Assembly (NCBI RefSeq): GCF_003287935.1 | Contig: NZ_CP030287.1 | Span: forward strand, 2,942,267-3,006,266 | DNA from: Streptomyces sp. ICC1 | GTDB lineage: Bacteria; Actinomycetota; Actinomycetes; Streptomycetales; Streptomycetaceae | Direction of reading: 5' to 3' | Length of the DNA: 64,000 bases | Shown here: positions 1-64,000 of the stretch, in pieces | How positions within the stretch are numbered: position 1 is the stretch's first letter | Layout: every line of letters starts with the position of its first letter | The notes under the pieces: model-generated | What the model saw: the letters and a program-made list of their open reading frames with translations, nothing else | Database searches by the model: none | Told to the model about the DNA's origin: nothing | Translations under genes and position numbers: made by a program

Positions 1-23
1 CGGCGAGATCCGAGACCCACCCC

Positions 24-773
24 CTAGGAGCGCGTCTGGTGCCCGGCCGGTGGGCGGGCGGTGACCAGGCCCGATTCGTAGGCCGCGATGACGGCTTGGG
101 CGCGGTCACGGACGGAGAGCTTGTCGAAGATGCTGGTGATGTGGTTCTTGACCGTGGAGGGGCTGATGTCCAGGGCGCGGGCGATCCCGGTGTTGTCGAG
201 GCCGGTGGCCAGCAGGCGCAACACCTCGACCTCGCGGGGGGTGAGTCCGTCCAGGCCCGTGAGTTCCGGCAGTGCGCCGCGGGGGGCCCGTACGTAGGTG
301 GAGATCAGCCCCATGAGCAGGCGCGGCGCGACCACGGCCTCGCCGGCGTGGACGGTGTGGATCGCCGCGCTCAGCTCCTCCGGGGAGCTGTCCTTGGGCA
401 GGAACCCGTACGCCCCGGCGCGCAGGGCGCCCACGACGTACTCGTCCATGTCGAAGGTGCTCAGGGCCAGGACCCGGCAGCCGGGCACGGTGGCGGCGAT
501 CTCCCCGGTCGCGGCGACCCCGTCGAGGACGGGCATGCGGATGTCCATCACCACGACGTCGGGGCGCAGTTGACCGGCGAGGGTGACGGCCTGGGCGCCG
601 TTCTCGGCCTCTCCCACCACCTCGAAGGACGGGTCGGGGGCGAGGATCAGCGACAGGCCGCGCCGGACCAGCGGCTGGTCGTCCACGATCAGCACCCTGA
701 TCCGTGCCGGTGGCGGCATCGGCGTCGGCTGTGTCGTCGTCGGCTGCGTTGTCGTCGGCCCGGTTGCGGTCAT
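24..773 (-). CDS. NarL/FixJ-family response regulator
   Basis: A 249-residue two-domain response regulator. A receiver domain (about residues 25-140) carries the acidic pair D31/D32 and the phospho-acceptor D77 in a VVVMDIRMP context. A LuxR-type helix-turn-helix (about 175-235) has the typical LTPREVEVLRLLATG start and a TVKNHI recognition helix. Residues before 22 are a Thr/Pro-rich extension, so a later start is possible. It overlaps the upstream histidine kinase by 4 bp (ATGA), so the two form one translationally coupled two-component system. Regulation of the divergent MMPL exporter gene is an inference from position only. The signal sensed is unknown. Confidence 0.93.
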   Translation of the reverse strand: MTATGPTTTQPTTTQPTPMPPPARIRVLIVDDQPLVRRGLSLILAPDPSFEVVGEAENGAQAVTLAGQLRPDVVVMDIRMPVLDGVAATGEIAATVPGCRVLALSTFDMDEYVVGALRAGAYGFLPKDSSPEELSAAIHTVHAGEAVVAPRLLMGLISTYVRAPRGALPELTGLDGLTPREVEVLRLLATGLDNTGIARALDISPSTVKNHITSIFDKLSVRDRAQAVIAAYESGLVTARPPAGHQTRS

Positions 774-2056
774 CGGTGTGCTCCCTCGTGCCGGACGGCC
801 GTCACGGCCGTCACGGCCGTCTCCGCAGTCTCCGCCGCCTCGTCCGCGGTCAGCGGGAGGTCTGCCGTCACGGCGAATCCGCCGTCGGCCTGCGGGCCCG
901 CCGTGAGGGTGCCGCCGTGCAGGGCGACGCGCTCGCGCATGCCGATCAGGCCGTAACCGCCCGAGCCCGCCGCCGGCGCCCCCTCCGGGGGCGGTGCGCC
1001 CCCTCCGTCGTCCCGTACCTCGACGGCGATCCGTCGCGGGTGGTACGTCAGCCGTACGGTCGCGCGCGCGGGCCCCGCGTGCTTGCGGGCGTTGGTGAGG
1101 GCCTCCTGGACGATCCTGAACACCGTGAGGCCGAGGGTCGGCGGCAGCGGACGCGGCGCCCCGCGGACGGTGAACTCGGTCGACAGTCCGGCGCCGCGGG
1201 ACTCGGCCACCAGGCGGTCGAGGTCGTCGGCACCGGGCTGGGGCAGCGACGGCGCGCCCTCCGGTTCGTCGTCGGCCCGCAGTACGTCCAGGAGTTGGCG
1301 CATCTCGCGCAGCGCGAGCCGCCCGGAGGCCTCCAGGGTGACCAGGGCGTCCCGGACCACCTCCGGTTCGGCGAGGTTGGCCCGGGCTCCGCCGGCCATC
1401 AGCTGCATGGTGGTGATGTGGTGGGCCACGATGTCGTGCAACTCCCGTGCGATGCGGCGGCGTTCATCGGCGACCGCCCGGTCGGCGAGCAGGCTGCGGT
1501 TGGCCGCCACCTCCCGCTGCCAGCGGTTGACCGCCATGGCGGCGCCGACCACGATCAGGGTGGAGAGGGCCGGGCTGACGGTCTCCTGCCACGGCGGCGT
1601 CCGGCCGATGCCCTGGCTCAGCACCATCAGCAATGCCGTCGCCACGGAGGCCGCCGCCGTGACCCGGCCGGGGCGGGCCCTGGCCACCGAGTACAGGGCG
1701 ACCACCAGGACGGCTCCGAAGTGGCTGGGCAGCGGCACGGCCACGGCGGCCGTCAGGTCGAGCGCCAGGACGGCGGCGAAGGCCGCCACCGGGTGGCTGC
1801 GCCGGGCGAGCAGGGGCAGGGCCGCCAGCGCGACGAGGAGGAACCCGGCCACGCTCGCGTCGTGTCGGCCGTCCGGGTCGTTGAAGAGCGCGTAGCTGAG
1901 CAGGTTCAGCGCGCAGGCCCCGCCGGTCAGGAGGGCGTCGTTGCGGGTCCACGGCGGGTTGTCGCCGTCGCCGTGCCCGTCGCCGTCGCCGTCGCCGTCG
2001 GTGTGCCGCGGCTCCCGGACATCGTCGCCGGGCGCGCCGTATCGGCTCCTGAGCAT
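770..2056 (-). CDS. Sensor histidine kinase (HisKA_3/NarX type)
   Basis: A 428-residue membrane kinase partnered with the response regulator. The ATG at 2056 is preferred because an AGGGGGGAT Shine-Dalgarno precedes it; an upstream in-frame start at 2107 lacks one. The N terminus has an Asp/Gly/His low-complexity stretch encoded by a GTCGCC-rich repeat. Then come several hydrophobic segments (about 40-180), a HisKA_3 dimerisation box with the phospho-accepting His at about 207 (RELHDIVAHH), and an ATPase domain ending in the G-box GGYGLIGMRERV. No extracellular sensor domain is obvious. This membrane topology is common in Streptomyces NarX-like kinases that respond to envelope stress, but the ligand cannot be told from sequence. 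Confidence 0.92.
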   Translation of the reverse strand: MLRSRYGAPGDDVREPRHTDGDGDGDGHGDGDNPPWTRNDALLTGGACALNLLSYALFNDPDGRHDASVAGFLLVALAALPLLARRSHPVAAFAAVLALDLTAAVAVPLPSHFGAVLVVALYSVARARPGRVTAAASVATALLMVLSQGIGRTPPWQETVSPALSTLIVVGAAMAVNRWQREVAANRSLLADRAVADERRRIARELHDIVAHHITTMQLMAGGARANLAEPEVVRDALVTLEASGRLALREMRQLLDVLRADDEPEGAPSLPQPGADDLDRLVAESRGAGLSTEFTVRGAPRPLPPTLGLTVFRIVQEALTNARKHAGPARATVRLTYHPRRIAVEVRDDGGGAPPPEGAPAAGSGGYGLIGMRERVALHGGTLTAGPQADGGFAVTADLPLTADEAAETAETAVTAVTAVRHEGAHR

Positions 2057-2309
2057 GTCTGATCCCCCCTGTTTCCGGCCTCCCGGCCTCTCACAAAAGG
2101 GTCGCACAGCGGTCGTGGCGGCGGCATCGGCGGCAAGGGCGAGGCCATCTGGGAGCAGGGTCCTGGTCGCGGGCCGGGGAGGGACCCGGGGCCCCGGTGT
2201 GGATCATCCGCTGCCACGACGCCCGCCTGCCCCTCGCGGTGATGGTCTGGAGACCGGCCGGGAGCCCCCGGCAGAAGTCCGCACTCAAGTCCGTCCGCCG
2301 GAGGACAAC

Positions 2310-4520
2310 GTGATCCGCGCCCTGACCGGATGCTCCACCAGACACCCCTGGAAGGTCATAGCCCTCTGGGTGCTGCTGGGCATCGCCCTGGCCGCCCTGA
2401 CCCCGATGCTGACCGCCCGCGTCACCCAGCACCAGACCGGGGACTTCCTTCCCCGCGGCTACGACTCGGCCGCCGCGCTGCGGATCGCCGAGGAGGAGTT
2501 CGGGGCGGACCCCGACGCCACCACTGCGACGCTGCTCGTCGCCCGGTCCGACGGCAAGGCCCTCAGCGACGCCGACCGGCAGCGGATCGCGGCCGAGGCG
2601 GCGAAGCTGGCCCAACGCCGCGTGGTCATGCCCGAGGAGGAGGACGTCCCGGCGTTCCTGGTCCCTGACCGCTCCCAGACGCCGCGGATCTCACCGGCGA
2701 TGACGGCGCCCGACCGGAGTTTCGAACTGCTCTCCGTCCAACTGGCCGGGAACCCCGCGGACAAGGGGGTCCAGGGCGTCTACCGGACCTTCCGGGACGC
2801 CGCCCGGGCGCAGTTCTCCGAGGCGGGGATGCGCACCGGTTTCACCGGGGGGCTCGCCGACTCCGTCGACACCGCCGACGCCCACGAGACCGCCACGAAG
2901 GTCGGGGGCGCCCTCGTCACGGTGCTCATCGTCCTGCTGAACGTGCTGGTGTTCCGCAGCCTGTTGGCGGCACTGCTTCCGCTGCTCGCGGTCGCCGTGA
3001 TCGGCGGCGTGGCGGGCGGAGCCGTCGCGGGTGCCGCGCTGCTCACCGGGCGCAAGCTCGACGCGGGCACCCCGGGGCTGATCAATGTGGTCCTGCTCGG
3101 CATCGGCATCGACTACCTGCTGTTCCTGCTGTTCCGCTTCCGCGAACAACTGCGCGCCCGGCCCGAGCAGCCCGCCCGCGAGGCGGCCCTGCAGGTCTCC
3201 GGCCGGGTGGGTGCCGCCATCACTTCGGCGGCGCTGACCATCGTGGCCGCGTTCGCCACGCTGGGGCTGGCGACCTTCGGGCAGTTCCGCTCGCTGGGCC
3301 CCGCGATCGCGGTGGCGGTACTGGTGATGCTGCTCGGCAGCCTCACGCTGATGCCGGCGCTGCTCGCGGCCGCCGGGCGCAAGATGTTCTGGCCCTCCCG
3401 GGCCCTGCGCCGCGAGCCGAAGGAAGGCCTTGCCGCCCGCCTCGGCACACTGGTCGCGCGACGGCCGCTGGCGCTGCTGGCCGCCTCCGTCGCCCTGCTG
3501 GCCGTACTGGCCTCCGGGTTGACCGGGATGCGCATGGACTACGGCCGGGGCGGCACCGGTGACCCGACCCCCGCGGCGGCCACCGCGGCCGAGATCGCCC
3601 GCACGCTGCCGGCGGGGGTGTCCGACCCGACGAGCGTCTTCGTCACCGCCACGGACGGCGGCGCGCTCACCACCGCCCGACTCGACGGGCTCTCCGGCGC
3701 GCTCTCCCGGGTCGACGGCGTGGGCCAGGTCGCGGGGACCGTCCTGAACGAGGACCACCGCGCCGCCCGCATCGACCTCTACCCGACCGCCGACCCGCAG
3801 AGCCGGGAGGCCCGCGACCTGGCCTCCGGCCCGATCCGGGCCGTGGCCGCCCAGCACGCGCCGGCCGGGACGACGGCGCACGTGGGCGGGACGCCGGCGA
3901 TACTCGCCGACGTCGAGACCGCCGTCGACCACGACCTCAGGATCGTGTTCCCGGTCGCGGCCGCGCTGATCGCACTGATCCTGCTGCTGCTCCTGCGCAG
4001 CGTGGCGGCGCCGGTTGTCCTGCTGCTCTCGGTCGGACTCGGCTTCGCCGCCACCCTCGGCGCCGCCACCCTGCTGTTCCAGCACGTCCTCGGTGAACCG
4101 GGGGTCAACTTCACCCTTCCGCTGGTGCTGTTCCTGTTCGTCGTCGCACTGGGCACCGACTACAACATCCTGATCGCCGACCGGATCCGCGAGGAGATGC
4201 GGCGCCCGGGCCCGGCCCGGGCCGCGGTGGCGCGGGCGGTCCGGCACACGGCACCGGCCATCGCGACGGCCGGGCTGGTGCTGGCCGGCTCCTTCGCCAC
4301 CCTGGCCACGACCCCGGGAAGCGAACAGGTCGCCTTCGCGATGGCGCTCGGCATCATGCTCTCCGCGCTGGTCCTCTCGCTGGTGCTGGTCCCCGCCCTG
4401 GCCGTCATCCTCGGCCGCGCCATGTGGTGGCCGGTCCGCCCCGGGCCCACGCCGACCGAGTACCCGCCGCACCGTACGCCCGCACCGTCACCGGAACCGG
4501 CCAGGGCCACGGCGCACTGA
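2310..4520 (+). CDS. MMPL-family RND-like membrane transporter
   Basis: A 736-residue polytopic membrane protein of the MMPL family, which exports lipids, polyketides or drugs using proton motive force. The GTG start at 2310 follows a GGAGGAC ribosome binding site; the frame is open further upstream but that part resembles no protein. The two-fold RND layout is visible: TM1 near residue 15, a periplasmic loop, five TM segments at about 195-375 including GIGIDYLLFLLFRFRE, a second loop, and a second TM set at about 545-715 including GTDYNILIADRIREE. The Asp-Tyr pairs in both central helices match the proton relay of MmpL proteins. It is divergent from the two-component system, which may regulate it. 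Substrate unknown. Confidence 0.92.
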   Translation: MIRALTGCSTRHPWKVIALWVLLGIALAALTPMLTARVTQHQTGDFLPRGYDSAAALRIAEEEFGADPDATTATLLVARSDGKALSDADRQRIAAEAAKLAQRRVVMPEEEDVPAFLVPDRSQTPRISPAMTAPDRSFELLSVQLAGNPADKGVQGVYRTFRDAARAQFSEAGMRTGFTGGLADSVDTADAHETATKVGGALVTVLIVLLNVLVFRSLLAALLPLLAVAVIGGVAGGAVAGAALLTGRKLDAGTPGLINVVLLGIGIDYLLFLLFRFREQLRARPEQPAREAALQVSGRVGAAITSAALTIVAAFATLGLATFGQFRSLGPAIAVAVLVMLLGSLTLMPALLAAAGRKMFWPSRALRREPKEGLAARLGTLVARRPLALLAASVALLAVLASGLTGMRMDYGRGGTGDPTPAAATAAEIARTLPAGVSDPTSVFVTATDGGALTTARLDGLSGALSRVDGVGQVAGTVLNEDHRAARIDLYPTADPQSREARDLASGPIRAVAAQHAPAGTTAHVGGTPAILADVETAVDHDLRIVFPVAAALIALILLLLLRSVAAPVVLLLSVGLGFAATLGAATLLFQHVLGEPGVNFTLPLVLFLFVVALGTDYNILIADRIREEMRRPGPARAAVARAVRHTAPAIATAGLVLAGSFATLATTPGSEQVAFAMALGIMLSALVLSLVLVPALAVILGRAMWWPVRPGPTPTEYPPHRTPAPSPEPARATAH

Positions 4521-4584
4521 GAGCGGGGCCGGTCACGGGGTCGAGCCGGCCGCCCCTGTGACCGGGTGCGGGTTCCGGCCCGGG

Positions 4585-4749
4585 GTCCGTGCGCCACTCG
4601 ACGGTCTCGGTGCGGTAGACGCGCAGCCCCCGGCGTCGGTAGTTGAGGGGCGCGCTCGGGTGGTCGTCGGAGTTGGTGTGCAGCCACACCCTGCGGACGG
4701 CCTCCGCGCGATCAGCCAGTACGCGCGGTGCGGGTGCGCCCGCGCCAAC
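4585..4749 (-). pseudogene. Remnant of a GNAT acetyltransferase C terminus
   Basis: On the minus strand the frame reads RAEAVRRVWLHTNSDDHP followed by NYRRRGLRVYRTETVEWR. This matches the last third of GNAT N-acetyltransferases, where a helix is followed by a VWLHT strand and a YRRRGF-x-x-Y segment. An in-frame stop at about 4750-4752 cuts it off upstream. No N-terminal acetyl-CoA-binding part is found in any frame, and the downstream reading runs on antisense into the MMPL gene. It is best explained as a decayed gene fragment. This stretch lies in the 4521-4899 gap, which otherwise shows nothing recognisable apart from the upstream region of the next gene. Confidence 0.5.
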
Positions 4750-4899
4750 TCAGGGACGGCAGGGACGGCACGGGACGTGCGCCGGACCCTATTGTGCGAC
4801 ATCAGCCTGTTTGTCCTGGCTTCAGCGACCACGGCTTCCGCATGATGGGGCGGATCCGGGGTTCCTCCGACCCCGCCCCCTCCGCCGAGAGGCACCGCC

Positions 4900-5346
4900 T
4901 TGACCCGTGTCCGCCGCCGCTCCCTGGGCGTCCTGCTCGCCTCGCTGACCCTGTGCAGCCTGCAACTCGTCCACTCCGCCCCGCGCGCCGAGGCCGACGG
5001 GCCGGCGCGCTGCTCACCCGCCGCCCTACCCGTCCACCCGGGCTCGCCCACCGAGGCCCCGCAGGGGCAGCTCGTCGCCCTCCAGCCGGACACCGGGCCC
5101 AAGAGCGGCGGCATCTCCGTCACCCTGAGCGGCACCGGCCTGACTCCCTACACCCGGGTGCTCTTCGGCTCCCTGGGACCCGACGGCTGCTTCACGGGAC
5201 GGGAGGCCACCGGCGTGGTGGCCCTCAGCGACAGCGCCCTGATCGCCGTCGCCCCCGAATGGCCCGCGGCGGCGACCGTCTCCGTCTTCGCGGCGACCCC
5301 CTGCGGGCAGCTCACGGCGCCGCTCCCCTTCACCTACGTGGACTGA
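4900..5346 (+). CDS. Small secreted protein with IPT/TIG-like domain
   Basis: A 148-residue protein with a cleavable signal peptide (RRRSLGVLLASLTLCSLQLVHSA). One immunoglobulin-like IPT/TIG-type fold follows: LQPDTGPKSGGISVTLSGTGLTP is the classical TIG opening, followed by LFG and ending PLPFTYVD. The TTG start at 4900 has a GAGAGG ribosome binding site 7 nt upstream. Two Cys pairs are present in the mature part. TIG domains are binding or structural modules of surface proteins. Here the domain stands alone, so a structural or carbohydrate/protein-binding role outside the cell is an inference. It converges on the flavin reductase gene. Confidence 0.72.
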   Translation: MTRVRRRSLGVLLASLTLCSLQLVHSAPRAEADGPARCSPAALPVHPGSPTEAPQGQLVALQPDTGPKSGGISVTLSGTGLTPYTRVLFGSLGPDGCFTGREATGVVALSDSALIAVAPEWPAAATVSVFAATPCGQLTAPLPFTYVD

Positions 5347-5410
5347 GCCACGGGGACTGAGCCACGGGGGGGCGGGGCGGGGCCGGGTGCCGGCCCGGCC
5401 GCCCGCCTCG

Positions 5411-6001
5411 TCACCCCTCCTCGTAAGGGAACCGGGCGAGGGGTGCCTCCCGGGCGAAGAACGCCTTGGCCCGGGCGGCCGCCCGCTCGTCGGCGAGCAC
5501 CTGGCCGGGCCGGGAGCCGTTGCCGAGCAGTACGCCGCCGAACCGCATGCCCATGTAGGCCGCACTGTGGTGCAGGGTGAGGACCAGCGGCTCGGCGACG
5601 ACCTCCTCGCTGTGCGCCATGGCCGTCACTCCCCACAAGGTGCGGCCGGCCATCTTCTCCTTGAAGCCCGGGTCCGGGGTGACCAGCCACTTCGACCAGT
5701 GGTCGAGGTAGCGCTTGGCGTAGGACGACACGGAATACCAGTACAGCGGTGAGGCGATCACGACGTCGGTGGCGGCGAGCGTCGCCTCCCGCAGCAGCGC
5801 CTCGTCGCTCTCCTCCCGCGGCCACGTCCCGCCCGCGTGGCGCACGTCCTGGTAGTCGGGCAGCCGGAGCCGCGAGAGGTCCAGCCAGCGCTGCTCGGTG
5901 TCGCCCGGCAGCTGCTCCGCCGCGGCACGGGCCAGGAGCTCGGTGTTGCCCTCGGCTCGGGCGCTGCCGAGGAGGAAGAGGAACGATCGGGCCACGGGCA
6001 C
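5411..6001 (-). CDS. NAD(P)H-dependent FMN reductase/flavodoxin-fold oxidoreductase
   Basis: A 196-residue cytosolic flavoprotein of the NADPH-dependent FMN reductase family. The FMN phosphate-binding loop LGSARAEGNTE is at about residues 11-21 and the ASPLYWYSVSSYAKRYLDHW segment lines the flavin site. These enzymes reduce quinones, flavins or azo compounds. It is monocistronic and divergent from the glycosyltransferase gene. No redox-sensor operator is evident upstream. Confidence 0.85.
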   Translation of the reverse strand: MPVARSFLFLLGSARAEGNTELLARAAAEQLPGDTEQRWLDLSRLRLPDYQDVRHAGGTWPREESDEALLREATLAATDVVIASPLYWYSVSSYAKRYLDHWSKWLVTPDPGFKEKMAGRTLWGVTAMAHSEEVVAEPLVLTLHHSAAYMGMRFGGVLLGNGSRPGQVLADERAAARAKAFFAREAPLARFPYEEG

Positions 6002-6281
6002 GCTCCATGTCAGTCCGGGGCGCCATCGGCCGCGCCCCGGGTCGCGGTGGGGTTCCTCGCCTCCAACCGCCGCCGACAGGCCGGTATTCCGGCGGCGGGG
6101 GCGCCCCTCCGCGCGGTGCCGCGGAACTCTCGCGTCCGGGCGCGCGGGGGGTTCGCGAGGCCCGCGACCACCCCCGGAATCGGCCGAAACTCGTCTATCT
6201 CAGCGGAATCTGACGCGGAGGCGAATCGTTCGATGATCTGTCAGAGGAATCAAAGAGCAGCTCCACCCGAGGAGTACCACC

Positions 6282-7400
6282 GTGCGCATCCTGTTCACCG
6301 GTCCCGCTGCGGCGGGCCACCTGTTCCCGATGGTGCCGACCGCCCAGGCGCTCCAGGCCGCCGGGCACGAGGTGCTGTTCGCCGGTTCGGCCCCGCTCGA
6401 CCAGTTGCGGCAGACCGGCCTGCCCACCGTCGAGATAGGCGACGGCGCGACCCTGATCGAGGCCTTCCGGCGCGTCTCGGACGGCAGGGACCCGGAGTTC
6501 GTCACGGACGACACCAGCCTGGAGGACATCCTGCGGCAGGCAGCGGTCGGTTTCGCCGAACACGGCCGGGTCACCATCGACGACCTGCTCGCGGTCGCCA
6601 CCGCCTGGCGGCCGGACGTGATCGTCCACGACGCGTTCCAGCCTGCCGCGCCGCTCGTCTCGACGGCACTCGGCATACCCGCCGTGGTGCACAACTTCGG
6701 CGTGATGTCCGGCTTCGCCATGGTCGGCATGCTCGCCGATCTCCTGGCGGACGAGTACCGGGTCCGCGAGGTCGAGGGTCCGGCCACCCGCACGGTCCTC
6801 GATGTCGTGCCCGCCTCCCTCGGCGGGGACGGCACCGGCTGGCGGGTCCGCTACGTGCCGTACAACGGCGGCGGCACCCTGCCCCGCGATCTCGTGGCCC
6901 GTGGCTCCCGGCCCCGGATCATCGTCACCCTCGGGACGGTGGTGCCCGATTTCGCGGGCGTCAGTCCGGTCAGCCGGGTGATCGCCGAAGCCGCCTCCGT
7001 CGACGCCGAGTTCCTCCTCGCCGTCGGCGACACCGACCTGAGCCCGCTCGGCACCCTTCCCGCCAACGTCCGCCCCCTGCCCTGGGTGCCGCTGGCCCAG
7101 CTGCTGGACACCGCCGACGCGATCGTGCACCACGGCGGCTCCGGCACCATGCTCACCGCGGCCGCCCGGGGCGTCCCCCAGCTGATCCTCCCGCAGGGCG
7201 CCGACCACTTCGTGAACGTCGGTGCCGCCACGGGCCTGGGCTTCGCCCTGCGCGCGAGCGGCGACACCGTGGACGCCGCACTGCTCGACCGCCTCATCAC
7301 CGACGAGGACCTCCGCAAGGCCGCCGCCGCCGCGCAGACCGACATCACCGCGCTCCCCTCCCCCGCCGACCTCGTCGCCTCCTTCGAAGCCCTCAGGTAG
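6282..7400 (+). CDS. GT1-family (UGT/MGT-like) glycosyltransferase
   Basis: A 372-residue GT-B glycosyltransferase. The N-terminal acceptor domain starts RILFTGPAAAGHLFPMVPTAQAL with the catalytic-type His in the GHLFP motif. The C-terminal donor domain carries the signature HHGGSGTMLTAAARGVPQL and the sugar-contacting PQGADHFVN. The GTG start at 6282 is preceded by GAGGAG. This architecture glycosylates small hydrophobic molecules such as macrolides, polyketides or xenobiotics, using nucleotide sugars. No biosynthetic genes or deoxysugar genes lie beside it, so it may detoxify exogenous compounds. It is slightly shorter than typical macrolide glycosyltransferases. Confidence 0.88.
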   Translation: MRILFTGPAAAGHLFPMVPTAQALQAAGHEVLFAGSAPLDQLRQTGLPTVEIGDGATLIEAFRRVSDGRDPEFVTDDTSLEDILRQAAVGFAEHGRVTIDDLLAVATAWRPDVIVHDAFQPAAPLVSTALGIPAVVHNFGVMSGFAMVGMLADLLADEYRVREVEGPATRTVLDVVPASLGGDGTGWRVRYVPYNGGGTLPRDLVARGSRPRIIVTLGTVVPDFAGVSPVSRVIAEAASVDAEFLLAVGDTDLSPLGTLPANVRPLPWVPLAQLLDTADAIVHHGGSGTMLTAAARGVPQLILPQGADHFVNVGAATGLGFALRASGDTVDAALLDRLITDEDLRKAAAAAQTDITALPSPADLVASFEALR

Positions 7401-7443
7401 GACCCGGCGCCCGTCCCGCGCTCCCGACACGGAAGATGGTCTC

Positions 7444-7752
7444 GTGACACACCTTCCGACAGATGTACGGGCCGCTCTCCGGTTCTTCGCCTTCTACCTG
7501 GGCAACGGCACATTGGACGTCGATCTGCTCGAGGGGATCGACTACCGCGCCCACTTGCTCGAGTTCGGCTCGGACCTCGAAATGATCTTCGCGATCTTCG
7601 CGAACGTCCTCGAAGTCGACGATCACGGGCAGACGCTCAACGACGGCGACGCCCAGTACCGCGCCGCCCAGTGGATCCGCCGCAGCCTGGATCCCGGGTA
7701 CCGGGTGGAGCCTCCGTTCGAAGCGTGGGAGACCGAGCTCCACGGCCCCTGA
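7444..7752 (+). CDS. Small acidic protein, DUF7677-like
   Basis: A 102-residue acidic cytosolic protein starting at GTG 7444, with GGAAG just upstream. It has no signal peptide or membrane segment. The sequence LRFFAFYLGNGTLDVDLLEGIDYRAHL and the C terminus FEAWETELHGP resemble a small actinobacterial family that I associate with DUF7677; that assignment is from memory and tentative. It lies 43 bp after the glycosyltransferase on the same strand and may be co-transcribed. Function unknown. Confidence 0.7.
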   Translation: MTHLPTDVRAALRFFAFYLGNGTLDVDLLEGIDYRAHLLEFGSDLEMIFAIFANVLEVDDHGQTLNDGDAQYRAAQWIRRSLDPGYRVEPPFEAWETELHGP

Positions 7753-7807
7753 CAGCCCGGTCCGGACGACCGCCGGCTCCGCCGCACAGGTCCCGGCACG
7801 CGCGGGG

Positions 7808-8548
7808 TCACACCCCTCGCGTGACCGGGCCGAGGCCGTCCGGCAGGTGGCGTACGGCCAGCGCCACTGCCTCCTGTGGTGTGGAGAACGTGCCGAGGTC
7901 CATCGTCATGAACCCCCGGCCCAGCCCGTACGTGCCGTCGCCGTTCGCGCACAGGCTCGATCCGACGATTTCCAGGCCGGGCCGGGTGATGCTCGAGAAG
8001 CGCAGCGCCCAGTGGCTCGTGAACGGGTAGAGGGCGCGCAGCGCCGGCTCGGCGTACGCCGCCTCGATCAGGGCCTGGTACGTCGCCTGCCAGTCGTACT
8101 CCAGTTCCGCCGCCTGCCGGCGCATGAACTGCCATTCCGCCTCGACCATGCGCCCGGGATCGCCGTCGGGCACCTCGCACCGTCCGGTCAGGTGTACGAA
8201 GGGGGCTGCCCGGCGGATGTCGGTCAGGGATGCCCCGTCGCGCCACGCCTGGGCGGCCCTGACGAGCTCGGCCAGGTCATCCGTCCCGCCGTCGAAGAGG
8301 GTCGCGTCCTCGTACCGCTCCTTGCCGCGGATCGACCACCTCCGCTCGCTCCACGAGGCCCGGATCTCCAGCGGTTCGCGGTGCGGAACGGTACTGGCGA
8401 CGTCCGCGAAGATCAACGGAGTGCAGTCCTCGGGGGTGACGGGGGAAGTGCCGAGCCGCCCCTGTGCCTCGGCTCGCAGCGCCTCGGCGAGGCTGCCGCG
8501 GGCCACGACGTCGGGGTAGAGGACAGCGGGGTCAGGGCGAGTGGTCAT
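7808..8548 (-). CDS. DUF6193-like protein (natural product biosynthesis family name)
   Basis: A 246-residue soluble protein. The blocks VARGSLAEALRAEA, RRAAPFVHLTGRCEVPDGDP, AAYAEPALRALYPFTSHWALRFS and AVRHLPDGLGPVTRGV are typical of the DUF6193 family found widely in Streptomyces. Its official name mentions natural product biosynthesis, but no biochemical function is established to my knowledge. There is no catalytic motif I can name. Its start overlaps the end of the upstream small secreted protein by 17 bp, so the pair is probably one transcript. Confidence 0.75.
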   Translation of the reverse strand: MTTRPDPAVLYPDVVARGSLAEALRAEAQGRLGTSPVTPEDCTPLIFADVASTVPHREPLEIRASWSERRWSIRGKERYEDATLFDGGTDDLAELVRAAQAWRDGASLTDIRRAAPFVHLTGRCEVPDGDPGRMVEAEWQFMRRQAAELEYDWQATYQALIEAAYAEPALRALYPFTSHWALRFSSITRPGLEIVGSSLCANGDGTYGLGRGFMTMDLGTFSTPQEAVALAVRHLPDGLGPVTRGV

Positions 8549-8828
8549 GGTTCCCGATTGTGCCCGAGCCGCTTATCGCCCTGACCAGCGGTGTCCGCTC
8601 GGTCTCCGGGAGCGGGACGACCGTGTACTGGGGGCAAGGGGTGGTGAAGCACTGCTTGGGGTCGGGCACGCAGGCGTGGCCCTCGGGCACGGTGACGGCC
8701 GCGCAGGGGCTCGCGGTGGGCGTGGGGTCCCCGTGCGCGGGGCTCGTGGTGAGCAGGAGTGGGGCGAGCACCAGCGGCAGACCGGCGGCGAGCCGGATCA
8801 GCCGCTGGATCGTGCGGGCTTCGGTCAT
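8532..8828 (-). CDS. Small secreted Cys-containing protein
   Basis: A 98-residue protein beginning MTEARTIQRLIRLAAGLPLVLAP, with a Sec signal peptide cleaved near SPAHG-D. The mature part holds four Cys (PCAAV, HACVPDPKQCFTTPCPQ) that could form two disulfides, and a Pro/Thr-rich tail. I do not recognise the family. The ATG at 8828 is chosen over one 12 nt upstream because the signal peptide positive region starts there. It overlaps the DUF6193 gene downstream. Confidence 0.6.
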   Translation of the reverse strand: MTEARTIQRLIRLAAGLPLVLAPLLLTTSPAHGDPTPTASPCAAVTVPEGHACVPDPKQCFTTPCPQYTVVPLPETERTPLVRAISGSGTIGNHDHSP

Positions 8829-8879
8829 GGAACCAGCCAAGCACGAACGCTCGCCCCCGTCGCGACAACGGCGCGCCGC

Positions 8880-10814
8880 TCACTCGCGCGGGGGCAGACG
8901 CTCCACGCGGAGGGGGTCGAAGGTGACGCGGGTCAGCGATCCGTCCTGCGCCCAGCGCACTTCGAGGGACCCGTCGTCCGCCCCCACCTCGGTGACCACC
9001 GCGGCCGCCACGGCCACCGGGTCCGGTACCTGGTCCGGCCTTCCGGTGAGCGCGGCCAGCGCCACGTACAGGCCGTTTCCCCCGGCCCCGGCCCCGGCCG
9101 TCAGGCGCGGCACGCGGGCCCACCGGGTGAAGGCGGTCCCGGCGGGCGCCCCGGCCTCGTCCCCCACGTCCCACCCGTACAGCGGGTGGAGCTCCGAGCG
9201 CAGCGGCTCGCCGGGGCCCGTGGCCCAGCCGGTCTGCTCCACGCGGGCGCCGTACGGGGCCCCGTGCACCCGGTGTACGCGCAGTTCGTGGCGGCCCCGG
9301 ACGACGGTGACGCTCTCCACCCGCAGGCCCGGCGGCGTGGGCAAGCCGCCCGGGAAGACCGGACGGTGCCAGGACGCCGCCCAGCCCCAGCCGTCCCCGT
9401 GCCCGGCCCCCAGCGGGTGGATCCGGCGCCGGGCGCTGCGCAGGCCCGCCACCACCACGGCGAGGTGGTTGTCCGGGGCGTCGGTACGCGCGGTGGGGCC
9501 GGTGCGGGTGGAGTAGGCCTGGCGGGCGTAGAGCGGGTCCTCGTCCGCGGCCGCTTGCGACTCGTCCGGCCCGACGTGGTCGCTCCCGTGGTTGTGCAGC
9601 CGTACGATCCCGTCGGCGCGGGTGGTCTGGATCAGCAGCCCGGGCGCCGCCAGCGCGAGCACCCGGTCGGGGCCCTCGCTGGGGGCGGTCTCCTCCGTCG
9701 CCGTCCACAGGGGGTGCGTCGCCGGGGCGAGCAGGCAGACGAAGGCCTTGGACGCCCAGTACGGCGAGGCCGGCCCGGAGTACGGCTGCAGGGTCGCCCC
9801 GTGCGGGCCGTGCCAGCCGAGGCTGAGCAGGCCTTCGTCGTCGACGGCGCCCCGGTCGAGGAAGTACCGCAGCGATCCGCTGATCAGCCTGCGCGAGGTG
9901 CCGGGGGTGAGGGGGGTGTGGCCGGTGACGGATCCCAGGCCGACGGCGGCCGCGGCGGCGAAGCGGTAGGTCAGCGAGCGCCCGAAGTGGATCGGCGCCC
10001 CGTCCGCCCCGAAGAGCAGCGACAGGCTGTCCAGGTGCGTCCGCAGCCGGTCGCCGTGCGGGGCCGCCGGACCGGACGGATCGGACGGGCCGGACCGGAC
10101 GGCAAGATGCGCGTCGAGCACCGGATACAGGTGCAGCGCCCAGCCGTTGTAGTGGTCGAAGGCCCGGCCGTCGCCGTCGGCGTACCACCCCTGGCCCCGG
10201 TACCAGCCCTCCAGCAGCTCGAAGCCGAGCCTGCGGGCCCGGGCCGTCTCCGCGTCGCCGCGCCCCACCGACTCCAGGAAGCCGGCCACGGTGAAGGGGA
10301 AGAGGTACCAGTTGTTGGGTGCGGGCACGTGGCGCAGTGCGCCCCGCAGCCACTCCTCGGTCCGGTCCCGCACCGCGCCGTCGAGGCGGTCCCACAGCCA
10401 CGGCCTGGTCAGCCGGAGCCCGAGGGCCACCGAGGCCGACTCGACCATCGGCTGGCCCTTCGCGTGGATGTCTCGGATGACCGGCCAGGACTCCGCATCG
10501 TCACGGCCGGGTGCCGCGGTCCCCGCCGCCAGCCCGTCGGCGTACCTCTCCAGCCAGCCGGACGGGTCCGCTCCCCCGGCGCCGGCCACCCGGAACGCCG
10601 CGGCGAGGAAGGTACGGGCGTACCCCTCGAGCCCGTCCGAGCGCACCCCGGAGGCAGAAGCCGGTCCCGGCAGGTCGAGCAGGGCTCCGCGCGGCGTGGC
10701 CCACCGCCACGCCGCACGCAACAGCCCGTCGGCGGCTGCCTCCCAGTGCGCGCGGGTGTAGCCGGTGTGCGGGCTCGACTCGCGGTCTTCGCGGGGCAGT
10801 CCGTGCATGCTCAT
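8880..10814 (-). CDS. DUF2264 domain protein
   Basis: A 644-residue soluble protein. The N-terminal 380 residues form the DUF2264 (alpha/alpha barrel-like) region, recognisable from EGYARTFLAAAFRVAG, ERYADGLAAGT, WPVIRDIHAKGQPMVESASVALGL and NNWYLFPFTVAGFLE. The C-terminal part is beta-rich. The family is thought to act on carbohydrates or polyuronides by fold resemblance, but this is not proven. There is no signal peptide, so it acts in the cytosol. The ATG at 10814 has only a weak ribosome binding site. Confidence 0.85.
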   Translation of the reverse strand: MSMHGLPREDRESSPHTGYTRAHWEAAADGLLRAAWRWATPRGALLDLPGPASASGVRSDGLEGYARTFLAAAFRVAGAGGADPSGWLERYADGLAAGTAAPGRDDAESWPVIRDIHAKGQPMVESASVALGLRLTRPWLWDRLDGAVRDRTEEWLRGALRHVPAPNNWYLFPFTVAGFLESVGRGDAETARARRLGFELLEGWYRGQGWYADGDGRAFDHYNGWALHLYPVLDAHLAVRSGPSDPSGPAAPHGDRLRTHLDSLSLLFGADGAPIHFGRSLTYRFAAAAAVGLGSVTGHTPLTPGTSRRLISGSLRYFLDRGAVDDEGLLSLGWHGPHGATLQPYSGPASPYWASKAFVCLLAPATHPLWTATEETAPSEGPDRVLALAAPGLLIQTTRADGIVRLHNHGSDHVGPDESQAAADEDPLYARQAYSTRTGPTARTDAPDNHLAVVVAGLRSARRRIHPLGAGHGDGWGWAASWHRPVFPGGLPTPPGLRVESVTVVRGRHELRVHRVHGAPYGARVEQTGWATGPGEPLRSELHPLYGWDVGDEAGAPAGTAFTRWARVPRLTAGAGAGGNGLYVALAALTGRPDQVPDPVAVAAAVVTEVGADDGSLEVRWAQDGSLTRVTFDPLRVERLPPRE

Positions 10815-10882
10815 GCGGGGATGCTGCCAGCCCCTCGCTGTCGGCGGGTGCGGTGAAGTCGATTCGTGAAGGTGACGGCGGA

Positions 10883-11125
10883 TCAGGCTCCTTCACCGAG
10901 GACCGCTCGGATCAGCTCCCGTTGATCACCGGTCAGGACCGTCTCGTCGAGGTCGATCACCTGGTCGTCGACCGTGATCCGGTAGTGGAAGCCGTCCGCC
11001 ACGGACGGCAGGACGCGCCGCACGAGGTCTTCCCATTCCGCGGCGTCCCGCCGGACGGAGGTGTCGATCTTCCGCACCTTGTCCACGCCGGCGAAGCCCC
11101 CTGAGCGACTGACGGTGATCAGCAT
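10883..11125 (-). CDS. Emfourin-like protealysin inhibitor
   Basis: An 80-residue protein starting MLITVSRSGGFAGVDKVRKID with a strong AAGGAG ribosome binding site. The SGGFAG opening, the DAAEWEDLV helix, the PDGF-like block (VADGFHYRITVDDQVIDL) and the LTGDQRELIRAVL end match emfourins. These are small cytosolic inhibitors usually encoded beside protealysin-like M4 metalloproteases and block them before export. No M4 protease gene is adjacent. The only metalloprotease in the window is a metzincin 9 kb away. The target is therefore unknown. Confidence 0.75.
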   Translation of the reverse strand: MLITVSRSGGFAGVDKVRKIDTSVRRDAAEWEDLVRRVLPSVADGFHYRITVDDQVIDLDETVLTGDQRELIRAVLGEGA

Positions 11126-11349
11126 GGCCGTTCTCCTTCGGAAGTCGGATCCGTGCTCACGGGGAGCGCGCACCGGCCCTTCGGCCACCGGCGGGACCCC
11201 GTGAGGTCCTGGACGCGCTTGCCCCGGATCGGCCGGTCCTCCCCCGCGGAATGCCGGGAGCGACGCCAACGGCTCGATTTCAACGGTGTCCGGCCGACGG
11301 GCGACCGGTCGAGCGGGGCCGAACGGCGCCGGCGCCCTCCACCTCCGCG

Positions 11350-11730
11350 TCAGCCGGCGGCGGTGGGCCAGGAACGCAGCACGGCGGAGATCCGCTCGGC
11401 GGTGCACCCCGGGTCGAGGAGGAGGTCCTTCAGTGCGATGGCGTCGTCGCGGGTGGGTTTGACCGCGATGCCGGCGGCGCCCAGGTACATGACACCGGTC
11501 GCGGCGGCCACGGCGAGGTTGGAGCGTTCGAGCCAGCGACAGCGGCCCAAGGTGTGCACCAAAGCGGCGGCCTTCGCGTAGGGGCCCTCGTAGACCGGCT
11601 CTTCGAAGAGCTCGGCGCGGTGGCGGGCGACCGCCGCCACGGGGACTCCGTAGTCGTCGGGAGCCGGGTCGTCTGCGCCCGCGACTTCGGCGACGCGCAG
11701 GATCCAGGGGACGTCGATGTGCAGTTCCAT
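11350..11730 (-). CDS. Fic/Doc-like toxin of a toxin-antitoxin pair
   Basis: A 126-residue protein resembling the short Fic-type toxin components annotated in Streptomyces: LHIDVPWILRVAE, DYGVPVAAVARHRAEL, VYEGPYAKAAALVHTLGRCRWLERSN and the YLGAAGIAVKPT helix. The canonical HPFxxGNGR catalytic loop is not present; the corresponding place holds LVHTLGRCRWLERSN. So AMP or phosphate transfer by this copy is uncertain. Its ATG overlaps the antitoxin stop by one base (TGATG), a typical coupled layout. Alternatively the family has a different chemistry or is inactive. Confidence 0.7.
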   Translation of the reverse strand: MELHIDVPWILRVAEVAGADDPAPDDYGVPVAAVARHRAELFEEPVYEGPYAKAAALVHTLGRCRWLERSNLAVAAATGVMYLGAAGIAVKPTRDDAIALKDLLLDPGCTAERISAVLRSWPTAAG

Positions 11731-11969
11731 CAGGCTGCGCGCGCTCCCGAACCCTCGCGCTGCCCGTCCTCGGCCTCGTCGAAGACGCTCTGGTGCTCCG
11801 CGAGGAAGCGGGCGGCCGCCTCGACGCCGCGTGCGCGCAGGCCGCTCGCATCGTCCTGGACGAGTCGGGCGAGGTAGTCCCCGATGCTCAGCCCCAGATC
11901 CGCGGCACGCTTCTTCGCGAGCTCCGCGACGTCCTGGTCCACTCGTGCGCCCAGCTGTGTCTTCGCCAT
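11730..11969 (-). CDS. Antitoxin with ribbon-helix-helix-like N terminus
   Basis: A 79-residue protein. The N terminus, KTQLGARVDQDVAELAKKRA followed by DLGLSIGDYLARLVQDD, has the beta strand plus two helices of ribbon-helix-helix DNA-binding antitoxins. The C-terminal half (AAARFLAEHQSVFDEAED) is the expected toxin-binding helix. It precedes and overlaps the toxin gene by one base. A perfect palindrome 10 bp upstream of its start is the probable autoregulatory operator. Confidence 0.75.
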   Translation of the reverse strand: MAKTQLGARVDQDVAELAKKRAADLGLSIGDYLARLVQDDASGLRARGVEAAARFLAEHQSVFDEAEDGQREGSGARAA

Positions 11970-11978
11970 ACCGCACAC

Positions 11979-11994
11979 GGTAACAGCTGTTACC
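11979..11994. promoter_or_regulatory. Palindromic operator of the toxin-antitoxin operon
   Basis: The 16-bp sequence GGTAACAGCTGTTACC is a perfect inverted repeat. It sits 10 bp before the antitoxin ATG, where it would overlap the promoter or transcription start. Its size and symmetry fit a dimeric ribbon-helix-helix antitoxin. That the antitoxin binds here is inferred. Confidence 0.75.
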
Positions 11995-12182
11995 AACGCC
12001 TGCCAGGATATCGGGCGGCGGGGGCTCCTGACACGGTGACGCCGCGACACGGGGGGCGCGACACGGGGGCCGCCGTGGGCCGGGGTGTTTGCCGTCGCGG
12101 AGAATTCTCCGGCCTATCATGAACGCGCGACGGCCGCGCATTTCCCAGCCGGTTGCGGAGTCGCGCGAAAGGACGATCCCGG

Positions 12183-12869
12183 ATGGCCGACGGTTCATCA
12201 GGAAGTCCCGGGCGCGCCGGCTTTCGCATTCCCCGTGCGCGCATTCCACGTGCGCGCATTCCATGGCGGAAAGGTCCACGGCCCGTGCCACGGGCGGGAA
12301 TCGCGGCCCTGACCGCCGTTTTCTGTGTCGTGACAGCATCAGCTTCCTTGGTGGCGCACGCGGAATCGGACGCGCCCGCACCGCCCGGCATCCGCGCCGG
12401 TCCGCCTCCGCCATTGGAATCCACGGAAACGGTACTGTCCCTGCCCATGGGTGCCGTTCGCCCTGGCGACGCGGTGGAGGTTTTCCTGTTTTCCGGCGGC
12501 GACTGGGTCGAGCGCGCGGATTGGAGCGTGCTTTCCGCTGCTTTCGCCCGAAGCCTCGTCACCGAGGAATACGGGAGGGCGGCCGTGGGAGGAATGGCCC
12601 GGGTGCGGTGTGACGTCGCCCCGGGGCTCTATCCCGTGCGGGTGCCGGGGCGCAAGGACAGCGAGGGCCGACCGCTGGCCGGCGTACTGAAGGTGGCGGC
12701 CCGCACGGATCCGGCCCCGTGCGCGGACCCGTCGTCCCCGTCCACCTCACCCGCGGGCGCCGGTCCGGACCTCCGGGTGTACGGCGCCGGAGGCCTCGCC
12801 CTCGCCGGCGCCGCGGCGGGCACGGTCTGGTGGCTCCGCCGCCGCGCGATCACCGGGCCGGTTCATTAG
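12183..12869 (+). CDS. Putative cell-surface protein with C-terminal membrane anchor
   Basis: A 228-residue protein with a long basic N region, a hydrophobic export signal (GIAALTAVFCVVTASASLVAHA), an exposed domain of about 110 residues and a Ser/Pro-rich linker. It ends in one TM helix (YGAGGLALAGAAAGTVWWL) followed by RRRAI. The exposed part (VRPGDAVEVFLFSGGDWVE...RVRCDVAPGLYPVRV) looks like a beta-sandwich. The topology is that of a surface-tethered protein. It ends 20 bp before the secreted protease gene and probably forms an operon with it. The family is not recognised, and the start is uncertain because the basic N region is an unusual repeat. Confidence 0.6.
   Translation: MADGSSGSPGRAGFRIPRARIPRARIPWRKGPRPVPRAGIAALTAVFCVVTASASLVAHAESDAPAPPGIRAGPPPPLESTETVLSLPMGAVRPGDAVEVFLFSGGDWVERADWSVLSAAFARSLVTEEYGRAAVGGMARVRCDVAPGLYPVRVPGRKDSEGRPLAGVLKVAARTDPAPCADPSSPSTSPAGAGPDLRVYGAGGLALAGAAAGTVWWLRRRAITGPVH
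12225..12266 (+). repeat. Three tandem copies of a ~15-bp unit inside the surface protein gene
   Basis: The unit CGCATTCC-C/A-CGTGCG is repeated three times, giving the peptide FRIPRARIPRARIPW in the basic N region of the surface protein. Length-variable repeats of this kind change the cytoplasmic end without disturbing the reading frame. Confidence 0.7.
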
Positions 12870-12889
12870 ACACGGAAGGAATGCGCGCT

Positions 12890-14734
12890 GTGCGTCGTAC
12901 GAGCATGCGTGGACCGCTGGTGGCCGCGGCCTCCGCCGTCCTGCTGATGACCGGGACTGCCGCCGCCCCGGCAGCTCCGGCGCGGGACGCGGACCAGCGG
13001 GCGGTGGCCGAGGCACTGGCCTTCTGGACGCCGGAGCGGATCGCCGGGGCGACTCCGGTGTCGGGCCGCGGCGAGCCGCCGGAAGACACCGGGCGGCCCC
13101 GTGGCGAACGCGGCGTGGGCCGGACCGCCGCCCATTTCGCGGGCGTCAGAACCGTGGGAGTGCTGTTCGGGCGGGGCTCCTCGCTGCGCGCCCACTTCTG
13201 TACGGCGAGCGTGGTCGCCAGCCCCGGGAAGGATCTGATCCTCACCGCTAACCACTGCACCTTCACCGCCAACACGGTGTTCGTGCCGAACTACGACCGG
13301 TCCAAGAACCTGCGGTCCCAGCCGTACGGGATCTGGCCGGTCAAGAACTGGTTCAAGTACGCGGCGAACAAGGGCAGCGGCGACGTGACGGCGACGTCGG
13401 ACCTCGATTTCGCCTTCGGCAAGGTCTCGGGCCATGCGCGCAGGAAGCTCCAGGACGTGACGGGCGCGAACACGCCGGCCCGTACGCCGCGCTTCGACAA
13501 CAGGGTCACCGTCATCGGCTACCCCAAGATCGACCGCAATCCGCCGGACCTGGCCGTGCGGTGCGCCACCGACACGGTACGGCTGGCCGGCTACCACCAG
13601 ATGAGGATCGACTGCGCCGGAATGTGGGGCGGCGTCTCGGGCGGACCCTGGTTCTCCTCCCTGGACAGGAAGACCGGCCGGGGGACGATCATCGGCAACG
13701 TCGGCGGCCACTGGGGCGGCGGCCCCAAAGTGCCCGGCAGCCATCCGATGTACCACCGGATCACCTACAGCCCGGTGTACTCGGGCTACTTCTTCACCCT
13801 GTACGAGGACGCGAAGGCCGGCCGGCGCAGCCACGAGAAGGACCGATACCGGCAACCCCGCCCGCCCTTCGGCATGGGCAACGGCTCCACGTGGAAGCAC
13901 GCGAGGCTGATGGCCTCGGGCGACTACACCGGGCGCGGACGGGGACGCCGCGATCTCATCGTCGTGTGGAGCGACGGGGAGGTCACCCTCTACGCCGGGG
14001 ACGGCGACAACGGGTTCTCCGGCGAGCGGCGGCTCAAAGCGGCGAACGGCACCTGGAAGCACGCGAAGACCATCACGGGCGGCGACTTCACGGGCGGCGG
14101 CCTGTCCGACCTGCTGGTCGTCTGGTCGGACGGGGAATCGTCCCTGTACCCGGACGTGGGCGGGGCGGCCGGCCTCGGCGGGGAGGTCAGAATGGCCCCG
14201 GCGGGTTCGGACTGGAGGTACGCCGAGCAGATCGTGGGCGGCGCCTTCGGAACCGCGGGCGCCGTCACCGATGTGGTGGTCCGCTGGCAGGACGGGGAGG
14301 TCACCGGCCACACGCGGGTCGGCAGGGGAACCTTCGGCGGGGAGCGCCGCCTGATGGCCCCCAACGCCCTGCTCAAACGGGGCGCCGCCGTGATGACGGC
14401 CGGGGACTTCTCCGGGAACGACAACTGGGACCTGACGGTGCGCCGGTCGGACGGGAGCCTCGTCCAGTACCAGGACACCTCACCGTCCGGGCTGGGCAAG
14501 GCGGTGCGGATGCGGGGTCCCGGCCGCACCTGGCCGCACGCCGCGGTGATGACGGCCGGCGACTTCAACGGCAACGGCCACCCGGACGATCTCGTCGTGC
14601 GCTGGTCCGACGGCGAGACCACGCTCCACGCGGACTGCGACACCGCTCTCGGATCCGAGCACACCCTCGTACCGGCGGCCGCGCGGAAGACGTGGGAAAC
14701 GCGGAAGACGCGAAACGAGCGATCCGTACGGTAG
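12890..14734 (+). CDS. Secreted trypsin-like serine protease with C-terminal propeller-type repeats
   Basis: An exported protein of about 614 residues. A signal peptide (LVAAASAVLLMTGTAAAPA) leads to a chymotrypsin-fold protease with the His in LTANHC, the Asp in SDLDFAF and the Ser in GVSGGPW. The C-terminal 300 residues hold about five repeats of the form W-KHA-x-x-M-x-x-GDFTG...DLIVVWSDGEVTLY. These resemble the FG-GAP/VCBS-like tandem repeats of Streptomyces secreted hydrolases. GTG 12890 is preferred because the GGAAGGA ribosome binding site abuts the ATG at 12881; ATG 12905 is also possible. It probably degrades protein outside the cell, with the repeats giving substrate or surface binding. 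Confidence 0.88.
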   Translation: MRRTSMRGPLVAAASAVLLMTGTAAAPAAPARDADQRAVAEALAFWTPERIAGATPVSGRGEPPEDTGRPRGERGVGRTAAHFAGVRTVGVLFGRGSSLRAHFCTASVVASPGKDLILTANHCTFTANTVFVPNYDRSKNLRSQPYGIWPVKNWFKYAANKGSGDVTATSDLDFAFGKVSGHARRKLQDVTGANTPARTPRFDNRVTVIGYPKIDRNPPDLAVRCATDTVRLAGYHQMRIDCAGMWGGVSGGPWFSSLDRKTGRGTIIGNVGGHWGGGPKVPGSHPMYHRITYSPVYSGYFFTLYEDAKAGRRSHEKDRYRQPRPPFGMGNGSTWKHARLMASGDYTGRGRGRRDLIVVWSDGEVTLYAGDGDNGFSGERRLKAANGTWKHAKTITGGDFTGGGLSDLLVVWSDGESSLYPDVGGAAGLGGEVRMAPAGSDWRYAEQIVGGAFGTAGAVTDVVVRWQDGEVTGHTRVGRGTFGGERRLMAPNALLKRGAAVMTAGDFSGNDNWDLTVRRSDGSLVQYQDTSPSGLGKAVRMRGPGRTWPHAAVMTAGDFNGNGHPDDLVVRWSDGETTLHADCDTALGSEHTLVPAAARKTWETRKTRNERSVR

Positions 14735-14741
14735 CCCGCGG

Positions 14742-14933
14742 TCAAGCCCGGGGCGCGGCACCGGCCTTGGCCCCGGTCCGGCCCAGCGCGACCACCGCGG
14801 TCAGCACGCTCAGCGACCACAGCAAGGACGCCGTCCGGTCATGGCCGTGACGGCCCGTCCACCAGCCTGCCGCCGCGACGGCACCGAAGACGAGGCCGTC
14901 CAGAACCAACCGTCTCCAGCCGTTCAACGCCAT
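14742..14933 (-). CDS. Small two-TM membrane protein
   Basis: A 63-residue protein with two hydrophobic segments (LVLDGLVFGAVAAAGWWTG and LLWSLSVLTAVVALGR) separated by a short basic loop GRHGHDRTA. ATG 14933 has a GGAAGGGCGG stretch upstream. It converges on the protease gene with only 7 bp between the stops. No family recognised; the two-helix hairpin and codon use support a real gene, but length makes it uncertain. Confidence 0.5.
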   Translation of the reverse strand: MALNGWRRLVLDGLVFGAVAAAGWWTGRHGHDRTASLLWSLSVLTAVVALGRTGAKAGAAPRA

Positions 14934-15297
14934 CCGTCCGCCCTTCCACGACACCGCACCGAGTTCCCGCCCCGGCACTCCGATCACCCATCCAATCACA
15001 GAGTGCGATCAAGTCGACACTGTCCGGAGTCATGCGGTGCGGCCCGGCGCCGGGCGCGCGACAGCCCTCCCGTGGGGAGCCGGGAGGGCGCTGCGCCCGG
15101 GATGGTCCGGAGCCACACCATATGCACGGAAACGCGCGCCCCCATAGGTATATGGCAGGGGCAATTCCGGATTTCCGGTCCCGCCCGCACCGCGCCGCCC
15201 GAACCACCGGGGGCCGGGTCCGGCGGCGGTGCGATCCGGCCAGGGCCGGCGCTCCGCCCTGGCGCTCGCGCGGCGGGCCCGGTTTCACTGCGGGCCC
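14934..15297. other. Intergenic region without a recognisable gene
   Basis: This stretch lies between two divergent genes and should hold both promoters. AT-rich islands around 15117-15165 (CCATATG, GGTATATGG) stand out and could be promoter or operator parts of the PNGase gene. I see no convincing open reading frame, RNA or terminator. Confidence 0.4.
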
Positions 15298-16995
15298 ATG
15301 AGACGACACAGGACCATGGGCGCGCTCGGCGCGCTGGCCCTCGCGGCGGCCACCCTCGCCGCCGCGGGTCCCGCGGCCGCGGCCGAACCCGGCGGCCCGC
15401 GCGCGACGGCCGCCCCCGCACCGGCGGCATCACCGGGCACGGAGCCGCCGCCCGCCGAGTTCGGAACGGACTGGCACGACCCCCTCACCCCCGCCCCGCC
15501 CGTGGCCCGACCCGCGACCCGGTCCTGCCAGGTGACCCTCGCCGAAGCGCAGTTCCGCGATTTCACCCCGTACCGGGGCAGCTACGCACCACCCGCCGCC
15601 TGCGGAACGGCCGCCGGCTGGGCGAAGGTGGTGCTGCGCCTCGACGGCAAGGTCAAGGGCCGCCAGTACGACCGCCTCGGCCACCTCTCCGTCGGCGGCG
15701 TGGAGGTCTTCCGCACCTCCACGCCCGAGCCCTCGCCGGACGGCATCGCCTGGTCCGTCGAGAAGGACGTCACCCACTACCGCGACACCCTCAGCGGCCC
15801 GCAGCCCGTCGAGATGCTCATCGGCAACGTCGTCAACGACACCTACACCGGCGTCATCGACGTCAAGGTCACGCTGACCTTCTACGCGGCCGAGGGCCGA
15901 CCCGGCACCGCCACCGCCACGGGCTCGGACTCCGGCCGCACACCCGACCGCGTCCTCCCGCTCACCACCCCGGCCGTCACCCCCCCCCGCAACACCGAGC
16001 GGCTCCTCGCCGAGGTCTACGCCACGGGCTCCGGCGGCGGCTGCGAGGAGTACTGGTACATGACCGTCCCGGACGCGGCCCCGTACTCCTGCAAGGCGGC
16101 CGACGGCCCCTACCGCGAGGTCCGGATCTCCGTCGACGGCCGCCTCGCCGGCATCGCCGCGCCCTTCCCCACCGTCTGGACCGGCGGCTGGTCCAACCCC
16201 TTCCTCTGGTACGTCACCCCCGGGCCCCGCGCCTTCGACGTCCAGCCGATCCGCTACGACCTCACCCCCTACGCCGCCCTCCTCAACGACGGCCGCCCGC
16301 ACCGCGTCGAGGTCTCCGTCGCCGGAGTCCCGGCCGGGCAGAGCGGCTGGAGCACCCCGACCAATCTGCTGCTCTGGCAGGACACGGCCCGCGAGGTCGT
16401 GACCGGCGCGCTCACCCGCGAGGAGCAGAGCGATCCGGCCAACTCCTCGCGCTGGACACGCGCCGCACCCGGCGCCGAGCACCGCCTGGACACCGAGGGC
16501 GGCCACCGGCTGACCGTCGCCGGGTACCTGAACACCTCGCACGGCCGGGTCACCACCACCGTCACCCGCACCGTGCGCAACACCTCGGTCCACCGCTGGA
16601 CCGAGGGCGAGGACCGCGACGCACTGACCGCCACCTGGACCGACGAGGAGCGCGTGACGCGCGGGGCGACCACCGTCCGCACCGACCGTACGTACACCAT
16701 GGACGGCGAGACCACCCTCGGCGCGGACGACCGGCTGCGCACCGTCATCAGCCTCGGCGACCGCGCCGACACCGTCACCCTGCGCGGCGGCCGTGAGGTG
16801 GACCGGTCCCGCCTCGAAGACCGGTACACGGGTGACGCGAGCTACACCGTGAACGTCCCGCGCGAGCAGCGGCACGCGGTCGCCACCACCTCGGCCCGCT
16901 ACCGGCTGTACGGGACGGGGGCGCCGGGCGGATGCCACGACCGCACGGTGGCCACCGTGCAGGGCACGATCACGCAGGACCGCCGCCGCTGTTGA
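15298..16995 (+). CDS. Secreted peptide-N-glycosidase A-like amidase
   Basis: A 565-residue exported protein. The signal peptide (MGALGALALAAATLAAAGPAAAA) is followed by the PNGase A domain: FGTDWHDPLTP, CQVTLAEAQFRDFTPYRGSY, DRLGHLSVGGVEVFRTSTPEP, GIAWSVEKDVTHYRDTL, and later GGCEEYWYM and a WTGGWSNPFLWYV block. PNGase A enzymes hydrolyse the amide link between an N-glycan and Asn. A bacterial extracellular form would deglycosylate plant or fungal glycoproteins as a food source. It starts at ATG 15298, with little ribosome binding site. Convergent with the ECF sigma gene. Confidence 0.85.
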   Translation: MRRHRTMGALGALALAAATLAAAGPAAAAEPGGPRATAAPAPAASPGTEPPPAEFGTDWHDPLTPAPPVARPATRSCQVTLAEAQFRDFTPYRGSYAPPAACGTAAGWAKVVLRLDGKVKGRQYDRLGHLSVGGVEVFRTSTPEPSPDGIAWSVEKDVTHYRDTLSGPQPVEMLIGNVVNDTYTGVIDVKVTLTFYAAEGRPGTATATGSDSGRTPDRVLPLTTPAVTPPRNTERLLAEVYATGSGGGCEEYWYMTVPDAAPYSCKAADGPYREVRISVDGRLAGIAAPFPTVWTGGWSNPFLWYVTPGPRAFDVQPIRYDLTPYAALLNDGRPHRVEVSVAGVPAGQSGWSTPTNLLLWQDTAREVVTGALTREEQSDPANSSRWTRAAPGAEHRLDTEGGHRLTVAGYLNTSHGRVTTTVTRTVRNTSVHRWTEGEDRDALTATWTDEERVTRGATTVRTDRTYTMDGETTLGADDRLRTVISLGDRADTVTLRGGREVDRSRLEDRYTGDASYTVNVPREQRHAVATTSARYRLYGTGAPGGCHDRTVATVQGTITQDRRRC

Positions 16996-17006
16996 CGCCG
17001 GGCCGG

Positions 17007-17031
17007 CCGCATCCGGGCGGGCCCGATGCGG
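17007..17031. terminator. Hairpin between convergent genes
   Basis: CCGCATC and GATGCGG form a 7-bp stem around a GC-rich loop in the 48-bp gap between the convergent PNGase and sigma factor genes. It has no T run, as usual in Streptomyces. Confidence 0.45.
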
Positions 17032-17043
17032 GGGCTCGCACCG

Positions 17044-18201
17044 TCAGGGGCTCCGGCGGGCGTTGAGCCGGGCGGCCTGGCGCGTCAGATGGTCGCGCTC
17101 GGCGAGGTTGGGCGCCTTGCGGGCCGCCTCGGCGTACAGCCGGGCCGCCTTCACGGGGTCGCCGTCGCGCTCGTGGAGGTACGCCGCCACCGCCGTGTGG
17201 CGGGGCAGCGAGCCGTCCAGCGCCGCGAGCGCCACGAGGCCGGCGCGCGGTCCGTCGGCCTCGCCCACGGCCACCGCGCGGTTGAGCAGGACGACGGGGC
17301 TGTCGGTCAGCCGCGCGAGCTCGTCGTACCACTCGACGATCTGCACCCAGTCGGTCTCCTCGGCGGCGGGCGCGTCGGCGTGCAGCGCCGCGATGGCGGC
17401 CTGGGCCTGGAACTCGCCGAGCCGGTCGCGGGCGAGGGCCGCCTGCAGGATCCGTACGCCCTCGGCGATCGACCCGGTGTCCCACCGGCCGCGGTCCTGC
17501 TCCGCGAGCGGCACCAGGCTGCCGTCGGGCGCGGTCCGGGCGGCGCGCCGGGCGTGGTGGAGCAGCATGAGGGCGAGCAGTCCCGCCACCTCGGGGTGGT
17601 CGATCGCGGCCGCGAGCTGCCGGGTGAGGCGGATGGCCTCGGCGGCGAGGTCGACGTCCCCGGAGTAGCCCTCGTTGAAGACCAGGTAGAGGACGCGGAG
17701 CACGGTGGCGACGTCTCCGGGCTGGTCGAGCCGTACGCCGGACACGGTGCGTTTGGCCCGGCTGATGCGCTGGGCCATGGTCGCCTCGGGCACCAGGTAG
17801 GCCTGGGCGATCTGCCGGGTGGTGAGCCCGCCGACGGCGCGCAGCGTGAGCGCGACCGCGGACGACGGGGTCAGCGACGGGTGGGAGCACAGGAAGTAGA
17901 GCCGGAGCGTGTCGTCCGCCGCGGGCGCGGGCCCGGGCGCCGGCTCCTCGTCGACGCGGTCCTCACGCCGGCGGCGGGCGGTGTCCGCGCGGGTCGCGTC
18001 GAGGAACCGGCGCCAGGCCACGGTGACCAGCCAGCCCTTGGGGTCCCTCGGCGGGTCGGCCGGCCAGACGCGGACCGCCTCGGCCAGGGCGTCCTGTACG
18101 GCGTCCTCGGCCGCCGCGAAGTCTGCTCCGCGGCGGACGAGGATGCCGAGCACGCTCGGCGTGAGGCTCCGGACCAGGGCCTCGTTCACGGGGGAGGTCA
18201 C
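17044..18201 (-). CDS. ECF42-type RNA polymerase sigma factor
   Basis: A 385-residue sigma factor, twice the usual ECF length. Sigma region 2 (ADFAAAEDAVQDALAEAVRVWP, PKGWLVTVAWRRFLD) and region 4 (AVGGLTTRQIAQAYLVPEATMAQRISRAKR) are followed by a helical, TPR-like extension of about 200 residues containing FNEGYSGDVDLAAEAIRLTRQL and ERDHLTRQAARLNARRSP. This extension and the adjacent DGPF protein define the ECF42 group, which lacks a classical anti-sigma factor. In that group the extension is needed for activity. The GTG at 18201 overlaps the upstream stop (GTGA). Confidence 0.92.
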   Translation of the reverse strand: MTSPVNEALVRSLTPSVLGILVRRGADFAAAEDAVQDALAEAVRVWPADPPRDPKGWLVTVAWRRFLDATRADTARRRREDRVDEEPAPGPAPAADDTLRLYFLCSHPSLTPSSAVALTLRAVGGLTTRQIAQAYLVPEATMAQRISRAKRTVSGVRLDQPGDVATVLRVLYLVFNEGYSGDVDLAAEAIRLTRQLAAAIDHPEVAGLLALMLLHHARRAARTAPDGSLVPLAEQDRGRWDTGSIAEGVRILQAALARDRLGEFQAQAAIAALHADAPAAEETDWVQIVEWYDELARLTDSPVVLLNRAVAVGEADGPRAGLVALAALDGSLPRHTAVAAYLHERDGDPVKAARLYAEAARKAPNLAERDHLTRQAARLNARRSP

Positions 18202-18605
18202 TCCGTGATGGTGGGCGGCGCGGCCAGGAACGGGCGCACCTCGAGCCACTCGTGGATGGGCTTGCCGCCGGCCCCGGGGGCGGCCGAGAGTTCCCCGGCG
18301 AGTTCGAGGGCGCGGTCGTAGCCGTCGACGTCGATCACCATCCAGCCGGCGATGAGGTCCTTGGTCTCGGCGAACGGGCCGTCGGTGACCGGCGGGCGGC
18401 CTTCGCCGTCGTACCTGACCCAGGCTCCCTCGGGGGCGAGCGCCTGACCGTCGACGAACTCGCCGGTCCCTTCGAGGCGGTCCGCGAAGTCCTGCATGTA
18501 CTGGACGTGGTCCGTGATCTCCTGCGGCGTCCACTGGTCCATGGGCACGTCGTTGACCGCTGCCGGGGCCCCGCGGTAGTGCTTGAGAAGCAGGTACTTG
18601 GCCAT
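18198..18605 (-). CDS. YciI/DGPF-domain protein, ECF42 partner
   Basis: A 135-residue soluble protein of the YCII family. It has the family signature TDGPFAETKDLIAGWMVIDVDGYDRALELA and the conserved His/Asp pair of the ferredoxin-like fold. GAGGAG precedes ATG 18605. It is translationally coupled to the ECF42 sigma factor. DGPF genes are the standard neighbours and usual targets of ECF42 sigmas, but their biochemical role is unclear. Confidence 0.9.
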   Translation of the reverse strand: MAKYLLLKHYRGAPAAVNDVPMDQWTPQEITDHVQYMQDFADRLEGTGEFVDGQALAPEGAWVRYDGEGRPPVTDGPFAETKDLIAGWMVIDVDGYDRALELAGELSAAPGAGGKPIHEWLEVRPFLAAPPTITE

Positions 18606-18703
18606 GATGTCTCTCCTCGGTCTGGTGCGACCCATCTTCGTCGCGTTCACAGCGGGGACGGAGCGGGCCACGGGTTCTCGACATCGCCGCCGAAAGTTTT
18701 TTT

Positions 18704-18747
18704 CGGAACCCGGAACCCGGAACCCGGAACCGGAACCCGGGACCCGG
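18704..18747. repeat. Tandem CGGAACC heptamer array
   Basis: About six head-to-tail copies of CGGAACC (one 6-bp and one CGGGACC variant) lie in the divergent gap between the DGPF/ECF operon and the secreted protein gene. The array follows a run of seven T residues. It could be a slippage-prone spacer or contain repeated binding sites for a regulator of the ECF42 operon. Confidence 0.8.
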
Positions 18748-18853
18748 CCCGCTGCGGCCGGCGGAGCGCCCGGGCGGGAACGTGCCTACGCTGGGAGGAG
18801 CTCCCGGGGAAGGCCGTGGACCGCGGCTCGCACCCCTCGGACGAGGTGAAGCC

Positions 18854-19885
18854 ATGACAGTGCGCGCACGAACGGTTCGTCCGCGGGGTCGCTTCCCCGC
18901 GATCGCCACCGTTTCCGCCGTTTCCGCCGCGTGTCTGCTGTGCGGGTACACGGATTCCGGCAAGGGGCCCGCCTCCGCGGCGGCCGTTCCGGTCTCCGCA
19001 CAAGCGCGCGAGGGTTCCTGTGAGACCTCCCTGCCCGACAGCTTCTGGCGGGCGCCCGTGGACACCCTTCCCGTGCACCCGCGCTCCGCCCAGTACGTCT
19101 CCTCGATCGGTTCGGCGGAGCCCCTGCACCCGGACTTCGGTTCGGGGCTCATCGACGGCCGGCCCTTCGGCATTCCCATCACCGTTTCGGATACGACGGT
19201 GCCGGAATCGAAGGTCTCGCTGGACTACGCCGAGGAAAGCGATGCGTCCGGGTACCGGATCCCGCGGAACGCCAAGATCGAGAACGGTCCGGCGAGCGAC
19301 CAGGACCGGCACGTCGTCGTCTGGGACCGCGTCCTGTGCAAATCGTACGAGCTCTGGAACGCGCAGCCGCAGGGCGACGACGCCTGGCACGCCGGCGGGG
19401 GCGCGATCTTCGACCTGCGGTCCCACCGGCTGCGGCCCGACGGCTGGACCTCGGCGGATGCCGCCGGCCTCGCCATCCTGCCCGGCCTGGTGCGCTACGA
19501 CGAGGCGGCGGGCGGGCTGGTCGACCACGCGATCCGCATCACCGTGCCGCGCTCGGACCAGAGCTACATCTGGCCCGCACGGCACCAGGCGGGCTCCGCC
19601 GCGGACCCGTCGCTGCCGCCCATGGGGCTGCGGCTGCGCCTCAAGAGCTCGGTGGACACCTCGAACCTGGCCCCGCAGGCCAAGGCCGTGGCCGAGGCGC
19701 TCAAGAAGTACGGCGCCATCGTCGCGGACAACGGCTCGGCCTGGTACATCTCCGGTGAGGAGAACGCCGGCTGGGACAACTCCCAGCTCGACGGGCTCAA
19801 GGGATTCAAGGGCTCGGACTTCGAGGCGGTCGACGCGTCCGGCCTCCGGCAGTCGCCGGACTCGGGAGCCGTCACGCCGAGGTGA
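18854..19885 (+). CDS. Conserved secreted protein of unknown function
   Basis: A 343-residue exported protein whose signal sequence contains AACLLCGYTDSG. This is a poor lipobox, so lipoprotein anchoring is doubtful. The mature part shows a conserved pattern seen in many bacterial secreted proteins: DGRPFGIPITV, ESDASGYRIPRNAKIE, DRHVVVWDRVLCKSYELW, GWTSADAAGLAILPGLVRYDE, HAIRITVPRS, WPARHQAG, LPPMGLRLRLKSS and YGAIVADNGSAWYISGE. The family has no agreed name that I know; enzyme or carbohydrate binding are both possible. ATG 18854 follows GAGGTGAAG. It converges on the metalloprotease gene. Confidence 0.78.
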   Translation: MTVRARTVRPRGRFPAIATVSAVSAACLLCGYTDSGKGPASAAAVPVSAQAREGSCETSLPDSFWRAPVDTLPVHPRSAQYVSSIGSAEPLHPDFGSGLIDGRPFGIPITVSDTTVPESKVSLDYAEESDASGYRIPRNAKIENGPASDQDRHVVVWDRVLCKSYELWNAQPQGDDAWHAGGGAIFDLRSHRLRPDGWTSADAAGLAILPGLVRYDEAAGGLVDHAIRITVPRSDQSYIWPARHQAGSAADPSLPPMGLRLRLKSSVDTSNLAPQAKAVAEALKKYGAIVADNGSAWYISGEENAGWDNSQLDGLKGFKGSDFEAVDASGLRQSPDSGAVTPR

Positions 19886-19940
19886 GGCCCGGCCCCCGCG
19901 CCCGCGCGGGATCGAGGAGGCCTCGGCCCCGGAACTCCCG

Positions 19941-21323
19941 TCAGGCCGGGAGGAAGACACCGCGCAGCGTGTGCGCGCGGTCCATGGTGACGTTGATCTG
20001 GGTGCGGGGGTCGTACTGGACGCCGTCGTAGAGCCAGGCGACGAGCCGGTAGCCGGTCTGCGGGCGGGCGGTGACGCCGACGACGGTGCCCGGCTTGTAG
20101 GGCCCGAAGACGGCGGGGCGGACCGTGCCGCCCTCGGTGGAGGACAGGGTGAGTGCGTGGCGGGTCTTGGCGGTGGCCAGGGTCCGGTAGCCGGCCACGA
20201 TCGGGGTGGACAGGCGCGCGAGGCCCGCGTTGTTGTTGTTCGCGTCGCCCAGGGGCTGGCCGTTGACGGTGTTCTCGGTGTTGGAGTACTGGTTCACCGC
20301 GCTGCACTGCTTGAAGCAGGAGCTCGCGTACGCCATGAGGGTGTGGTGCTCCTCGTTCGGAGTGATCCACCCGGTCCCGTACGGGGTGTTGAGGCTGTTC
20401 ATCCAACTGCCGTCGGGGACCTGGTGGTTCAGGGTTCGGCGGTCGTGCCACAGGCCGAGGTTGTGGCCGAGCTCGTGACCGAGGTTGTACCAGCCGGTCA
20501 GCGAGTCGAAGTCGACGACGGAGTAGGCGTCCTTGGAGTTGAAGATGCCGCGCTCGGGCAGGTTGCCCTGGCCGGAGGACTGGCCCGGATCGACCTTGTT
20601 CACGATGGTGAGCAGGTCCACCCCGTAGCGGCGGCGCAGATCGGCCGCGGTCGCTCCCAGGGCCGCATCCTGCGGGTTGTTCATCTTCGCGTGCATCACG
20701 GACGAGGTGTTGTCGCCCCGGTATTCCGTGTTGTACGTGCCGAGGATGTCGATGCTGGCGGGGATGTTGCTGTCGGCGAGCGCCTCGTTCATCTTCCGCT
20801 CGGCCCAGTGGATCGTGTTGATGACCTGCTGCTCGCCGCCGGCCTCGGTGACGGCCTTCGGGGTGTAGCCCGCGATGACGTCGATGATCACCGGGTTCTC
20901 GACCGTGGCCTCGACCCGGCCCTGGAGGTTGCGGCGCATGGCCGACGCGGAGGCCGGGTCGGTGGCCGGCTGGTCGGGCGCCCTGCGCGGACGGTGGTCG
21001 GGGTCCTCCTCGGTGGCGCGCAGCCGGGGCGGCTGGCCGGCGAGGGTCTCCAGGTGGTAGACGCGCTCGCCGAGGTCGGCGAGGACCTCCACGACGACGG
21101 GGCCGGGAGGCGTGCGGTCGGCGGCGCACACTCCGCGCATCGAGAGGACGACGCTGGTCTCGGGCCTGTCCTTGACGTGGCCGCTCCAGGTGAGCGTTCC
21201 CTGGTCGTCGTCGGTCCCCTCCTCGACCGCGGTGACGCGCAGGTCGTCGAAGAACTCGAAGGTGTGCTCGCGGGGCGCTCCGAACGGGGCCGGGGTGCAC
21301 AGCGTGCGGAACTGGTCCGCCAC
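19941..21323 (-). CDS. Reprolysin-like zinc metalloprotease, 5' end uncertain or damaged
   Basis: A metzincin with the zinc motif HELGHNLGLWHD at about residues 280-293 and a following Met-turn candidate (HTLMAYAS). The catalytic region (VIIDVIAGYTPKAV, NTIHWAERKMNEALADSNI, ILGTYNTEYRGD) is that of Streptomyces M12-like secreted proteases. The C-terminal 70 residues (STEGGTVRPAVFGPYKPGTVVGVTARPQTGYRLVAW, in parts) form a bacterial InlB B-repeat-like domain. The frame stays open to 21770 but a 17-bp hairpin lies at 21381-21418, so GTG 21323 is a placeholder start. No signal peptide exists in frame, although the family is exported. The gene may be 5'-truncated or frameshifted. Confidence 0.7.
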   Translation of the reverse strand: MADQFRTLCTPAPFGAPREHTFEFFDDLRVTAVEEGTDDDQGTLTWSGHVKDRPETSVVLSMRGVCAADRTPPGPVVVEVLADLGERVYHLETLAGQPPRLRATEEDPDHRPRRAPDQPATDPASASAMRRNLQGRVEATVENPVIIDVIAGYTPKAVTEAGGEQQVINTIHWAERKMNEALADSNIPASIDILGTYNTEYRGDNTSSVMHAKMNNPQDAALGATAADLRRRYGVDLLTIVNKVDPGQSSGQGNLPERGIFNSKDAYSVVDFDSLTGWYNLGHELGHNLGLWHDRRTLNHQVPDGSWMNSLNTPYGTGWITPNEEHHTLMAYASSCFKQCSAVNQYSNTENTVNGQPLGDANNNNAGLARLSTPIVAGYRTLATAKTRHALTLSSTEGGTVRPAVFGPYKPGTVVGVTARPQTGYRLVAWLYDGVQYDPRTQINVTMDRAHTLRGVFLPA

Positions 21324-21380
21324 GAGGGGGAAGGTGCGCTCGCGCAGCAGTTCCTTGCCGTCGCCCGCCGGGGAGGGAAA

Positions 21381-21418
21381 CGGAGGGGCCCCGCGACTCC
21401 GGTCGCGGGGCCCCTCCG
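21381..21418. terminator. Strong 17-bp hairpin with TCCG loop
   Basis: CGGAGGGGCCCCGCGAC at 21381-21397 and its exact complement at 21402-21418 enclose a four-base loop. It is the most stable hairpin noticed in the window. On the minus strand it lies between the XRE regulator and the recognisable part of the metalloprotease. Confidence 0.75.
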
Positions 21419-21456
21419 CCCGTCTGGACGGGCCCCGCACCCGCACCCTCGCCCGC

Positions 21457-21498
21457 GCTGCCGCTGCCGCTACCGCTACCGCTACCGCTACCGCCGCA
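21457..21498. repeat. Hexanucleotide array (GCTGCC/GCTACC)
   Basis: Seven consecutive six-base units, two GCTGCC, four GCTACC and one GCCGCA. On the minus strand they read as GGTAGC repeats. They lie just before the metalloprotease and could have been a slippage site. The remaining 21419-21699 stretch holds only GC-rich low-complexity DNA and a short minus-strand frame starting MSLPWLALGVPVVLTLSG that could be a lost signal peptide. Confidence 0.7.
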
Positions 21499-21699
21499 GC
21501 TTCCCCATCAGCGCCCGCCCGTCCTCGATCCTCCCCCCCTGGACCCCGTCCCCGTCCACGCCCCCGCCCGCGCCCCGCGCCCCGCTCCCCGCACCGAAGA
21601 CGCCTACTGAGTTCCCACCACTGAGCGTCAGGACGACCGGAACCCCCAGGGCGAGCCACGGCAGCGACATGCGTCACGTCGTCTGGCAGCCCAGACGCA

Positions 21700-22542
21700 T
21701 CACCCTCGTCCCGTTCCGCTGCCTTCGAGCGTGCGCGGGGAAGAGCCGAGGAGGGCGAGGGTGTCAGCATCCGGGCTGCCCGGCTCCGCGGTCCCGATCA
21801 GCAGGTGCTGGCCGGGGGCGCTCTGAATGTCGAAGGACTGGTACGTGAGGGTGAGCCGACCCGCGCGTGGATGGTTGAAGGTCTTGGATCTGAGGCCGAG
21901 AGAGCTGACGCCGTGCCGTAGCCACATCTGCTCGAACTCTTCGCTTCCGCCGCGCAGTTCCTGGATGGTGGCGGCCATCCGGAGATCCCCCGGATGGTGT
22001 CCGGCAGCCAGGCGCAGGGCCTCGACGGAGCACTGCGCGACCTCACGCCAGTCTGCGTAGAGCTCTCGGGCGGCGGGGTCGAGGAAGAGGGAGCGCAGCA
22101 CACGGCGGCGGTCGGCCAGGGGCGAGAGCAGGGCATCGGCCAGAGCGTTGGCCGCGAGCACCTCGAGGCGGCGGTTGATGACGTACGCGACCGCGGCGGG
22201 GAACGCCTCCATGAGCTGGAGCAGAGCCGGGTCCACTTCGTCGGACTCCTCGGCGGCCTCGAGCGCCGGTAGGAGGCCGGCAAGACGGTAGGCGTGCCAA
22301 TGGGCGTCGGCGTTCAGGCGGAGTACCCGCGAGATGGCGTCGATGACCTGGCCGGAGGGGTTGCGTTCGCGCCCCTGCTCCAGCCGCGTGTAGTAGTCGG
22401 CGCTGACACCGGCCAGCACGGCGACTTCCTCGCGCCGGAGCCCCGCGACCCTGCGGTGTCCGTAGGTCGGAAGGCCCACTTCCGCAGGCTTCAGACGGGA
22501 GCGCCGCGCTTGCAGGAAATCGCCGAGTTCGTACCCGCTCAT
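21700..22542 (-). CDS. XRE-family regulator with MmyB-like ligand domain
   Basis: A 280-residue regulator. An N-terminal XRE helix-turn-helix (about 8-85; [34 protein letters not shown], in parts) is followed by an MmyB/MLTR-type PAS-like domain (about 100-270), recognisable from [17 protein letters not shown] and the [17 protein letters not shown] segment. This family is typically divergent from an SDR gene that it represses, as here. The ligand domain is thought to sense a small molecule, and fatty-acid binding was shown for MmyB. Start ATG 22542. Confidence 0.92.
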
Positions 22543-22563
22543 GCCTCGATCGTACGCGGCGCG

Positions 22564-22588
22564 TTCCTGGGAGTGGCGCACCCAGGAA
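22564..22588. promoter_or_regulatory. Candidate XRE operator between regulator and SDR
   Basis: TTCCTGGG and CCCAGGAA form perfect 8-bp arms with a 9-bp spacer, 22 bp upstream of the regulator start and 98 bp upstream of the SDR start. The position suits a site controlling both divergent genes. Binding is inferred. Confidence 0.55.
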
Positions 22589-22685
22589 GCTCCGCCCTGC
22601 CTGCCCGGGGCAATCACCTCCAGGATCAGAGGGGGGTGGACGACCACCCGGTCCGGCAGCCGCCGGCTTCATCGAAGGGGTTCTC

Positions 22686-23426
22686 ATGACCGTCCCGCCC
22701 ATTCCTGCAGGCAAGGTCGTACTGGTCACCGGTGCGAGCAGTGGGATCGGCGAGGCGACGGCACAGAGGTTGGCCGCGTCGGGGCACCGGGTGATGCTGG
22801 GAGCCCGGCGCACGGACCGTATCGCTGCCCTCGCCGAGGACATCCGGCGCAGCGGCGGGGAGGCCGGCCACCGGGAACTGGACGTGACCAGCCTGGACAG
22901 TATGCGGGCCTTCGTCGACGCCGCGCAGGACCGGTTCGGCCGGGTCGACGTCCTGGTCAACAACGCGGGCGTGATGCCGCTCTCTCCGCTGGACGCGCTC
23001 AGGGTCGACGAGTGGAACCGCATGATCGACGTGAACGTGCGCGGTGTACTGCACGGCATCGCCGCCGTTCTCCCCCTCATGCGCACGCAGGGCTCCGGCC
23101 ACATCGTGAACATCGCCTCCGTCTCGGGGCACCGCGTCGACCCGACCGCCGCCGTTTACAGCGCGACCAAGTTCGCCGTTCGGGCCCTGTCCGAGGGGCT
23201 GCGGCAGGAGAGCCGCGACCTGCGGGTGACCGTGATCAGCCCCGGACTGACCAGGAGCGAGCTGGCCGAGGGCATCAGCGACACGGCGGTGCGCGAGGCC
23301 ACCAAGGACATGCTGAAGATCGCGATGCCCGCTGACGCCATCGGCACGGCGATCGACTACGCCATCAGCCAGCCCGACGAGGTCGACGTCAGCGAGATCG
23401 TCGTGCGACCCACCGCCCAGGGCTGA
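22686..23426 (+). CDS. SDR-family NAD(P)-dependent oxidoreductase
   Basis: A 246-residue classical short-chain dehydrogenase. The cofactor motif TGASSGIG is at 15-22, NNAG at 92-95, and the catalytic Ser/Tyr/Lys set is S145, Y158 and K162 (YSATK). GARRTDR after the second strand suggests NADP preference. ATG 22686 follows GAAGGGG. It is divergent from and probably repressed by the MmyB-like regulator. Substrate unknown; the NTF2-like gene downstream is probably co-transcribed. Confidence 0.92.
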   Translation: MTVPPIPAGKVVLVTGASSGIGEATAQRLAASGHRVMLGARRTDRIAALAEDIRRSGGEAGHRELDVTSLDSMRAFVDAAQDRFGRVDVLVNNAGVMPLSPLDALRVDEWNRMIDVNVRGVLHGIAAVLPLMRTQGSGHIVNIASVSGHRVDPTAAVYSATKFAVRALSEGLRQESRDLRVTVISPGLTRSELAEGISDTAVREATKDMLKIAMPADAIGTAIDYAISQPDEVDVSEIVVRPTAQG

Positions 23427-23465
23427 GCCGGCGGACCACGCAGACACGTCGTACGGAGACACGTC

Positions 23466-23822
23466 ATGGTGACGAAGCAGCAGGTGGAAGCATGGGTCGA
23501 GGGATACGTGCGGGCCTGGACCTCCAACAGTCGCAAGGACATCGCAGCCCTCTTCACCCCGGAGGCCGAGTACCACGAGTGGCCGTACGCGACGGACTGG
23601 ATCGGCCGCGAGGCGATCGTCGAGGGGTGGCGCGGCCGGGCCGGGTGGCAGGAAGGGGGCTGGAACTTCGAGTGGTCCCTCCTCGCGATCAACGGGGACA
23701 CCGCGGCCATCGAAGGCACCGGGCGCTACACGGAACTCGGCACCTTCGCCAACCTGTGGACCGTCACCTTCGGCAGCCACGGGAAGTGCACGGTGTTCCG
23801 CATGTGGAACAACGAGGTCTGA
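23466..23822 (+). CDS. NTF2/SnoaL-like protein
   Basis: A 118-residue cone-fold protein of the nuclear transport factor 2 superfamily: VEAWVEGYVRAWTSNSRKDIAALFTPEAEYHEWP and the later GTGRYTELGTFANLWTVTFG strands. Members act as small enzymes (hydrolases, isomerases, cyclases) or ligand binders. It lies 39 bp after the SDR on the same strand. No specific catalytic residues can be assigned with confidence. Confidence 0.85.
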   Translation: MVTKQQVEAWVEGYVRAWTSNSRKDIAALFTPEAEYHEWPYATDWIGREAIVEGWRGRAGWQEGGWNFEWSLLAINGDTAAIEGTGRYTELGTFANLWTVTFGSHGKCTVFRMWNNEV

Positions 23823-23867
23823 CGCCCACCGCGCCACAGGTGCCGACGCCACACCACGCCAAATAGA

Positions 23868-23932
23868 AACGTACGTTTGCGTTACGCCTCCTCCAGTGCT
23901 AGCTTCACAGTGAAACGAAAACGCTCGTTTCT
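23868..23932. promoter_or_regulatory. Two palindromic TetR-type operator sites
   Basis: AAACGTACGTTT (23868-23879) is a perfect 12-bp palindrome. GAAACGA-N6-TCGTTTC (23913-23932) has perfect 7-bp arms. Both lie in the upstream region of the monooxygenase operon. The second matches 16 of 20 positions of the sequence upstream of the tetR gene at 27972-27991. Repression of the operon by that TetR protein is the likely meaning. Confidence 0.65.
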
Positions 23933-23992
23933 CTTTGATGTGGCGGGTCTCCTGCGGATCTCACAGGGAATCCCGCACGACGAGGAGGCGTC

Positions 23993-25478
23993 ATGCCTGC
24001 GTCGCCCATCACCACTCCCCTCCCACCGCACACAGATGTTCTGATCGTCGGCGCGGGCCCCGTGGGGCTGACCCTGGCCGCGAGCCTGCGGCAGCTGGGC
24101 GTGGACCACGTTCTCATCGACCGCGACACCAACGTGCAGACCGGCAGCAGAGCGGCAGCGCTCCAGCCCCGCTCCCTCGAATACCTGGACCGGATCGGCG
24201 TCGCCGAACACCTCGTGGCGGCGGGTGAGCGGGGGCCCGGGTTCCGCGTCCACGACCGGGAGCACACGCTGCTGCACGCTTCCTACGCCGATCTGGACAC
24301 GCCCTACCCTTACGTCCTGCTCGCCTCCCAGCAGACGACGGAGGAGCATCTGCTGCGGCGCCTGCGGGAGCTGGGCGGCGGGGTGCACCGCGGTTACAGG
24401 TTTCTCGGCTTCACTCCCGATTTTCCCGGGGTCTCCGCCGTGATCGCCGACCCGGAAGGCTTGTTGCGATCGGTCTCCGCGCGCTACCTGGTGGGCTGCG
24501 ACGGTCTGCACAGCGCCGTGCGGACAGCTGCCGCGATCGGCTTTCCCGGAGAGGCGCCTGAGCAGGTGTTCGCCCTGGCCGACGTCCGCCTGGATGCTGG
24601 GCCGAACGGCCTCGGGGAGCACGACACCACCTTCTTCCTCTCCTCCGCGGGGATGCTGCTCCTCTCGCCGCTCGCCGGCGCACAGCACCGCATCGTGACT
24701 CCCGCCGCGCCGGGTTCGGCCGCGCCCTGCGCCGCCGACATCGAGCGGCTGGTGTCCGAACGCGGGCCGGTGGCGGGGCGCATCCGAGTGGCGGAGGTGG
24801 TGTCCGCCTCCACGTACCGCGTTCAGGAGCGGGTCGCCGAGCGGTTCCGGGCCGGTCCGGTCCTCCTGGCCGGGGACGCCGCGCACACCCACAGCCCGGC
24901 CGGTGGCCAGGGCATGAACACCGGCATCCAGGACGCCGGGAACCTGGCCTGGAAGCTGCACGCCGTCCTCACCGGAGCGGCCCCCGCCGAACTGCTGGAC
25001 AGCTACCACGACGAGCGGCATCCGGTCGCGTCCGAACTGGTCGCCTTCACCAGCCAGTTCGCCAGAATTGCCACCCTCAGGGACCCGGCCGCCGGACAGC
25101 GGCGCAACGACCTGTTCGCGGCTGCAGCAGCCGCGAACAGGTGTCCTCGACTGGATCACCGCCAAGCTCGCCCAGCTCGACATCGGCTACGCGCAGGAGC
25201 CCGGCCACGGCTCCCCACGTGCGGGAGACCGGGTCTCGCCCCTGACCGTCCCGCAAGCGGGCCTGCGCTGGACGCTGGCCCTACCCGGCCGGAGTGAACC
25301 GGAGGACGAGCGACAGCGGGGCACCGTCCTGTCCGTGTGTCACGTACCGGGACTACGCACTCCCCTGCTGGTGCGCCCCGACGGCTACCTCGCCGCGCAC
25401 GGAGTACCGGCCGAACCGGCCGAGGTTCTTGGCCAGCTGGCCCAGCATCTGCCCCTGCCCGTTCCGTCCACCCGATGA
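23993..25478 (+). pseudogene. FAD-dependent aromatic monooxygenase, frameshifted
   Basis: The first 380 residues form a PheA/TfdB/RdmE-type flavoprotein hydroxylase. The dinucleotide motif DVLIVGAGPVGLTLAASL, the DG motif VGCDGLHSAVR and the FAD motif GPVLLAGDAAHTHSPAGGQGMNTGIQDA are intact. At about 25111-25141 the reading leaves the coding frame. The C-terminal part (VLDWITAKLAQLDIGYAQ ... VPQAGLRWTLALPG) continues in another frame to 25478. A perfect 31-bp palindrome sits exactly at the switch. Either the gene is inactivated in its thioredoxin-like C-terminal domain or the assembly has an error at the hairpin. It heads the operon with amidohydrolase and VOC genes. Confidence 0.8.
25111..25141. 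repeat. Perfect 31-bp palindrome at the frameshift
   Basis: CCTGTTCGCGGCTGC, a single A, then the exact complement GCAGCCGCGAACAGG. It coincides with the point where the monooxygenase reading frame is lost, consistent with a hairpin-templated switch during replication. Confidence 0.9.
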
Positions 25479-25504
25479 TCCGGCTGTTCAAAGGAGACAA
25501 GGAC

Positions 25505-26776
25505 ATGTCGACTTCTGCTTCCGCCCCCACTCTCATCCGCAACGTCGCCGTCTTCGACGGCACCGAGCTCCACGCCCCCCAGGACGTCCTCATCGACGGC
25601 CCCGTGATCGTCGCCGTCGGCCCCGCCCTCGGCACACCGGCCGGAGCGACCGTCGTCGACGGCAGCGGCCGCACCCTGCTGCCCGGGCTGATCGACGCCC
25701 ACACCCACACGACCGACACCGAACAGCTGCGGCGGGCACTCCTCTTCGGGATCACCACCGAGCTCGACATGGGCGGTACGCCCTCGGTCGTCCGCGCGGT
25801 ACGGGAGGCCGCGCGCGAGCGCGACGACCTGGCCGACCTGCGCATCGCGACCACCGGGGCCACCGCACCCGGCGGCCACCCGAGCCAGTTGGTCGAACTC
25901 GGCCTGATGGACCCCTTCCCCACCGTCACCGGCCCCGAGGACGCCGAAGCCTTCGTCGCAGCACGGGTCGCCGACGGGGCGGACCACCTCAAGATCTTCA
26001 TCGAGGACGGCACCGCGATCGGCACGCCGATGCCCGTCCTGTCCCCCGAGACGATCCGCGCGTTGGTACGGGCCGCACACGAGCACGGGCTGCGCACCGC
26101 CGCCCACACCCTCACCCGCCGGGCAGCCCGTCTCGCGGTCGACTGCGGCGTCGACGGCCTCGCCCACGCCCCCGCCGACGGGCCCTCCGACGACGCCCTC
26201 GTGGAGGACGCCGCAGCCCGGGGCATGTTCGTCGTACCTACGCTGACCTCGCTGACCGGCACGACCGAAACCCCGGCGGAGTACGCCCTCGTCGACGACC
26301 CCCGCCTGCGGCCCTACGCCGACCCCCAGTGGCTCAAGGAGATCGAGCGCATGCGGACCGACGGCCCGGGCGAGGACGAGGTGCGGGTGGGGCCCGTCTC
26401 GGTCGACGCCCGGTACGCGGCCGACGTCGCGCTGCGGATGTTCCGGGCCGGGGTCCCGCTGCTGGCCGGCACCGACGGCACGGGCGGCGCGGGCCACCCC
26501 ACCACGCACGGCATCAGCTACCACGGAGAGCTGGCCCTCCTCGTCGCGGCCGGACTCACTCCGGCCCAGGCCCTCACGGCCGCCACCACGGCCCCCGCCG
26601 ACGCCTTCGGCCTCCACGACCGCGGGCGCGTCGCCGCCGGGCTGCGCGCCGACCTCCTCCTGGTCGAGGGCAACCCCCTGGTCGACATCACCGCGGTCCG
26701 GGACATCGCCCGCCTGTGGCGGCGCGGCGTACCCGTAAACCGCACGGCCGCGCTCCTCGCCGACGGGCTGGTCTGA
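25505..26776 (+). CDS. Amidohydrolase-family metal-dependent hydrolase
   Basis: A 423-residue amidohydrolase with an imidazolonepropionase-like layout. It begins TLIRNVAVFDG and has the metal-binding HTH in LLPGLIDAHTHT, a probable metal-site segment ADHLKIFIEDG around 160, a His in LRTAAHTLTRRA, a second His in GLAHAP, and the catalytic Asp in LLAGTDGTGG. It ends with the typical LRADLLLVEGNPLVDI cap. ATG 25505 is preceded by a strong AAAGGAG. It hydrolyses C-N bonds or lactones; with the flavin hydroxylase and VOC protein it probably degrades an aromatic or heterocyclic compound. Substrate unknown. Confidence 0.9.
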   Translation: MSTSASAPTLIRNVAVFDGTELHAPQDVLIDGPVIVAVGPALGTPAGATVVDGSGRTLLPGLIDAHTHTTDTEQLRRALLFGITTELDMGGTPSVVRAVREAARERDDLADLRIATTGATAPGGHPSQLVELGLMDPFPTVTGPEDAEAFVAARVADGADHLKIFIEDGTAIGTPMPVLSPETIRALVRAAHEHGLRTAAHTLTRRAARLAVDCGVDGLAHAPADGPSDDALVEDAAARGMFVVPTLTSLTGTTETPAEYALVDDPRLRPYADPQWLKEIERMRTDGPGEDEVRVGPVSVDARYAADVALRMFRAGVPLLAGTDGTGGAGHPTTHGISYHGELALLVAAGLTPAQALTAATTAPADAFGLHDRGRVAAGLRADLLLVEGNPLVDITAVRDIARLWRRGVPVNRTAALLADGLV

Positions 26777-26778
26777 GC

Positions 26779-27294
26779 ATGAGCACCCTGACGACCACAT
26801 CGAATACCCCGGCACACCGGGGCCTCCACCACCTCAAGCTGTGCGTCAGCGACTTGGAGCGCAGCGCCCGCTGGTACGGCGCCGTGCTGGGCGCCGGCCG
26901 GGTGAGCGCACTGGACCACCGCCGCCCCGACGGGACGCTGTTCTCCGTCGTCCTCGAGGTCCCCCACCTGCCCTGTCGGCTGGAGCTGCGCCTGGACCCG
27001 GCGACAGCCCGCGCCCTGGACGGGAACGAGCTCCTCACCCTGTCCGTCGAGGACCGCGCCGCCGTGGACGAATGGATCGCGCACCTGGACGGCCTGGGGG
27101 TCCCCCACTCACCGCCGGTCGTCGCGATGGTGGGCTGGGTGCTGGTCGTACCCGATCCGGACGGGCTGCGCCTGCGGCTCTACACGACCGAGCCCCACGG
27201 GCTCGACCGCTCGCGCATCGAGTACGACTCCCCCTGGCTGAGCACCGGGCCCCCCGTCGGCGCGGCCACGGAACGACCGAACCCCCGCGCTTGA
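26779..27294 (+). CDS. VOC (glyoxalase/dioxygenase fold) protein
   Basis: A 171-residue vicinal-oxygen-chelate protein: GLHHLKLCVSDLERSARWYGAVLGA opens the first beta-alpha-beta-beta-beta unit, with a metal-type His at HHLK, and VLVVPDPDGLRLRLY closes the second. It starts 2 bp after the amidohydrolase stop, so it belongs to the same operon. It could be an extradiol-type dioxygenase, isomerase or binding protein of the pathway. The last 25 residues are disordered. Confidence 0.9.
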   Translation: MSTLTTTSNTPAHRGLHHLKLCVSDLERSARWYGAVLGAGRVSALDHRRPDGTLFSVVLEVPHLPCRLELRLDPATARALDGNELLTLSVEDRAAVDEWIAHLDGLGVPHSPPVVAMVGWVLVVPDPDGLRLRLYTTEPHGLDRSRIEYDSPWLSTGPPVGAATERPNPRA

Positions 27295-27307
27295 GCGGGG
27301 CACAGCT

Positions 27308-27352
27308 CGTGCCGGTGGAGCGCCCCCGTTCGGGGGACGCTCCACCGGCACG
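27308..27352. terminator. Bidirectional terminator between VOC and tetR genes
   Basis: CGTGCCGGTGGAGCG and CGCTCCACCGGCACG form a 15-bp stem; an inner CCCCC/GGGGG stem extends it around a short TT loop. It fills the gap between the convergent stops and would end both transcripts. Confidence 0.85.
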
Positions 27353-27961
27353 TCAGCTGTCCCAGGAGGCCGAGCCTAGGGAGGACAGGCCCGCGACGAG
27401 GTGTTCCGCGGACACGGGTGCCACCAGGTGCCGACCGACGAGAAGTCCCGGCATGAGGGTCATCAGGACCGTCGCGATCCCCCGGGGATCCGCGTCCGCG
27501 GGGACCTGGCCCTCCTCGCACCAGCGCCGGGCCAGCTCCTCCAGCCGACCGTGCACGCCGAGGTAGAAGGCCCGGGTGCGTTCCTCCATGTCCGGCCTGC
27601 GCAGGGCCTCCCCCCACGACTGGATGGCGATCCGCGTGAGGTCGTACTCCGACTGGGCGTCCCGGTCCCGGACCTCACCCACCATCGCAGCAACGACCTG
27701 CGCCGGTGACGCGGTGGGACGCTGTGCCAGCAGTCCGTCGAACAGGCTCCGCACGAGGGTCATGGCCTCGTCCGCGGCGGCGTCGATGAGGTCGTCCTTG
27801 CTCCGGAAGTACCGGTAGACAGCGCTGGAGGACATGCCGGTCGCGGCGATCACATCGTCCATGGACGTGGCGTGGAAACCGTTGGCGGAGAAGCAGGTCC
27901 AGGCACTGGTGAGGATGTGACGGCGCCGCTCTTCCCGGCGCTCGTCCGTCAGGCGAGGCAT
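27353..27961 (-). CDS. TetR/AcrR-family regulator
   Basis: A 202-residue regulator with an N-terminal HTH (ILTSAWTCFSANGFHATSMDDVIAATGMSSSAVYRYFRSKDDL, in parts, about 14-58) and a helical ligand domain. It converges on the monooxygenase/amidohydrolase/VOC operon. Its own upstream sequence shares an imperfect palindrome with that operon's promoter, so it probably represses both and is induced by the pathway substrate. Confidence 0.9.
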   Translation of the reverse strand: MPRLTDERREERRRHILTSAWTCFSANGFHATSMDDVIAATGMSSSAVYRYFRSKDDLIDAAADEAMTLVRSLFDGLLAQRPTASPAQVVAAMVGEVRDRDAQSEYDLTRIAIQSWGEALRRPDMEERTRAFYLGVHGRLEELARRWCEEGQVPADADPRGIATVLMTLMPGLLVGRHLVAPVSAEHLVAGLSSLGSASWDS

Positions 27962-27971
27962 CCCCCCACAC

Positions 27972-27991
27972 TAAACGAGAACGATGGTTTC
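27972..27991. promoter_or_regulatory. Candidate operator upstream of tetR
   Basis: TAAACGAGAACGATGGTTTC agrees with the 23913-23932 site at 16 of 20 positions. It starts 11 bp upstream of the tetR start codon, fitting autorepression. Confidence 0.55.
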
Positions 27992-28059
27992 CGTTCCAGA
28001 CGTGCGAGGGAGCAAGCCCGCGTTGGATCGGCCACCTGAGCGGCCCCGCCTCTGCGGAG

Positions 28060-28353
28060 CTACGGGGCACACAGTTCGCCCAGTTCGTTGACGTCCCGTT
28101 GAAGAGCCTGGGTTCCAGGGCTGCCCCAGGGGTGGCTGTTGAGGAAGCGCTGGGCGGCGGCGCGCACGGCCTGCCAGTCGTTGGCGTTCGTCGGGGCACC
28201 GGCGTTGCTCAGGTCCCCCTTGGTCCGGGCCACCACGTCGCGGCAGGTGGCCAGGGGCGCCGCGCTCACCGGAGCGGAGGCTCCGAACAGGGTGGCGCCG
28301 CCGAGGACCGCGGCCATCACGGCGACCGAGGTGACGGGCTGGAAGGATTTCAC
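28060..28353 (-). CDS. Small secreted protein of unknown function
   Basis: A 97-residue protein with a signal peptide (TSVAVMAAVLGGATLFGASAPVSA) and a mature part of about 65 residues holding two Cys (ATCRDVV and GELCAP) that may pair. The core AQRFLNSHPWGSPGTQALQRDV looks helical. GTG 28353 is chosen because CAGGAG lies 10 nt upstream; an ATG at 28383 is the alternative. It follows the acyl-CoA dehydrogenase-like gene on the same strand. Family not recognised. Confidence 0.6.
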   Translation of the reverse strand: MKSFQPVTSVAVMAAVLGGATLFGASAPVSAAPLATCRDVVARTKGDLSNAGAPTNANDWQAVRAAAQRFLNSHPWGSPGTQALQRDVNELGELCAP

Positions 28354-28425
28354 GGGTTTCGGGCTCCTGTTGGGACGGATCATGGGCAGAGGTTGGCTCC
28401 GCGCTGCGTGTACTCCGGATGTGGA

Positions 28426-30135
28426 TCAAGGACGCATCGCGTAGGTTCCGGCGATCGCTTCGATGCCCTGCCACAGGTCGTGGGTCCGTTCGGTGTCGTG
28501 GGCGGGGGTGCGCAGGCAGGCGAGGGCGTGCTCGCGCTGTTGGTCCGTCGTGCCGGGCTTGCCGTGGAGTTCGGTGAGCGGACCGGCGAAGTCCCTGATG
28601 AGCAGCGCGAAGATCTGGTCGAGGACACCCCGGTCCAGTCCGGTCAGTCGGGCCTGCTCCAGGATGAGGTGGCCGTAGACGACGGTCATGAACAGCCGGC
28701 CGATCGGAAGCATGAAGTCGAGGTCTCCTCGCTGGCCGGCATCCGGACCGCAGGTGGCCAGCAGCTCGCGGAATCCTTCGACCTGTTCCCGGAAGCGCGT
28801 CACGTTCGCCACGTCCTCGAAGTGGTCGAAGGCGGGACGCCAGTCGTGGAAGCGGACCTCGCCGAGCCGGCCGGTGGAGCCCTGCCGGAACAGGAAGCCG
28901 TCGTCTCGGTCGTCGGTCCGGGAGGGCACCGGGTCGTAGGGGGCGTCGCCGAGCAGGTAGTTGCGCAGGAACTTCAGGATCAGCGTGATGTTGACGTGGA
29001 CGGTCCCTTCCAGCCGTGGCAGGCCGGGCAGGTCGCGTGCGACCCAGTTGAAGTGGGTGTCGGCTTCGAAGCCCTTGGCCGCGATGGCGTCCCAGAGGAG
29101 GGTGACGACCTGCTCCGCCTCCGTGGTCACCTTCGTCTTGGACATGGCCGTGAAGAGGATGTAGCGGCGGTCGTCCTCTTGCGCGGACCTCATGTAGTCG
29201 ACGGCGCGGTTCGTGAACATCTTCATGGCGAGCAGGCGGAGGTAGGCGTCGCTGAAGATCCGGCGGATGTGCGGGAAGTCGGTGACGCGCCGCCCGTAGA
29301 GCATGCGGGTGTGCGCGTGGTTGAGGGACTCGTGGAAGGCGTGCTCGCAGGCGCCGATGCCGGCGGTGCCGAGGTTGAACTTGCCGATGTTGACGGTGTT
29401 CAGGGCGACGTCGAGGGCCGGCTTGCCGGTGTGCAGGATGTCGTCGGCGGTGACGGGATAGTCGTCGAAGCTGATCTCGGCGACGTAGAGGTGGTCGTTG
29501 GCGACGTTGCGGACGGCCGTGTAGTTCGGGTGGCGGCTGTCGGCCAGGAAGAACACGTAGCCGTCCGGGCCTTCGACGTCGGCGCGGCGCCCGAAGGCGG
29601 TGACGATGCCGGCCACGTTCCCGTTGCCGATGTAGTACTTCGAGCCGCTAGCGCGGAACCCGCCGTCGGCCGTGGGGGTGAGGAGGAGGTCCGTCGCGTA
29701 GATGTCGGCTCCGTGGGTCTTCTCCGACAGGGCGAAGGCGGCCGAGTGGCCCTGCCTGAGGAGTTCGACCGTACGGCGGCGGGCTGTCGCGTTGCCGCTC
29801 TGCCAGACGGGGGCCAGGCCCAGCATGGTGACGTGCCAGGTGTACCAGCCGTTGATGCCGTAAAAGGCGAGGACCTCGTTGAAGGCGGTGTTGCGGGCGG
29901 TGTCCCAGCGCCCGTTGCCTCCATCGGCGGCCGAGGGGATCAGGCAGTGCGCGAAGATGCCCTGTTCTCCTGCGAAGGCGAGGAATTCGGCGAACCATGA
30001 CGCGTAGCTTTCGACCAGCCGCTTCTTACCGCGCCCTTCGAACCAGTCGATCACGGCCCTCAGCAGCCGTCGGGTCTCCGGGTCGAACTCGGCGGGATCG
30101 TAGGACCGCGGGTTCAGAATCACCGGCTGAAGCAT
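28426..30135 (-). CDS. Acyl-CoA dehydrogenase-like flavoprotein
   Basis: A 569-residue member of the acyl-CoA dehydrogenase superfamily, longer than the usual 380 residues. The middle domain (AAFALSEKTHGADIYATDLLLTP, FRASGSKYYIGNGNVAGIV) and the C-terminal four-helix domain (LGTAGIGACEHAFHESLNHAHTRMLYGRRVTDFP, in parts) are clear. An N-terminal helical domain and a C-terminal extension of about 120 residues set it apart. This long type oxidises acyl-CoA or peptidyl/AMP-linked acyl groups with FAD. It is divergent from the small secreted peptide gene, and a copy of the repeated CGTCCG-N7-TGCGNGAGAGTCC element lies 47 bp upstream of its start. Confidence 0.88.
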   Translation of the reverse strand: MLQPVILNPRSYDPAEFDPETRRLLRAVIDWFEGRGKKRLVESYASWFAEFLAFAGEQGIFAHCLIPSAADGGNGRWDTARNTAFNEVLAFYGINGWYTWHVTMLGLAPVWQSGNATARRRTVELLRQGHSAAFALSEKTHGADIYATDLLLTPTADGGFRASGSKYYIGNGNVAGIVTAFGRRADVEGPDGYVFFLADSRHPNYTAVRNVANDHLYVAEISFDDYPVTADDILHTGKPALDVALNTVNIGKFNLGTAGIGACEHAFHESLNHAHTRMLYGRRVTDFPHIRRIFSDAYLRLLAMKMFTNRAVDYMRSAQEDDRRYILFTAMSKTKVTTEAEQVVTLLWDAIAAKGFEADTHFNWVARDLPGLPRLEGTVHVNITLILKFLRNYLLGDAPYDPVPSRTDDRDDGFLFRQGSTGRLGEVRFHDWRPAFDHFEDVANVTRFREQVEGFRELLATCGPDAGQRGDLDFMLPIGRLFMTVVYGHLILEQARLTGLDRGVLDQIFALLIRDFAGPLTELHGKPGTTDQQREHALACLRTPAHDTERTHDLWQGIEAIAGTYAMRP

Positions 30136-30181
30136 GTGGGATCACCCTGTTTCCTTGCGTGGCCGGGGCCCCGGCCGTCCT

Positions 30182-30207
30182 GGACTCTCGCGCACCCTTT
30201 GCGGACG
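30182..30207 (-). promoter_or_regulatory. Element E of the AraC-locus repeat family
   Basis: Read on the minus strand it is CGTCCG, seven bases, then TGCGCGAGAGTCC, the same pattern as the copies before araC and the P450-terpene synthase gene. It lies between the divergent acyl-CoA dehydrogenase-like and secreted peptide genes. Confidence 0.65.
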
Positions 30208-30297
30208 TTCGAATATTCACGCCTGCTATCCCTCCTGCCTACCGTGGTGAGGCAGGGCATCGAGACCCACCTCGGGGATTAACAGACAGGAGCAGCG

Positions 30298-30492
30298 ATG
30301 ATGCGCAAGCAACTGATCGCAGCCGCAGTGACCGCGCTGTTCGCGGCCGGAGCGCTGGCGGCGGCGCCGAGCAGCTTCGCCGTGCCGTCGGCGTCGCCGG
30401 GCACCACGCACGTCGTGCTGAGCGGACGCGCCTCCCACAACACGTCCCTCGGCACTGTCGCGCCCCTCATTTGCAAGAGGGGCTGTAGCTGA
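30298..30492 (+). CDS. Short secreted peptide (64 residues)
   Basis: An exported peptide: the signal sequence MMRKQLIAAAVTALFAAGALAAAPSSFA leaves a mature peptide of about 36 residues ending in LGTVAPLICKRGCS. The two Cys near the end could form a small loop (CKRGC). An excellent ribosome binding site, CAGGAGCAGCG, precedes the ATG pair at 30298/30301. A CCCCTTCGGGG hairpin follows at about 30532. I do not recognise the family. It could be a signalling peptide, a bacteriocin-like peptide or a modified peptide precursor. No known maturation enzyme is next to it, apart from the divergent flavoprotein. Confidence 0.7.
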   Translation: MMRKQLIAAAVTALFAAGALAAAPSSFAVPSASPGTTHVVLSGRASHNTSLGTVAPLICKRGCS

Positions 30493-30960
30493 ACCATCCC
30501 GCGCGACGGAGGCTGCGCCGCCCTCTCCGCACCCCTTCGGGGAGGGCAGCCGTCGAGGACGGACTCCAGGCAGGCCTCCACCGAGAGGACAGGAGCAGCG
30601 GACCGCGCGGCCGTCGGCCGAGGAAGGGCCGGCGCCCCACGGCCCGGGATTCCGCTGGCACCGGACCGCATCAGCTCTGGTCCGCCGACTCGGTCGCGTC
30701 GCCTGGCCCTTCACCGCGAGTTCGGCGAAGGTCCGCCGCTCGGCCGTCGGTAGCACTACCTCGTCCAGGTGAACCTTGTCGCGATCCTGGAATCCGCCCA
30801 TGAGCACGACCTCCTGACGCTGAGGCACCGACCGCACAACCGGCGGCGGCGATCCGGGACAAGGACCCCGCCCGGGGAAGTGCCCTGTCACCCATCGTGA
30901 TGGGTGTCCAACAACATGTGAATGCTTGCCCGTCCGCGCGACTTGCGCGAGAGTCCGCTC
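30493..30960. other. Gap with a possible gene remnant and a palindrome
   Basis: No complete gene is seen. On the minus strand an AGGAGG ribosome binding site precedes ATG 30801, and 33 coding-looking residues follow (MGGFQDRDKVHLDEVVLPTA, ERRTFAELAVKGQ) before the frame turns into low-complexity sequence. This is probably a truncated gene of unknown family. CACCCATCGTGATGGGTG at 30889-30906 is a perfect 18-bp palindrome, likely an operator for one of the flanking genes. A hairpin near 30519-30549 may end the peptide transcript. Confidence 0.45.
30928..30958 (+). promoter_or_regulatory. Element A of the AraC-locus repeat family
   Basis: A 31-bp sequence (CGTCCG-N7-TGCGCGAGAGTCC core) agreeing with element B (32407-32437) at 26 of 31 positions. 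It ends 2 bp before the araC ATG. Probably a binding site for the AraC-family protein. Confidence 0.65.
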
Positions 30961-31941
30961 ATGGCCGCACCGCTGACCGCACCGCCGTCCGCACCCCTCC
31001 CCACGTCTGCGACCTGGGGAGATCCCATCACCGAGACCCTCGAACTCACCGGCGCGCGCTGCGCCTTGTCCCGCGGACTCATCGCCGCCGGGGACTGGGC
31101 ACTGGCCTTTCCGGCGCCGGGCCGGCTCAAGATCCAGGCCGTGATGCAGGGTGTCGTCTGGCTGGTGATAGAGGGCGTCGAACACCCCGTCCGCCTGGAG
31201 GCCGGCGACATCGCCGTCTTCGCCGGCGACCGCCGGTACACCCTGGCGAGTGACCCGGCCGTGCCGCCGATCGACGCGCTGCCCGTGCTCCGGGCGACCA
31301 CCGAGACATTCTTCCACGCCGGGGACGAAGGGCGGGACGCCGTCACGATCGGCGGCCACATCGATCTCAACACCACGGGCAGGGACCTGCTGCTGAGCGC
31401 CCTTCCACCTCTGATGCACGTCAGTGCCACCACGGCCGAGGCGCCCGCGGCCTGCTGGCTCATGGACCAGACCCTCCACGAGATGCGGTCGGCCGCTCCG
31501 GGTGCCGCCTTCGCGGCGGAGCACCTCGCGCAGCTGCTCTTCGTACAGGTCCTGCGCGTCTTCCTGACCGACGCGAGCGCCGACACCTACCCGGTGGGCT
31601 GGCTGCGCGCCCTCGCCGACGAACGCGTCGCCCCCGCCCTGCGCCTCATGCACGGAGACCCGGCCCGCCCCTGGACCCTGACCGAACTCGCCCGCGCCGC
31701 GGCCATGTCCCGCACCAGTTTCGCCCAGCGCTTCAAGGAGGTCGCGGGCGTCCCGCCCCTCACCTACCTGTGCACCTGGCGGATGCGCCTGGCCCAGCAC
31801 ACCCTGTGCCGGGAGGACACCCCCGTGGCGGCCATCGCCTCCGCACTGGGCTACGGCTCCGAGAGCGCCTTCAGCAACGCCTTCAAACGCACCACCGGAG
31901 TGGCTCCGCGCCGCTACCGGGAAGCCGTACGGGCAAACTGA
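30961..31941 (+). CDS. AraC-family transcriptional regulator
   Basis: A 326-residue activator-type regulator. An N-terminal cupin-like effector domain (about 40-190; LKIQAVMQGVVWLVIEGVEHPVRLEAGDIAVFAGDR, in parts) is joined to a C-terminal double HTH (about 225-320): PWTLTELARAAAMSRTSFAQRFKEVAGVPPLTYL and the AIASALGYGSESAFSNAFKRTTGVAPRRYR signature. ATG 30961 is used; an in-frame ATG at 30922 would translate the repeat element and is less likely. Similar repeats upstream of the P450-terpene synthase and acyl-CoA dehydrogenase genes suggest it is the local pathway regulator. Confidence 0.9.
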   Translation: MAAPLTAPPSAPLPTSATWGDPITETLELTGARCALSRGLIAAGDWALAFPAPGRLKIQAVMQGVVWLVIEGVEHPVRLEAGDIAVFAGDRRYTLASDPAVPPIDALPVLRATTETFFHAGDEGRDAVTIGGHIDLNTTGRDLLLSALPPLMHVSATTAEAPAACWLMDQTLHEMRSAAPGAAFAAEHLAQLLFVQVLRVFLTDASADTYPVGWLRALADERVAPALRLMHGDPARPWTLTELARAAAMSRTSFAQRFKEVAGVPPLTYLCTWRMRLAQHTLCREDTPVAAIASALGYGSESAFSNAFKRTTGVAPRRYREAVRAN

Positions 31942-31998
31942 GCCGACCGCCGCGCCGGCGCTGCCTCCAGCAGCACCGTCGGCCCGCCCCCGTGACCC

Positions 31999-32325
31999 CT
32001 ACCCGCCCTGTGGGCAGGGGTCGCGGGGCGGCCAGGAGACCCCGCGCAGCGCCGCGACCGCCTGGAGCGTCCCGTCCGTACGGCCGGCCAGCAGACCCCG
32101 GGGAGTGCGGACGCTCCAGAGGGTGTCCGCACACGGTTCGGCCCGGCCCAGGGGAAGGGGATGGGTGATGTCCGTGACGTCCTGGATGACGACCTCGCCG
32201 TCAGCTCGTGCCGCGCTGTAGCTGCGGCCCATGCACTTGAAGACCGTGGGCCTCGACGTGACCTCATCGAGCCCCACGACCGAAGTCCCCTGCTCGAGCC
32301 CCCTACCGGACATTGGACCGCACAT
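31999..32325 (-). CDS. Small hypothetical protein
   Basis: A 108-residue soluble protein with good coding character: VVGLDEVTSRPTVFKCMGRS, ARADGEVVIQDVTDITHPLP, TPRGLLAGRTDGTLQAVAALRGV. GGAGG lies 5 nt before ATG 32325. It is convergent with araC and divergent from the P450-terpene synthase gene. The beta-strand-rich pattern with V-x-D and T-P-R-G-L-L motifs resembles a small beta-propeller fragment or beta-barrel, but I do not recognise the family. Confidence 0.5.
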   Translation of the reverse strand: MCGPMSGRGLEQGTSVVGLDEVTSRPTVFKCMGRSYSAARADGEVVIQDVTDITHPLPLGRAEPCADTLWSVRTPRGLLAGRTDGTLQAVAALRGVSWPPRDPCPQGG

Positions 32326-32406
32326 TACGCCTCCGTTACAGCAAGCTACCGATCAAACGCTCATGGTAGCCACGAGGCGGCAGTGGTCCTGCGGCTCAAT
32401 GGGTTC

Positions 32407-32568
32407 GCCCGTCCGCGATACCTGCGTGAGAGTCCACAGAACCGGCGGACGAGAGGCCGTCGGGCCGACGAGCGGGTGACCAGCCCGCCCGTCCGGGCTT
32501 CCCTGCGCGGGAGCCCGGTCACGGGCCGCCCGCCGTGGCGGACTCTCGCGCAGGAAGCCCGGACGGTT
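32407..32568. promoter_or_regulatory. Elements B, C and D upstream of the P450-terpene synthase gene
   Basis: B (32407-32437, plus strand) and C (32487-32517, plus strand, spacer 8 instead of 7) are direct copies. D (32538-32568) is on the minus strand and agrees with A at 25 of 30 positions, with C and D forming an imperfect inverted repeat of about 30 bp arms. These sites fill the middle of the 396-bp gap (32326-32721) between the divergent small hypothetical and the P450-terpene synthase gene. They look like a multi-site operator for the AraC-family protein. Confidence 0.65.
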
Positions 32569-32721
32569 GCGCATTCCGTCCTGATGGCGGGCAAACCTAG
32601 CCTGGCTCTCTGTGGGCGACGGGGCAGGGCCAACGGGCCGCCGGAGTGCCCGCTCGCCCGCAACCACCGCGCCGGCGCCTTCGAACCGCTGCGGGAACGC
32701 GCAACCCCTGAGGACGAGAAC

Positions 32722-35028
32722 GTGACTACGGACGCCCCCGCATACCTGCCGCCCCGAACGGTCGCCACCGCTCCCGGGTGTCTGCCCCTGGTGGGGCACT
32801 CGCTGGCCCTGCTGCGCGACCCGATCGGCGTACTGCAGTCGATCCGACCCCTGGGCGACCTGGTGGAGATCCGGCTCGGCAACCTGTCCGTGTACGCCGT
32901 GAACTCGCCGGCGCTCCTGCGGGAGATGCTCGTGACAGACGCGGTCTCCTACGAGAAGGGACGCTACTTCCAGAAGTCCCGCCCCTTCCTCGGCAACGGA
33001 CTGCCCAACTCCGAGGGTGACTTCCACCGCCGCCAGCGCCGTCTGATGATCCCGGCGTTCCACCGAGAGAAGCTCAACTCCTACACCGGCGTCATGCGCC
33101 TGAGCGCCACCACGTACTCCGAGGCCTGGACACCGGACAGCACGATCGACGTGGCCTCCGAGATGTACGCGATCGGCAGCGAGGCCGTGGCCAAGGCCCT
33201 TTTCGGCAGCGCCCTGGGCAACGAGGAGGTGCGCCTCATCCGGCGCTGGCTGCCCACCTACGTGCACGAGTTGATGCGGCGTGTGGTCTCGCCCGTCGAC
33301 TGGCTGGACCGCCTCCCCACCCCTGGAAACCGCCGCTTCCGGGAGTCGGGCACCCAGTTGCGCAAGGTCGTCGACCGGCTGATCCGTGAGCGCCTCGCCG
33401 ACGGACGGCCCCGTGCGGACCTCCTCGGCATGCTGATGGCCGCCCGCGACTCCGACACGGGGGAACCGATGAGCCCGGACCAGCTCCACGACGAGGTCAT
33501 GACCGTCATGGCCGCCGGGATCGAGACCGCCTCGACCAGCCTGACCTGGCTCTTCCACGAAGTCGGCTCCCGGCCCGACATCGAGCGACGGCTCCACGCC
33601 GAACTCGACGAGGTCCTCGGATCGAGGCCCGTCACCTTCGAGGACCTGCCGAAGCTCGTCTTCACCCAGAACCTGGTCAGGGAGACGCTCCGGCTGCGCA
33701 GCCCGGCCTGGATCCTGATGCGCCAGCCCGCCCGCCCCGGCGTCGTCCTCGGCGGAGTGGAGATCCCCGCGGAAACCGAGCTCCTGTTCAGCCCGCTCAC
33801 CATCCACCGCGACCCCGGCCTGTACCCGGACCCCATGGAGTTCGACCCGGACCGGTGGCTGACCGCCGACCCGCGCGGCTGGGCCTTCCTGCCGTTCGGC
33901 GCAGGCCCCCGCAAGTGCATCGGCGACCACTTCGCCCTCACCGAGATGGCCACGGTCGTCGCCACCGTCGCCGCCCGCTGGCGCCTGGTCCCGCTCTCCG
34001 AGCAGCCGCCCCGCGAGGTGCCCGGGGCCGTACTGGTCCCGAGCCTGTTGCAGATGTCCCCGCAGCCCCGCGCCGCGCAGACCCGCAGCGGCGGCACGCG
34101 GAGCGACGCCGGCCTCCACCTCCCGTTCCCCGCACGGATCAGCCCCGACGCCGCACGCGCGGCCGCCGAACACCTGCAGTGGCCCCGGTCCTTCGGCCTC
34201 CTCCCCACCGACGCGGCCGCCGAGCGCCACGCCCGCGGCCACTACGCCGAACTCGCCGCCCGCTTCCACCCGGCCGCGACCGGGCCGGACCTGGCCCTGG
34301 GCGTCGACCAGATGAGCTGGTTCTTCTGCTTCGACGACGCCTTCGACGGCCCGGCCGGCGACGACCCCGGACAGGCCCGCACGGTGGTCGACGTGGTCGC
34401 CGCCGCCCTGGACCAGCACCCCGCCCCCGACGCACCACCGCTCGCCCGCGCCTTCCACGACCTCTGGCTGCGCAGCCGCGAGGGCATGTCACCGTCCTGG
34501 TGCGAGCGGGCCGCCGCGCACTGGCGGGCGTACCTCTACGGGCACGTCCAGGAAGCCACCAACCGGCAATCCGGCACCCTGCTCACCGTGGACGAGTACC
34601 TAGGACTGCGCCGCGACACCATCGGCGTGCAGCCCACGCTCGACCTCGCCGAACGGATCGGCCACTACGAACTGCCCGCCGCCCTCTTCGCCTCGGACAC
34701 CGTGACAGCTCTGCGCACCCTGGCCGCCGAGATCGACTCCCTCCACAACGACCTCTACTCGCTCTCCAAGGAGGAATCCGGTGCGGACCCGCACAACCTC
34801 CTGCTGATCCTCCAGCGCACGGACGGGGCGGACCGCGACGACGCCTCCACCAGCGTGCTGGGCATGCTGCACGCACGCATCGCACGCTTCCGCAGCCTCG
34901 AAAGCGAACTGCACGCCCCTGCCGGCATGGCCCTGGACCGCTACCTCCGCGACGCCCTGCACACGGTCATGCGCGGCCCCTACGACTGGGCACCACGATC
35001 CGGTCGCTACAGCACCAACCCGCTGTGA
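32722..35028 (+). CDS. Fused cytochrome P450-class I terpene synthase
   Basis: One uninterrupted 768-residue polypeptide. Residues 1-445 are a complete P450 resembling pentalenene-oxygenase-like enzymes: I-helix AGIETAS (265-271), ExxR E321-R324, FDPDRW, and heme loop FGAGPRKCIGDHF with Cys399. After a linker (LVPSLLQMSPQPRAAQTRSG) residues 465-768 are a class I terpene synthase: the metal motif DDAFD (538-542), the RRDTIG segment, the NSE triad NDLYSLSKE (N676, S680, E684) and the closing RY (762-763). All catalytic motifs of both halves are intact. It should cyclise a prenyl diphosphate (probably farnesyl) and oxidise the product. GTG 32722 follows GAGGA. No redox partner gene is adjacent. 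Confidence 0.92.
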   Translation: MTTDAPAYLPPRTVATAPGCLPLVGHSLALLRDPIGVLQSIRPLGDLVEIRLGNLSVYAVNSPALLREMLVTDAVSYEKGRYFQKSRPFLGNGLPNSEGDFHRRQRRLMIPAFHREKLNSYTGVMRLSATTYSEAWTPDSTIDVASEMYAIGSEAVAKALFGSALGNEEVRLIRRWLPTYVHELMRRVVSPVDWLDRLPTPGNRRFRESGTQLRKVVDRLIRERLADGRPRADLLGMLMAARDSDTGEPMSPDQLHDEVMTVMAAGIETASTSLTWLFHEVGSRPDIERRLHAELDEVLGSRPVTFEDLPKLVFTQNLVRETLRLRSPAWILMRQPARPGVVLGGVEIPAETELLFSPLTIHRDPGLYPDPMEFDPDRWLTADPRGWAFLPFGAGPRKCIGDHFALTEMATVVATVAARWRLVPLSEQPPREVPGAVLVPSLLQMSPQPRAAQTRSGGTRSDAGLHLPFPARISPDAARAAAEHLQWPRSFGLLPTDAAAERHARGHYAELAARFHPAATGPDLALGVDQMSWFFCFDDAFDGPAGDDPGQARTVVDVVAAALDQHPAPDAPPLARAFHDLWLRSREGMSPSWCERAAAHWRAYLYGHVQEATNRQSGTLLTVDEYLGLRRDTIGVQPTLDLAERIGHYELPAALFASDTVTALRTLAAEIDSLHNDLYSLSKEESGADPHNLLLILQRTDGADRDDASTSVLGMLHARIARFRSLESELHAPAGMALDRYLRDALHTVMRGPYDWAPRSGRYSTNPL

Positions 35029-35602
35029 TCACCGGGACGGTCCTGGACACCGCTCGCACGGATGGCGTGACGGTAGTGGCGCGGGACGCGCCGGTCGCGC
35101 GTAGCCCTCGGGTGTACGCCAGGCAGGTACGGCACAGCTTCGGCATCCCGAGGCAAGAGTCCACGAGCGTGGCAGCACATGACGAGGCGCCCCTTCCAAC
35201 CGCCGGTCCCCACTCAGGTGCACGACCTGCCACCAGCCCCCGCCCTGACCGAGGCTGAGGCATGGCTGGCATGGACCTCAAGACAGGTCGCACGCCGCGA
35301 CCCGACCAGCCGGCCCCACCCATGCCCCTACCCGCCTGGCCTGAACCCTCGCAGGCGCGGCGGGCACCAGGATCCGGACCGTTTCCGGACCAGTTGCCTC
35401 CAACGAACCGTACGCACCACAGTTTTCGCTGGTCAGCGTGGGTGCGATGACTGTACCTCCAGGAGACGAAGAACCTCCTGGTGAGTCACTCCCTCGACTG
35501 AAGGCCTGACCGGTTCAACGAGTGGGCGTGCCAGCCAGTAGACCGAGCTACCACAGGGGACACACCTGGGCCCCCAAACAGCGCCCTCGCCGGGTTTGAT
35601 GC
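35029..35602. other. Gap without a recognisable gene
   Basis: Between the terpene synthase and the integrase remnant I see no supported gene. Short frames on both strands lack ribosome binding sites and family resemblance. CCAGGAG...CTCCTGG around 35458-35480 is a 7-bp inverted repeat, and codon bias is absent from about 35400. It may be the eroded end of a mobile element. No tRNA or clear attachment site was found. Confidence 0.4.
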
Positions 35603-36286
35603 ATGGAGTGGGCGCCCGCTGGTCACCCCGCCGGGCATGGGGGCGCCCCCTGCTGGCGCGACCGCGGCGGCTTCAACACCGCGCTTCGTCGACTGCCCAC
35701 AACGTCGTGCGCCGGCCTCCGCGACATACGCACCGCCGGCGACGACCGGTTCCTCCTCATCGCCGACCTGATGAGCGGCTGCGGCATGCGCAACGGCGAG
35801 GCCTTCGCCGTGAACCTCAACAACCTGGTCGCCAGCGACATCTACCGCATCACCGAGCAGGTCAACCAGACCACCAAGACCTACGGCCGCCTCAAACACC
35901 GCAAAGCGACCGACTACCGCGACGTCCCTCTCCCGGCCCGCGTCCGGGAAACCATCGAGTGGTACGCGGACAAGCACGGCACGGTCGACGGCTACCTCCT
36001 CCGCCACCCCATGGACCCCACGAGGCCCTACCTGGCCTACTACCTCCAGAACCAGTGGCAGCGCGTCAAGCGCACAGATGAGGTCGACATCCCCGAGGGC
36101 ATGGTCATCTACAGCCTCCGCCACTTCTTCGCCTCGAACTGCCTCACCAACGGCATCCCCATCACCGACGTCGCCGAATGGATGGGCCACAAGAGCCTCG
36201 ACATCACCTTCAAGATCTACCGCCACCTCATGCCCGGCTCCATCGGCAAAGCCGCCAAAATCCTCGACGTCGGCCTGGCTGCGTGA
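35603..36286 (+). pseudogene. Tyrosine recombinase (integrase), N-terminally truncated
   Basis: The last 180 residues are a tyrosine recombinase catalytic domain. The first Arg is in LMSGCGMRNGEAF, Lys/His-containing HRKATDYRDVPLP follows, then SLRHFFASNCL, GHKSLD and the nucleophile in FKIYRHLMP. The SAM-like core-binding and arm-binding domains are missing. The first 50 residues of the open frame resemble nothing. It is a remnant of an integrative element and marks the left edge of the metal/sulfur island. It is probably inactive. Confidence 0.75.
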
Positions 36287-36420
36287 AGTAGTCGCCTTCG
36301 GCCACGCGCTCCACCTGGTGCGCCATCGGGAACTGCCCGCGCAGACCAGATGCCGGGCACCCCGGCTTCGCGAGACAGATCCCGCTGATACTCGAATGGT
36401 GATCTACGGAGGGGCATCCA

Positions 36421-37377
36421 GTGACGTGGTCGTCAGGGCTGTTGGGGTTCGCGGCCGGGCTGGTCATCTCGATGACGACCGCCCCGGTCGGGGTGTCCGG
36501 TGCGGTGTTCCTGCTGCCGGTTCAGGTCAGCGTCTTGGGAGTGCCCTCTCCGTCCGTGACGCCCACCAACCCTCTCTACAACGTGGTCGCCGGGCCGGGT
36601 GCGCTGCTGCGGCACGCCCGCAGTGGCCGGCTTGGCGGGCCACTGACCCGCCTGTTGCTGGTCGGTACCGTTCCCGGCGTGGTCGTAGGGGCCGCGATCC
36701 GGGTGTTCGCGGTCCCCGGTCCGACCGTCTTCCGCATGTTCATCGCGGCCCTGCTGCTTCCGCTCGGCGTCTGGCTGTGCGCCCGGACCATCCGACCGGC
36801 TACGGGACGACGAACGGCCAAGCCACCGTCCCCTCGGGCCACCGGCGCCCTGGCACTGGTGGTGGGAACGGTCGGCGGGATCTACGGCATCGGGGGCGGC
36901 CCCCTGCTCGGCCCGATCCTCGTCGGCCGCGGCGTACCGGTCTCCGAGGTCGCCCCCGCCGCCCTCGCGTCGACCTTCGTGACCTCCGTCGTCGGCGCCT
37001 CCACGTACGCCCTGCTGTCGCTGATCGCATCCGTCAGCGTCGACACCGCCCGGCGGTGGGCCGACGTCGACCGCTTCCCCACCTTCCGCGAGAGCACCCG
37101 GCGGATGGTCTCCGGCGAACACCTGGCGGCGTTCTGCGTCGAACTGGCCCAGGAGGCGGCCGACGAGGAGCCGCACACGTCAGCCCGCAACGGGTTCCCC
37201 GGCATCGTCACCGCAGTCACGCTCGGCAAGGTCTCCGCCCAAGTCGAGATCCAGGCCGGCCCCCACCGTGTCGTCTCCCTCCTCACCCGGGAAGCGGTGG
37301 AGGAACTGGGACTCGAGGCCGGCGTCCAGGCCGTGGCCCGGGTCAAGTCCACCAGCGTCCACATCGATCTGGGCTAA
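36421..37377 (+). CDS. Chimera: truncated TauE/SafE exporter joined to MerR-TOBE regulator
   Basis: A 318-residue frame in two unlike parts. Residues 1-200 are the N-terminal two thirds of a TauE/SafE membrane protein (LLGFAAGLVISMTTAPVGVSGAVFLLP, GGIYGIGGGPLLGPIL, ALASTFVTSVVGASTYALLS). From about 203 (SVDTARRWADVDRFPTF) it is a MerR-like HTH lacking its first helix, then a TOBE domain (FPGIVTAVTLGKVSAQVEIQAGPHRVVSLLTREAVEELG, in parts). HTH-TOBE proteins normally start about 15 residues earlier with their own Met. The in-frame join at about 37025 looks like a deletion scar. GTG 36421 follows GGAGGGG. Whether the product is made or useful is unknown. Confidence 0.75.
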   Translation: MTWSSGLLGFAAGLVISMTTAPVGVSGAVFLLPVQVSVLGVPSPSVTPTNPLYNVVAGPGALLRHARSGRLGGPLTRLLLVGTVPGVVVGAAIRVFAVPGPTVFRMFIAALLLPLGVWLCARTIRPATGRRTAKPPSPRATGALALVVGTVGGIYGIGGGPLLGPILVGRGVPVSEVAPAALASTFVTSVVGASTYALLSLIASVSVDTARRWADVDRFPTFRESTRRMVSGEHLAAFCVELAQEAADEEPHTSARNGFPGIVTAVTLGKVSAQVEIQAGPHRVVSLLTREAVEELGLEAGVQAVARVKSTSVHIDLG

Positions 37378-37487
37378 CGTCCCGGCACGGCAGACAGGCG
37401 CTCGAGGGGGCGCGGGCGCGCACGGCATCGTCGCAGCGTGCTCCTGTGATCAGGGACTCACGCCCTTGGCCGAAAGCGGAGCGCAGG

Positions 37488-37645
37488 GTAGCGTCACGGC
37501 GACATTTAGACATAGCGACGACGGCGAGACGGAAGTCCGGTGTGAATCCGGCATGGTCGCGCCACTGTGTGCTGCGGTGACATCCTCCGGGGTGGCATCG
37601 CGGCGAGTCAGACCCGAGGACCGTCGTCCTGCACCACCGTATGGG
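37488..37645 (+). promoter_or_regulatory. Cobalamin riboswitch
   Basis: The leader contains the hallmark B12-box region GGAAGTCCGGTGTGAATCC followed by GGCATGGTCGCGCCACTGT. The later GAGTCAGACCCGAGGA segment closes the core. The order and the downstream cbtB start fit the B12 riboswitches that switch off actinobacterial cobalt uptake genes when adenosylcobalamin is plentiful. Borders are approximate. Confidence 0.88.
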
Positions 37646-37672
37646 ACGCGTGTTCCCCGAGGAGGTTCCATC

Positions 37673-37900
37673 ATGGCCGAGGCTGTCGCTTCCGCTGCCA
37701 TACCCACCCCTTCCGACTCCCTGTCGGCCCCGCTGCCCGTGCGCGCCGTACTGCCCTGGGCGGTCTTCGTCGGCCTCTTGATGCTCGTCGCCCTGTACTT
37801 CGTCGGTGCCGAACAGGGCGCCACGGCCGTGTTCTCCGGTGAAGGCGTGCACGAGTGGGTGCACGACGGTCGTCATCTGCTCGGCTTCCCCTGCCACTGA
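37673..37900 (+). CDS. cbtB: CbtB cobalt transporter subunit
   Basis: A 75-residue protein with one TM helix (AVLPWAVFVGLLMLVALYFVGAEQG) and the conserved His-rich C terminus EGVHEWVHDGRHLLGFPCH, which is the CbtB signature. GAGGAGG precedes ATG 37673. It is the first gene after the cobalamin riboswitch and forms an operon with cbtA. The His cluster is the likely cobalt-binding end. Confidence 0.93.
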   Translation: MAEAVASAAIPTPSDSLSAPLPVRAVLPWAVFVGLLMLVALYFVGAEQGATAVFSGEGVHEWVHDGRHLLGFPCH

Positions 37901-37911
37901 GAGGCACGCAC

Positions 37912-38760
37912 ATGTACGCCTCTACTGTCAGAGGACTGCTGGTCCGCGGCATGCTCGCGGGTCTGATCGCCGGACTGTTCGCCTTCGCCGTCGCCTACGT
38001 GGTGGGTGAGCCCCCGGTACGGGGTTCCATCGCTGTGGAGGAGGCCCAGGCCGCTCAGGAGGCTCAGGCCGACCCCGCCGCGGCTGCCCAGAGCTCGCAT
38101 GCCGGACACGGCGCCGCCGCTCCGGCCGAGGCTGCGGACGAGGAGGAAGAACTGGTCAGCCGGCCGGTCCAGTCGACCGTCGGCCTGGCCACCGGCGTTC
38201 TGGTCTACGGGGTCGCGCTGGGTGGCGTCGCCTCCCTGGCGTTCTCCTTCGCCCTTGGCCGCGTGGGCAAGTTCAGCCCGCGCGCGACGGCGGCGCTCAC
38301 CGCGGCGGGGGCCTTCGCGACCGTCTACCTGGTGCCGTTCCTGAAGTACCCGGCCACCCCGCCGGCCGTCGGCAACCCGGACACCATCGGGCAGCGCACC
38401 ACGCTGTTCTTCCTGATGATCCTGCTCAGCGTCCTGCTCGGCCTCGGCGCGATCATCGCGGGCCGGCGGCTGGCTCCGCGCCTGGGCAACTGGAACGCGA
38501 CGCTGACCGCCGGTGGCGGCTTCGTCGTTGCCGCTGCGATCGCGTTCGTCTTCCTGCCGGCGAACGACGACGCGGTCAAGCCCGGTTTCCCCGCAGCCCT
38601 GTTGTGGGAGTTCCGGGTCGCCTCGCTGGCCGTCCAGGTCGTATTGTGGCTCGTGTTCGCGATCGTCTTCGGAGTCCTGGCCCAACGACTCCTGGCCACG
38701 CGGGCCGTGGGCGCCGACGCGGAGGCGACAGCGCAGCGCGAAGCGCCCGTACTCAGCTGA
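37912..38760 (+). CDS. cbtA: CbtA cobalt transporter membrane subunit
   Basis: A 282-residue polytopic protein of the CbtA family. An N-terminal TM (LLVRGMLAGLIAGLFAFAVAYVVGEPP) is followed by an acidic, Ala-rich loop containing SSHAGHG. Then come the conserved QSTVGLATGVLVYGVALGGV block, VPFLKYPATPPAVGNPDTI, and three further TM helices. CbtAB is a predicted B12-regulated cobalt uptake system. GAGAGG precedes the ATG 12 bp after cbtB. Confidence 0.93.
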   Translation: MYASTVRGLLVRGMLAGLIAGLFAFAVAYVVGEPPVRGSIAVEEAQAAQEAQADPAAAAQSSHAGHGAAAPAEAADEEEELVSRPVQSTVGLATGVLVYGVALGGVASLAFSFALGRVGKFSPRATAALTAAGAFATVYLVPFLKYPATPPAVGNPDTIGQRTTLFFLMILLSVLLGLGAIIAGRRLAPRLGNWNATLTAGGGFVVAAAIAFVFLPANDDAVKPGFPAALLWEFRVASLAVQVVLWLVFAIVFGVLAQRLLATRAVGADAEATAQREAPVLS

Positions 38761-38784
38761 CTTCGCACCCCGTGCCTGTGTACG

Positions 38785-38822
38785 ACGGCCCCGCTCCCTC
38801 CACGTGGAGGGGGCGGGGCCGT
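38785..38822. terminator. Bidirectional terminator after cbtA
   Basis: ACGGCCCCGC and GCGGGGCCGT form the base of a long stem whose inner part TCCCTCCACGTGGAGGG is nearly self-complementary. It lies between cbtA and the convergent MFS gene and is followed by TTCGCTTTCC on the plus strand. Confidence 0.85.
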
Positions 38823-38836
38823 TCGCTTTCCGCCGC

Positions 38837-40093
38837 TCAGGCCGGGGCGAGCACACGTGCCTGGGGCGTGAGGCGTCCGGTCCGGGCCAGGACGGCGACG
38901 GCGGCCGCGCAGCCCAGCCCGGTCGCGGTGAGGGCGAGCCAGGTGATCCACAGGGCCTGATGGCGGACGGCGAAGTCCCACAGTGCGCCGGTGACCAGGT
39001 TGCCGAGGGTGATGCCGAGGCCGGAGACGGTGTTGTAGAGCCCGTAGTGGGTGGCGACCAGGCGGTCGCCGGACAGAGCCACGACGGTGTCCATCTCGAA
39101 CGGGTAGACGATGGCGCTGCCCACGGCGAGGAGCACCACTGCCGCCGTCAAAGAGACCAGCGACAGGTACGGAGCTCTGGACGGGGTGAACACCAGCGGG
39201 AGAAAGGCCACTCCCATGGCGGCCAGCCCACGGACCAGGGCCTGCCGCGGGGTCCAGCGGCGTTTCGCCCAGCCCGTCAGCCGGAGTTGCCCAGCCACGG
39301 CGACAGCCGCCGATACGACGAACAGGCCGCTGGTGGCCCGGGTTCCCGCCACATCACCGAGGGCGTCTGCCGCGGCCAGCGGCAGGGCGAGGTACACCTG
39401 GAAGGTCAGGACGTAGGAGCCGATCATCGCGATCGAGAAGAGCAGGAACGGCCGGTTGGCCACGACGGTCCGCCACTGCGCGAGTACGCCCTCCGGCGAG
39501 TCGGCCGCGGCGGCATTGCCTCCGCGGTCGGGCAGAGCCCGCCATTGCAACAAGGTCAGCGCGGCGAAGATGAGGGCCGACGCCGCGCAGACCGCCCGGA
39601 AGTCCGCCGCCAGGAGTGCGAGTCCGACGAGCGGGCCGAGGAGCATGCCGGCCTGGTAGTAGACGTTGAAGGTGGCGAAGGCGTCCACGCGCCGGTCCCC
39701 CGCCTCGGCGGCGAGGTAGGCCCGCACGGCCGGGTTGAAGAGGGCGCCGGCGAATCCGGTGGCGGCGGAGGCGACGATGAGGGCCGGCAGGGTGTCGACC
39801 CAGCCGAGCAGTCCGAATCCGAGGGTGCGGAGCAGGCAGCCGGCCATGATCGGGGCCCTGTAGCCGTAGCGGTCCGCGAGGGTGCCACCGATGAGGAACA
39901 TGCCCTGCTGGGAGAGGTTGCGTACGCCGAGCACCAGGCCGACGGCCCAGGCGGCCAGGCCGAGGCCGCCTGCGAGGTGGGCGGCCAGGTAGGGCATGAG
40001 CATGTAGAAGGCGAGGTTGATGGCGAACTGGTTGGCCATCAGAAGGCGTACCGCGGGTGGGAAGGAGGCGGTCTGCCGCCACAGCGCCTTCAT
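38837..40093 (-). CDS. MFS exporter
   Basis: A 418-residue major facilitator with 12 TM segments. The loop 2-3 motif is [20 protein letters not shown] and TM5 has [25 protein letters not shown]. It overlaps the cysteine synthase-like gene by 4 bp, so the exporter probably removes or takes up the product or substrate of that enzyme. Substrate unknown; the family resembles drug/metabolite exporters. Confidence 0.9.
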
Positions 40094-41229
40094 CGGGACG
40101 CTCCGGCCGACTCGCCCCGGCGGGTGGCGCCGAGGGGATCGAGGACGGTGGTGCACCGGGTCCAGCGGGTGATCGTCTTCTCGCCCTGGTAGGTGACCTC
40201 CTCGGGGTCGTCGGCGGGCCGGTGGTCCAGGAGGTCGTGCGCGACGCAGTACGCGTCGTCGAAGACGGTGCCGACGTAGCGCTGGGGTCCGTCGGGGAAG
40301 ACGGCGACGATCCTCGATTCGGCGGGCATGGTCTTGGCCAGCCAGCGGGCGGTGAGGCCGACCGCGCCGACGCTCCAGCCGCCGCTCGCGTAGCGGTTGC
40401 GGGCGAGTGCGCGGGCCGACCAGACCGCTTCGGCGGCGGAGACCCAGTGGACCTCGTCGAACAAGTCGTAGGCGACGTTGCCGGGGAAGATGCTGCTGCC
40501 CAGTCCGCGCATCAGGCGGGGCGCGGCCGGCTGGCCGAAGATCGTGGAGCCGGTGGTGTCCACGCCCACCACCCGCAGGTCGGGGAAGAAATCGCGCAGG
40601 ACGGAGGCGATGCCGGCGGAGTGTCCGCCGGTGCCCACGCTCACGACGAGGGCGTCGATCCGGCCGAGCTGGGCGACGAGTTCGTGGGCCAGCGGCCGGT
40701 ACGCGGTCACGTTGTCGGGGTTGTTGTACTGGTCTGGGCACCAGGAGCCCGGATCGGCGGCGAGGAGTTCTTCCACCCGCTGCCGACGCGCCTGCTGCCA
40801 GCCGCCTACCGGGTGCGGAGCGTCGACCAGCTCGACGTCGGCCCCGTAGGCGGTGAGCAGGCCGGTCATCAGCGGCTCCATGCCGGGGTCGGTGACGACG
40901 GTGACGGGATGGCCGAAGGTCACTCCGGCCAGAGCCAGACCCAGGCCGAGTGTTCCCGAGCTGGACTCGACGATCCGTGCGCCGGGGCGGAGTTCACCGC
41001 GTTCGCGGGCGGCCTGAACCATGTACAGGGCGGTACGGTCCTTGATCCCGCCGGGATTGCAGCCTTCGAGCTTGGCCCAGAATCCCCGCCCGGCGGCGGT
41101 GAACGGCTCACCCACCCACAGGGTGGGCGTGTTGCCGACCAGGCCGGCGGGGGTGAGCGTGGGGCGCTTGGTCTCGGCCAGGAGTTGGGCGGGCGAGGCG
41201 GAAAGGGTGAACGGAGCAGAGGAGTTCAT
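40090..41229 (-). CDS. PLP-dependent cysteine synthase-like enzyme
   Basis: A 379-residue fold-type II PLP enzyme of the cysteine synthase/CBS family. The PLP lysine lies in [13 protein letters not shown], the substrate loop is [12 protein letters not shown] (canonical TSGN replaced by SSGT), and the phosphate loop is [11 protein letters not shown]. Gly-rich and C-terminal elements are complete, with a 50-residue tail ([17 protein letters not shown]). The changed substrate loop argues against ordinary O-acetylserine sulfhydrylase. A beta-replacement enzyme for a special amino acid is possible. AGGGAGAAG precedes ATG 41229. It is coupled to the MFS exporter. Confidence 0.88.
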
Positions 41230-41362
41230 GACGTGCTTCTCCCTCGGCCGGGGCGCGTGCGAAGGCGCGCGGGCGGCCGTGCTGGGGTGTCCGGGGGCTG
41301 ATCGGGAGAGCCGCGGCAGCAGGCAAGTGCACCCACCGCATCAGGCGCGGCTCAGCCTCCGA

Positions 41363-41821
41363 TCAGGTCCGCCATACACCGAGCAGCGCCCGGTCTCCCC
41401 TCACAACACCCGGGCCGCCGACCACCCCCGGCGGATGGCCGCCCCCGAACCCGAGCGGCGCCGCGGCCGGCACCGACTCGAGGGTCGTCGGAGAGCCGTC
41501 GACCGCGGTCACCGGCGCCGCAACGTCGCGAGGGGCCCGCAGGGTGGGTTCATCCGCGTCCACACATCCGCTGGCGTCGCCGTCAGTCGGGCCCATCTGT
41601 GCTGCGCCGAACCGCTCGGAGGGTACGAAGGCCGATCCGCAGCCCGGCGAGGCCGCAGCCTCCGCCGACAGGGTGTCTACGCGAGCCGAGTCCGGGGACA
41701 TCGGCCCATGAGCGCAGAGCAGCAGATGCAGGAGGGCAGCCAGGGCTAGCGTCAACACCGCCCCGCTCCACGACACAGGGCGTCGGCTGCCCCCGCGTAC
41801 CGCCCTGATCACCATGAACAC
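41363..41821 (-). CDS. Hypothetical exported or membrane-anchored protein
   Basis: A 152-residue frame with one N-terminal TM or signal segment (SGAVLTLALAALLHLLLCAHGP) followed by an Ala/Pro/Gly-rich, low-complexity tail with two Cys. It resembles the short DUF6153-type proteins found beside Streptomyces copper genes. The start is weakly supported (ATG 41821 or 41815, no clear ribosome binding site; the upstream DNA is unusually AT-rich). Function unknown. Confidence 0.45.
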   Translation of the reverse strand: MFMVIRAVRGGSRRPVSWSGAVLTLALAALLHLLLCAHGPMSPDSARVDTLSAEAAASPGCGSAFVPSERFGAAQMGPTDGDASGCVDADEPTLRAPRDVAAPVTAVDGSPTTLESVPAAAPLGFGGGHPPGVVGGPGVVRGDRALLGVWRT

Positions 41822-42069
41822 AAACAGTAATCAAACCAGCACATAAAGTTCCCGTCAGGCGGTGCTCCACCCGCCGTCCCGGCAGCGCCCAGAGCGGCAG
41901 ACCCCATGGGAACAGCGGGAAGCACCCCGCTCGCGTGCGCGCTGGTCCCCGGGCAAGACGAATCACGCGATACGTCAGATCGGGTGGAACTTGGCCCCGA
42001 GTAGCCCTCTCGACGGGGCCGGGTGATGACCCGCCTCAACCGGTCCGGGAGAACGAGCGGTCCGTTGCA

Positions 42070-42431
42070 TCAGGACGGCGGCGGCAGCTCCGGGCCGACC
42101 GTGAGAACGAGCACCGAAGCGGATCCGGCGCCTGATTGCTCGGCTGTGAGCCCCGGCAGGCGTCCCGCGAGTGCCTTCGCCTGCGACTCCATCCCGGCCG
42201 GGTAGGTGAGCGAACTCTTCGCCGCCGGAGCGTTGCCGGTGGCCACGACCTGGAAGCCGAGTCCGCGCAGCTGCTCGGCGACCTGCTGGGCGCGCCCGGA
42301 GACGCCGGTGGCGTTGAGGCGGCGTTGCCGCCCCCGGCCCACACCGCGGCCAGGGCCACGGCCAGTGCGGCAACCAGCGAGGCGCCGAGGATCAGCCGGA
42401 GCCGCGGGCTGCGGCGGGCCTCACTCGCCAC
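42070..42431 (-). pseudogene. Membrane-anchored LytR_C-type protein, frameshifted
   Basis: GTG 42431 opens a frame with a basic N terminus and a TM helix (RLILGASLVAALAVALAAVWAGGG). The continuation that resembles a LytR C-terminal domain (RLNATGVSGRAQQVAEQLRGLGFQVVATG, in parts; ending SVLVLTVGPELPPPS) is in another frame. The switch lies near a GGGGGCGG run at about 42330-42345. One missing base in that run would restore the fusion. It overlaps the end of the CopC-like gene, so it is the second gene of that operon. Real pseudogene, sequencing error and -1 slippage are all possible. Confidence 0.65.
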
Positions 42432-43014
42432 GGCCGGCCCGATTCCGGCGCACGGCGAAGATGACCGCGCCGATGACGACGACCAGGCCGACGCCGAACC
42501 CGAGCACAGCGGGCATCGCGCTGCCGCCCGCCTCCCTGTGGGGCGCGGGCGACGGGGAGCCTGTGGCGGGCGCCGGTGGCGGAGTCGCAGAGGGAGTGGA
42601 TGCCGGGCCCGGGCCGACGGGCTGCTTGACGGTGAAGGTGTACGAGCCGGAGACCGGGTGACCGTCGGCGGACACCACGCGGTAGCCGACCGTGTACGTC
42701 CCCGGCAGTCCGGAAGCCTGCAGGGCGAGGCTGACCTGCTTGCCGGACACCTTCGGCGCGTCGGCCGGTGCGGGCTGTCCGTCCGGCCGGGTCAGCCCGA
42801 TCTGGGCGTACTTCTGGTCCATCTGGTCGCTGAAGGTCAGAGTCAGGGAACCGGGCATCTGCTCCAGGGTGGCGCCGTCGGCCGGAGTGGAGCTTTCGAG
42901 ATCGGTGTGTGCGGTCGCCTGGGGAGCGGCGAGGGTGATGAAGGCCGTGGCGCAGAGCGGTACGGCGAGGAAACGTGCCGCCCGAGGGACGGCACGCCGG
43001 TGAAGGACGGGCAT
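42421..43014 (-). CDS. CopC-domain copper-binding protein
   Basis: A 197-residue exported protein. The signal peptide ends at TAHTDLESSTPADGATL, which places the copper-ligating His at the mature N terminus (AHTDLESSTP). The CopC fold follows (LTLTFSDQMDQKYAQIGLT, VSADGHPVSGSYTFTV with the second His). A Pro/Ser linker and a C-terminal TM (AVLGFGVGLVVVIGAVIFAVRRNR) anchor it to the membrane. It binds Cu(II) at the cell surface. It is coupled to the LytR_C-type gene. Confidence 0.9.
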   Translation of the reverse strand: MPVLHRRAVPRAARFLAVPLCATAFITLAAPQATAHTDLESSTPADGATLEQMPGSLTLTFSDQMDQKYAQIGLTRPDGQPAPADAPKVSGKQVSLALQASGLPGTYTVGYRVVSADGHPVSGSYTFTVKQPVGPGPASTPSATPPPAPATGSPSPAPHREAGGSAMPAVLGFGVGLVVVIGAVIFAVRRNRAGRGE

Positions 43015-43090
43015 GTGCGAGCTCTCTGTATCCCCTGGCGTCAGGGCACGCCGGGGTGTGATGGGGCCCCGGCGTCTCGTGCGCCGGCCC

Positions 43091-43297
43091 TCACGTCACG
43101 GCCGTCAGGCCATGCAGCAGGACGCACAGCACCGCCAGTACTGCCGCCCGTACCGCGCGCACCGCCCCGGACGCCGGTGAGGCATCGGGGCGGGAGAGAG
43201 GGGTTGGGGGGAGTGTGCTCGAAGCACTCTCGGACAGCAGCGTACCCAGTCGTCCTGTGGCCGACGCCATCATCACGTCGCAGACCGCCGAGATCAC
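43091..43297 (-). CDS. Possible small membrane protein upstream of copC
   Basis: A 68-residue frame from GTG 43297, with GAGGAAGG upstream. It ends in a hydrophobic helix (AVRAVRAAVLAVLCVLLHGLTAV). It lies 77 bp before the copC start on the same strand. A competing frame overlaps it, and the family is not recognised. The 43298-43551 gap upstream holds nothing I can name. Confidence 0.3.
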   Translation of the reverse strand: MISAVCDVMMASATGRLGTLLSESASSTLPPTPLSRPDASPASGAVRAVRAAVLAVLCVLLHGLTAVT

Positions 43298-43551
43298 ACG
43301 GATGAACACCTTCCTCGGCAAGAACTGACCCGCCCAACCCCAGGGGCGGGCGGGCCGCCCGGCCTGACCCGCCCCCGGCTTTTGTCCCTGGCCCCAGGCA
43401 CGGTTGTGGCCGTCGCCTGGCCGGCCCGGGCGGCAGGCAGCACGGCGACCACTAGGCAACCGACCGGACCACCAGCCCCGGCCCGAGCCGAACCAGGCCG
43501 GAGCCGCGAGACGCACGGCGTTCAGGCACCGGCCTTCCCTTCGAGCAGCCG

Positions 43552-44829
43552 CTAGTTCGGCATCCGTGCGGCTCGGGGGTGCGTTTCGTACATGCGGAGT
43601 GCGACGAGCAGGCCCGAGGCGGCGGTGAGTGCGGCAACCGCCCAGACCGCCGCGGTCAGCCCGTAGGCGTCGGCGAGGATCCCGGCGAGAAGCGCGCCCA
43701 CGGCGAAGCCGCCGTCGCGCCAGAGCCGGTAGACGCCGACCGCACGGGCGCGCCAGGCGGGGTGGGCGACGTCTCCGATCACGGCGAGGAGGGTCGGGTA
43801 GACCATGGCGGTGCCGAGGCCCAGGAGGGCCTGGGCGGCGGCCCAGATGCCGAAGGTGGTGCCGGCGGCGACGAGTCCGATGGCGACGGCCTGGAGCAGC
43901 ATGCCCGTGGTGATGAGGTGTTTGCGGCCGATGCGGTCGGACCACCAGCCGGTGAGCAGTTGGCCTGCGCCCCAGACCGCCGGGTAGATGGCGGCGAGTG
44001 CGCCGATCTGGCCGATGGACAGGCCGTGGGCGGCGAAGAGCAGGGGGAAGATGCCCCAGGCGAGGGCGTCGTTGAGGTTGTTGACCATGCCGGCCTGGCT
44101 GGCGGAGGACAGGGCTCTGTCGGTGAAGCTGGTGCGCCGGGCGATCTGCCCGGTGCTCAACTGGGTTGCGGCCAGGTCTTGTACGGGGTGGAGTGCGGCT
44201 TCGGCGCGGGCGTGGTCGCGCGTCTCGCGGACGGCGAGGACGGAGAGGCCGAGGCCCAGGGCGGCGTAGGCGGCGCCGAGCAGGAACGGTTCCGGGCGCA
44301 GGCCGGCGTGGGCGGCGATGGCGCCGGTGGCCATCGCGGTGGCGGCGACGGCGACGTATCCGGCTGCCTCGTTGAGGCCCATGGCCAGGCCGCGGCGGTC
44401 GGGCCCGGCGAGGTCGATCTTCATGATGACCGTGGTGGACCAGGCCAGTCCCTGGGAGGCGCCGAGCAGGACGTTGGCGGCGACGATCCAGCCCCAGGAC
44501 GGCCCCCAGGCCAGCATCGCCGGGACGGGCAGGGCGAGGAGCCAGCCGGCGATCAGGACGGGCTTGCGGCCGTAACGGTCGGAGAGGGTGCCGGCGAAGA
44601 AGTTCGTGACGGCCTTGGTGGCCCCGAAGGCCAGGATGAAGGTCAGACCGGCCGTGGCGGAGTCCAGGCCGAAGACCTGGACGGCCAACGGCGAGAGGAT
44701 GGTGCGCTCTTGGCCGAGCATGCCGCCGACCAGCGCGTTCACGGCGACGAGCAGGGTGAACTGGGCAAGGTTGGCGCGCAGTCCGAGCGCTGTGCCGCCC
44801 TTGGGGCGAGGGGTGACCGAGGCGGTCAC
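43552..44829 (-). CDS. MFS transporter of the sulfur-transfer group
   Basis: A 425-residue 12-TM major facilitator. The loop motif is FAGTLSDRYGRKPVLIAGWLL and it is repeated in the second half as LTGWWSDRIGRKHLITTGMLL. The GTG start overlaps the MBL-rhodanese stop (GTGA), which marks one operon. Transporters with this partner are thought to move sulfur compounds or toxic oxyanions. The specific cargo is not known. Confidence 0.9.
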   Translation of the reverse strand: MTASVTPRPKGGTALGLRANLAQFTLLVAVNALVGGMLGQERTILSPLAVQVFGLDSATAGLTFILAFGATKAVTNFFAGTLSDRYGRKPVLIAGWLLALPVPAMLAWGPSWGWIVAANVLLGASQGLAWSTTVIMKIDLAGPDRRGLAMGLNEAAGYVAVAATAMATGAIAAHAGLRPEPFLLGAAYAALGLGLSVLAVRETRDHARAEAALHPVQDLAATQLSTGQIARRTSFTDRALSSASQAGMVNNLNDALAWGIFPLLFAAHGLSIGQIGALAAIYPAVWGAGQLLTGWWSDRIGRKHLITTGMLLQAVAIGLVAAGTTFGIWAAAQALLGLGTAMVYPTLLAVIGDVAHPAWRARAVGVYRLWRDGGFAVGALLAGILADAYGLTAAVWAVAALTAASGLLVALRMYETHPRAARMPN

Positions 44830-46190
44830 ACGCCCTCCTGAAGGGAGCGGCCGGTTGCCTCGGCCCAGCCGGTGGGGCCTCCGTCGAGAACCGCGAGATT
44901 CTGATGGCCGGCGCGCTGGAGCAGGCTGGCGGCGGTCATGGCGCGCTCGCCGTGGCCGCATGCCACCACCAGATCGTTCGGGGTTACGTCGGCGTGAGCG
45001 GTAAGGGCGCCGAGTTCGATGTGGATCGCGCCCTGAATGTGGCCTGCGATGTGCTCGGCACGCTGCCGCACGTCAAGGACCGGCCGGTTGTCGATGCGGT
45101 CGGCGCTGACGAGAGGGAGGGTCTGCTGGTCGCCGCCCGCGGCGGTCCAGGCGTCCATGCCTCCGTCGAGATGTCCGGCCAGCCGTTCGTAGCCGATCTT
45201 CAAAGCCTGCCAGGTGATCTCCGAGAGGTCTTGGCCCGGTGCGGTGACGAAGGCGATCGGGGCGTCGTCGGGCAGCAGCCAGCCCAGCCAGGTCGCGAAC
45301 TGGTCCCGCAGCGGGATGGAGATCGCGCCGGAGATGTGGCCGGCGGCGAAGGCTGTCACCGGGCGTACGTCGACGAGGTGTCCGCCGCCGCCGAGCAGGG
45401 TTCGCACCTCCCCGGCGCTGAGGGCTGCGAGCCCGGGGGTGGCGCCGAGTACGGCGGGCCCGCGTCGGTTCCGCTCGCCCAGCCGGTCGAAGTACGCGGG
45501 GTAGGTCCCGAGGCTGGCGAGCAGTTCCCGTACGAAGGTGTCCTCGTCGGGAGCGGCGAGAAGCGGGTTGGCCTGCTTCTGGGCGCCGATGGTGGTGGTG
45601 CGCTCGGCGCCGGGTGGGGCCGAGCAGAAGGATCCGGCCCCGTGGGTGGGCCATACGGCCACTGCGTCCGGCAGTTCGGCCAGCCGCTTCAGCGAGTGGT
45701 ACTGGGCGCGGGCGAGCTCGGCGGCGCGTTCGGCCCCCAGCAGGTCGGTGCGGGCGGCCGAGCCGACGATCAGGGATCCGCCGGTGAACACGCCCAGCTC
45801 GCGGGCGCCGTCCAGGAGGAGGAAGGACAGGTGCTCGTCCGTGTGCCCGGGCGTGGCCAGCGCCCGCAGGGTCAGCCCGCCCAGGTCGGTCTCGTCGCCG
45901 TCGCCGAGGGGGGTGTGCGGGAACTCCCGGCCCCCGGCGGCGGAGGCCAGTACGGTCGCGCCGGCGTCGGCGGCGAGCTGCACGGCTCCGGAGAGGAAGT
46001 CGGCGTGCAGGTGGGTGTCGGCGGCGAAGGCCACCGTCAGACCGCGGTGGCCCGCGGCCTTGCGCAGAGCCCGCAGGTCCCGGCTCGCGTCCACGGCCAG
46101 GGCCCGGCCGCCACCGAGGTCTACGAGGTAGGCGCTATTGCCCAGCCCCTCGTCGACCAGCGGCATCAGATGATCGTCAGCGAAGCCCAT
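44826..46190 (-). CDS. Metallo-beta-lactamase-fold/rhodanese fusion (persulfide dioxygenase-like)
   Basis: A 454-residue three-domain protein. Residues 1-235 are a glyoxalase II/ETHE1-like MBL domain with THLHADFLSG (metal motif with Phe after HADx), TPGHTDEHLSF and WPTHGAGSFC. Two rhodanese domains follow. The first (about 265-355; VDVRPVTAFAAGHISGAISIPL) has TAPGQ where a catalytic Cys is expected. The second (about 365-450) keeps it in VVACGHGERA. GGAGG precedes ATG 46190. It probably oxidises persulfides with sulfur relay through the second rhodanese. Divergent from the ArsR-rhodanese gene. Confidence 0.9.
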   Translation of the reverse strand: MGFADDHLMPLVDEGLGNSAYLVDLGGGRALAVDASRDLRALRKAAGHRGLTVAFAADTHLHADFLSGAVQLAADAGATVLASAAGGREFPHTPLGDGDETDLGGLTLRALATPGHTDEHLSFLLLDGARELGVFTGGSLIVGSAARTDLLGAERAAELARAQYHSLKRLAELPDAVAVWPTHGAGSFCSAPPGAERTTTIGAQKQANPLLAAPDEDTFVRELLASLGTYPAYFDRLGERNRRGPAVLGATPGLAALSAGEVRTLLGGGGHLVDVRPVTAFAAGHISGAISIPLRDQFATWLGWLLPDDAPIAFVTAPGQDLSEITWQALKIGYERLAGHLDGGMDAWTAAGGDQQTLPLVSADRIDNRPVLDVRQRAEHIAGHIQGAIHIELGALTAHADVTPNDLVVACGHGERAMTAASLLQRAGHQNLAVLDGGPTGWAEATGRSLQEGV

Positions 46191-46222
46191 GAGGTCCTCC
46201 AAGTGTCACGGTAGGGGCTGAG

Positions 46223-46261
46223 TGGTCACAGCGCCCTACCCATGGATACAATATTCCATGG
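46223..46261 (+). promoter_or_regulatory. Promoter and operator of the ArsR-rhodanese operon
   Basis: TGGTCA (46223-46228), 18 bp and TACAAT (46247-46252) form a plausible promoter. The inverted repeat CCATGGA-N8-TCCATGG (46240-46261) covers the -10 box, a typical ArsR repressor site. It lies between the two divergent sulfur operons and may control both. Confidence 0.65.
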
Positions 46262-46277
46262 ATTACTGGAGGATGCC

Positions 46278-46946
46278 ATGGGAGACGTGACGCGGAAGTC
46301 CGCGCTGTACGACGCCTTCGCCCACACGGGCAAGGCACTGAGCAGCGGCAAGCGCCTGGAACTGCTCGATCTGCTCGCACAGAGCGAGCGCACGGTCGAT
46401 GCGCTCGCCAAGGCGGCGGGGCTGAACCTGACCACCGCCTCCGCCCACCTGCAGACGCTCAAGCAGGCCGGACTGGTGTCCACCCGGCGGGAGGGCGTGC
46501 GCATCCACTACCGGCTGTCCGGGGACGACGTCGCCGCCCTGTACGCCCTGCTGCGCAAGGTCGCCCAGACCCACCAGGCGGGTGTGGAAACCGCGCGCAC
46601 CGCCTACCTCGGCAATGACCAGCCGGAAGAAGTCGGGCGCGATGACCTGCTCGCCCGCGCGCAGGCGGGCGAGGTCCTCGTGCTGGATGTCCGCCCCGCC
46701 TCGGAGTACGACGCCGGGCACATCCCCGGCGCCCTCTCCATCCCGGTCGAGGAGCTCGCCGAGCGCATCGCCGAGCTACCGGCCGACACCGAGGTCGTCG
46801 CCTACTGCCGCGGTGAGTACTGCGTCATGGCCTACGAAGCCGTACGCCTGCTCAACGCCAACGGCCGCCGCGCCGTCCGGCTGACCGACGGCATGCTCGA
46901 GTGGCGGCTCGCGGAGCTGCCCGTGGCCACCGGAGCCGCCGCGTGA
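46278..46946 (+). CDS. ArsR-family regulator fused to a rhodanese domain
   Basis: A 222-residue protein. An ArsR winged helix (about 15-90; SGKRLELLDLLAQSERTVDALAKAAGLNLTTASAHLQTLKQAGLV, in parts) is joined to a rhodanese domain (120-220) with LDVRPASEYDAGHIPGALSIP and the active loop CRGEYC (C177 and C182). GGAGGATG precedes ATG 46278. The rhodanese Cys pair probably senses or carries sulfane sulfur and controls DNA binding. It is the first gene of the operon with the cysteine desulfurase. Confidence 0.92.
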   Translation: MGDVTRKSALYDAFAHTGKALSSGKRLELLDLLAQSERTVDALAKAAGLNLTTASAHLQTLKQAGLVSTRREGVRIHYRLSGDDVAALYALLRKVAQTHQAGVETARTAYLGNDQPEEVGRDDLLARAQAGEVLVLDVRPASEYDAGHIPGALSIPVEELAERIAELPADTEVVAYCRGEYCVMAYEAVRLLNANGRRAVRLTDGMLEWRLAELPVATGAAA

Positions 46947-48121
46947 TCCCGACCCACACCGGCCTCGACGGCGGCCCGATCTACCTGGACTACAACGCCA
47001 CCACCCCCGTCGATCCCCGGGTGGCCGAGGCCGTGCAGCCCTACCTGGCAGCGCGGTTCGGCAATCCCTCCAGCGGACACGCGTACGGCGCCAGGCCCAA
47101 GCAGGCACTCGCACGGGCCCGGCGGCAGGTCGCCACCCTCATCGGTGCCAGTGCCGACGAGATCGTGTTCACCGGCTCCGGCTCGGAAGCCGACAACCTC
47201 GCCATCCGTGGCGCCGTCCTCGCCTCCAAGACCGGCCGACCGCACGTCATCACCCAGATCACCGAGCACCCCGCGGTACTGGAAACCTGCCGCGCGCTGG
47301 AGCGCCTGCACGGCGCCGAAGTGACGTACCTGCCCGTCGACCACCACGGCCTCGTGGATCCCGCGGACCTGACGGCCGCGTTGACCCCGCACACCGTGCT
47401 CGTCTCGGTCATGGCCGCGAACAACGAGACCGGCTCCCTCCAGCCCGTCGCCCAGCTGGCCCGTATCACCCACGCCCACGGCGCACTCTTCCACTGCGAC
47501 GCCGCCCAGGCCGCGGGCAAGATCCCCCTGAACGTGAGCGAGTTGGGCGTCGACCTGATGACGGTCGTCGGCCACAAGATGTACGCGCCGAAGGGAATCG
47601 CCGCTCTGTTCGTGCGCAGCGGAGTCGCCCTCGAACCCCTCGTCTACGGCGGTGGCCAGGAGAGCGGCCTGCGCGCCGGCACCGAGAACGTCGCCCTCGC
47701 CGTTGCGCTTGGCACCGCCGCCCAACTCGCGGCCGAGGATCTGACCGACGGCGCTCGCCACCGCATCGCCGCGATGCGCGACCGCCTCCACGACCGGCTG
47801 GCCGACGGCCTGCCCGGCCGGGTCCGGCTCAACGGCCCCTCCGGAGGTCGCCTTCCGAACACGCTGAACATCAGCATCGAGGGCGTACGAGGCCACGAGC
47901 TGCTGGACGCCGTCCCGGAGATCGCCGCCTCCACCGGCTCGGCCTGCCACAGCGGCGACCACCGGCCCTCCCCCGTCCTCAGCGCCATGGGCCTCGACCC
48001 GGCCCGCGGCCTCTCGGCGCTCCGGCTGTCCCTCGGCCGCTGGACCACGACCGACGACATCGACCGGGCCATCGGGCTGCTGACCGCCGCCGTGCAGAAG
48101 CCACCCGCAATTCGGGCTTGA
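46943..48121 (+). CDS. NifS/IscS-like cysteine desulfurase
   Basis: A 392-residue fold-type I PLP enzyme. The opening IYLDYNATTPVDPRV, the PLP lysine K212 in GHKMYAPKG, and the catalytic Cys335 in STGSACHSGDH are intact. It releases sulfane sulfur (or selenium) from cysteine onto Cys335. The start overlaps the ArsR-rhodanese stop (GTGA), so sulfur production and the rhodanese-type sensor are made together. No Isc/Suf scaffold genes are adjacent, so a dedicated stress or metal-detoxification role is more likely than general Fe-S assembly. Confidence 0.92.
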   Translation: MIPTHTGLDGGPIYLDYNATTPVDPRVAEAVQPYLAARFGNPSSGHAYGARPKQALARARRQVATLIGASADEIVFTGSGSEADNLAIRGAVLASKTGRPHVITQITEHPAVLETCRALERLHGAEVTYLPVDHHGLVDPADLTAALTPHTVLVSVMAANNETGSLQPVAQLARITHAHGALFHCDAAQAAGKIPLNVSELGVDLMTVVGHKMYAPKGIAALFVRSGVALEPLVYGGGQESGLRAGTENVALAVALGTAAQLAAEDLTDGARHRIAAMRDRLHDRLADGLPGRVRLNGPSGGRLPNTLNISIEGVRGHELLDAVPEIAASTGSACHSGDHRPSPVLSAMGLDPARGLSALRLSLGRWTTTDDIDRAIGLLTAAVQKPPAIRA

Positions 48122-48148
48122 CCTTCGAGTCGGGTCGAAGGTTTACCG
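48118..48148 (+). promoter_or_regulatory. MerR-type promoter with internal palindrome
   Basis: TTGACC at 48118-48123 overlaps the cysteine desulfurase stop codon. A 19-bp spacer leads to TTACCG. ACCTTCGA-N6-TCGAAGGT sits between the two boxes. The long spacer plus palindrome is the hallmark of promoters activated by MerR-family proteins. It lies 8 bp from the merR-like start, so autoregulation is expected. Confidence 0.75.
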
Positions 48149-48155
48149 TCGGGTC

Positions 48156-48932
48156 ATGGACACCTTCCGCATCTCGCAGCTGGCCGAACGCTCCGGCGTT
48201 CCGGCCACCACGCTGAGGTTCTACGAGTCCGCCGGGCTGCTGCCCGCCGAGCGTACGGCGGCCGGCTACCGCGTGTACGACGAGCAGTCGCTGGAGCGGC
48301 TGACCTTCATCTCCTCGGCCAAGCTCCTCGGGCTGCCGCTGGAGGAGATCCGCGAGCTGCTCGGCGTGTGGGAGCAGGGCGCGTGCTCGGCGGTGCGGGC
48401 GCGGATGCTGCCCTTGGTCGCCGATCGCATCGCCGATGCGGACCGGCGCCTCGCCGAGCTGTCGGCGTTCTCCACGCGTCTGACGGGAGTCCACGAGCAG
48501 CTGTCCGGTCCGGCCCCGGCCGGCACGTGCGGGCCGGACTGCGGCTGCGTGAGCCCTGCGGGGCCCGGCCCGGTGCCGGTGGAGCTGTCATTGACCCGCC
48601 CCGAGCCCCGGAGGAGCGCGGACGAGGCGTGGCGGGAAGCTCCGGTCGCCTGCACGTTGGACAGCACCGAGCTGAGCGAGCGGACCGAGCAGTGGCAGAG
48701 CCTGGCAGACCGGGCCCGCAGCCGAGCGGAGATCCCGGACGGGCTGCGGCTGACCTTCCCGGCCACGCCAGAGCTGGCGTCCGAGATCGCCGCGCTGTCC
48801 GCCGCCGAGCAGGGCTGCTGCGCGTTCTTCGACTTCACCCTGCACCTGACCCCCTCTGAGCTGGCCCTGACCGTGCGGGCCCCCGAGGCCGCCGGATCCC
48901 TGCTCACCGATCTGTTCGGAGTGACGGCATGA
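48156..48932 (+). CDS. MerR-family metal-responsive regulator with extra C-terminal domain
   Basis: A 258-residue regulator. The MerR HTH (FRISQLAERSGVPATTLRFYESAGLLP, in parts) and dimer helix are followed by a Cys-rich site: C77 in EQGACSAV and C125/C129/C131 in GTCGPDCGC, suited to a thiophilic metal ion. A further domain of about 100 residues (VACTLDSTELSERTEQW, AAEQGCCAFFDFTLHL) is typical of an actinobacterial subgroup found with MerT-like proteins. It overlaps the MerT-like gene (ATGA). It probably activates the downstream transporter genes on metal binding. Confidence 0.9.
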   Translation: MDTFRISQLAERSGVPATTLRFYESAGLLPAERTAAGYRVYDEQSLERLTFISSAKLLGLPLEEIRELLGVWEQGACSAVRARMLPLVADRIADADRRLAELSAFSTRLTGVHEQLSGPAPAGTCGPDCGCVSPAGPGPVPVELSLTRPEPRRSADEAWREAPVACTLDSTELSERTEQWQSLADRARSRAEIPDGLRLTFPATPELASEIAALSAAEQGCCAFFDFTLHLTPSELALTVRAPEAAGSLLTDLFGVTA

Positions 48933-49240
48933 CCCCCACACAGCATCCTTCCCGCCCCTGGGTCGCCGCCGGTACGGGCGCCCTCGCCGTGGCCGCATGC
49001 GCGGCATGCTGCATCGGCCCGCTGCTCGCCTTGCTGGGTGGCATCGGCGCTGCCTCCGCGATCGGCGCGGTGTGGATGCCCGCCCTGGCCGTGGTGACGG
49101 TCGCGGCCCTGGCGGGCGTGGTGTGGATGCTGCGCCGCCGACGCGCAACGGCCTGTGGGACGGGCCACACCACGGCCGACCTGGGGATGCCCACGGTCAG
49201 GCCCGCAGCCGGCGTCCGGACCGAGTCGGCCCCTCGCTGA
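48929..49240 (+). CDS. MerT-like small membrane protein
   Basis: A 103-residue protein with two TM helices and the thiol motif C24-x-x-C27-C28 in the first (AVAACAACCIGPLLALLGG). Mercuric transporters carry a similar vicinal Cys pair in TM1. A Cys also appears in the tail (ATACGTGHTT). It is coupled to the MerR-like gene. It may import or sense a thiophilic metal, but no mercuric reductase is present in the window. Confidence 0.8.
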   Translation: MTPTQHPSRPWVAAGTGALAVAACAACCIGPLLALLGGIGAASAIGAVWMPALAVVTVAALAGVVWMLRRRRATACGTGHTTADLGMPTVRPAAGVRTESAPR

Positions 49241-49313
49241 CCTCGTCCGGGAGAATGAGCGGGCCGGTCGGCGTCGTCGTCGCAGACCGCGGTACAGCTG
49301 AGGGAGCAACACG

Positions 49314-50306
49314 GTGTCGCAGGAATCGCAGGGTCTGGTCGAGCGGATGGAGGACCACCAGGTCGCCGTCTACCTCGGGGCGATGGCCGTCGGCGCCGCC
49401 CTCGGCTGGGCGGCCCCTGCGGTCGGCCCCGGGCTGGAACACGCCATCAACCCCGTCCTGGGCGCCCTGTTGTACGTCACCTTCCTCCAGGTCCCCGCCG
49501 CCGAACTGGTCCGCTCGCTGCGTGACGGCCGGTTCCTGTCGGCCACCCTGGTGGTGAACTTCCTCGTCGTACCGCTCGTCGTCGCCGTGATGTTCGCGTT
49601 CCTGCCGGCCGACCAGGCCATCCGCCTCGGCGTGCTCCTGGTCCTGCTGTGCCCCTGCGTCGACTACGTCATCGTCTTCAGCGGGCTGGCGGGAGGCAGC
49701 AACCGCCGCCTGCTGGCCGCCACCCCGCTGCTGCTGGTCGCACAGATGGTGCTGCTGCCGGGCTTCCTCTTCCTCTTCATGGGTTCGGACCTGGCCGACA
49801 TCGTCGAGATCGGCCCGTTCGTCGAAGCCTTCCTCTTCCTGATCGTGATTCCGCTGGCTCTGGCGTGGGCCACACAGGCATGGGCCGCCCGGCGCCCCTC
49901 CGGTCGGAGGGTGTCCGACGCCGCGACCATGACGATGGTCCCGCTGATGGCCGCCACGCTCTTGGTGGTCGTCGCCTCCCAGGTCCCGAAGCTCGGCGGC
50001 CGGCTCTCGGACGTGGCGGCCGTCGTCCCCTTCTACGTGGTCTTCCTGGTCGTCATGGCCTTCGCGGGCAAGGTGGTGGCCCGACTGTTCCGCCTGGACG
50101 CCCCCGCCTCCCGGGCGGTCGTCTTCACCGGGGCGACCCGTAACTCCCTGGTCGTTCTTCCCCTGGCACTGGCCCTGCCGGACGAACTGGCGGTCGCTGC
50201 GGTCGTCGTCGTCACCCAGACCCTGGTCGAGGTTCTCGGCATGGTCGCCTACGTCCGCCTGGTGCCCCGCCTCGTCCCCGAGGACAAGGCACCGGCCATC
50301 GTCTGA
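49314..50306 (+). CDS. BASS-family arsenic resistance-type transporter
   Basis: A 330-residue, ten-TM protein of the bile acid/arsenite (ACR3-like) family. The TM4 sequence LLVLLCPCVDYVIVFSGLAGG has the conserved Cys in a CPC context, as in the ACR3-type arsenite exporters. A second repeat has FTGATRNSLVVLPLALALP. GAGGGAG precedes GTG 49314. It is the last gene of the MerR-type operon and probably exports an oxyanion or thiolated metal compound. Confidence 0.87.
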   Translation: MSQESQGLVERMEDHQVAVYLGAMAVGAALGWAAPAVGPGLEHAINPVLGALLYVTFLQVPAAELVRSLRDGRFLSATLVVNFLVVPLVVAVMFAFLPADQAIRLGVLLVLLCPCVDYVIVFSGLAGGSNRRLLAATPLLLVAQMVLLPGFLFLFMGSDLADIVEIGPFVEAFLFLIVIPLALAWATQAWAARRPSGRRVSDAATMTMVPLMAATLLVVVASQVPKLGGRLSDVAAVVPFYVVFLVVMAFAGKVVARLFRLDAPASRAVVFTGATRNSLVVLPLALALPDELAVAAVVVVTQTLVEVLGMVAYVRLVPRLVPEDKAPAIV

Positions 50307-50349
50307 GCAGGACGGCGTCTGCGGTGCTGCGGACGATTTCCGCCGCCTA

Positions 50350-50673
50350 CTACCGGCGGGCCCAGCCGGGATCTCCCACCGGCCGGGCCCCTCCGGCACG
50401 TTCGCGTACCCGACAGTCGCCTGGCCGTGCGGTGTAGTCTCCCGCCGCCTGAACCGCCGCGACGAGAGCCGCCGTGTCCACGCCCGCGTCTGTCTCCAGG
50501 AGCACGATGCTGCGTCCGGCGCGCACGTCGGTGCGGGCCGAGCGGACGCCTGGGAGTTCTTCCAGCTCGTCGTCGATGAGCAGCCCGCAGCTGCCGCAGC
50601 GCATGCCCTCGATGAGGAGGGTCACCTGCGTGCCATCACGCCCGGTCTTGTCCCTGCGGCTGAACAGCTTCAC
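50350..50673 (-). CDS. HMA-domain heavy metal-binding protein
   Basis: A 107-residue cytosolic protein with a heavy-metal-associated fold: TLLIEGMRCGSCGLLIDDELEELPGV with C26-x-x-C29. The family handles Cu(I) and similar soft metals. GTG 50673 overlaps the stop of the TauE-cupredoxin gene. It should receive or hand over metal to that membrane protein. A basic C-terminal tail of 20 residues follows. Confidence 0.88.
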   Translation of the reverse strand: MKLFSRRDKTGRDGTQVTLLIEGMRCGSCGLLIDDELEELPGVRSARTDVRAGRSIVLLETDAGVDTAALVAAVQAAGDYTARPGDCRVRERAGGARPVGDPGWARR

Positions 50674-51800
50674 TGGAGGTCCTTCTTGAAGTCGATGGCG
50701 CCGGTCTGCATGCCCATGGCGCAGGAGAAGCGGAGCGTGCCGGGCTTGCGGGTGCCCAGGTCGATCTCGGTGTCGCCGTCGCGTTTGACGATCTCCTGCA
50801 CACCGAGTTCGGGGATGGTGAAGGCACGGGCGCAACCGCCCGAGTCCTTTCCGTGCAGGACCAGCGTGGTGGGTACGCCGGCTCTCGCGGTGAACTGCGT
50901 GGGGACGTAGAAGTCCGTGACGGTCAGGGTGACGATCTGCTTCCCGGAGGCGTCGATGCTGACCGGAGCAAGGTCCACTCCCGTCTGTCCCGCTCCGGGG
51001 TCGTACAGGGGATCGTTCTCTTCAACGCCCTCGACGATGAACGGCCCGCTCGCGGCTGTGGTCTTTCCCGGCGTACGGAAGGAGACCCAGCCCCCGGCCT
51101 GGAGCGCGGACGCCATGGTCCACACGGCGACGACCAACACCACCACACCGGTGAGCGCCGCCAGACGGCCGGACAGCGCCTGGCTGCTGCGCCGGAACAG
51201 GTACCCGAGCACGGCGAACAACGGCGAGGTGCCGAGCACGAACCCGGCCATCACCGCCGCCCCCGCCACCGCCGAGCCGGATGTGATGGCCAGCAGTTCC
51301 ATGGACAGCGTGACCCCGCACGGCACCAGCACGGTGGCGAAGCCGATCAGTGCGGGAGTGACGGCCGAGTCGGTCTTCGTGCTGCGGCGCATCAGGCGCC
51401 CGAAGGATGCCGGAGGCCGGGGTACCAGCCGCCCCACCCCTTTGACGCCGAAGAGGTCCAGGGCGAACAGCACCATCAGCAGTCCGGCAGCCAGCATCAG
51501 CACCGCCTGGACGCGAGGGCTGGGCTGCAACGCGCTGCCGAAGATGCCCAGCAGGACGCCGAGCAGAGTGTGGGACAGCAGCTTTCCGACGAGGAAGGCA
51601 CCGACCGGGGCCAGGGGCGTGGCTGTCTCCGAGGCGGGGAGAGAGTTTCGGGGTGTCTTACGGACGGACGTCGGGGCGGGAGCGCGGCGGCGGGTCACCG
51701 CGCCGGCCAGCAAGCCCCCTTGAATGGCGGCGCACGAGGCACCACCGGCGAGCAGCCCGGTGCTCGCACCGGTGATCAGCAAAGCGACGGACGACGGCAT
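50670..51800 (-). CDS. TauE/SafE (DsbD-like) membrane protein with cupredoxin-like C terminus
   Basis: A 376-residue protein. Six TM helices in the N-terminal 240 residues form a TauE/DsbD_2-type unit, with Cys in GGASCAAIQGG and in the LVPCGVTLSME motif. An extracellular C-terminal domain (about 290-376) is cupredoxin-like: VTDFYVPTQFTARAGVPTTLVLHGKDSGGCARAF and FSCAMGMQTGAI provide Cys and Met ligands for copper. This architecture is known from actinobacterial copper trafficking. Operon with the HMA protein. Confidence 0.85.
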   Translation of the reverse strand: MPSSVALLITGASTGLLAGGASCAAIQGGLLAGAVTRRRAPAPTSVRKTPRNSLPASETATPLAPVGAFLVGKLLSHTLLGVLLGIFGSALQPSPRVQAVLMLAAGLLMVLFALDLFGVKGVGRLVPRPPASFGRLMRRSTKTDSAVTPALIGFATVLVPCGVTLSMELLAITSGSAVAGAAVMAGFVLGTSPLFAVLGYLFRRSSQALSGRLAALTGVVVLVVAVWTMASALQAGGWVSFRTPGKTTAASGPFIVEGVEENDPLYDPGAGQTGVDLAPVSIDASGKQIVTLTVTDFYVPTQFTARAGVPTTLVLHGKDSGGCARAFTIPELGVQEIVKRDGDTEIDLGTRKPGTLRFSCAMGMQTGAIDFKKDLQ

Positions 51801-51916
51801 GCGTCGTTACTCCAGTTCTGCGACGACGGCACGCACACACGGAAAGCCGGGCGTGCCGAGGCGGACGTGAGGAACGCGGCGTCCCGTAAGGCAGTTGCCT
51901 CACGGGCGGCGACCCG

Positions 51917-52318
51917 TCACGTCCGTGACACGCACAACCGGTGGAGATCAGGCGGGGCCGCTGTCCCCGGCGGAGCATTGGGCTCGGCTCCCAGGAGAGC
52001 GGGGTCGCAGCTCGGCACGGGCAGCGCGCCCGTGGGCTCCGGGCCGACCGGGCCTTCCTGAGCGAGGACAGCCCGAGGAGTCGCACAGTGCTGCGCAGTC
52101 GTCGGGCAGCTCGGGCTGTGGTCCGGCGTTCCCACGGCGGGCGGGCCGGCAGTGTGCCCTCCGACAGCGGCGGTCACACCCATGTCCATCGACGCCGGCA
52201 TTGCCATGGCCATCGCGGGACGTGCCAGCCCTGCCAGGCAGAGCAGAAGCGCACACACCAGGAGCGCTCCGGACCACGTCCGAAGCGGCAGCAGTAGGCG
52301 TCGCGACATGCGCGCCAT
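51917..52318 (-). CDS. DUF6153-like membrane-anchored or exported protein
   Basis: A 133-residue protein with one hydrophobic segment (LRTWSGALLVCALLLCLAGLARPAMA), then a Met-rich stretch (MAMAMPASMDMG) and a Cys/His/Pro tail (HSPSCPTTAQHCATP, PSCDPALLG, LHRLCVSRT). The Met and Cys/His content agrees with a metal-related role and with DUF6153 proteins seen beside Streptomyces copper genes. The start may be ATG 52309 instead. It lies 116 bp upstream of the TauE-cupredoxin gene on the same strand. Confidence 0.6.
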   Translation of the reverse strand: MARMSRRLLLPLRTWSGALLVCALLLCLAGLARPAMAMAMPASMDMGVTAAVGGHTAGPPAVGTPDHSPSCPTTAQHCATPRAVLAQEGPVGPEPTGALPVPSCDPALLGAEPNAPPGTAAPPDLHRLCVSRT

Positions 52319-52391
52319 GCTAGGACATGGTCGGCAACCCGCTTCGCAGCGCCCGTCGGTGCACAGGCACGAGGTGCGCGATCCTGGGGTC

Positions 52392-52718
52392 ATGGACATC
52401 GAGGTCGTGGTCGTACCGGACTGCCCCCACGAGCAGCCCGCCGTCGAACTGATGCGTCGGGCACTCGACGACATGGGGCTGCACGACGTCCGGTTCGGCA
52501 CGCGTGTGATCAGCGACCACCACGAAGCCGAACGAGCCGCGTTCACCGGATCGCCCACCTTTCTGCTGGACGGCCGCGACCCCTTCGCCGAGCCCGGAGG
52601 CGCCCCCGGTCTGGCCTGCCGGATCTACCGCACGCCGAGCGGCCTCGCGGGCCTGCCGACGCCCGGTCAACTACGCCAAGCCCTCGAAGCCGCCGCCGGC
52701 GACGAACCGGGCCCCTAA
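52392..52718 (+). CDS. Thioredoxin-fold-like small protein
   Basis: A 108-residue protein beginning DIEVVVVPDCPHEQPAVELMRRAL, a thioredoxin-like opening with one Cys after a short strand. It continues with GSPTFLLDGRDPFAE, a cis-Pro loop typical of the fold. The family occurs with mercury and other metal resistance genes in actinobacteria. A single Cys in PDCPH and one in LACRIYR leave its redox role open. It converges on the MFS remnant with a 4-bp overlap of the stops. Confidence 0.78.
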   Translation: MDIEVVVVPDCPHEQPAVELMRRALDDMGLHDVRFGTRVISDHHEAERAAFTGSPTFLLDGRDPFAEPGGAPGLACRIYRTPSGLAGLPTPGQLRQALEAAAGDEPGP

Positions 52719-53330
52719 CCGGCGGCCCCACCCTTGGCACCCAACCGGACTGTTGCGCCAAGCGCCAGGCAGGAAGCCAGAGCAGCGAGTGCGGCAAGGC
52801 CCGCGAAGAGCTGTGGGTAGCCGCCGAGCGGGGCGGCGAGCGCCGCTCCGGCCCAGGGGGCAAGTGCAGCTGCGATGTGGGCCGGTGCGCCGAGGAGGGC
52901 GGAGAGGCGGCCGTAGTGGGCGGTGCCCCAGCGGTCGGTGACGGCGGTGGCCTGGAGGAGGGTGAGGTTGCCGCGGACGACTCCGGCCAGGACCGCCAGC
53001 AGTACCAGTAGGGGTACGGGGCCGGATACGAACGCGAGCGCGGCCGTGGTCGCGCCACCGAGGGCGATCAGGGTGAACGTGCGGGTGGTGACGGAGGTAC
53101 GGGCCGACAGGCTCGCGTACAGGGTCCGGCCAAGGGTCTGGCCGGCTCCACCAAGGCCCAGGGCCCAGGCGGCCGTGGTGGCGGGGACCCCGCGCTCGGT
53201 GAGCAGCGGGATCAAGCCCATGACGACGGCGTACATGGAGAAGCCGGAGAGGGTGAAGGCCGCCGCCAGGAAGAGGAAGGGGCGGCTGCGGGCCGTGGGG
53301 GTGACCCGGCCCGCAGCGCCCCAGGGGGCC
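52715..53330 (-). pseudogene. C-terminal half of an MFS transporter
   Basis: Only TM7-TM12 are present: FLFLAAAFTLSGFSMYAVVMGLIPLLTERGV opens TM7, GLGGAGQTLGRTLYASLSAR is the loop motif and ATAVTDRWGTAHYGRLSALLGAP follows. The N-terminal half is missing; the frame upstream of 53330 runs antisense into the divergent DUF1963-like gene and lacks a start. It is a truncated, presumably dead gene. Confidence 0.65.
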
Positions 53331-53368
53331 CCGCACCCGCTGTCAGAGGGGTGGGCTAGTTTCCTGCC

Positions 53369-54172
53369 ATGGATCTGCCCTACCGCACCAGGCCCTCCGT
53401 CGGGGACATCATCGCGGCCGTGCCCGGTCTCGCACCGTACGCGCGGCCGGCCGTGGTGCTGGCCCCCGAACGGGGGGAGCCGACGGTCCACCAGAGTTCC
53501 GTGGGCGGACCGTTGCTCTGGCCGGCCGACGAGCCCTGGCCACACTGCGGCCTCCCCGACGAGAAGTCCGGCTCCGGGACGCCGGCGACCGCCATGGTGG
53601 CGGTGGTGCAGGTGCACCAGCGGGACGCACCGGGCGACTGGTGGCCCGAGGGCAAGGACGTGTTCCAGCTCCTGTGGTGCCCCAACGTGCACTGGGATCC
53701 GCCGGCTCCGCACGCCGACGTCAGCCCGGTCGCCGAGATCCGCTGGCGGAACAGCACCGATGTCACGAGCACGCTGGGGTCGCCGCCGCCGCCCGTACGG
53801 CAGGAGGACCCGGACTACGGCTTCACCCCGGTCGGGTGCACGCTCGCCCCGGTCGCCCTAGTTGACTTCCCTTACCCGATGGCGTTGCCGGACGGTGAAC
53901 TCCCCACCTCCGTACGGGAGTACGTGAAGTCGATCGGGGGTGAGGGCGATGTCATCACCCGGGTGGCCGGGATCAAGTTCGGCGGGTGGCCCACCTGGCA
54001 CCTCACCGACCCCTACGACGTCCCGTGTCACACCTGCGGGGCCCCGTGCGGGCTCCTGTTCACCGTGGCCAGTGACGCGACCACCGGGATCACGGTGGGA
54101 AGGTGGGGCGACTTCCGCGTCTTCGCCTGTCCGGCCGGCGAGGCGCACGGCTACGTTTTCGACCAGCACTGA
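53369..54172 (+). CDS. DUF1963-like protein
   Basis: A 267-residue soluble protein. The arrangement LPYRTRPSVGDIIAAVPGL, GGPLLWPADEPWPHCGLP, the MVAVVQVHQRD strand, FQLLWCPN, then KFGGWPTWHLTDPYDVPCHTCGAPCGLLFTV resembles the DUF1963/YwqG-like family, with a CxxC-x2-C set near residue 225. Function is unknown. It has no visible operon partner. Confidence 0.72.
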   Translation: MDLPYRTRPSVGDIIAAVPGLAPYARPAVVLAPERGEPTVHQSSVGGPLLWPADEPWPHCGLPDEKSGSGTPATAMVAVVQVHQRDAPGDWWPEGKDVFQLLWCPNVHWDPPAPHADVSPVAEIRWRNSTDVTSTLGSPPPPVRQEDPDYGFTPVGCTLAPVALVDFPYPMALPDGELPTSVREYVKSIGGEGDVITRVAGIKFGGWPTWHLTDPYDVPCHTCGAPCGLLFTVASDATTGITVGRWGDFRVFACPAGEAHGYVFDQH

Positions 54173-54278
54173 TCCACCCGACCGGCTCCTGGAACCGGCT
54201 GGAAGCGGAGAGTCATCGCGTGATCGCGATGAGTGAGAATTCGGGTGTGCCGGGACTCCTGGTGGGCACAACACAGGC

Positions 54279-54977
54279 ATGATCTCGGACACGCTCGAAC
54301 GGCTGCGGAACCTGGTCCGACCGCGCCGCGCCCCCGTCTTCACCGCCGACTTCGCCTCTTCCGCCCAGTGGGTCGCCGGCCGCTCGTGGGCGTATCCCGA
54401 CGGCGGCCCGGTCAACCCGGGCGACAACAAGCTGGACCACCTCGTCGCCGACCCCGCCTACAGCCGCGGAGGGGTCTTCCGCGCGACGCCGCGGCCCGAC
54501 GGCCACTGGGACAGCGGGCTGCTCACCACCGAGGGCAGCGACGGGGACTTCACGGTGCGCACCGGCGACGTGCTGGAGGCGCGGGTGAAGCTGCCGGTGC
54601 GGCGGGGCGCGTGGCCCGCCATCTGGACCTGGCGCGACGGCGGCCAGGAGATCGACGTCTTCGAGTACCACCCCGACAACCCGGACCTGCTGGAACTCTC
54701 CAACCACGTTCGGGAGGCGCACCGCTACCACCGCGACCCCGCGATCCGGCCCGGAGCGTGGATCGACCTGAAGGTCGAGTTCGGGAGGGGTTCGGTCGTC
54801 TGGTGGGTCAACGGCGACCGGGTCTTCAGTGACGGCCGGGGCGTGGGCCGCGGCTGGTCCGCCTACCTCATCGTCAACCTCTCGGTCTCCGCGGGCAGGT
54901 ACCACCCGGCGCCCGAGCCTGGGGTCGAGGAACTGTCCTACGAGGTCTCGCAGTTGCGGGTCTACCGCACGCGCTGA
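54279..54977 (+). CDS. GH16-like beta-jelly-roll glycoside hydrolase
   Basis: A 232-residue protein with a concanavalin-like fold. The active-site pattern of family 16, E-x-D-x-x-E, is present as QEIDVFEYHP, preceded by the usual strand RRGAWPAIWTWRDG. The C-terminal strands include PGVEELSYEVSQLRVYRT. There is no signal peptide, unusual for a family that acts on extracellular beta-glucans or galactans. It may be cytosolic, or export may use another route. The start ATG 54279 lacks a strong ribosome binding site. Confidence 0.78.
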   Translation: MISDTLERLRNLVRPRRAPVFTADFASSAQWVAGRSWAYPDGGPVNPGDNKLDHLVADPAYSRGGVFRATPRPDGHWDSGLLTTEGSDGDFTVRTGDVLEARVKLPVRRGAWPAIWTWRDGGQEIDVFEYHPDNPDLLELSNHVREAHRYHRDPAIRPGAWIDLKVEFGRGSVVWWVNGDRVFSDGRGVGRGWSAYLIVNLSVSAGRYHPAPEPGVEELSYEVSQLRVYRTR

Positions 54978-55085
54978 GGCCCGCCCCGCGGCGGTAGCGC
55001 GGTCCGGAGCCCGCGACGCCGGGGGCCCGAGACGCACCCGCCGGAAGCCGAGCCGAGCCGAGCCGAGTCGAGTCGAGTCCGCAGG

Positions 55086-55442
55086 TCACTCGGGATGTGC
55101 CACTGCGTCCCTCTGTAGTTGTACGGCCGCCAGCAGGCTCAGCTTCGGCTTCCCCCGGCGGAGCGCCTTCACCGCGGCGACGGAGTCGACGGCACCCGTG
55201 AAACCGGCGGCGGCCAGCCGGGAGCGGACCCAGCGGGCGCGCAACTGGGTCTCGGTGGCGGCGGCGGTGGACTCGACGAGTGCCGCGGCGCGTTCCAGGC
55301 CCGGCCGCTCCTCGGGGGAGGCCTCGGCCAGGGCCTGGCGCAGGGCGTCCGCGACGACGTCCGCATCCCGGACGAGCAGTACGACATCGTGCGCGGTGTT
55401 CCGTCCCGGAAATCGGGTCATGAATCCAGTCATGCCGATCAT
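55086..55442 (-). CDS. Hypothetical helical protein
   Basis: A 118-residue soluble protein with long amphipathic helices (VVLLVRDADVVADALRQALAE, ERAAALVESTAAATETQLRARW) and a Lys/Leu-rich end. No family recognised. A later ATG at 55433 or 55418 is possible. Codon use is typical for a coding region. Confidence 0.5.
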   Translation of the reverse strand: MIGMTGFMTRFPGRNTAHDVVLLVRDADVVADALRQALAEASPEERPGLERAAALVESTAAATETQLRARWVRSRLAAAGFTGAVDSVAAVKALRRGKPKLSLLAAVQLQRDAVAHPE

Positions 55443-55610
55443 CGTGGCGGGCGTGTCCGGCGTACGGCAAGGGACTTGAGGAGGCGCAGAGGTTCGGTCG
55501 GCAGGCCGTACTGAGTCCGGGGGCCCGCCCTGACGCCTTGCCAGGCGATGGATAACGCTGTTACTTTTTTAGTACGTTGTTTTGACAGGGTGGCAATGGG
55601 GGGGGTGGGA

Positions 55611-56654
55611 ATGGACGTCACGATTCTGGACGGCGACCGGGAGACGGTCGTCGCCGCACAGGCTGGCCCGGCGGGCCGGATCCTGCTCACGCCGGAGGCG
55701 GCCGAGCGTGCTCTCGGCTGGGTCCGCAAACCGCACGGCTGGTGCCGTGACGAGCTGTGCGTGCCGGCGTCCGCCGCGGCCGGGGCCGAACACGGGGGCC
55801 TGCTCGACCCGGTGGCGTTCGCCGAGATCCTCGACCGCCCGGTCGCGACCGGCACCGGGGTCGTGGCCATCGGCATCTCGGCGCAGGAGCGCTCACGGGC
55901 GCTCACCGGGACCGCCGCCCCGGACTTCGCCCTGCCCGACGCGGACGGAGTCCGGCATGCGCTGAGCGATCTGCGCGGCCGCAAGGTCGCGCTGGTCTTC
56001 TGGGGCTCGTGGTGCGGCTGCCGCTACGACCTCCCCGCATGGGAGCGCCGCCACGCCGCTCTGGCCGGACACGGTTTCAGCGTCCTCAGTGTCGCCGTGG
56101 ACCGCCGGACGGCCGACGCGGCCCCGTGGATCGCCGAAGCCGCCGTCACCCACCCCGCGCTCATCGACACCGACGGCTCCGTGGCCGACCTCTACGACGT
56201 GCTGAACGTCCCCACGGTCCTGTGGATCGACGAGGAGGGCCGTATCGTCCGCCCCCACGACACGCAGTTCGCGACCGACCTGTTCCGCGAACTGTCGGGC
56301 CTGGACTCCGCGGCGGCGCTGGCCGCACTCGACCGCTGGGTCCTCACCGGCGACAGCGGACTGTCCGAAGAGGCCGTGGCCCTGCACACCCGCCGGGCCA
56401 CGGCCGACCGGCAGGCGGCCCGCACGGAAGCGGCTCTCGGCCTCTGGCTGCACCGCAACGGCCGCCAGGCGGAAGCCGGGCCGCACTTCGCGCGAGCCGA
56501 GCGGCTCGCACCGGAGGACCTGACCATCTGGCGCGGCACGATGCCACTGCGCGGCCTGGACCCGATGGGCGACGGGTACTTCGCCAAGCGCACCGCGCTC
56601 ACCGAGGCCGGAATCCCGATCTACCGCCCCCTCGGCGACTGGCAGCCGGCATGA
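55611..56654 (+). CDS. Redoxin/TlpA-like protein with C-terminal helical domain
   Basis: A 347-residue protein. An N-terminal region of about 95 residues includes a WCRDELCVP pair. It is followed by an AhpC/TlpA-type redoxin domain (100-235): GTAAPDFALPDADG and the active site WGSWCGC (C135, C137), where CGC replaces the usual CxxC. The C-terminal 90 residues are TPR-like helices. It may be a cytosolic disulfide reductase or sensor. The upstream region 55560-55595 is AT-rich with TTTTTTAGTACGTTG, a likely promoter/operator. It is coupled to the TetR gene (ATGA). ATG 55596 is an alternative start. Confidence 0.83.
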   Translation: MDVTILDGDRETVVAAQAGPAGRILLTPEAAERALGWVRKPHGWCRDELCVPASAAAGAEHGGLLDPVAFAEILDRPVATGTGVVAIGISAQERSRALTGTAAPDFALPDADGVRHALSDLRGRKVALVFWGSWCGCRYDLPAWERRHAALAGHGFSVLSVAVDRRTADAAPWIAEAAVTHPALIDTDGSVADLYDVLNVPTVLWIDEEGRIVRPHDTQFATDLFRELSGLDSAAALAALDRWVLTGDSGLSEEAVALHTRRATADRQAARTEAALGLWLHRNGRQAEAGPHFARAERLAPEDLTIWRGTMPLRGLDPMGDGYFAKRTALTEAGIPIYRPLGDWQPA

Positions 56655-57262
56655 GCGGCGACCTCTTCACCCGTACCCAGGCGCTGGGCCAGGAAGCACT
56701 GCGAGCCGCCCTCCTGGACCTCGCGGCCCAACTCCTCGCCGCGGAAGGCTCGGCCGGGCTCACCATGCGCCGCATCGCCACCGCGGCCGGCTGCTCGACC
56801 ACGGTCCTCTACCGCCACTTCGGAGCGAAGGACGGCATCGCCGAAGCCCTGTACCGGGAGGGCTTCGAACGCCTCCGCCACCGCCTGGAGGGCGTCCCGC
56901 CCCACGACGATCCGCCCGCACACCTGGCGGCCCTGGGCCGCGCCTACCGCGACAACGCCCTGGCCGAACGCAATCTCTACCAGGTCATGTTCGCCGGACT
57001 GATCCCGGGCTTCACCCCCACCGCCCAGGCCCGCTCGACCGCCGCGGCGAGCCTCGACGTCCTGCGCGAAGCCGTACGCACCTGCGCGGCGGCCGGGGCC
57101 TTCCGCCCGGACGTCGACGTCGACGAGGTGACGGACACCATCTGGGCGGCCGCCCACGGCTCGATCAGCCTGGAGCTGGCCGGCCACTTCGCCGCCGATA
57201 CCGCGGAGCACCGCTATCGGACCCTCACGGGGGCCGCGGTAGCCGCGTTCCTGCGTCGATGA
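56651..57262 (+). CDS. TetR-family regulator
   Basis: A 203-residue regulator with a TetR HTH (LTMRRIATAAGCSTTVLYRHFGAKDGIAEALY, in parts, about 35-66) and the TetR_C WHG-type domain (AERNLYQVMFAG, DTIWAAAHGSISLELAGHF). It overlaps the redoxin gene, so it probably represses the promoter of this two-gene operon. Confidence 0.92.
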   Translation: MSGDLFTRTQALGQEALRAALLDLAAQLLAAEGSAGLTMRRIATAAGCSTTVLYRHFGAKDGIAEALYREGFERLRHRLEGVPPHDDPPAHLAALGRAYRDNALAERNLYQVMFAGLIPGFTPTAQARSTAAASLDVLREAVRTCAAAGAFRPDVDVDEVTDTIWAAAHGSISLELAGHFAADTAEHRYRTLTGAAVAAFLRR

Positions 57263-57454
57263 GGCGCGTGGCCACGTACACGTAGCCGTGCGGGCCCCGG
57301 AACCCGTCGGGGGAGACCCGGCTCCGTGTGGCCTGATCTCGACTGCGGTGAGTGAACGGGCGGCTACTTCTTGGTAACTTGCGTGAGTTGATCAAGGTCG
57401 GTGCCATGGCCGACCGTGCTTGCGGCCAGAGCCGCCCTCAGTCAAGGAACCACA

Positions 57455-59062
57455 TTGGCCCGCACCTCCCGTACGAAGGCCGTCGTCCGCGCATCGGCCC
57501 TCGCGCTCGGCTTCTCCCTCCTCGGAGCCACCACCACCGCGTTCGCTGCGGACGCACCCACACCGCACCTGGACTCGATCGAGCAGACCCTGCGCCAGGT
57601 CTCGCCGGGCCTGGAGGGCTCGGTCTGGGAGCGCACCTCCGGCAACCGGCTCGGCTCGTCCGTGCCCGGTGGCGCCGACTGGCTGCTCCAGACACCCGGT
57701 TGCTGGGGCGACGCGGCGTGCGCCGACCGGCCCGGATCGCGCCGCCTCCTGGAGAAGATGCGCCAGGACATCGCGGGCGCCCGGCAGACGGTGGACATAT
57801 CCACGCTGGCGCCCTTCCCCAACGGCGGCTACCAGGAGGCGATCGTCGCGGGCCTCAGGGAGTCCGCCCAGAAGGGCAACCGGCTGAAGGTGCGCATCTT
57901 GGTGGGCGCCGCACCCCTCTACCACTCCACGGTGATCCCGTCGTCCTACCGGGACGAGCTGATCGCGAAGCTGGGCCCGGCCGCCGCGGGCAACATCACC
58001 CTCAACGTGGCTTCGATGACCACCTCGAAGACCGCCTTCTCCTGGAACCACTCCAAGCTGGTCGTGGTGGACGGCGGTTCGGTGATCACCGGCGGCATCA
58101 ACAGCTGGAAGGACGACTACCTGGAGACCTCCCACCCGGTGAGCGACGTCGATCTCGCGCTGTCCGGACCCGCGGCGGGCTCCGCGGGCCGCTACCTTGA
58201 CTCCCTGTGGGACTGGACCTGCCGCAACAAGAGCAGCTGGAGCTCGGTCTGGTTCGCCGCCTCGCCCGGCGCGGACTGCATGCCCTCCCTGCCCCGGCCC
58301 GCCTCCCCGGAAGGCGGGGGGAACATCCCCGCGCTCGCCGTCGGCGGCCTCGGCGTGGGCATCCGGCAGAACGACCCCGCCTCGGCCTTCCGCCCGGTCC
58401 TGCCCACGGCCGGCGACACCAAGTGCGGGATCGGGATACACGACAACACCAACGCCGACCGGGACTACGACACCGTCAACCCGGAGGAGAGCGCCCTGCG
58501 CGCCCTGGTCTCCAGCGCGAACTCGCACATCGAGATCTCCCAGCAGGACGTGCACGCCACCTGCCCGCCGCTGCCCCGCTACGACGTGCGCCTCTACGAC
58601 GCCCTGGCCGCGAAGCTCGTCTCGGGTGTGAAGGTCCGCATCGTCGTGAGCGACCCGGCGAACCGCGGCACGATCGGCAGCGGAGGCTACTCGCAGATCA
58701 AGTCGCTGTCCGAGGTGAGCGACGCCCTGCGCGGCCGGGTGACGGCCCTGACCGGCGACGGCGGCCGGGCGCGGACGGCCCTGTGCGAGAACCTCCAACT
58801 GGCCACGTTCCGCGCCTCCGACCAGCCGACCTGGGCGGACGGCAAGCCGTACGCCCAGCACCACAAGCTGGTCTCGGTCGACGGATCGGCCTTCTACATC
58901 GGCTCCAAGAACCTGTACCCGTCCTGGCTGCAGGACTTCGGGTACGTCGTCGAGAGCCCGGCCGCGGCCGCACAGCTGAAGAGCGACCTGCTGGACCCGC
59001 AGTGGCGGTACTCCCAGGCCACCGCGACGTACGACTACGCCCGCGGCCTCTGCCGGGGCTGA
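57455..59062 (+). CDS. Secreted phospholipase D-family protein
   Basis: A 535-residue exported enzyme. TTG 57455 is preferred because AAGGA lies 6 nt upstream. The signal peptide ([19 protein letters not shown]) precedes [18 protein letters not shown], the typical N terminus of Streptomyces phospholipase D. Both catalytic HKD-type motifs are present: [18 protein letters not shown] in the first half and [17 protein letters not shown] in the second. It hydrolyses or transphosphatidylates phospholipids outside the cell. A strong hairpin follows the gene. Confidence 0.93.
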
Positions 59063-59103
59063 CGATCGACGCCTGCTGACGCCGCGCCCTCCGGCGAGCG
59101 GCG

Positions 59104-59138
59104 GTCCGGCTCCCGCCCGCATGCGGCGGGAGCCGGAC
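59104..59138. terminator. Terminator after phospholipase D gene
   Basis: GTCCGGCTCCCGCC and GGCGGGAGCCGGAC are perfect 14-bp arms with a 7-base loop, 42 bp after the stop. The rest of the 59139-59354 gap shows no gene. Confidence 0.85.
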
Positions 59139-59354
59139 GCACGTCCCTGCCCGCGCGCGGCGGTGGGTGATCAAATTTCATGCCACCGTCATACCCGTCC
59201 CTTGTCACCGTCCGGTCCGCTCGCCGATGATCTGCGCCATGCCGGCAGATCCCCGTGCCGACCGTGCACCGAGCGGCTCCTCACGGAGTTCGTGGGGTCG
59301 GTGTTCCGCGTCTGATCTCCGCCGGCCGAGCGCCGCCGGCCGGCGGAGGTGCCC

Positions 59355-60929
59355 CTACGGGAGCGGGGTGCCGCCCCTGCCCACGTAGACGGAGTCGCCG
59401 AGGGTGCGCTCGGCCCACTGGAGCACTCCGTCCTGAAGGACGGTGTCCGTGCGGCCGGTCTGGCGGACGCCGTGGGTCACCATGGTGGTGGAGCCGCCGC
59501 CGTCGAGGTTCATGGCGTCGACGGCGCCCCAGTGCGCGAGGATGTCGCGCACCTCCCACATGAAGGCGCCGTCCGCGGTCTTGTCCGCGGCCGCTTCAGT
59601 GGCGGGGGGAGCCGCGTCGCGCGGTCCGGTGATCGTGATGAGCAGGGTGCGTCCCTGCTCGTCGACGCCGATGGACGTACGCGAGTCCCGGCAGAAGTCG
59701 GTGTCGAGGCGGGGCCGGTTCGCCACCTTGCCCACGGAGTTGTTGTCCTTGTCGTACAGCCGCTTGCAGGTCTTGAGGTCTTCGTTGGTCCTGGGCACCC
59801 CGTCGCTGATGAGCCCGTGGGTGCTGCTGACGATGTCGGTGGACTCGTCCATGGCGATGGGCCGTGGTGCTTCCACGGTCGGTGATTGCGTCGACTTGAG
59901 CGGCGGAGCCCCGACGTCGATGACCTTCTGGACCACCCGCAGGTAGCGTCCCGCCGTGGCGTTCGCCTTGAGCCAGGTCTCCGAGCCCGTGCCGATGGCC
60001 TGCAGCGCGTAGCCGCCGGCCGCCACGTTCTCTCCGCCCCGGGCAGCCTTGGGGGCTGCGATCCGGCCCGTCTGGTCGATGACGATCTCGGTTCCCTCGG
60101 CGTCGTCCCCGGTCACGGCGGGGTCCGTGTCGAGGTTCTTCGGCGGCGTGGCCACGCCGTAGTTCCCGTTGAACACGATGAGCTCGTCAGGGTCCTGGAA
60201 GACGGTCGTCGCCGTCGTGGTCCCGAGGTACGTGACGGCCTTCTGGTGGTTGACGTCGTCCAGGTCCCGGGCGCAGCCCATGGCGCGTCCGGGCGTCCGG
60301 TTCACGTCGTCGAGGACGTGTGTCGCCAGCACCGGCCCGTTCGCCTCGGCCATGACCTCGACGGTCAGCTCGGATTTCAGGCGGGAGATGTAGGGGAATC
60401 CGTACTGGAGGACGGTCGCCTGCATCCCTTCCGTGACACTGCCGTACTTCCCGTTCGCGTCCACGGGGCCGAAGGCGCTGACACAGCTGGACCCGTTGAT
60501 GACGCCGTCACGGGCGGAGAGCCCGTTGAACATCATCGACGCCACACCGTCGCCGCGCCTGTCGTAGGACGCGAAGCTGGCGTTGGTGCCGGCCAGCGGC
60601 GGGGTGGCCGTGGCCAGCTGGTCCCGGACGGTTTCGGCGACCCCGGCCTTCTTGCCGAAGGAGGTCTCCAGGCGCACCGCACCCGCGACGGGGTCCATTC
60701 GTACGATGTTCAGCTCGCGCGGGGCCGTCCGGCCGGCCAGCAGTGCCGGATCCTCGGTGTACCTGAAGTGGTTGGCCCCCGGGGCGAGCCTGGAGCTGTC
60801 CTCGTGGTAGATCCACCGGGTCATCGGGTTCGGGGCCGGTTCGGCGCCGAAGGCCTGGGGAGAGGTGAGCAGGAGCATGGCGCCGACGCTAGCGGCCGTC
60901 GCGATCAGCTTGCGCGGGGTGTGGTTCAC
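59355..60929 (-). CDS. Secreted NAGPA-type phosphodiester glycosidase
   Basis: A 524-residue exported protein with a Sec signal peptide (IATAASVGAMLLLTSPQAFG). The phosphodiester glycosidase (NAGPA) region is marked by GTNASFASYDRRGDGVASMM, the MWEVRDILAHWGAVDAMNLDGGGSTTM motif, and the GDSVYVGRGG end. Enzymes of this family cleave sugar-phosphate diester bonds (for example GlcNAc-1-phosphodiester). Outside the cell it may trim phosphodiester-linked glycans or teichoic-type polymers. Its ATG overlaps the upstream I36-like gene by 4 bp, so they are co-translated. Confidence 0.88.
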   Translation of the reverse strand: MNHTPRKLIATAASVGAMLLLTSPQAFGAEPAPNPMTRWIYHEDSSRLAPGANHFRYTEDPALLAGRTAPRELNIVRMDPVAGAVRLETSFGKKAGVAETVRDQLATATPPLAGTNASFASYDRRGDGVASMMFNGLSARDGVINGSSCVSAFGPVDANGKYGSVTEGMQATVLQYGFPYISRLKSELTVEVMAEANGPVLATHVLDDVNRTPGRAMGCARDLDDVNHQKAVTYLGTTTATTVFQDPDELIVFNGNYGVATPPKNLDTDPAVTGDDAEGTEIVIDQTGRIAAPKAARGGENVAAGGYALQAIGTGSETWLKANATAGRYLRVVQKVIDVGAPPLKSTQSPTVEAPRPIAMDESTDIVSSTHGLISDGVPRTNEDLKTCKRLYDKDNNSVGKVANRPRLDTDFCRDSRTSIGVDEQGRTLLITITGPRDAAPPATEAAADKTADGAFMWEVRDILAHWGAVDAMNLDGGGSTTMVTHGVRQTGRTDTVLQDGVLQWAERTLGDSVYVGRGGTPLP

Positions 60930-61669
60930 GGCTTGCAGTCCTCGTTCGAGTCGCTGTTCGCGTCGAGCTTGTGGGAGCTGATGGAGTCGGCGAACGGAGC
61001 TGTCAGGTTGGTGGTGTCACCGCGGAGCACGGTGTACGCCGTGTACGTGGCGTTGGGCGCGGTGGTCGTCCACTGGCCGCTCTGCGCGGCGTCGGGGTAG
61101 AAGCACGCGATCGACTGGGTGCGGTTGCGGACGGACTCGACCTGGTTGTCCCAGGCGGCCGAGTAGGCGTTGTCGTCGCGCTTCAGCGCGGTCATCTCGC
61201 CGCGGCCGTTCTTCTCCTTGAACAGGCACAGGGAGTCTTCCGGGCAGCGCTCGTGGCCGGTGGAGCACAGGGCCATGCTCGGGGCGAACTTGTGCGAGCT
61301 GACGCCGGCGCCCTGCGCCTTCAGCTCGGCGCTGAGGGTGGGAACCTTGGCCCCCGGTGCCACGGCCTGCACGCTGCCGCCCCACTTGGTCTCCGTGTAG
61401 AGGCAGGCCCAGTACCCGGTCTTGTTCCACGCCGACTTCGTCTCGTTGTCGAATTCGGAGTAGGTCTGGGGGGTGATGTGGCTCTCGTAGTTGCGGGGCT
61501 TGCGGGTGTCGCCCGCGGCGGTCGTTCCGCCTTCGGCGGTATAGAGGCAGAGCCGGTTGTCGAGGCAGTCGTCGAAGGCCGCGGCGCTGGCCGGGAGGGC
61601 GAAGAGCACTGAGCCGAACAGCGCCAGCACCCCGGCGAGCAGGGAGCCGCGCAAGATGTTGATCTTCAT
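60926..61669 (-). CDS. Secreted peptidase inhibitor I36-like protein, two domains
   Basis: A 247-residue exported protein. After the signal peptide (LLAGVLALFGSVLFALPASA) two gamma-crystallin-like units repeat a Cys pattern: FDDCLDNRLCLYTAEGG...WACLYTE in the first and CPEDSLCLFKEKNGRGEM...IACFYPD in the second. This is the style of Streptomyces metalloprotease inhibitors (I36). It is coupled to the NAGPA-type gene. A second possibility is a structural/calcium-binding crystallin fold without inhibitor activity. Confidence 0.82.
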   Translation of the reverse strand: MKINILRGSLLAGVLALFGSVLFALPASAAAFDDCLDNRLCLYTAEGGTTAAGDTRKPRNYESHITPQTYSEFDNETKSAWNKTGYWACLYTETKWGGSVQAVAPGAKVPTLSAELKAQGAGVSSHKFAPSMALCSTGHERCPEDSLCLFKEKNGRGEMTALKRDDNAYSAAWDNQVESVRNRTQSIACFYPDAAQSGQWTTTAPNATYTAYTVLRGDTTNLTAPFADSISSHKLDANSDSNEDCKP

Positions 61670-61767
61670 AGAGGTGAACCTGAATCCGTCCAAGTGAAAG
61701 CGAGTGGGTGTCCCCACGGCACGTCTGGGGCGCGCGTGGGCAACGGCGGCGTCGGCCGCGGTCCGTC

Positions 61768-62697
61768 TCAGGTGGTGACGGTGACGGTGCCGGTGAGGAT
61801 GCGGTGGTCGGAGCAGGCGCTGACGCCCGTGCACTCGGTGGAGATGGCGAGGGAGTCGGCGCTGTAGGGGCCGGCCAGGTCGCTCTCGCGGACGAAGATC
61901 AGATCGATCTTCGCTTCGGTGCCGCACGGGGGCGGGGTGGTGGCGGACGTCTCCGTGGTCCGCTCGCCGTAGCCGGCGCAGTGCGCGGCGTCGTTGTCGT
62001 CGAGTTCACGGAACGCGCCGGTGTTGTTCGGGTTGTTGACGGTGTTCGCGCTGGGTGCGTAGAAGGAGTTCAGGCGCCCGTAGTTGGGCTGCGCGTTGAA
62101 GTCTCCGGCGATCAGGACGGTGTCACCGGCCGTGTGGTAGCCGTCCAGCTTGCCGCGCACGTAGTCCAGCTGGCTCGCGGAGAAGTCGGTCTTCGTGGTG
62201 ATGTGGGTGGTGCAGAACCGGGTCCGGGAGCCATCGGTGAGCGGGGCGCAGAGCAGGTTGCGGTCTTCCGTGGTTCCGTCGGAAGGCAGCGTCAGCCGGT
62301 CGGCGGAGCCGAGGGGCTTCTTGCTGAAGACGGCGTTCCCGAAGGCGTTGCCCTGGCAGACGGCGGGGTTTCCGGCGGCGCGGCTGGGGGCGAAGCGCGC
62401 GAAGTTCTGCGGGTCCTCGGGCCACCCGTCGGCGCGCAGCTGCTTGACGATCTCGTCGTACTGGTTCTGGCAGAGCTCGTTGAAGCCCGCGAAGTCGGCC
62501 TTGCGGTACTCGATGGACGCGGTGGCCTCGGTGACGAGCTTGTCGGTGGTCGACCCGTCGTGAATGCTGTCGCCCGCGACGTTCCACTGCCACACGTTGT
62601 AGGTCTTCGCGCTCGGCGTGTCGGCATGGGCCGCGGCGGCCGGCAGGAGGGCCGAGCAGAGCGCTCCGGTCAGGGCGAGTGTCGTGCGCAGACGCAT
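61768..62697 (-). CDS. Secreted DNase I-like endonuclease/exonuclease/phosphatase protein
   Basis: A 309-residue exported protein of the EEP superfamily. Catalytic positions are visible: WQWNVAG, GFNELCQ (metal Glu), TTHITTKTD (His), LIAGDFNAQP (Asp/Asn), KIDLIFV and SACSDHRILTG (Asp-His pair). Six Cys suggest disulfides. It would cut nucleic acids or phosphodiester lipids outside the cell. It lies 98 bp upstream of the I36-like gene on the same strand and fits a secreted-enzyme cluster. Confidence 0.9.
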   Translation of the reverse strand: MRLRTTLALTGALCSALLPAAAAHADTPSAKTYNVWQWNVAGDSIHDGSTTDKLVTEATASIEYRKADFAGFNELCQNQYDEIVKQLRADGWPEDPQNFARFAPSRAAGNPAVCQGNAFGNAVFSKKPLGSADRLTLPSDGTTEDRNLLCAPLTDGSRTRFCTTHITTKTDFSASQLDYVRGKLDGYHTAGDTVLIAGDFNAQPNYGRLNSFYAPSANTVNNPNNTGAFRELDDNDAAHCAGYGERTTETSATTPPPCGTEAKIDLIFVRESDLAGPYSADSLAISTECTGVSACSDHRILTGTVTVTT

Positions 62698-62925
62698 GGT
62701 GATGGTTCCTCAGATCCGGGTGGCTGGCGGGCACTCGGAAGTCTGCCCCCGTGACCTGCGCGCCCGGATGCTCCGAAGGCAGGTGTAGGGGTGGCTGCGG
62801 CTCCCTTCAGGGGGGAGGCCCGTCCCACTACGGGTCACCAGGCCGAGCGCATCGCTCATGCCCCGGGAGGAAGCCGGTGGAGGGCGGCCGCCGCCAAGGA
62901 CGGCCGGCCCCCGCGGTCGGTCAGG

Positions 62926-63112
62926 CACGTCCGTCACCTCGAGCTGCGTGCCCGGTGTGAGGATGTACTCCTCCTCCCTGGTGAAGGCGGAGAAGTTGCT
63001 GATCCCGACGGCCCGGGCGGGCGTCACCTCGAAGAGGGTCCGCTTGACGCGGCTGCCCAGGAAGGACCGGGCCACCTTCGGCTCGGAGGCCTGCGCGACA
63101 CCCCGAACGTAA
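62926..63112 (-). pseudogene. Remnant of an ADP-ribosyltransferase
   Basis: The minus strand encodes VKRTLFEVTPARAVGISNFS followed by AFTREEEYILTPGTQLEVTDV. It resembles the C terminus of arginine-type ADP-ribosyltransferases, where a strand, the SxFxxEEE motif with the catalytic Glu, and the L-x-PGT-x-x-V turn are conserved. The NAD-binding N-terminal part is missing, and there is no start codon with a ribosome binding site. A toxin remnant is the simplest reading. Confidence 0.5.
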
Positions 63113-63248
63113 CCGCCGCCACTGACAACGGCGCCCCCGTGAAACGCTGATGACCAGCGGTCATACCGGTGCCCGGGGTGCGTGGCGTGGGCGCGAACTG
63201 GAGTGGATCTCAGTGGCGCCCGGAGGGGAAGTCGGGAAAGCTGGGCAC

Positions 63249-63632
63249 ATGGTTTCAGTAGTGCAGAACGTGGCGATCGACTGTGCGGATGCCTACGGGC
63301 TGGCCCGGTTCTGGAGCGGTGTGACGGGCCGTCCGATGGATCCGGATGCCAGACCGGGGGACCGGGAGACCCAGGTGCTGCTGGCGGAGGGGCCGGCGCT
63401 CTACTTCAACGAGGTGCCCGAGACCAAGACGGTCAAGAACCGGATCCATCTGTGTCTGCGCCCCGAGACCTCGCGCGATCAGGAGGTGGACCGGCTGCTG
63501 GGACTCGGTGCCGCATTCGTCGGTGATCACAGGAATCCCGACGGTTCAGGCTGGGCGGTCCTGGCCGATCCCGAGGGCAACGAGTTCTGCGTTCTGCGCA
63601 GTGGGTCCGACCGGGCCGCCACGAACTCCTGA
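63249..63632 (+). CDS. VOC-family protein
   Basis: A 127-residue single-unit VOC protein of the glyoxalase-like type: VVQNVAIDCADAYGLARFWSGVTGRPM opens, ALYFNEVPETKTVKNRIHLCLRP is the central block with the conserved NRIHLDL-like strand, and WAVLADPEGNEFCVLR closes. These proteins bind small ligands or act as glyoxalase/bleomycin-resistance-type enzymes. Single gene; substrate unknown. Confidence 0.88.
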   Translation: MVSVVQNVAIDCADAYGLARFWSGVTGRPMDPDARPGDRETQVLLAEGPALYFNEVPETKTVKNRIHLCLRPETSRDQEVDRLLGLGAAFVGDHRNPDGSGWAVLADPEGNEFCVLRSGSDRAATNS

Positions 63633-63673
63633 CGGTGGCGGTGGTGGTGACGCTGACGGTACGGCCGGTGCGA

Positions 63674-64000
63674 TCACCTTCCGGCCAGGGCCGCTGACAC
63701 GACTTCGGCGGTTCGGGCGATCAGGAGGTTGTCGGCCGGGGCGTCGCGGTGGGACCTGGTCGTCAGGACGGCGATGACGAGCGGCGGGCGGCCGGGGGGC
63801 CACGCGACGGCCACGTCGTTGTTGGTGCCGTACGCACCTCCCCCGGTCTTGTCGGCGACCGCCCAGGCCGGCGGCAGACCGGCCCGCAGCCGCTCGCCGC
63901 CCGTGGTGTTGCCCAGCAGCCAGTCGGTGAGCCGCCGTCGGTCCGCCGGCGCGAGCGTGGTGCCGAGGGTGAGGCGCTCGTAGGTCCGCCCGATGGCGTG
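63674..64000 (-). CDS. Class A beta-lactamase, C-terminal part (runs off the window)
   Basis: The last 108 residues of a serine beta-lactamase are readable on the minus strand up to the window edge. They include LTLGTTLAPADRRRLTDWLLGNTTGG, the KTG triad in AVADKTGGGAYGTNNDVAVAWP, and the final strand LVIAVLTTRSHRDAPADN. The catalytic Ser and the SDN loop lie beyond the window. It hydrolyses beta-lactams after export. Stop TGA at 63674-63676. Confidence 0.88.
   Translation of the reverse strand, partial: HAIGRTYERLTLGTTLAPADRRRLTDWLLGNTTGGERLRAGLPPAWAVADKTGGGAYGTNNDVAVAWPPGRPPLVIAVLTTRSHRDAPADNLLIARTAEVVSAALAGR

Follow-up and report, generated by a model that had tools for sequence, protein, structure and literature searches.

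A rare, conserved fusion of a cytochrome P450 to a class I terpene synthase in Streptomyces sp. ICC1

The gene described here encodes a real, conserved and rare fusion of a cytochrome P450 to a terpene synthase. Terpene cyclization and the first oxidation that follows it are usually the work of separate enzymes. The window, namely the entire 64,000-nucleotide stretch of DNA that was analyzed, carries the gene on its forward strand, and translation of positions 32722-35028 gives 768 codons with one stop only, at the end. The features of the gene are the following.

32722..35028, forward strand: P450-terpene synthase fusion gene, 768 amino acids, GTG start, stop codon at 35026-35028
32782..34038, forward strand: cytochrome P450 domain, residues 21-439 (PF00067, E = 6.4e-71)
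33514..33528, forward strand: I-helix motif AGIET, residues 265-269
33682..33693, forward strand: ExxR motif, ETLR, residues 321-324
33892..33924, forward strand: heme-binding loop PFGAGPRKCIG with Cys 399
34054..34107, forward strand: linker, residues 445-462 (dN/dS of 1.02 against the copy in genome G458; pLDDT below 50 for residues 455-462)
34108..35025, forward strand: class I terpene synthase domain, pentalenene synthase-like, residues 463-768 (assigned by PF19086, fold and tree)
34333..34347, forward strand: DDAFD metal-binding motif, residues 538-542
34747..34773, forward strand: NDLYSLSKE (NSE triad), residues 676-684
35005..35010, forward strand: C-terminal RY, residues 762-763

The same frame is open further upstream, with an in-frame ATG at 32161; the GTG at 32722 was chosen as the start on the basis of the starts of its relatives and the sequence gaggacgaga that precedes it. 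The N-terminal half displays the PF00067 match, the AGxET and ExxR motifs and the heme cysteine loop of a cytochrome P450, and the C-terminal half the PF19086 match (residues 531-721, E = 1.6e-44), the DDxxD motif, the NSE triad and the RY pair of a class I terpene synthase (family 2). An earlier note on this DNA had proposed that a single polypeptide unites a P450 and a class I synthase, each of them complete. The frame and the two Pfam matches bear this out, and every catalytic motif that it named for the two enzymes was located in the 768-residue translation. In an AlphaFold2 model built on a 79-row alignment (mean pLDDT 90.3, pTM 0.74) both halves fold, and the runs with pLDDT below 50 are confined to residues 1-8, 455-462 and 766-768. 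The first residues of the linker are, in this model, still part of a P450 strand formed by residues 444-449.

A search with the window fusion, which covered 5.8 billion proteins, returned 162 matches, and among the best 120 of these at least six proteins contain both Pfam domains (P0002-P0006 and P0023). The same join occurs in P0002-P0006, all of which are named Kitasatospora or Streptomyces. They are full-length, non-redundant proteins of 774-778 amino acids and are 82-93% identical to the window protein over its whole length. These five and the window protein are referred to below as fusion I. In all six, the distance from the heme cysteine to the DDxFD motif is 139 residues. The window protein alone is without nine residues near position 739 (near 34936) that are present in P0002-P0006; the gap sits in a loop that connects two helices of the synthase. 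The region 34050-34130, which had been singled out as the place where a stop or frameshift might part the two enzymes, is open in frame, and because five other proteins keep the same spacing an error there is unlikely.

Substitution rates were calculated by the NG86 method for a single gene pair, the window gene and its G458 copy. The dN/dS is 0.09 for the P450 half (dS 0.21, 443 codons), 0.36 for the synthase half (dS 0.21, 306 codons) and 1.02 for the linker (dS 0.19, 18 codons). In this one pair, both halves are thus under purifying selection while the linker drifts. Six conserved copies of the join rule out an assembly artifact, and the wider idea of an artifact or a recent read-through of a pseudogene has a negligible probability: a Streptomyces protein, P0140, does contain a disrupted sequence related to the synthase half, but against it stand the six proteins with one and the same join and the purifying selection on both halves. 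P0140 and P0142 are short proteins in which a piece of the fusion I synthase half lies beside unrelated letters, and they are possibly decayed copies.

The data on the join would be fitted best by two working enzymes held together by a freely drifting, length-conserved tether. It is improbable that two proteins are made instead, through cleavage of the linker or through internal initiation at Met 445 (position 34054), either of which would free the synthase. This methionine, an in-frame ATG, is identical in all six fusion I proteins, and the model assigns low confidence to the linker. Met 445 lies inside the C-terminal P450 strand, however; inspection of the window DNA revealed no Shine-Dalgarno sequence before it, and both frame and spacing are kept in six of six proteins. 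As there is no stop codon between the halves, the full-length protein would in any event still be made.

In structural comparisons with Foldseek, the synthase half of the single chain matches pentalenene synthase with TM-scores by target of 0.90-0.93. It is ∼48% identical to that enzyme (PDB 1ps1) and scores 326.1 bits against the NCBIfam model NF045811 for pentalenene synthases, below the cut-off of 675 bits. It falls in a 39-row pentalenene synthase-like clade, the members of which are only partly characterized, and the fusion I proteins are nested there with the separate pentalenene synthase-like proteins P0122-P0129 (SH-aLRT 98). Nine pocket residues of pentalenene synthase are listed in the available portion of PMC10045451. 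Eight of them (F57, F76, F77, Y146, I177, V179, T182 and W308) are identical in all six fusion I proteins, and the sole change among the nine is an aspartate in all six at the position of N215. In addition, H309 is replaced by alanine in all six (A757 in the window protein). According to the same portion of PMC10045451 the H309A mutant of pentalenene synthase retains substantial activity, and A757 is therefore no argument against cyclization. The separate sister synthases carry the same changes, with aspartate at N215 in six of the eight and alanine at H309 in all eight. Hence fold, motifs and most of the pocket are shared with pentalenene synthase, which differs in being a free protein and in having Asn and His at these two positions. 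Given the near-identity of the pockets, a first guess for fusion I is that farnesyl diphosphate would be converted to pentalenene or a close relative. The earlier view that the product cannot be predicted from sequence was too strict: it is partly predictable, the pocket being nearly that of pentalenene synthase.

The P450 half gave TM-scores by target of 0.88-0.89 with CYP184A1 and 0.88 with CYP170A1. Its scores against the NCBIfam models for pentalenene oxygenase (NF045812, 356.5 bits) and for CYP170A-type bifunctional P450s (NF051859, 370.5 bits) are below the respective cut-offs of 800 and 700 bits. It is just 35-39% identical to the P450s found beside separate relatives of the synthase, and for this reason its regiochemistry may differ from theirs. 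In a 124-row P450 tree, which included 19 of the 77 proteins of a second fusion family and those loci from L050 onward only, all six rows of fusion I cluster in a single clade, the sister of the separate P0007 and L050-L052 (support 100). The nearest separate P450s with a readable context, at 57-58% identity, are located in synthase-P450-P450 clusters at three of three loci. The synthases of these clusters are just 31-33% like that of the window, and thus the fusion probably paired this type of P450 with a synthase other than that of its cluster. A Pfam scan revealed no reductase domain on the fusion P450, and neither a ferredoxin nor a ferredoxin reductase was present among the ten neighboring proteins scanned. 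Such bacterial P450s usually need both, according to the part of PMC10055836 that was available; the partners would therefore be encoded elsewhere.

That terpene synthases and P450s are normally separate genes, as the earlier note had assumed, agrees with the unfused relatives of the synthase: a P450 lies directly downstream at 36 of 36 loci (L134 is an annotated example). A simple read-through of a pentalenolactone-type operon was considered as the source of the fusion and rejected, in that these nearest separate loci run from synthase to P450 and the fusion P450 has no close kin among their P450s. The pentalenene oxygenase PtlI (CYP183A1) is likewise paired with a pentalenene-type synthase; in contrast to the fusion P450, it is encoded by its own gene downstream of the synthase and occupies another branch of the tree. 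The functional assignments of CYP183A1 and CYP170A1 come from the accessible text of PMC10992849.

Tandem genes in the order P450 then synthase do exist, namely at L132 (2668-5299, with a gap of 31 bases), at L133 (3944-6394, with a gap of 57 bases and in the same frame), at L136 on pSCL3 (a gap of 30) and at L014 of genome G359. L132 and L133 represent a possible pre-fusion arrangement. L133 was examined as a candidate fusion and discarded: one BLAST piece extends over both halves, yet there are two genes. The trees for these tandems were calculated with subsets of 53 and 44 rows, with L014 absent from the P450 tree and L135 from all trees. The P450s of L132 and L133 are placed next to the Kitasatospora family, their synthases belong to a neighboring clade, and the synthases of L136 and L137 are on long branches. 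None of the tandems groups with the window family. As for plasmids, 626 records match and 29 cover at least 80% of the query; of the 15 matches listed, six were examined, and none of the six is a fusion.

Genomes were searched with strict thresholds (E of 1e-100 to 1e-130) in draws that overlap, and the genus, family and class searches scored two candidates per genome. A full-length, uninterrupted fusion was present in one of 392 genomes of the genus and in one of 384 drawn from the class, in each case the window's own. It was found in two of 394 drawn from the family, along with four of the other fusion type, and in one of 35 genomes from the genus of G458. Genome G333 shows a match spanning both halves with one TGA, and a search of the genome contigs with the fusion alignment gave no match. 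The literature searched, which lay outside subscription journals, yielded no P450-terpene synthase fusion. None is described in the available portions of PMC6592883, PMC10992849, PMC10055836, PMC11574762, PMC10045451 and PMC12298776, nor in those of PMC4205913, PMC10992375, PMC12723471, PMC10563020 and PMC7369989. The claim that a P450-first fusion is unusual accordingly holds with respect to rarity, but the architecture is no one-off, there being six such proteins and a second family in Kitasatospora.

This second family, referred to as fusion II, was encountered in four of the family genomes, which encode same-order proteins of 798-818 amino acids (lengths that rest on starts picked during the analysis) with 36-37% identity to the window protein. 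When P0145 from Kitasatospora aureofaciens served as the query, at least 75 proteins with both domains were found among the best 120 of 137 matches, mostly in Kitasatospora. In the genus of genome G557, 20 of 70 genomes match, and in 11 of them a single match extends over almost the full protein length; in two of these 11 the matched region contains a stop codon, and the G557 frame is open for 798 residues. The fusion II proteins (P0144, P0145 and P0147-P0219, mostly named cytochrome P450) share domain order and motifs with the window protein. They differ in being 36-38% identical to it overall, in the linker, in the pocket and in a P450 half that lies outside the fusion I clade. Indeed, the distance from the heme cysteine to the DDxFD motif varies from 135 to 353 in 77 proteins, and seven of the nine pentalenene synthase pocket residues differ in the three proteins compared, so that a first guess for fusion II would be another product than that of fusion I. 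Sixteen fusion II proteins (P0197, P0199-P0204, P0206, P0208-P0210, P0212-P0215 and P0217) are 910-1045 residues long, have very long linkers and contain NDLYSADRE rather than the NDLYSLERE of most others. P0023 from Dactylosporangium fulvum, with 873 residues, has the reverse order, with the synthase first.

In the P450 tree, fusion II is sister to the separate P0222 and P0223 (support 99); these trees are quick ones with support by SH-aLRT only. Forcing the P450 halves of fusions I and II into one clade, with 54 of the 124 rows, costs 325 units of lnL and is rejected (AU p 0.00041). For the synthase halves a single clade gives an AU p of 0.182, with 72 of 77 rows; those dropped as long or broken were P0023, P0140 (twice), L008 and one of L053. 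The synthase halves do not reject one clade but the P450 halves do, and fusions I and II likely arose by separate joins. It is unlikely that one ancient fusion, split repeatedly later, gave rise to both families. The synthase halves are compatible with such an origin, and those of fusion II are on a branch of length 2.0. The P450 halves speak against it, both by the rejected clade and by the separate P450s that are sister to each fusion group. With separate joins as the preferred reading, the Kitasatospora family is a probable convergent counterpart of the window fusion.

Upstream of the fusion lie a regulatory gene and three operator-like sites.

30942..30958, forward strand: operator-like site with one mismatch, immediately upstream of the AraC start (a lead only)
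30961..31941, forward strand: AraC-family regulator, Cupin_6 and HTH_18, longest frame from 30922
32421..32437, forward strand: operator-like site CCTGCGTGAGAGTCCAC, upstream of the fusion (a lead only)
32538..32554, reverse strand: operator-like site, inverted, upstream of the fusion (a lead only)

The AraC gene and the fusion are also adjacent in G458, the only relative examined in this regard. A dc-megablast comparison of the window with 20 kb around the G458 copy showed two shared blocks, at 30762-32049 (AraC gene, 88.6%) and 32526-35087 (fusion, 90%), together with short pieces at 28051-28411 and 30157-30546 and a weak stretch of 230 bases near 24831. The ∼480 bases between the two blocks (32049-32526) are absent from the G458 locus. 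Neither the window beyond 35087 nor an acyl-CoA dehydrogenase-like gene (28429-30135, reverse strand) has a match in those 20 kb. The latter gene may share the AraC regulator. A phage-integrase family fragment follows the conserved block at 35603-36283 (forward strand), and no tRNA was found in the window.

The AraC-family protein would regulate the fusion gene, as their conserved adjacency suggests. The evidence for an operator is mixed. The 15-mer CTGCGNGAGAGTCCR has five sites in 9.03 Mb at one mismatch or fewer, and the reversed pattern has seven; with a total not above this control, the candidate operator is a lead only. Four of the five sites fall within 2.4 kb (30180-32554), near the start of the fusion as well as near the AraC and acyl-CoA dehydrogenase-like genes, and this clustering alone appears notable. 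The flanks of the copies are unlike each other by eye. Two sites are at matching places in G458, and L045 has an exact match to the 32538..32554 site upstream of its fusion and likewise a site just 5' of the AraC start. At three mismatches or fewer, the window contains seven sites versus 5.35 expected, and L045 two versus 1.54. A scan of 30100-35300 for sigma-70 type promoters gave none.

On the basis of these data, the fusion is probably a single chain that makes a sesquiterpenoid in two steps: farnesyl diphosphate would be converted to a pentalenene-like hydrocarbon, which the attached P450 would then oxidize. The C-terminal domain would ionize farnesyl diphosphate with Mg2+ and form pentalenene or a closely related product, and the N-terminal P450 would oxidize the resulting hydrocarbon with a ferredoxin and ferredoxin reductase supplied from elsewhere in the genome. 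Fusion would fix the production of the two enzymes at 1:1 and may hold a volatile hydrocarbon near the P450. A putative channeling of the terpene between the halves is plausible. Transcription of the gene is probably monocistronic and controlled by the neighboring AraC protein.

Linkage with neither channeling nor a shared intermediate is a quite credible alternative. The join would then provide mere co-expression, and the P450 may oxidize another terpene or act after diffusion. The freely drifting linker fits this, as do the widely varying linker lengths in Kitasatospora, which are those expected of a tether, and the stronger constraint on the P450 half than on the synthase half. The fixed spacing in all six fusion I proteins and the recurrence of joins between the same two functions argue against this alternative. 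More speculatively, streptomycetes may have evolved P450-synthase fusions on at least two occasions in the same order, with a reversed one in Dactylosporangium as a further case, because tethering brings a real advantage, in that the nascent hydrocarbon would reach the P450 without first escaping. In that case the window gene might constitute a one-gene, AraC-regulated path from farnesyl diphosphate to an oxidized pentalenene-type product, with an oxidation pattern unlike that of pentalenolactone.

Related architectures differ in kind. CYP170A1 (PDB 3el3), an albaflavenone monooxygenase with farnesene synthase activity, shares the P450 fold and the presence of two activities per chain. Its second active site is inside the P450, according to the accessible text of PMC10992849 and the title of the PDB entry, whereas the fusion appends a whole synthase domain. 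EutB, an HMBPP reductase-terpene cyclase didomain, is another case of a Streptomyces terpene cyclase joined to a further domain, but its partner is a truncated reductase and the P450s of its cluster are separate genes, as given in the available part of PMC11574762. In the fungal fusion of mycophenolic acid biosynthesis, going by the title of a reference cited in PMC4205913, a P450 is naturally fused to a pathway enzyme, in that case a hydrolase and not a terpene synthase.

The analysis flags dozens of proteins, most of them annotated as cytochrome P450, that contain a terpene synthase as well. Natural P450-synthase fusions represent ready-made scaffolds for engineering, and the conserved, probably convergent fusions, taken with their unfused relatives, allow any benefit of proximity to be tested directly.
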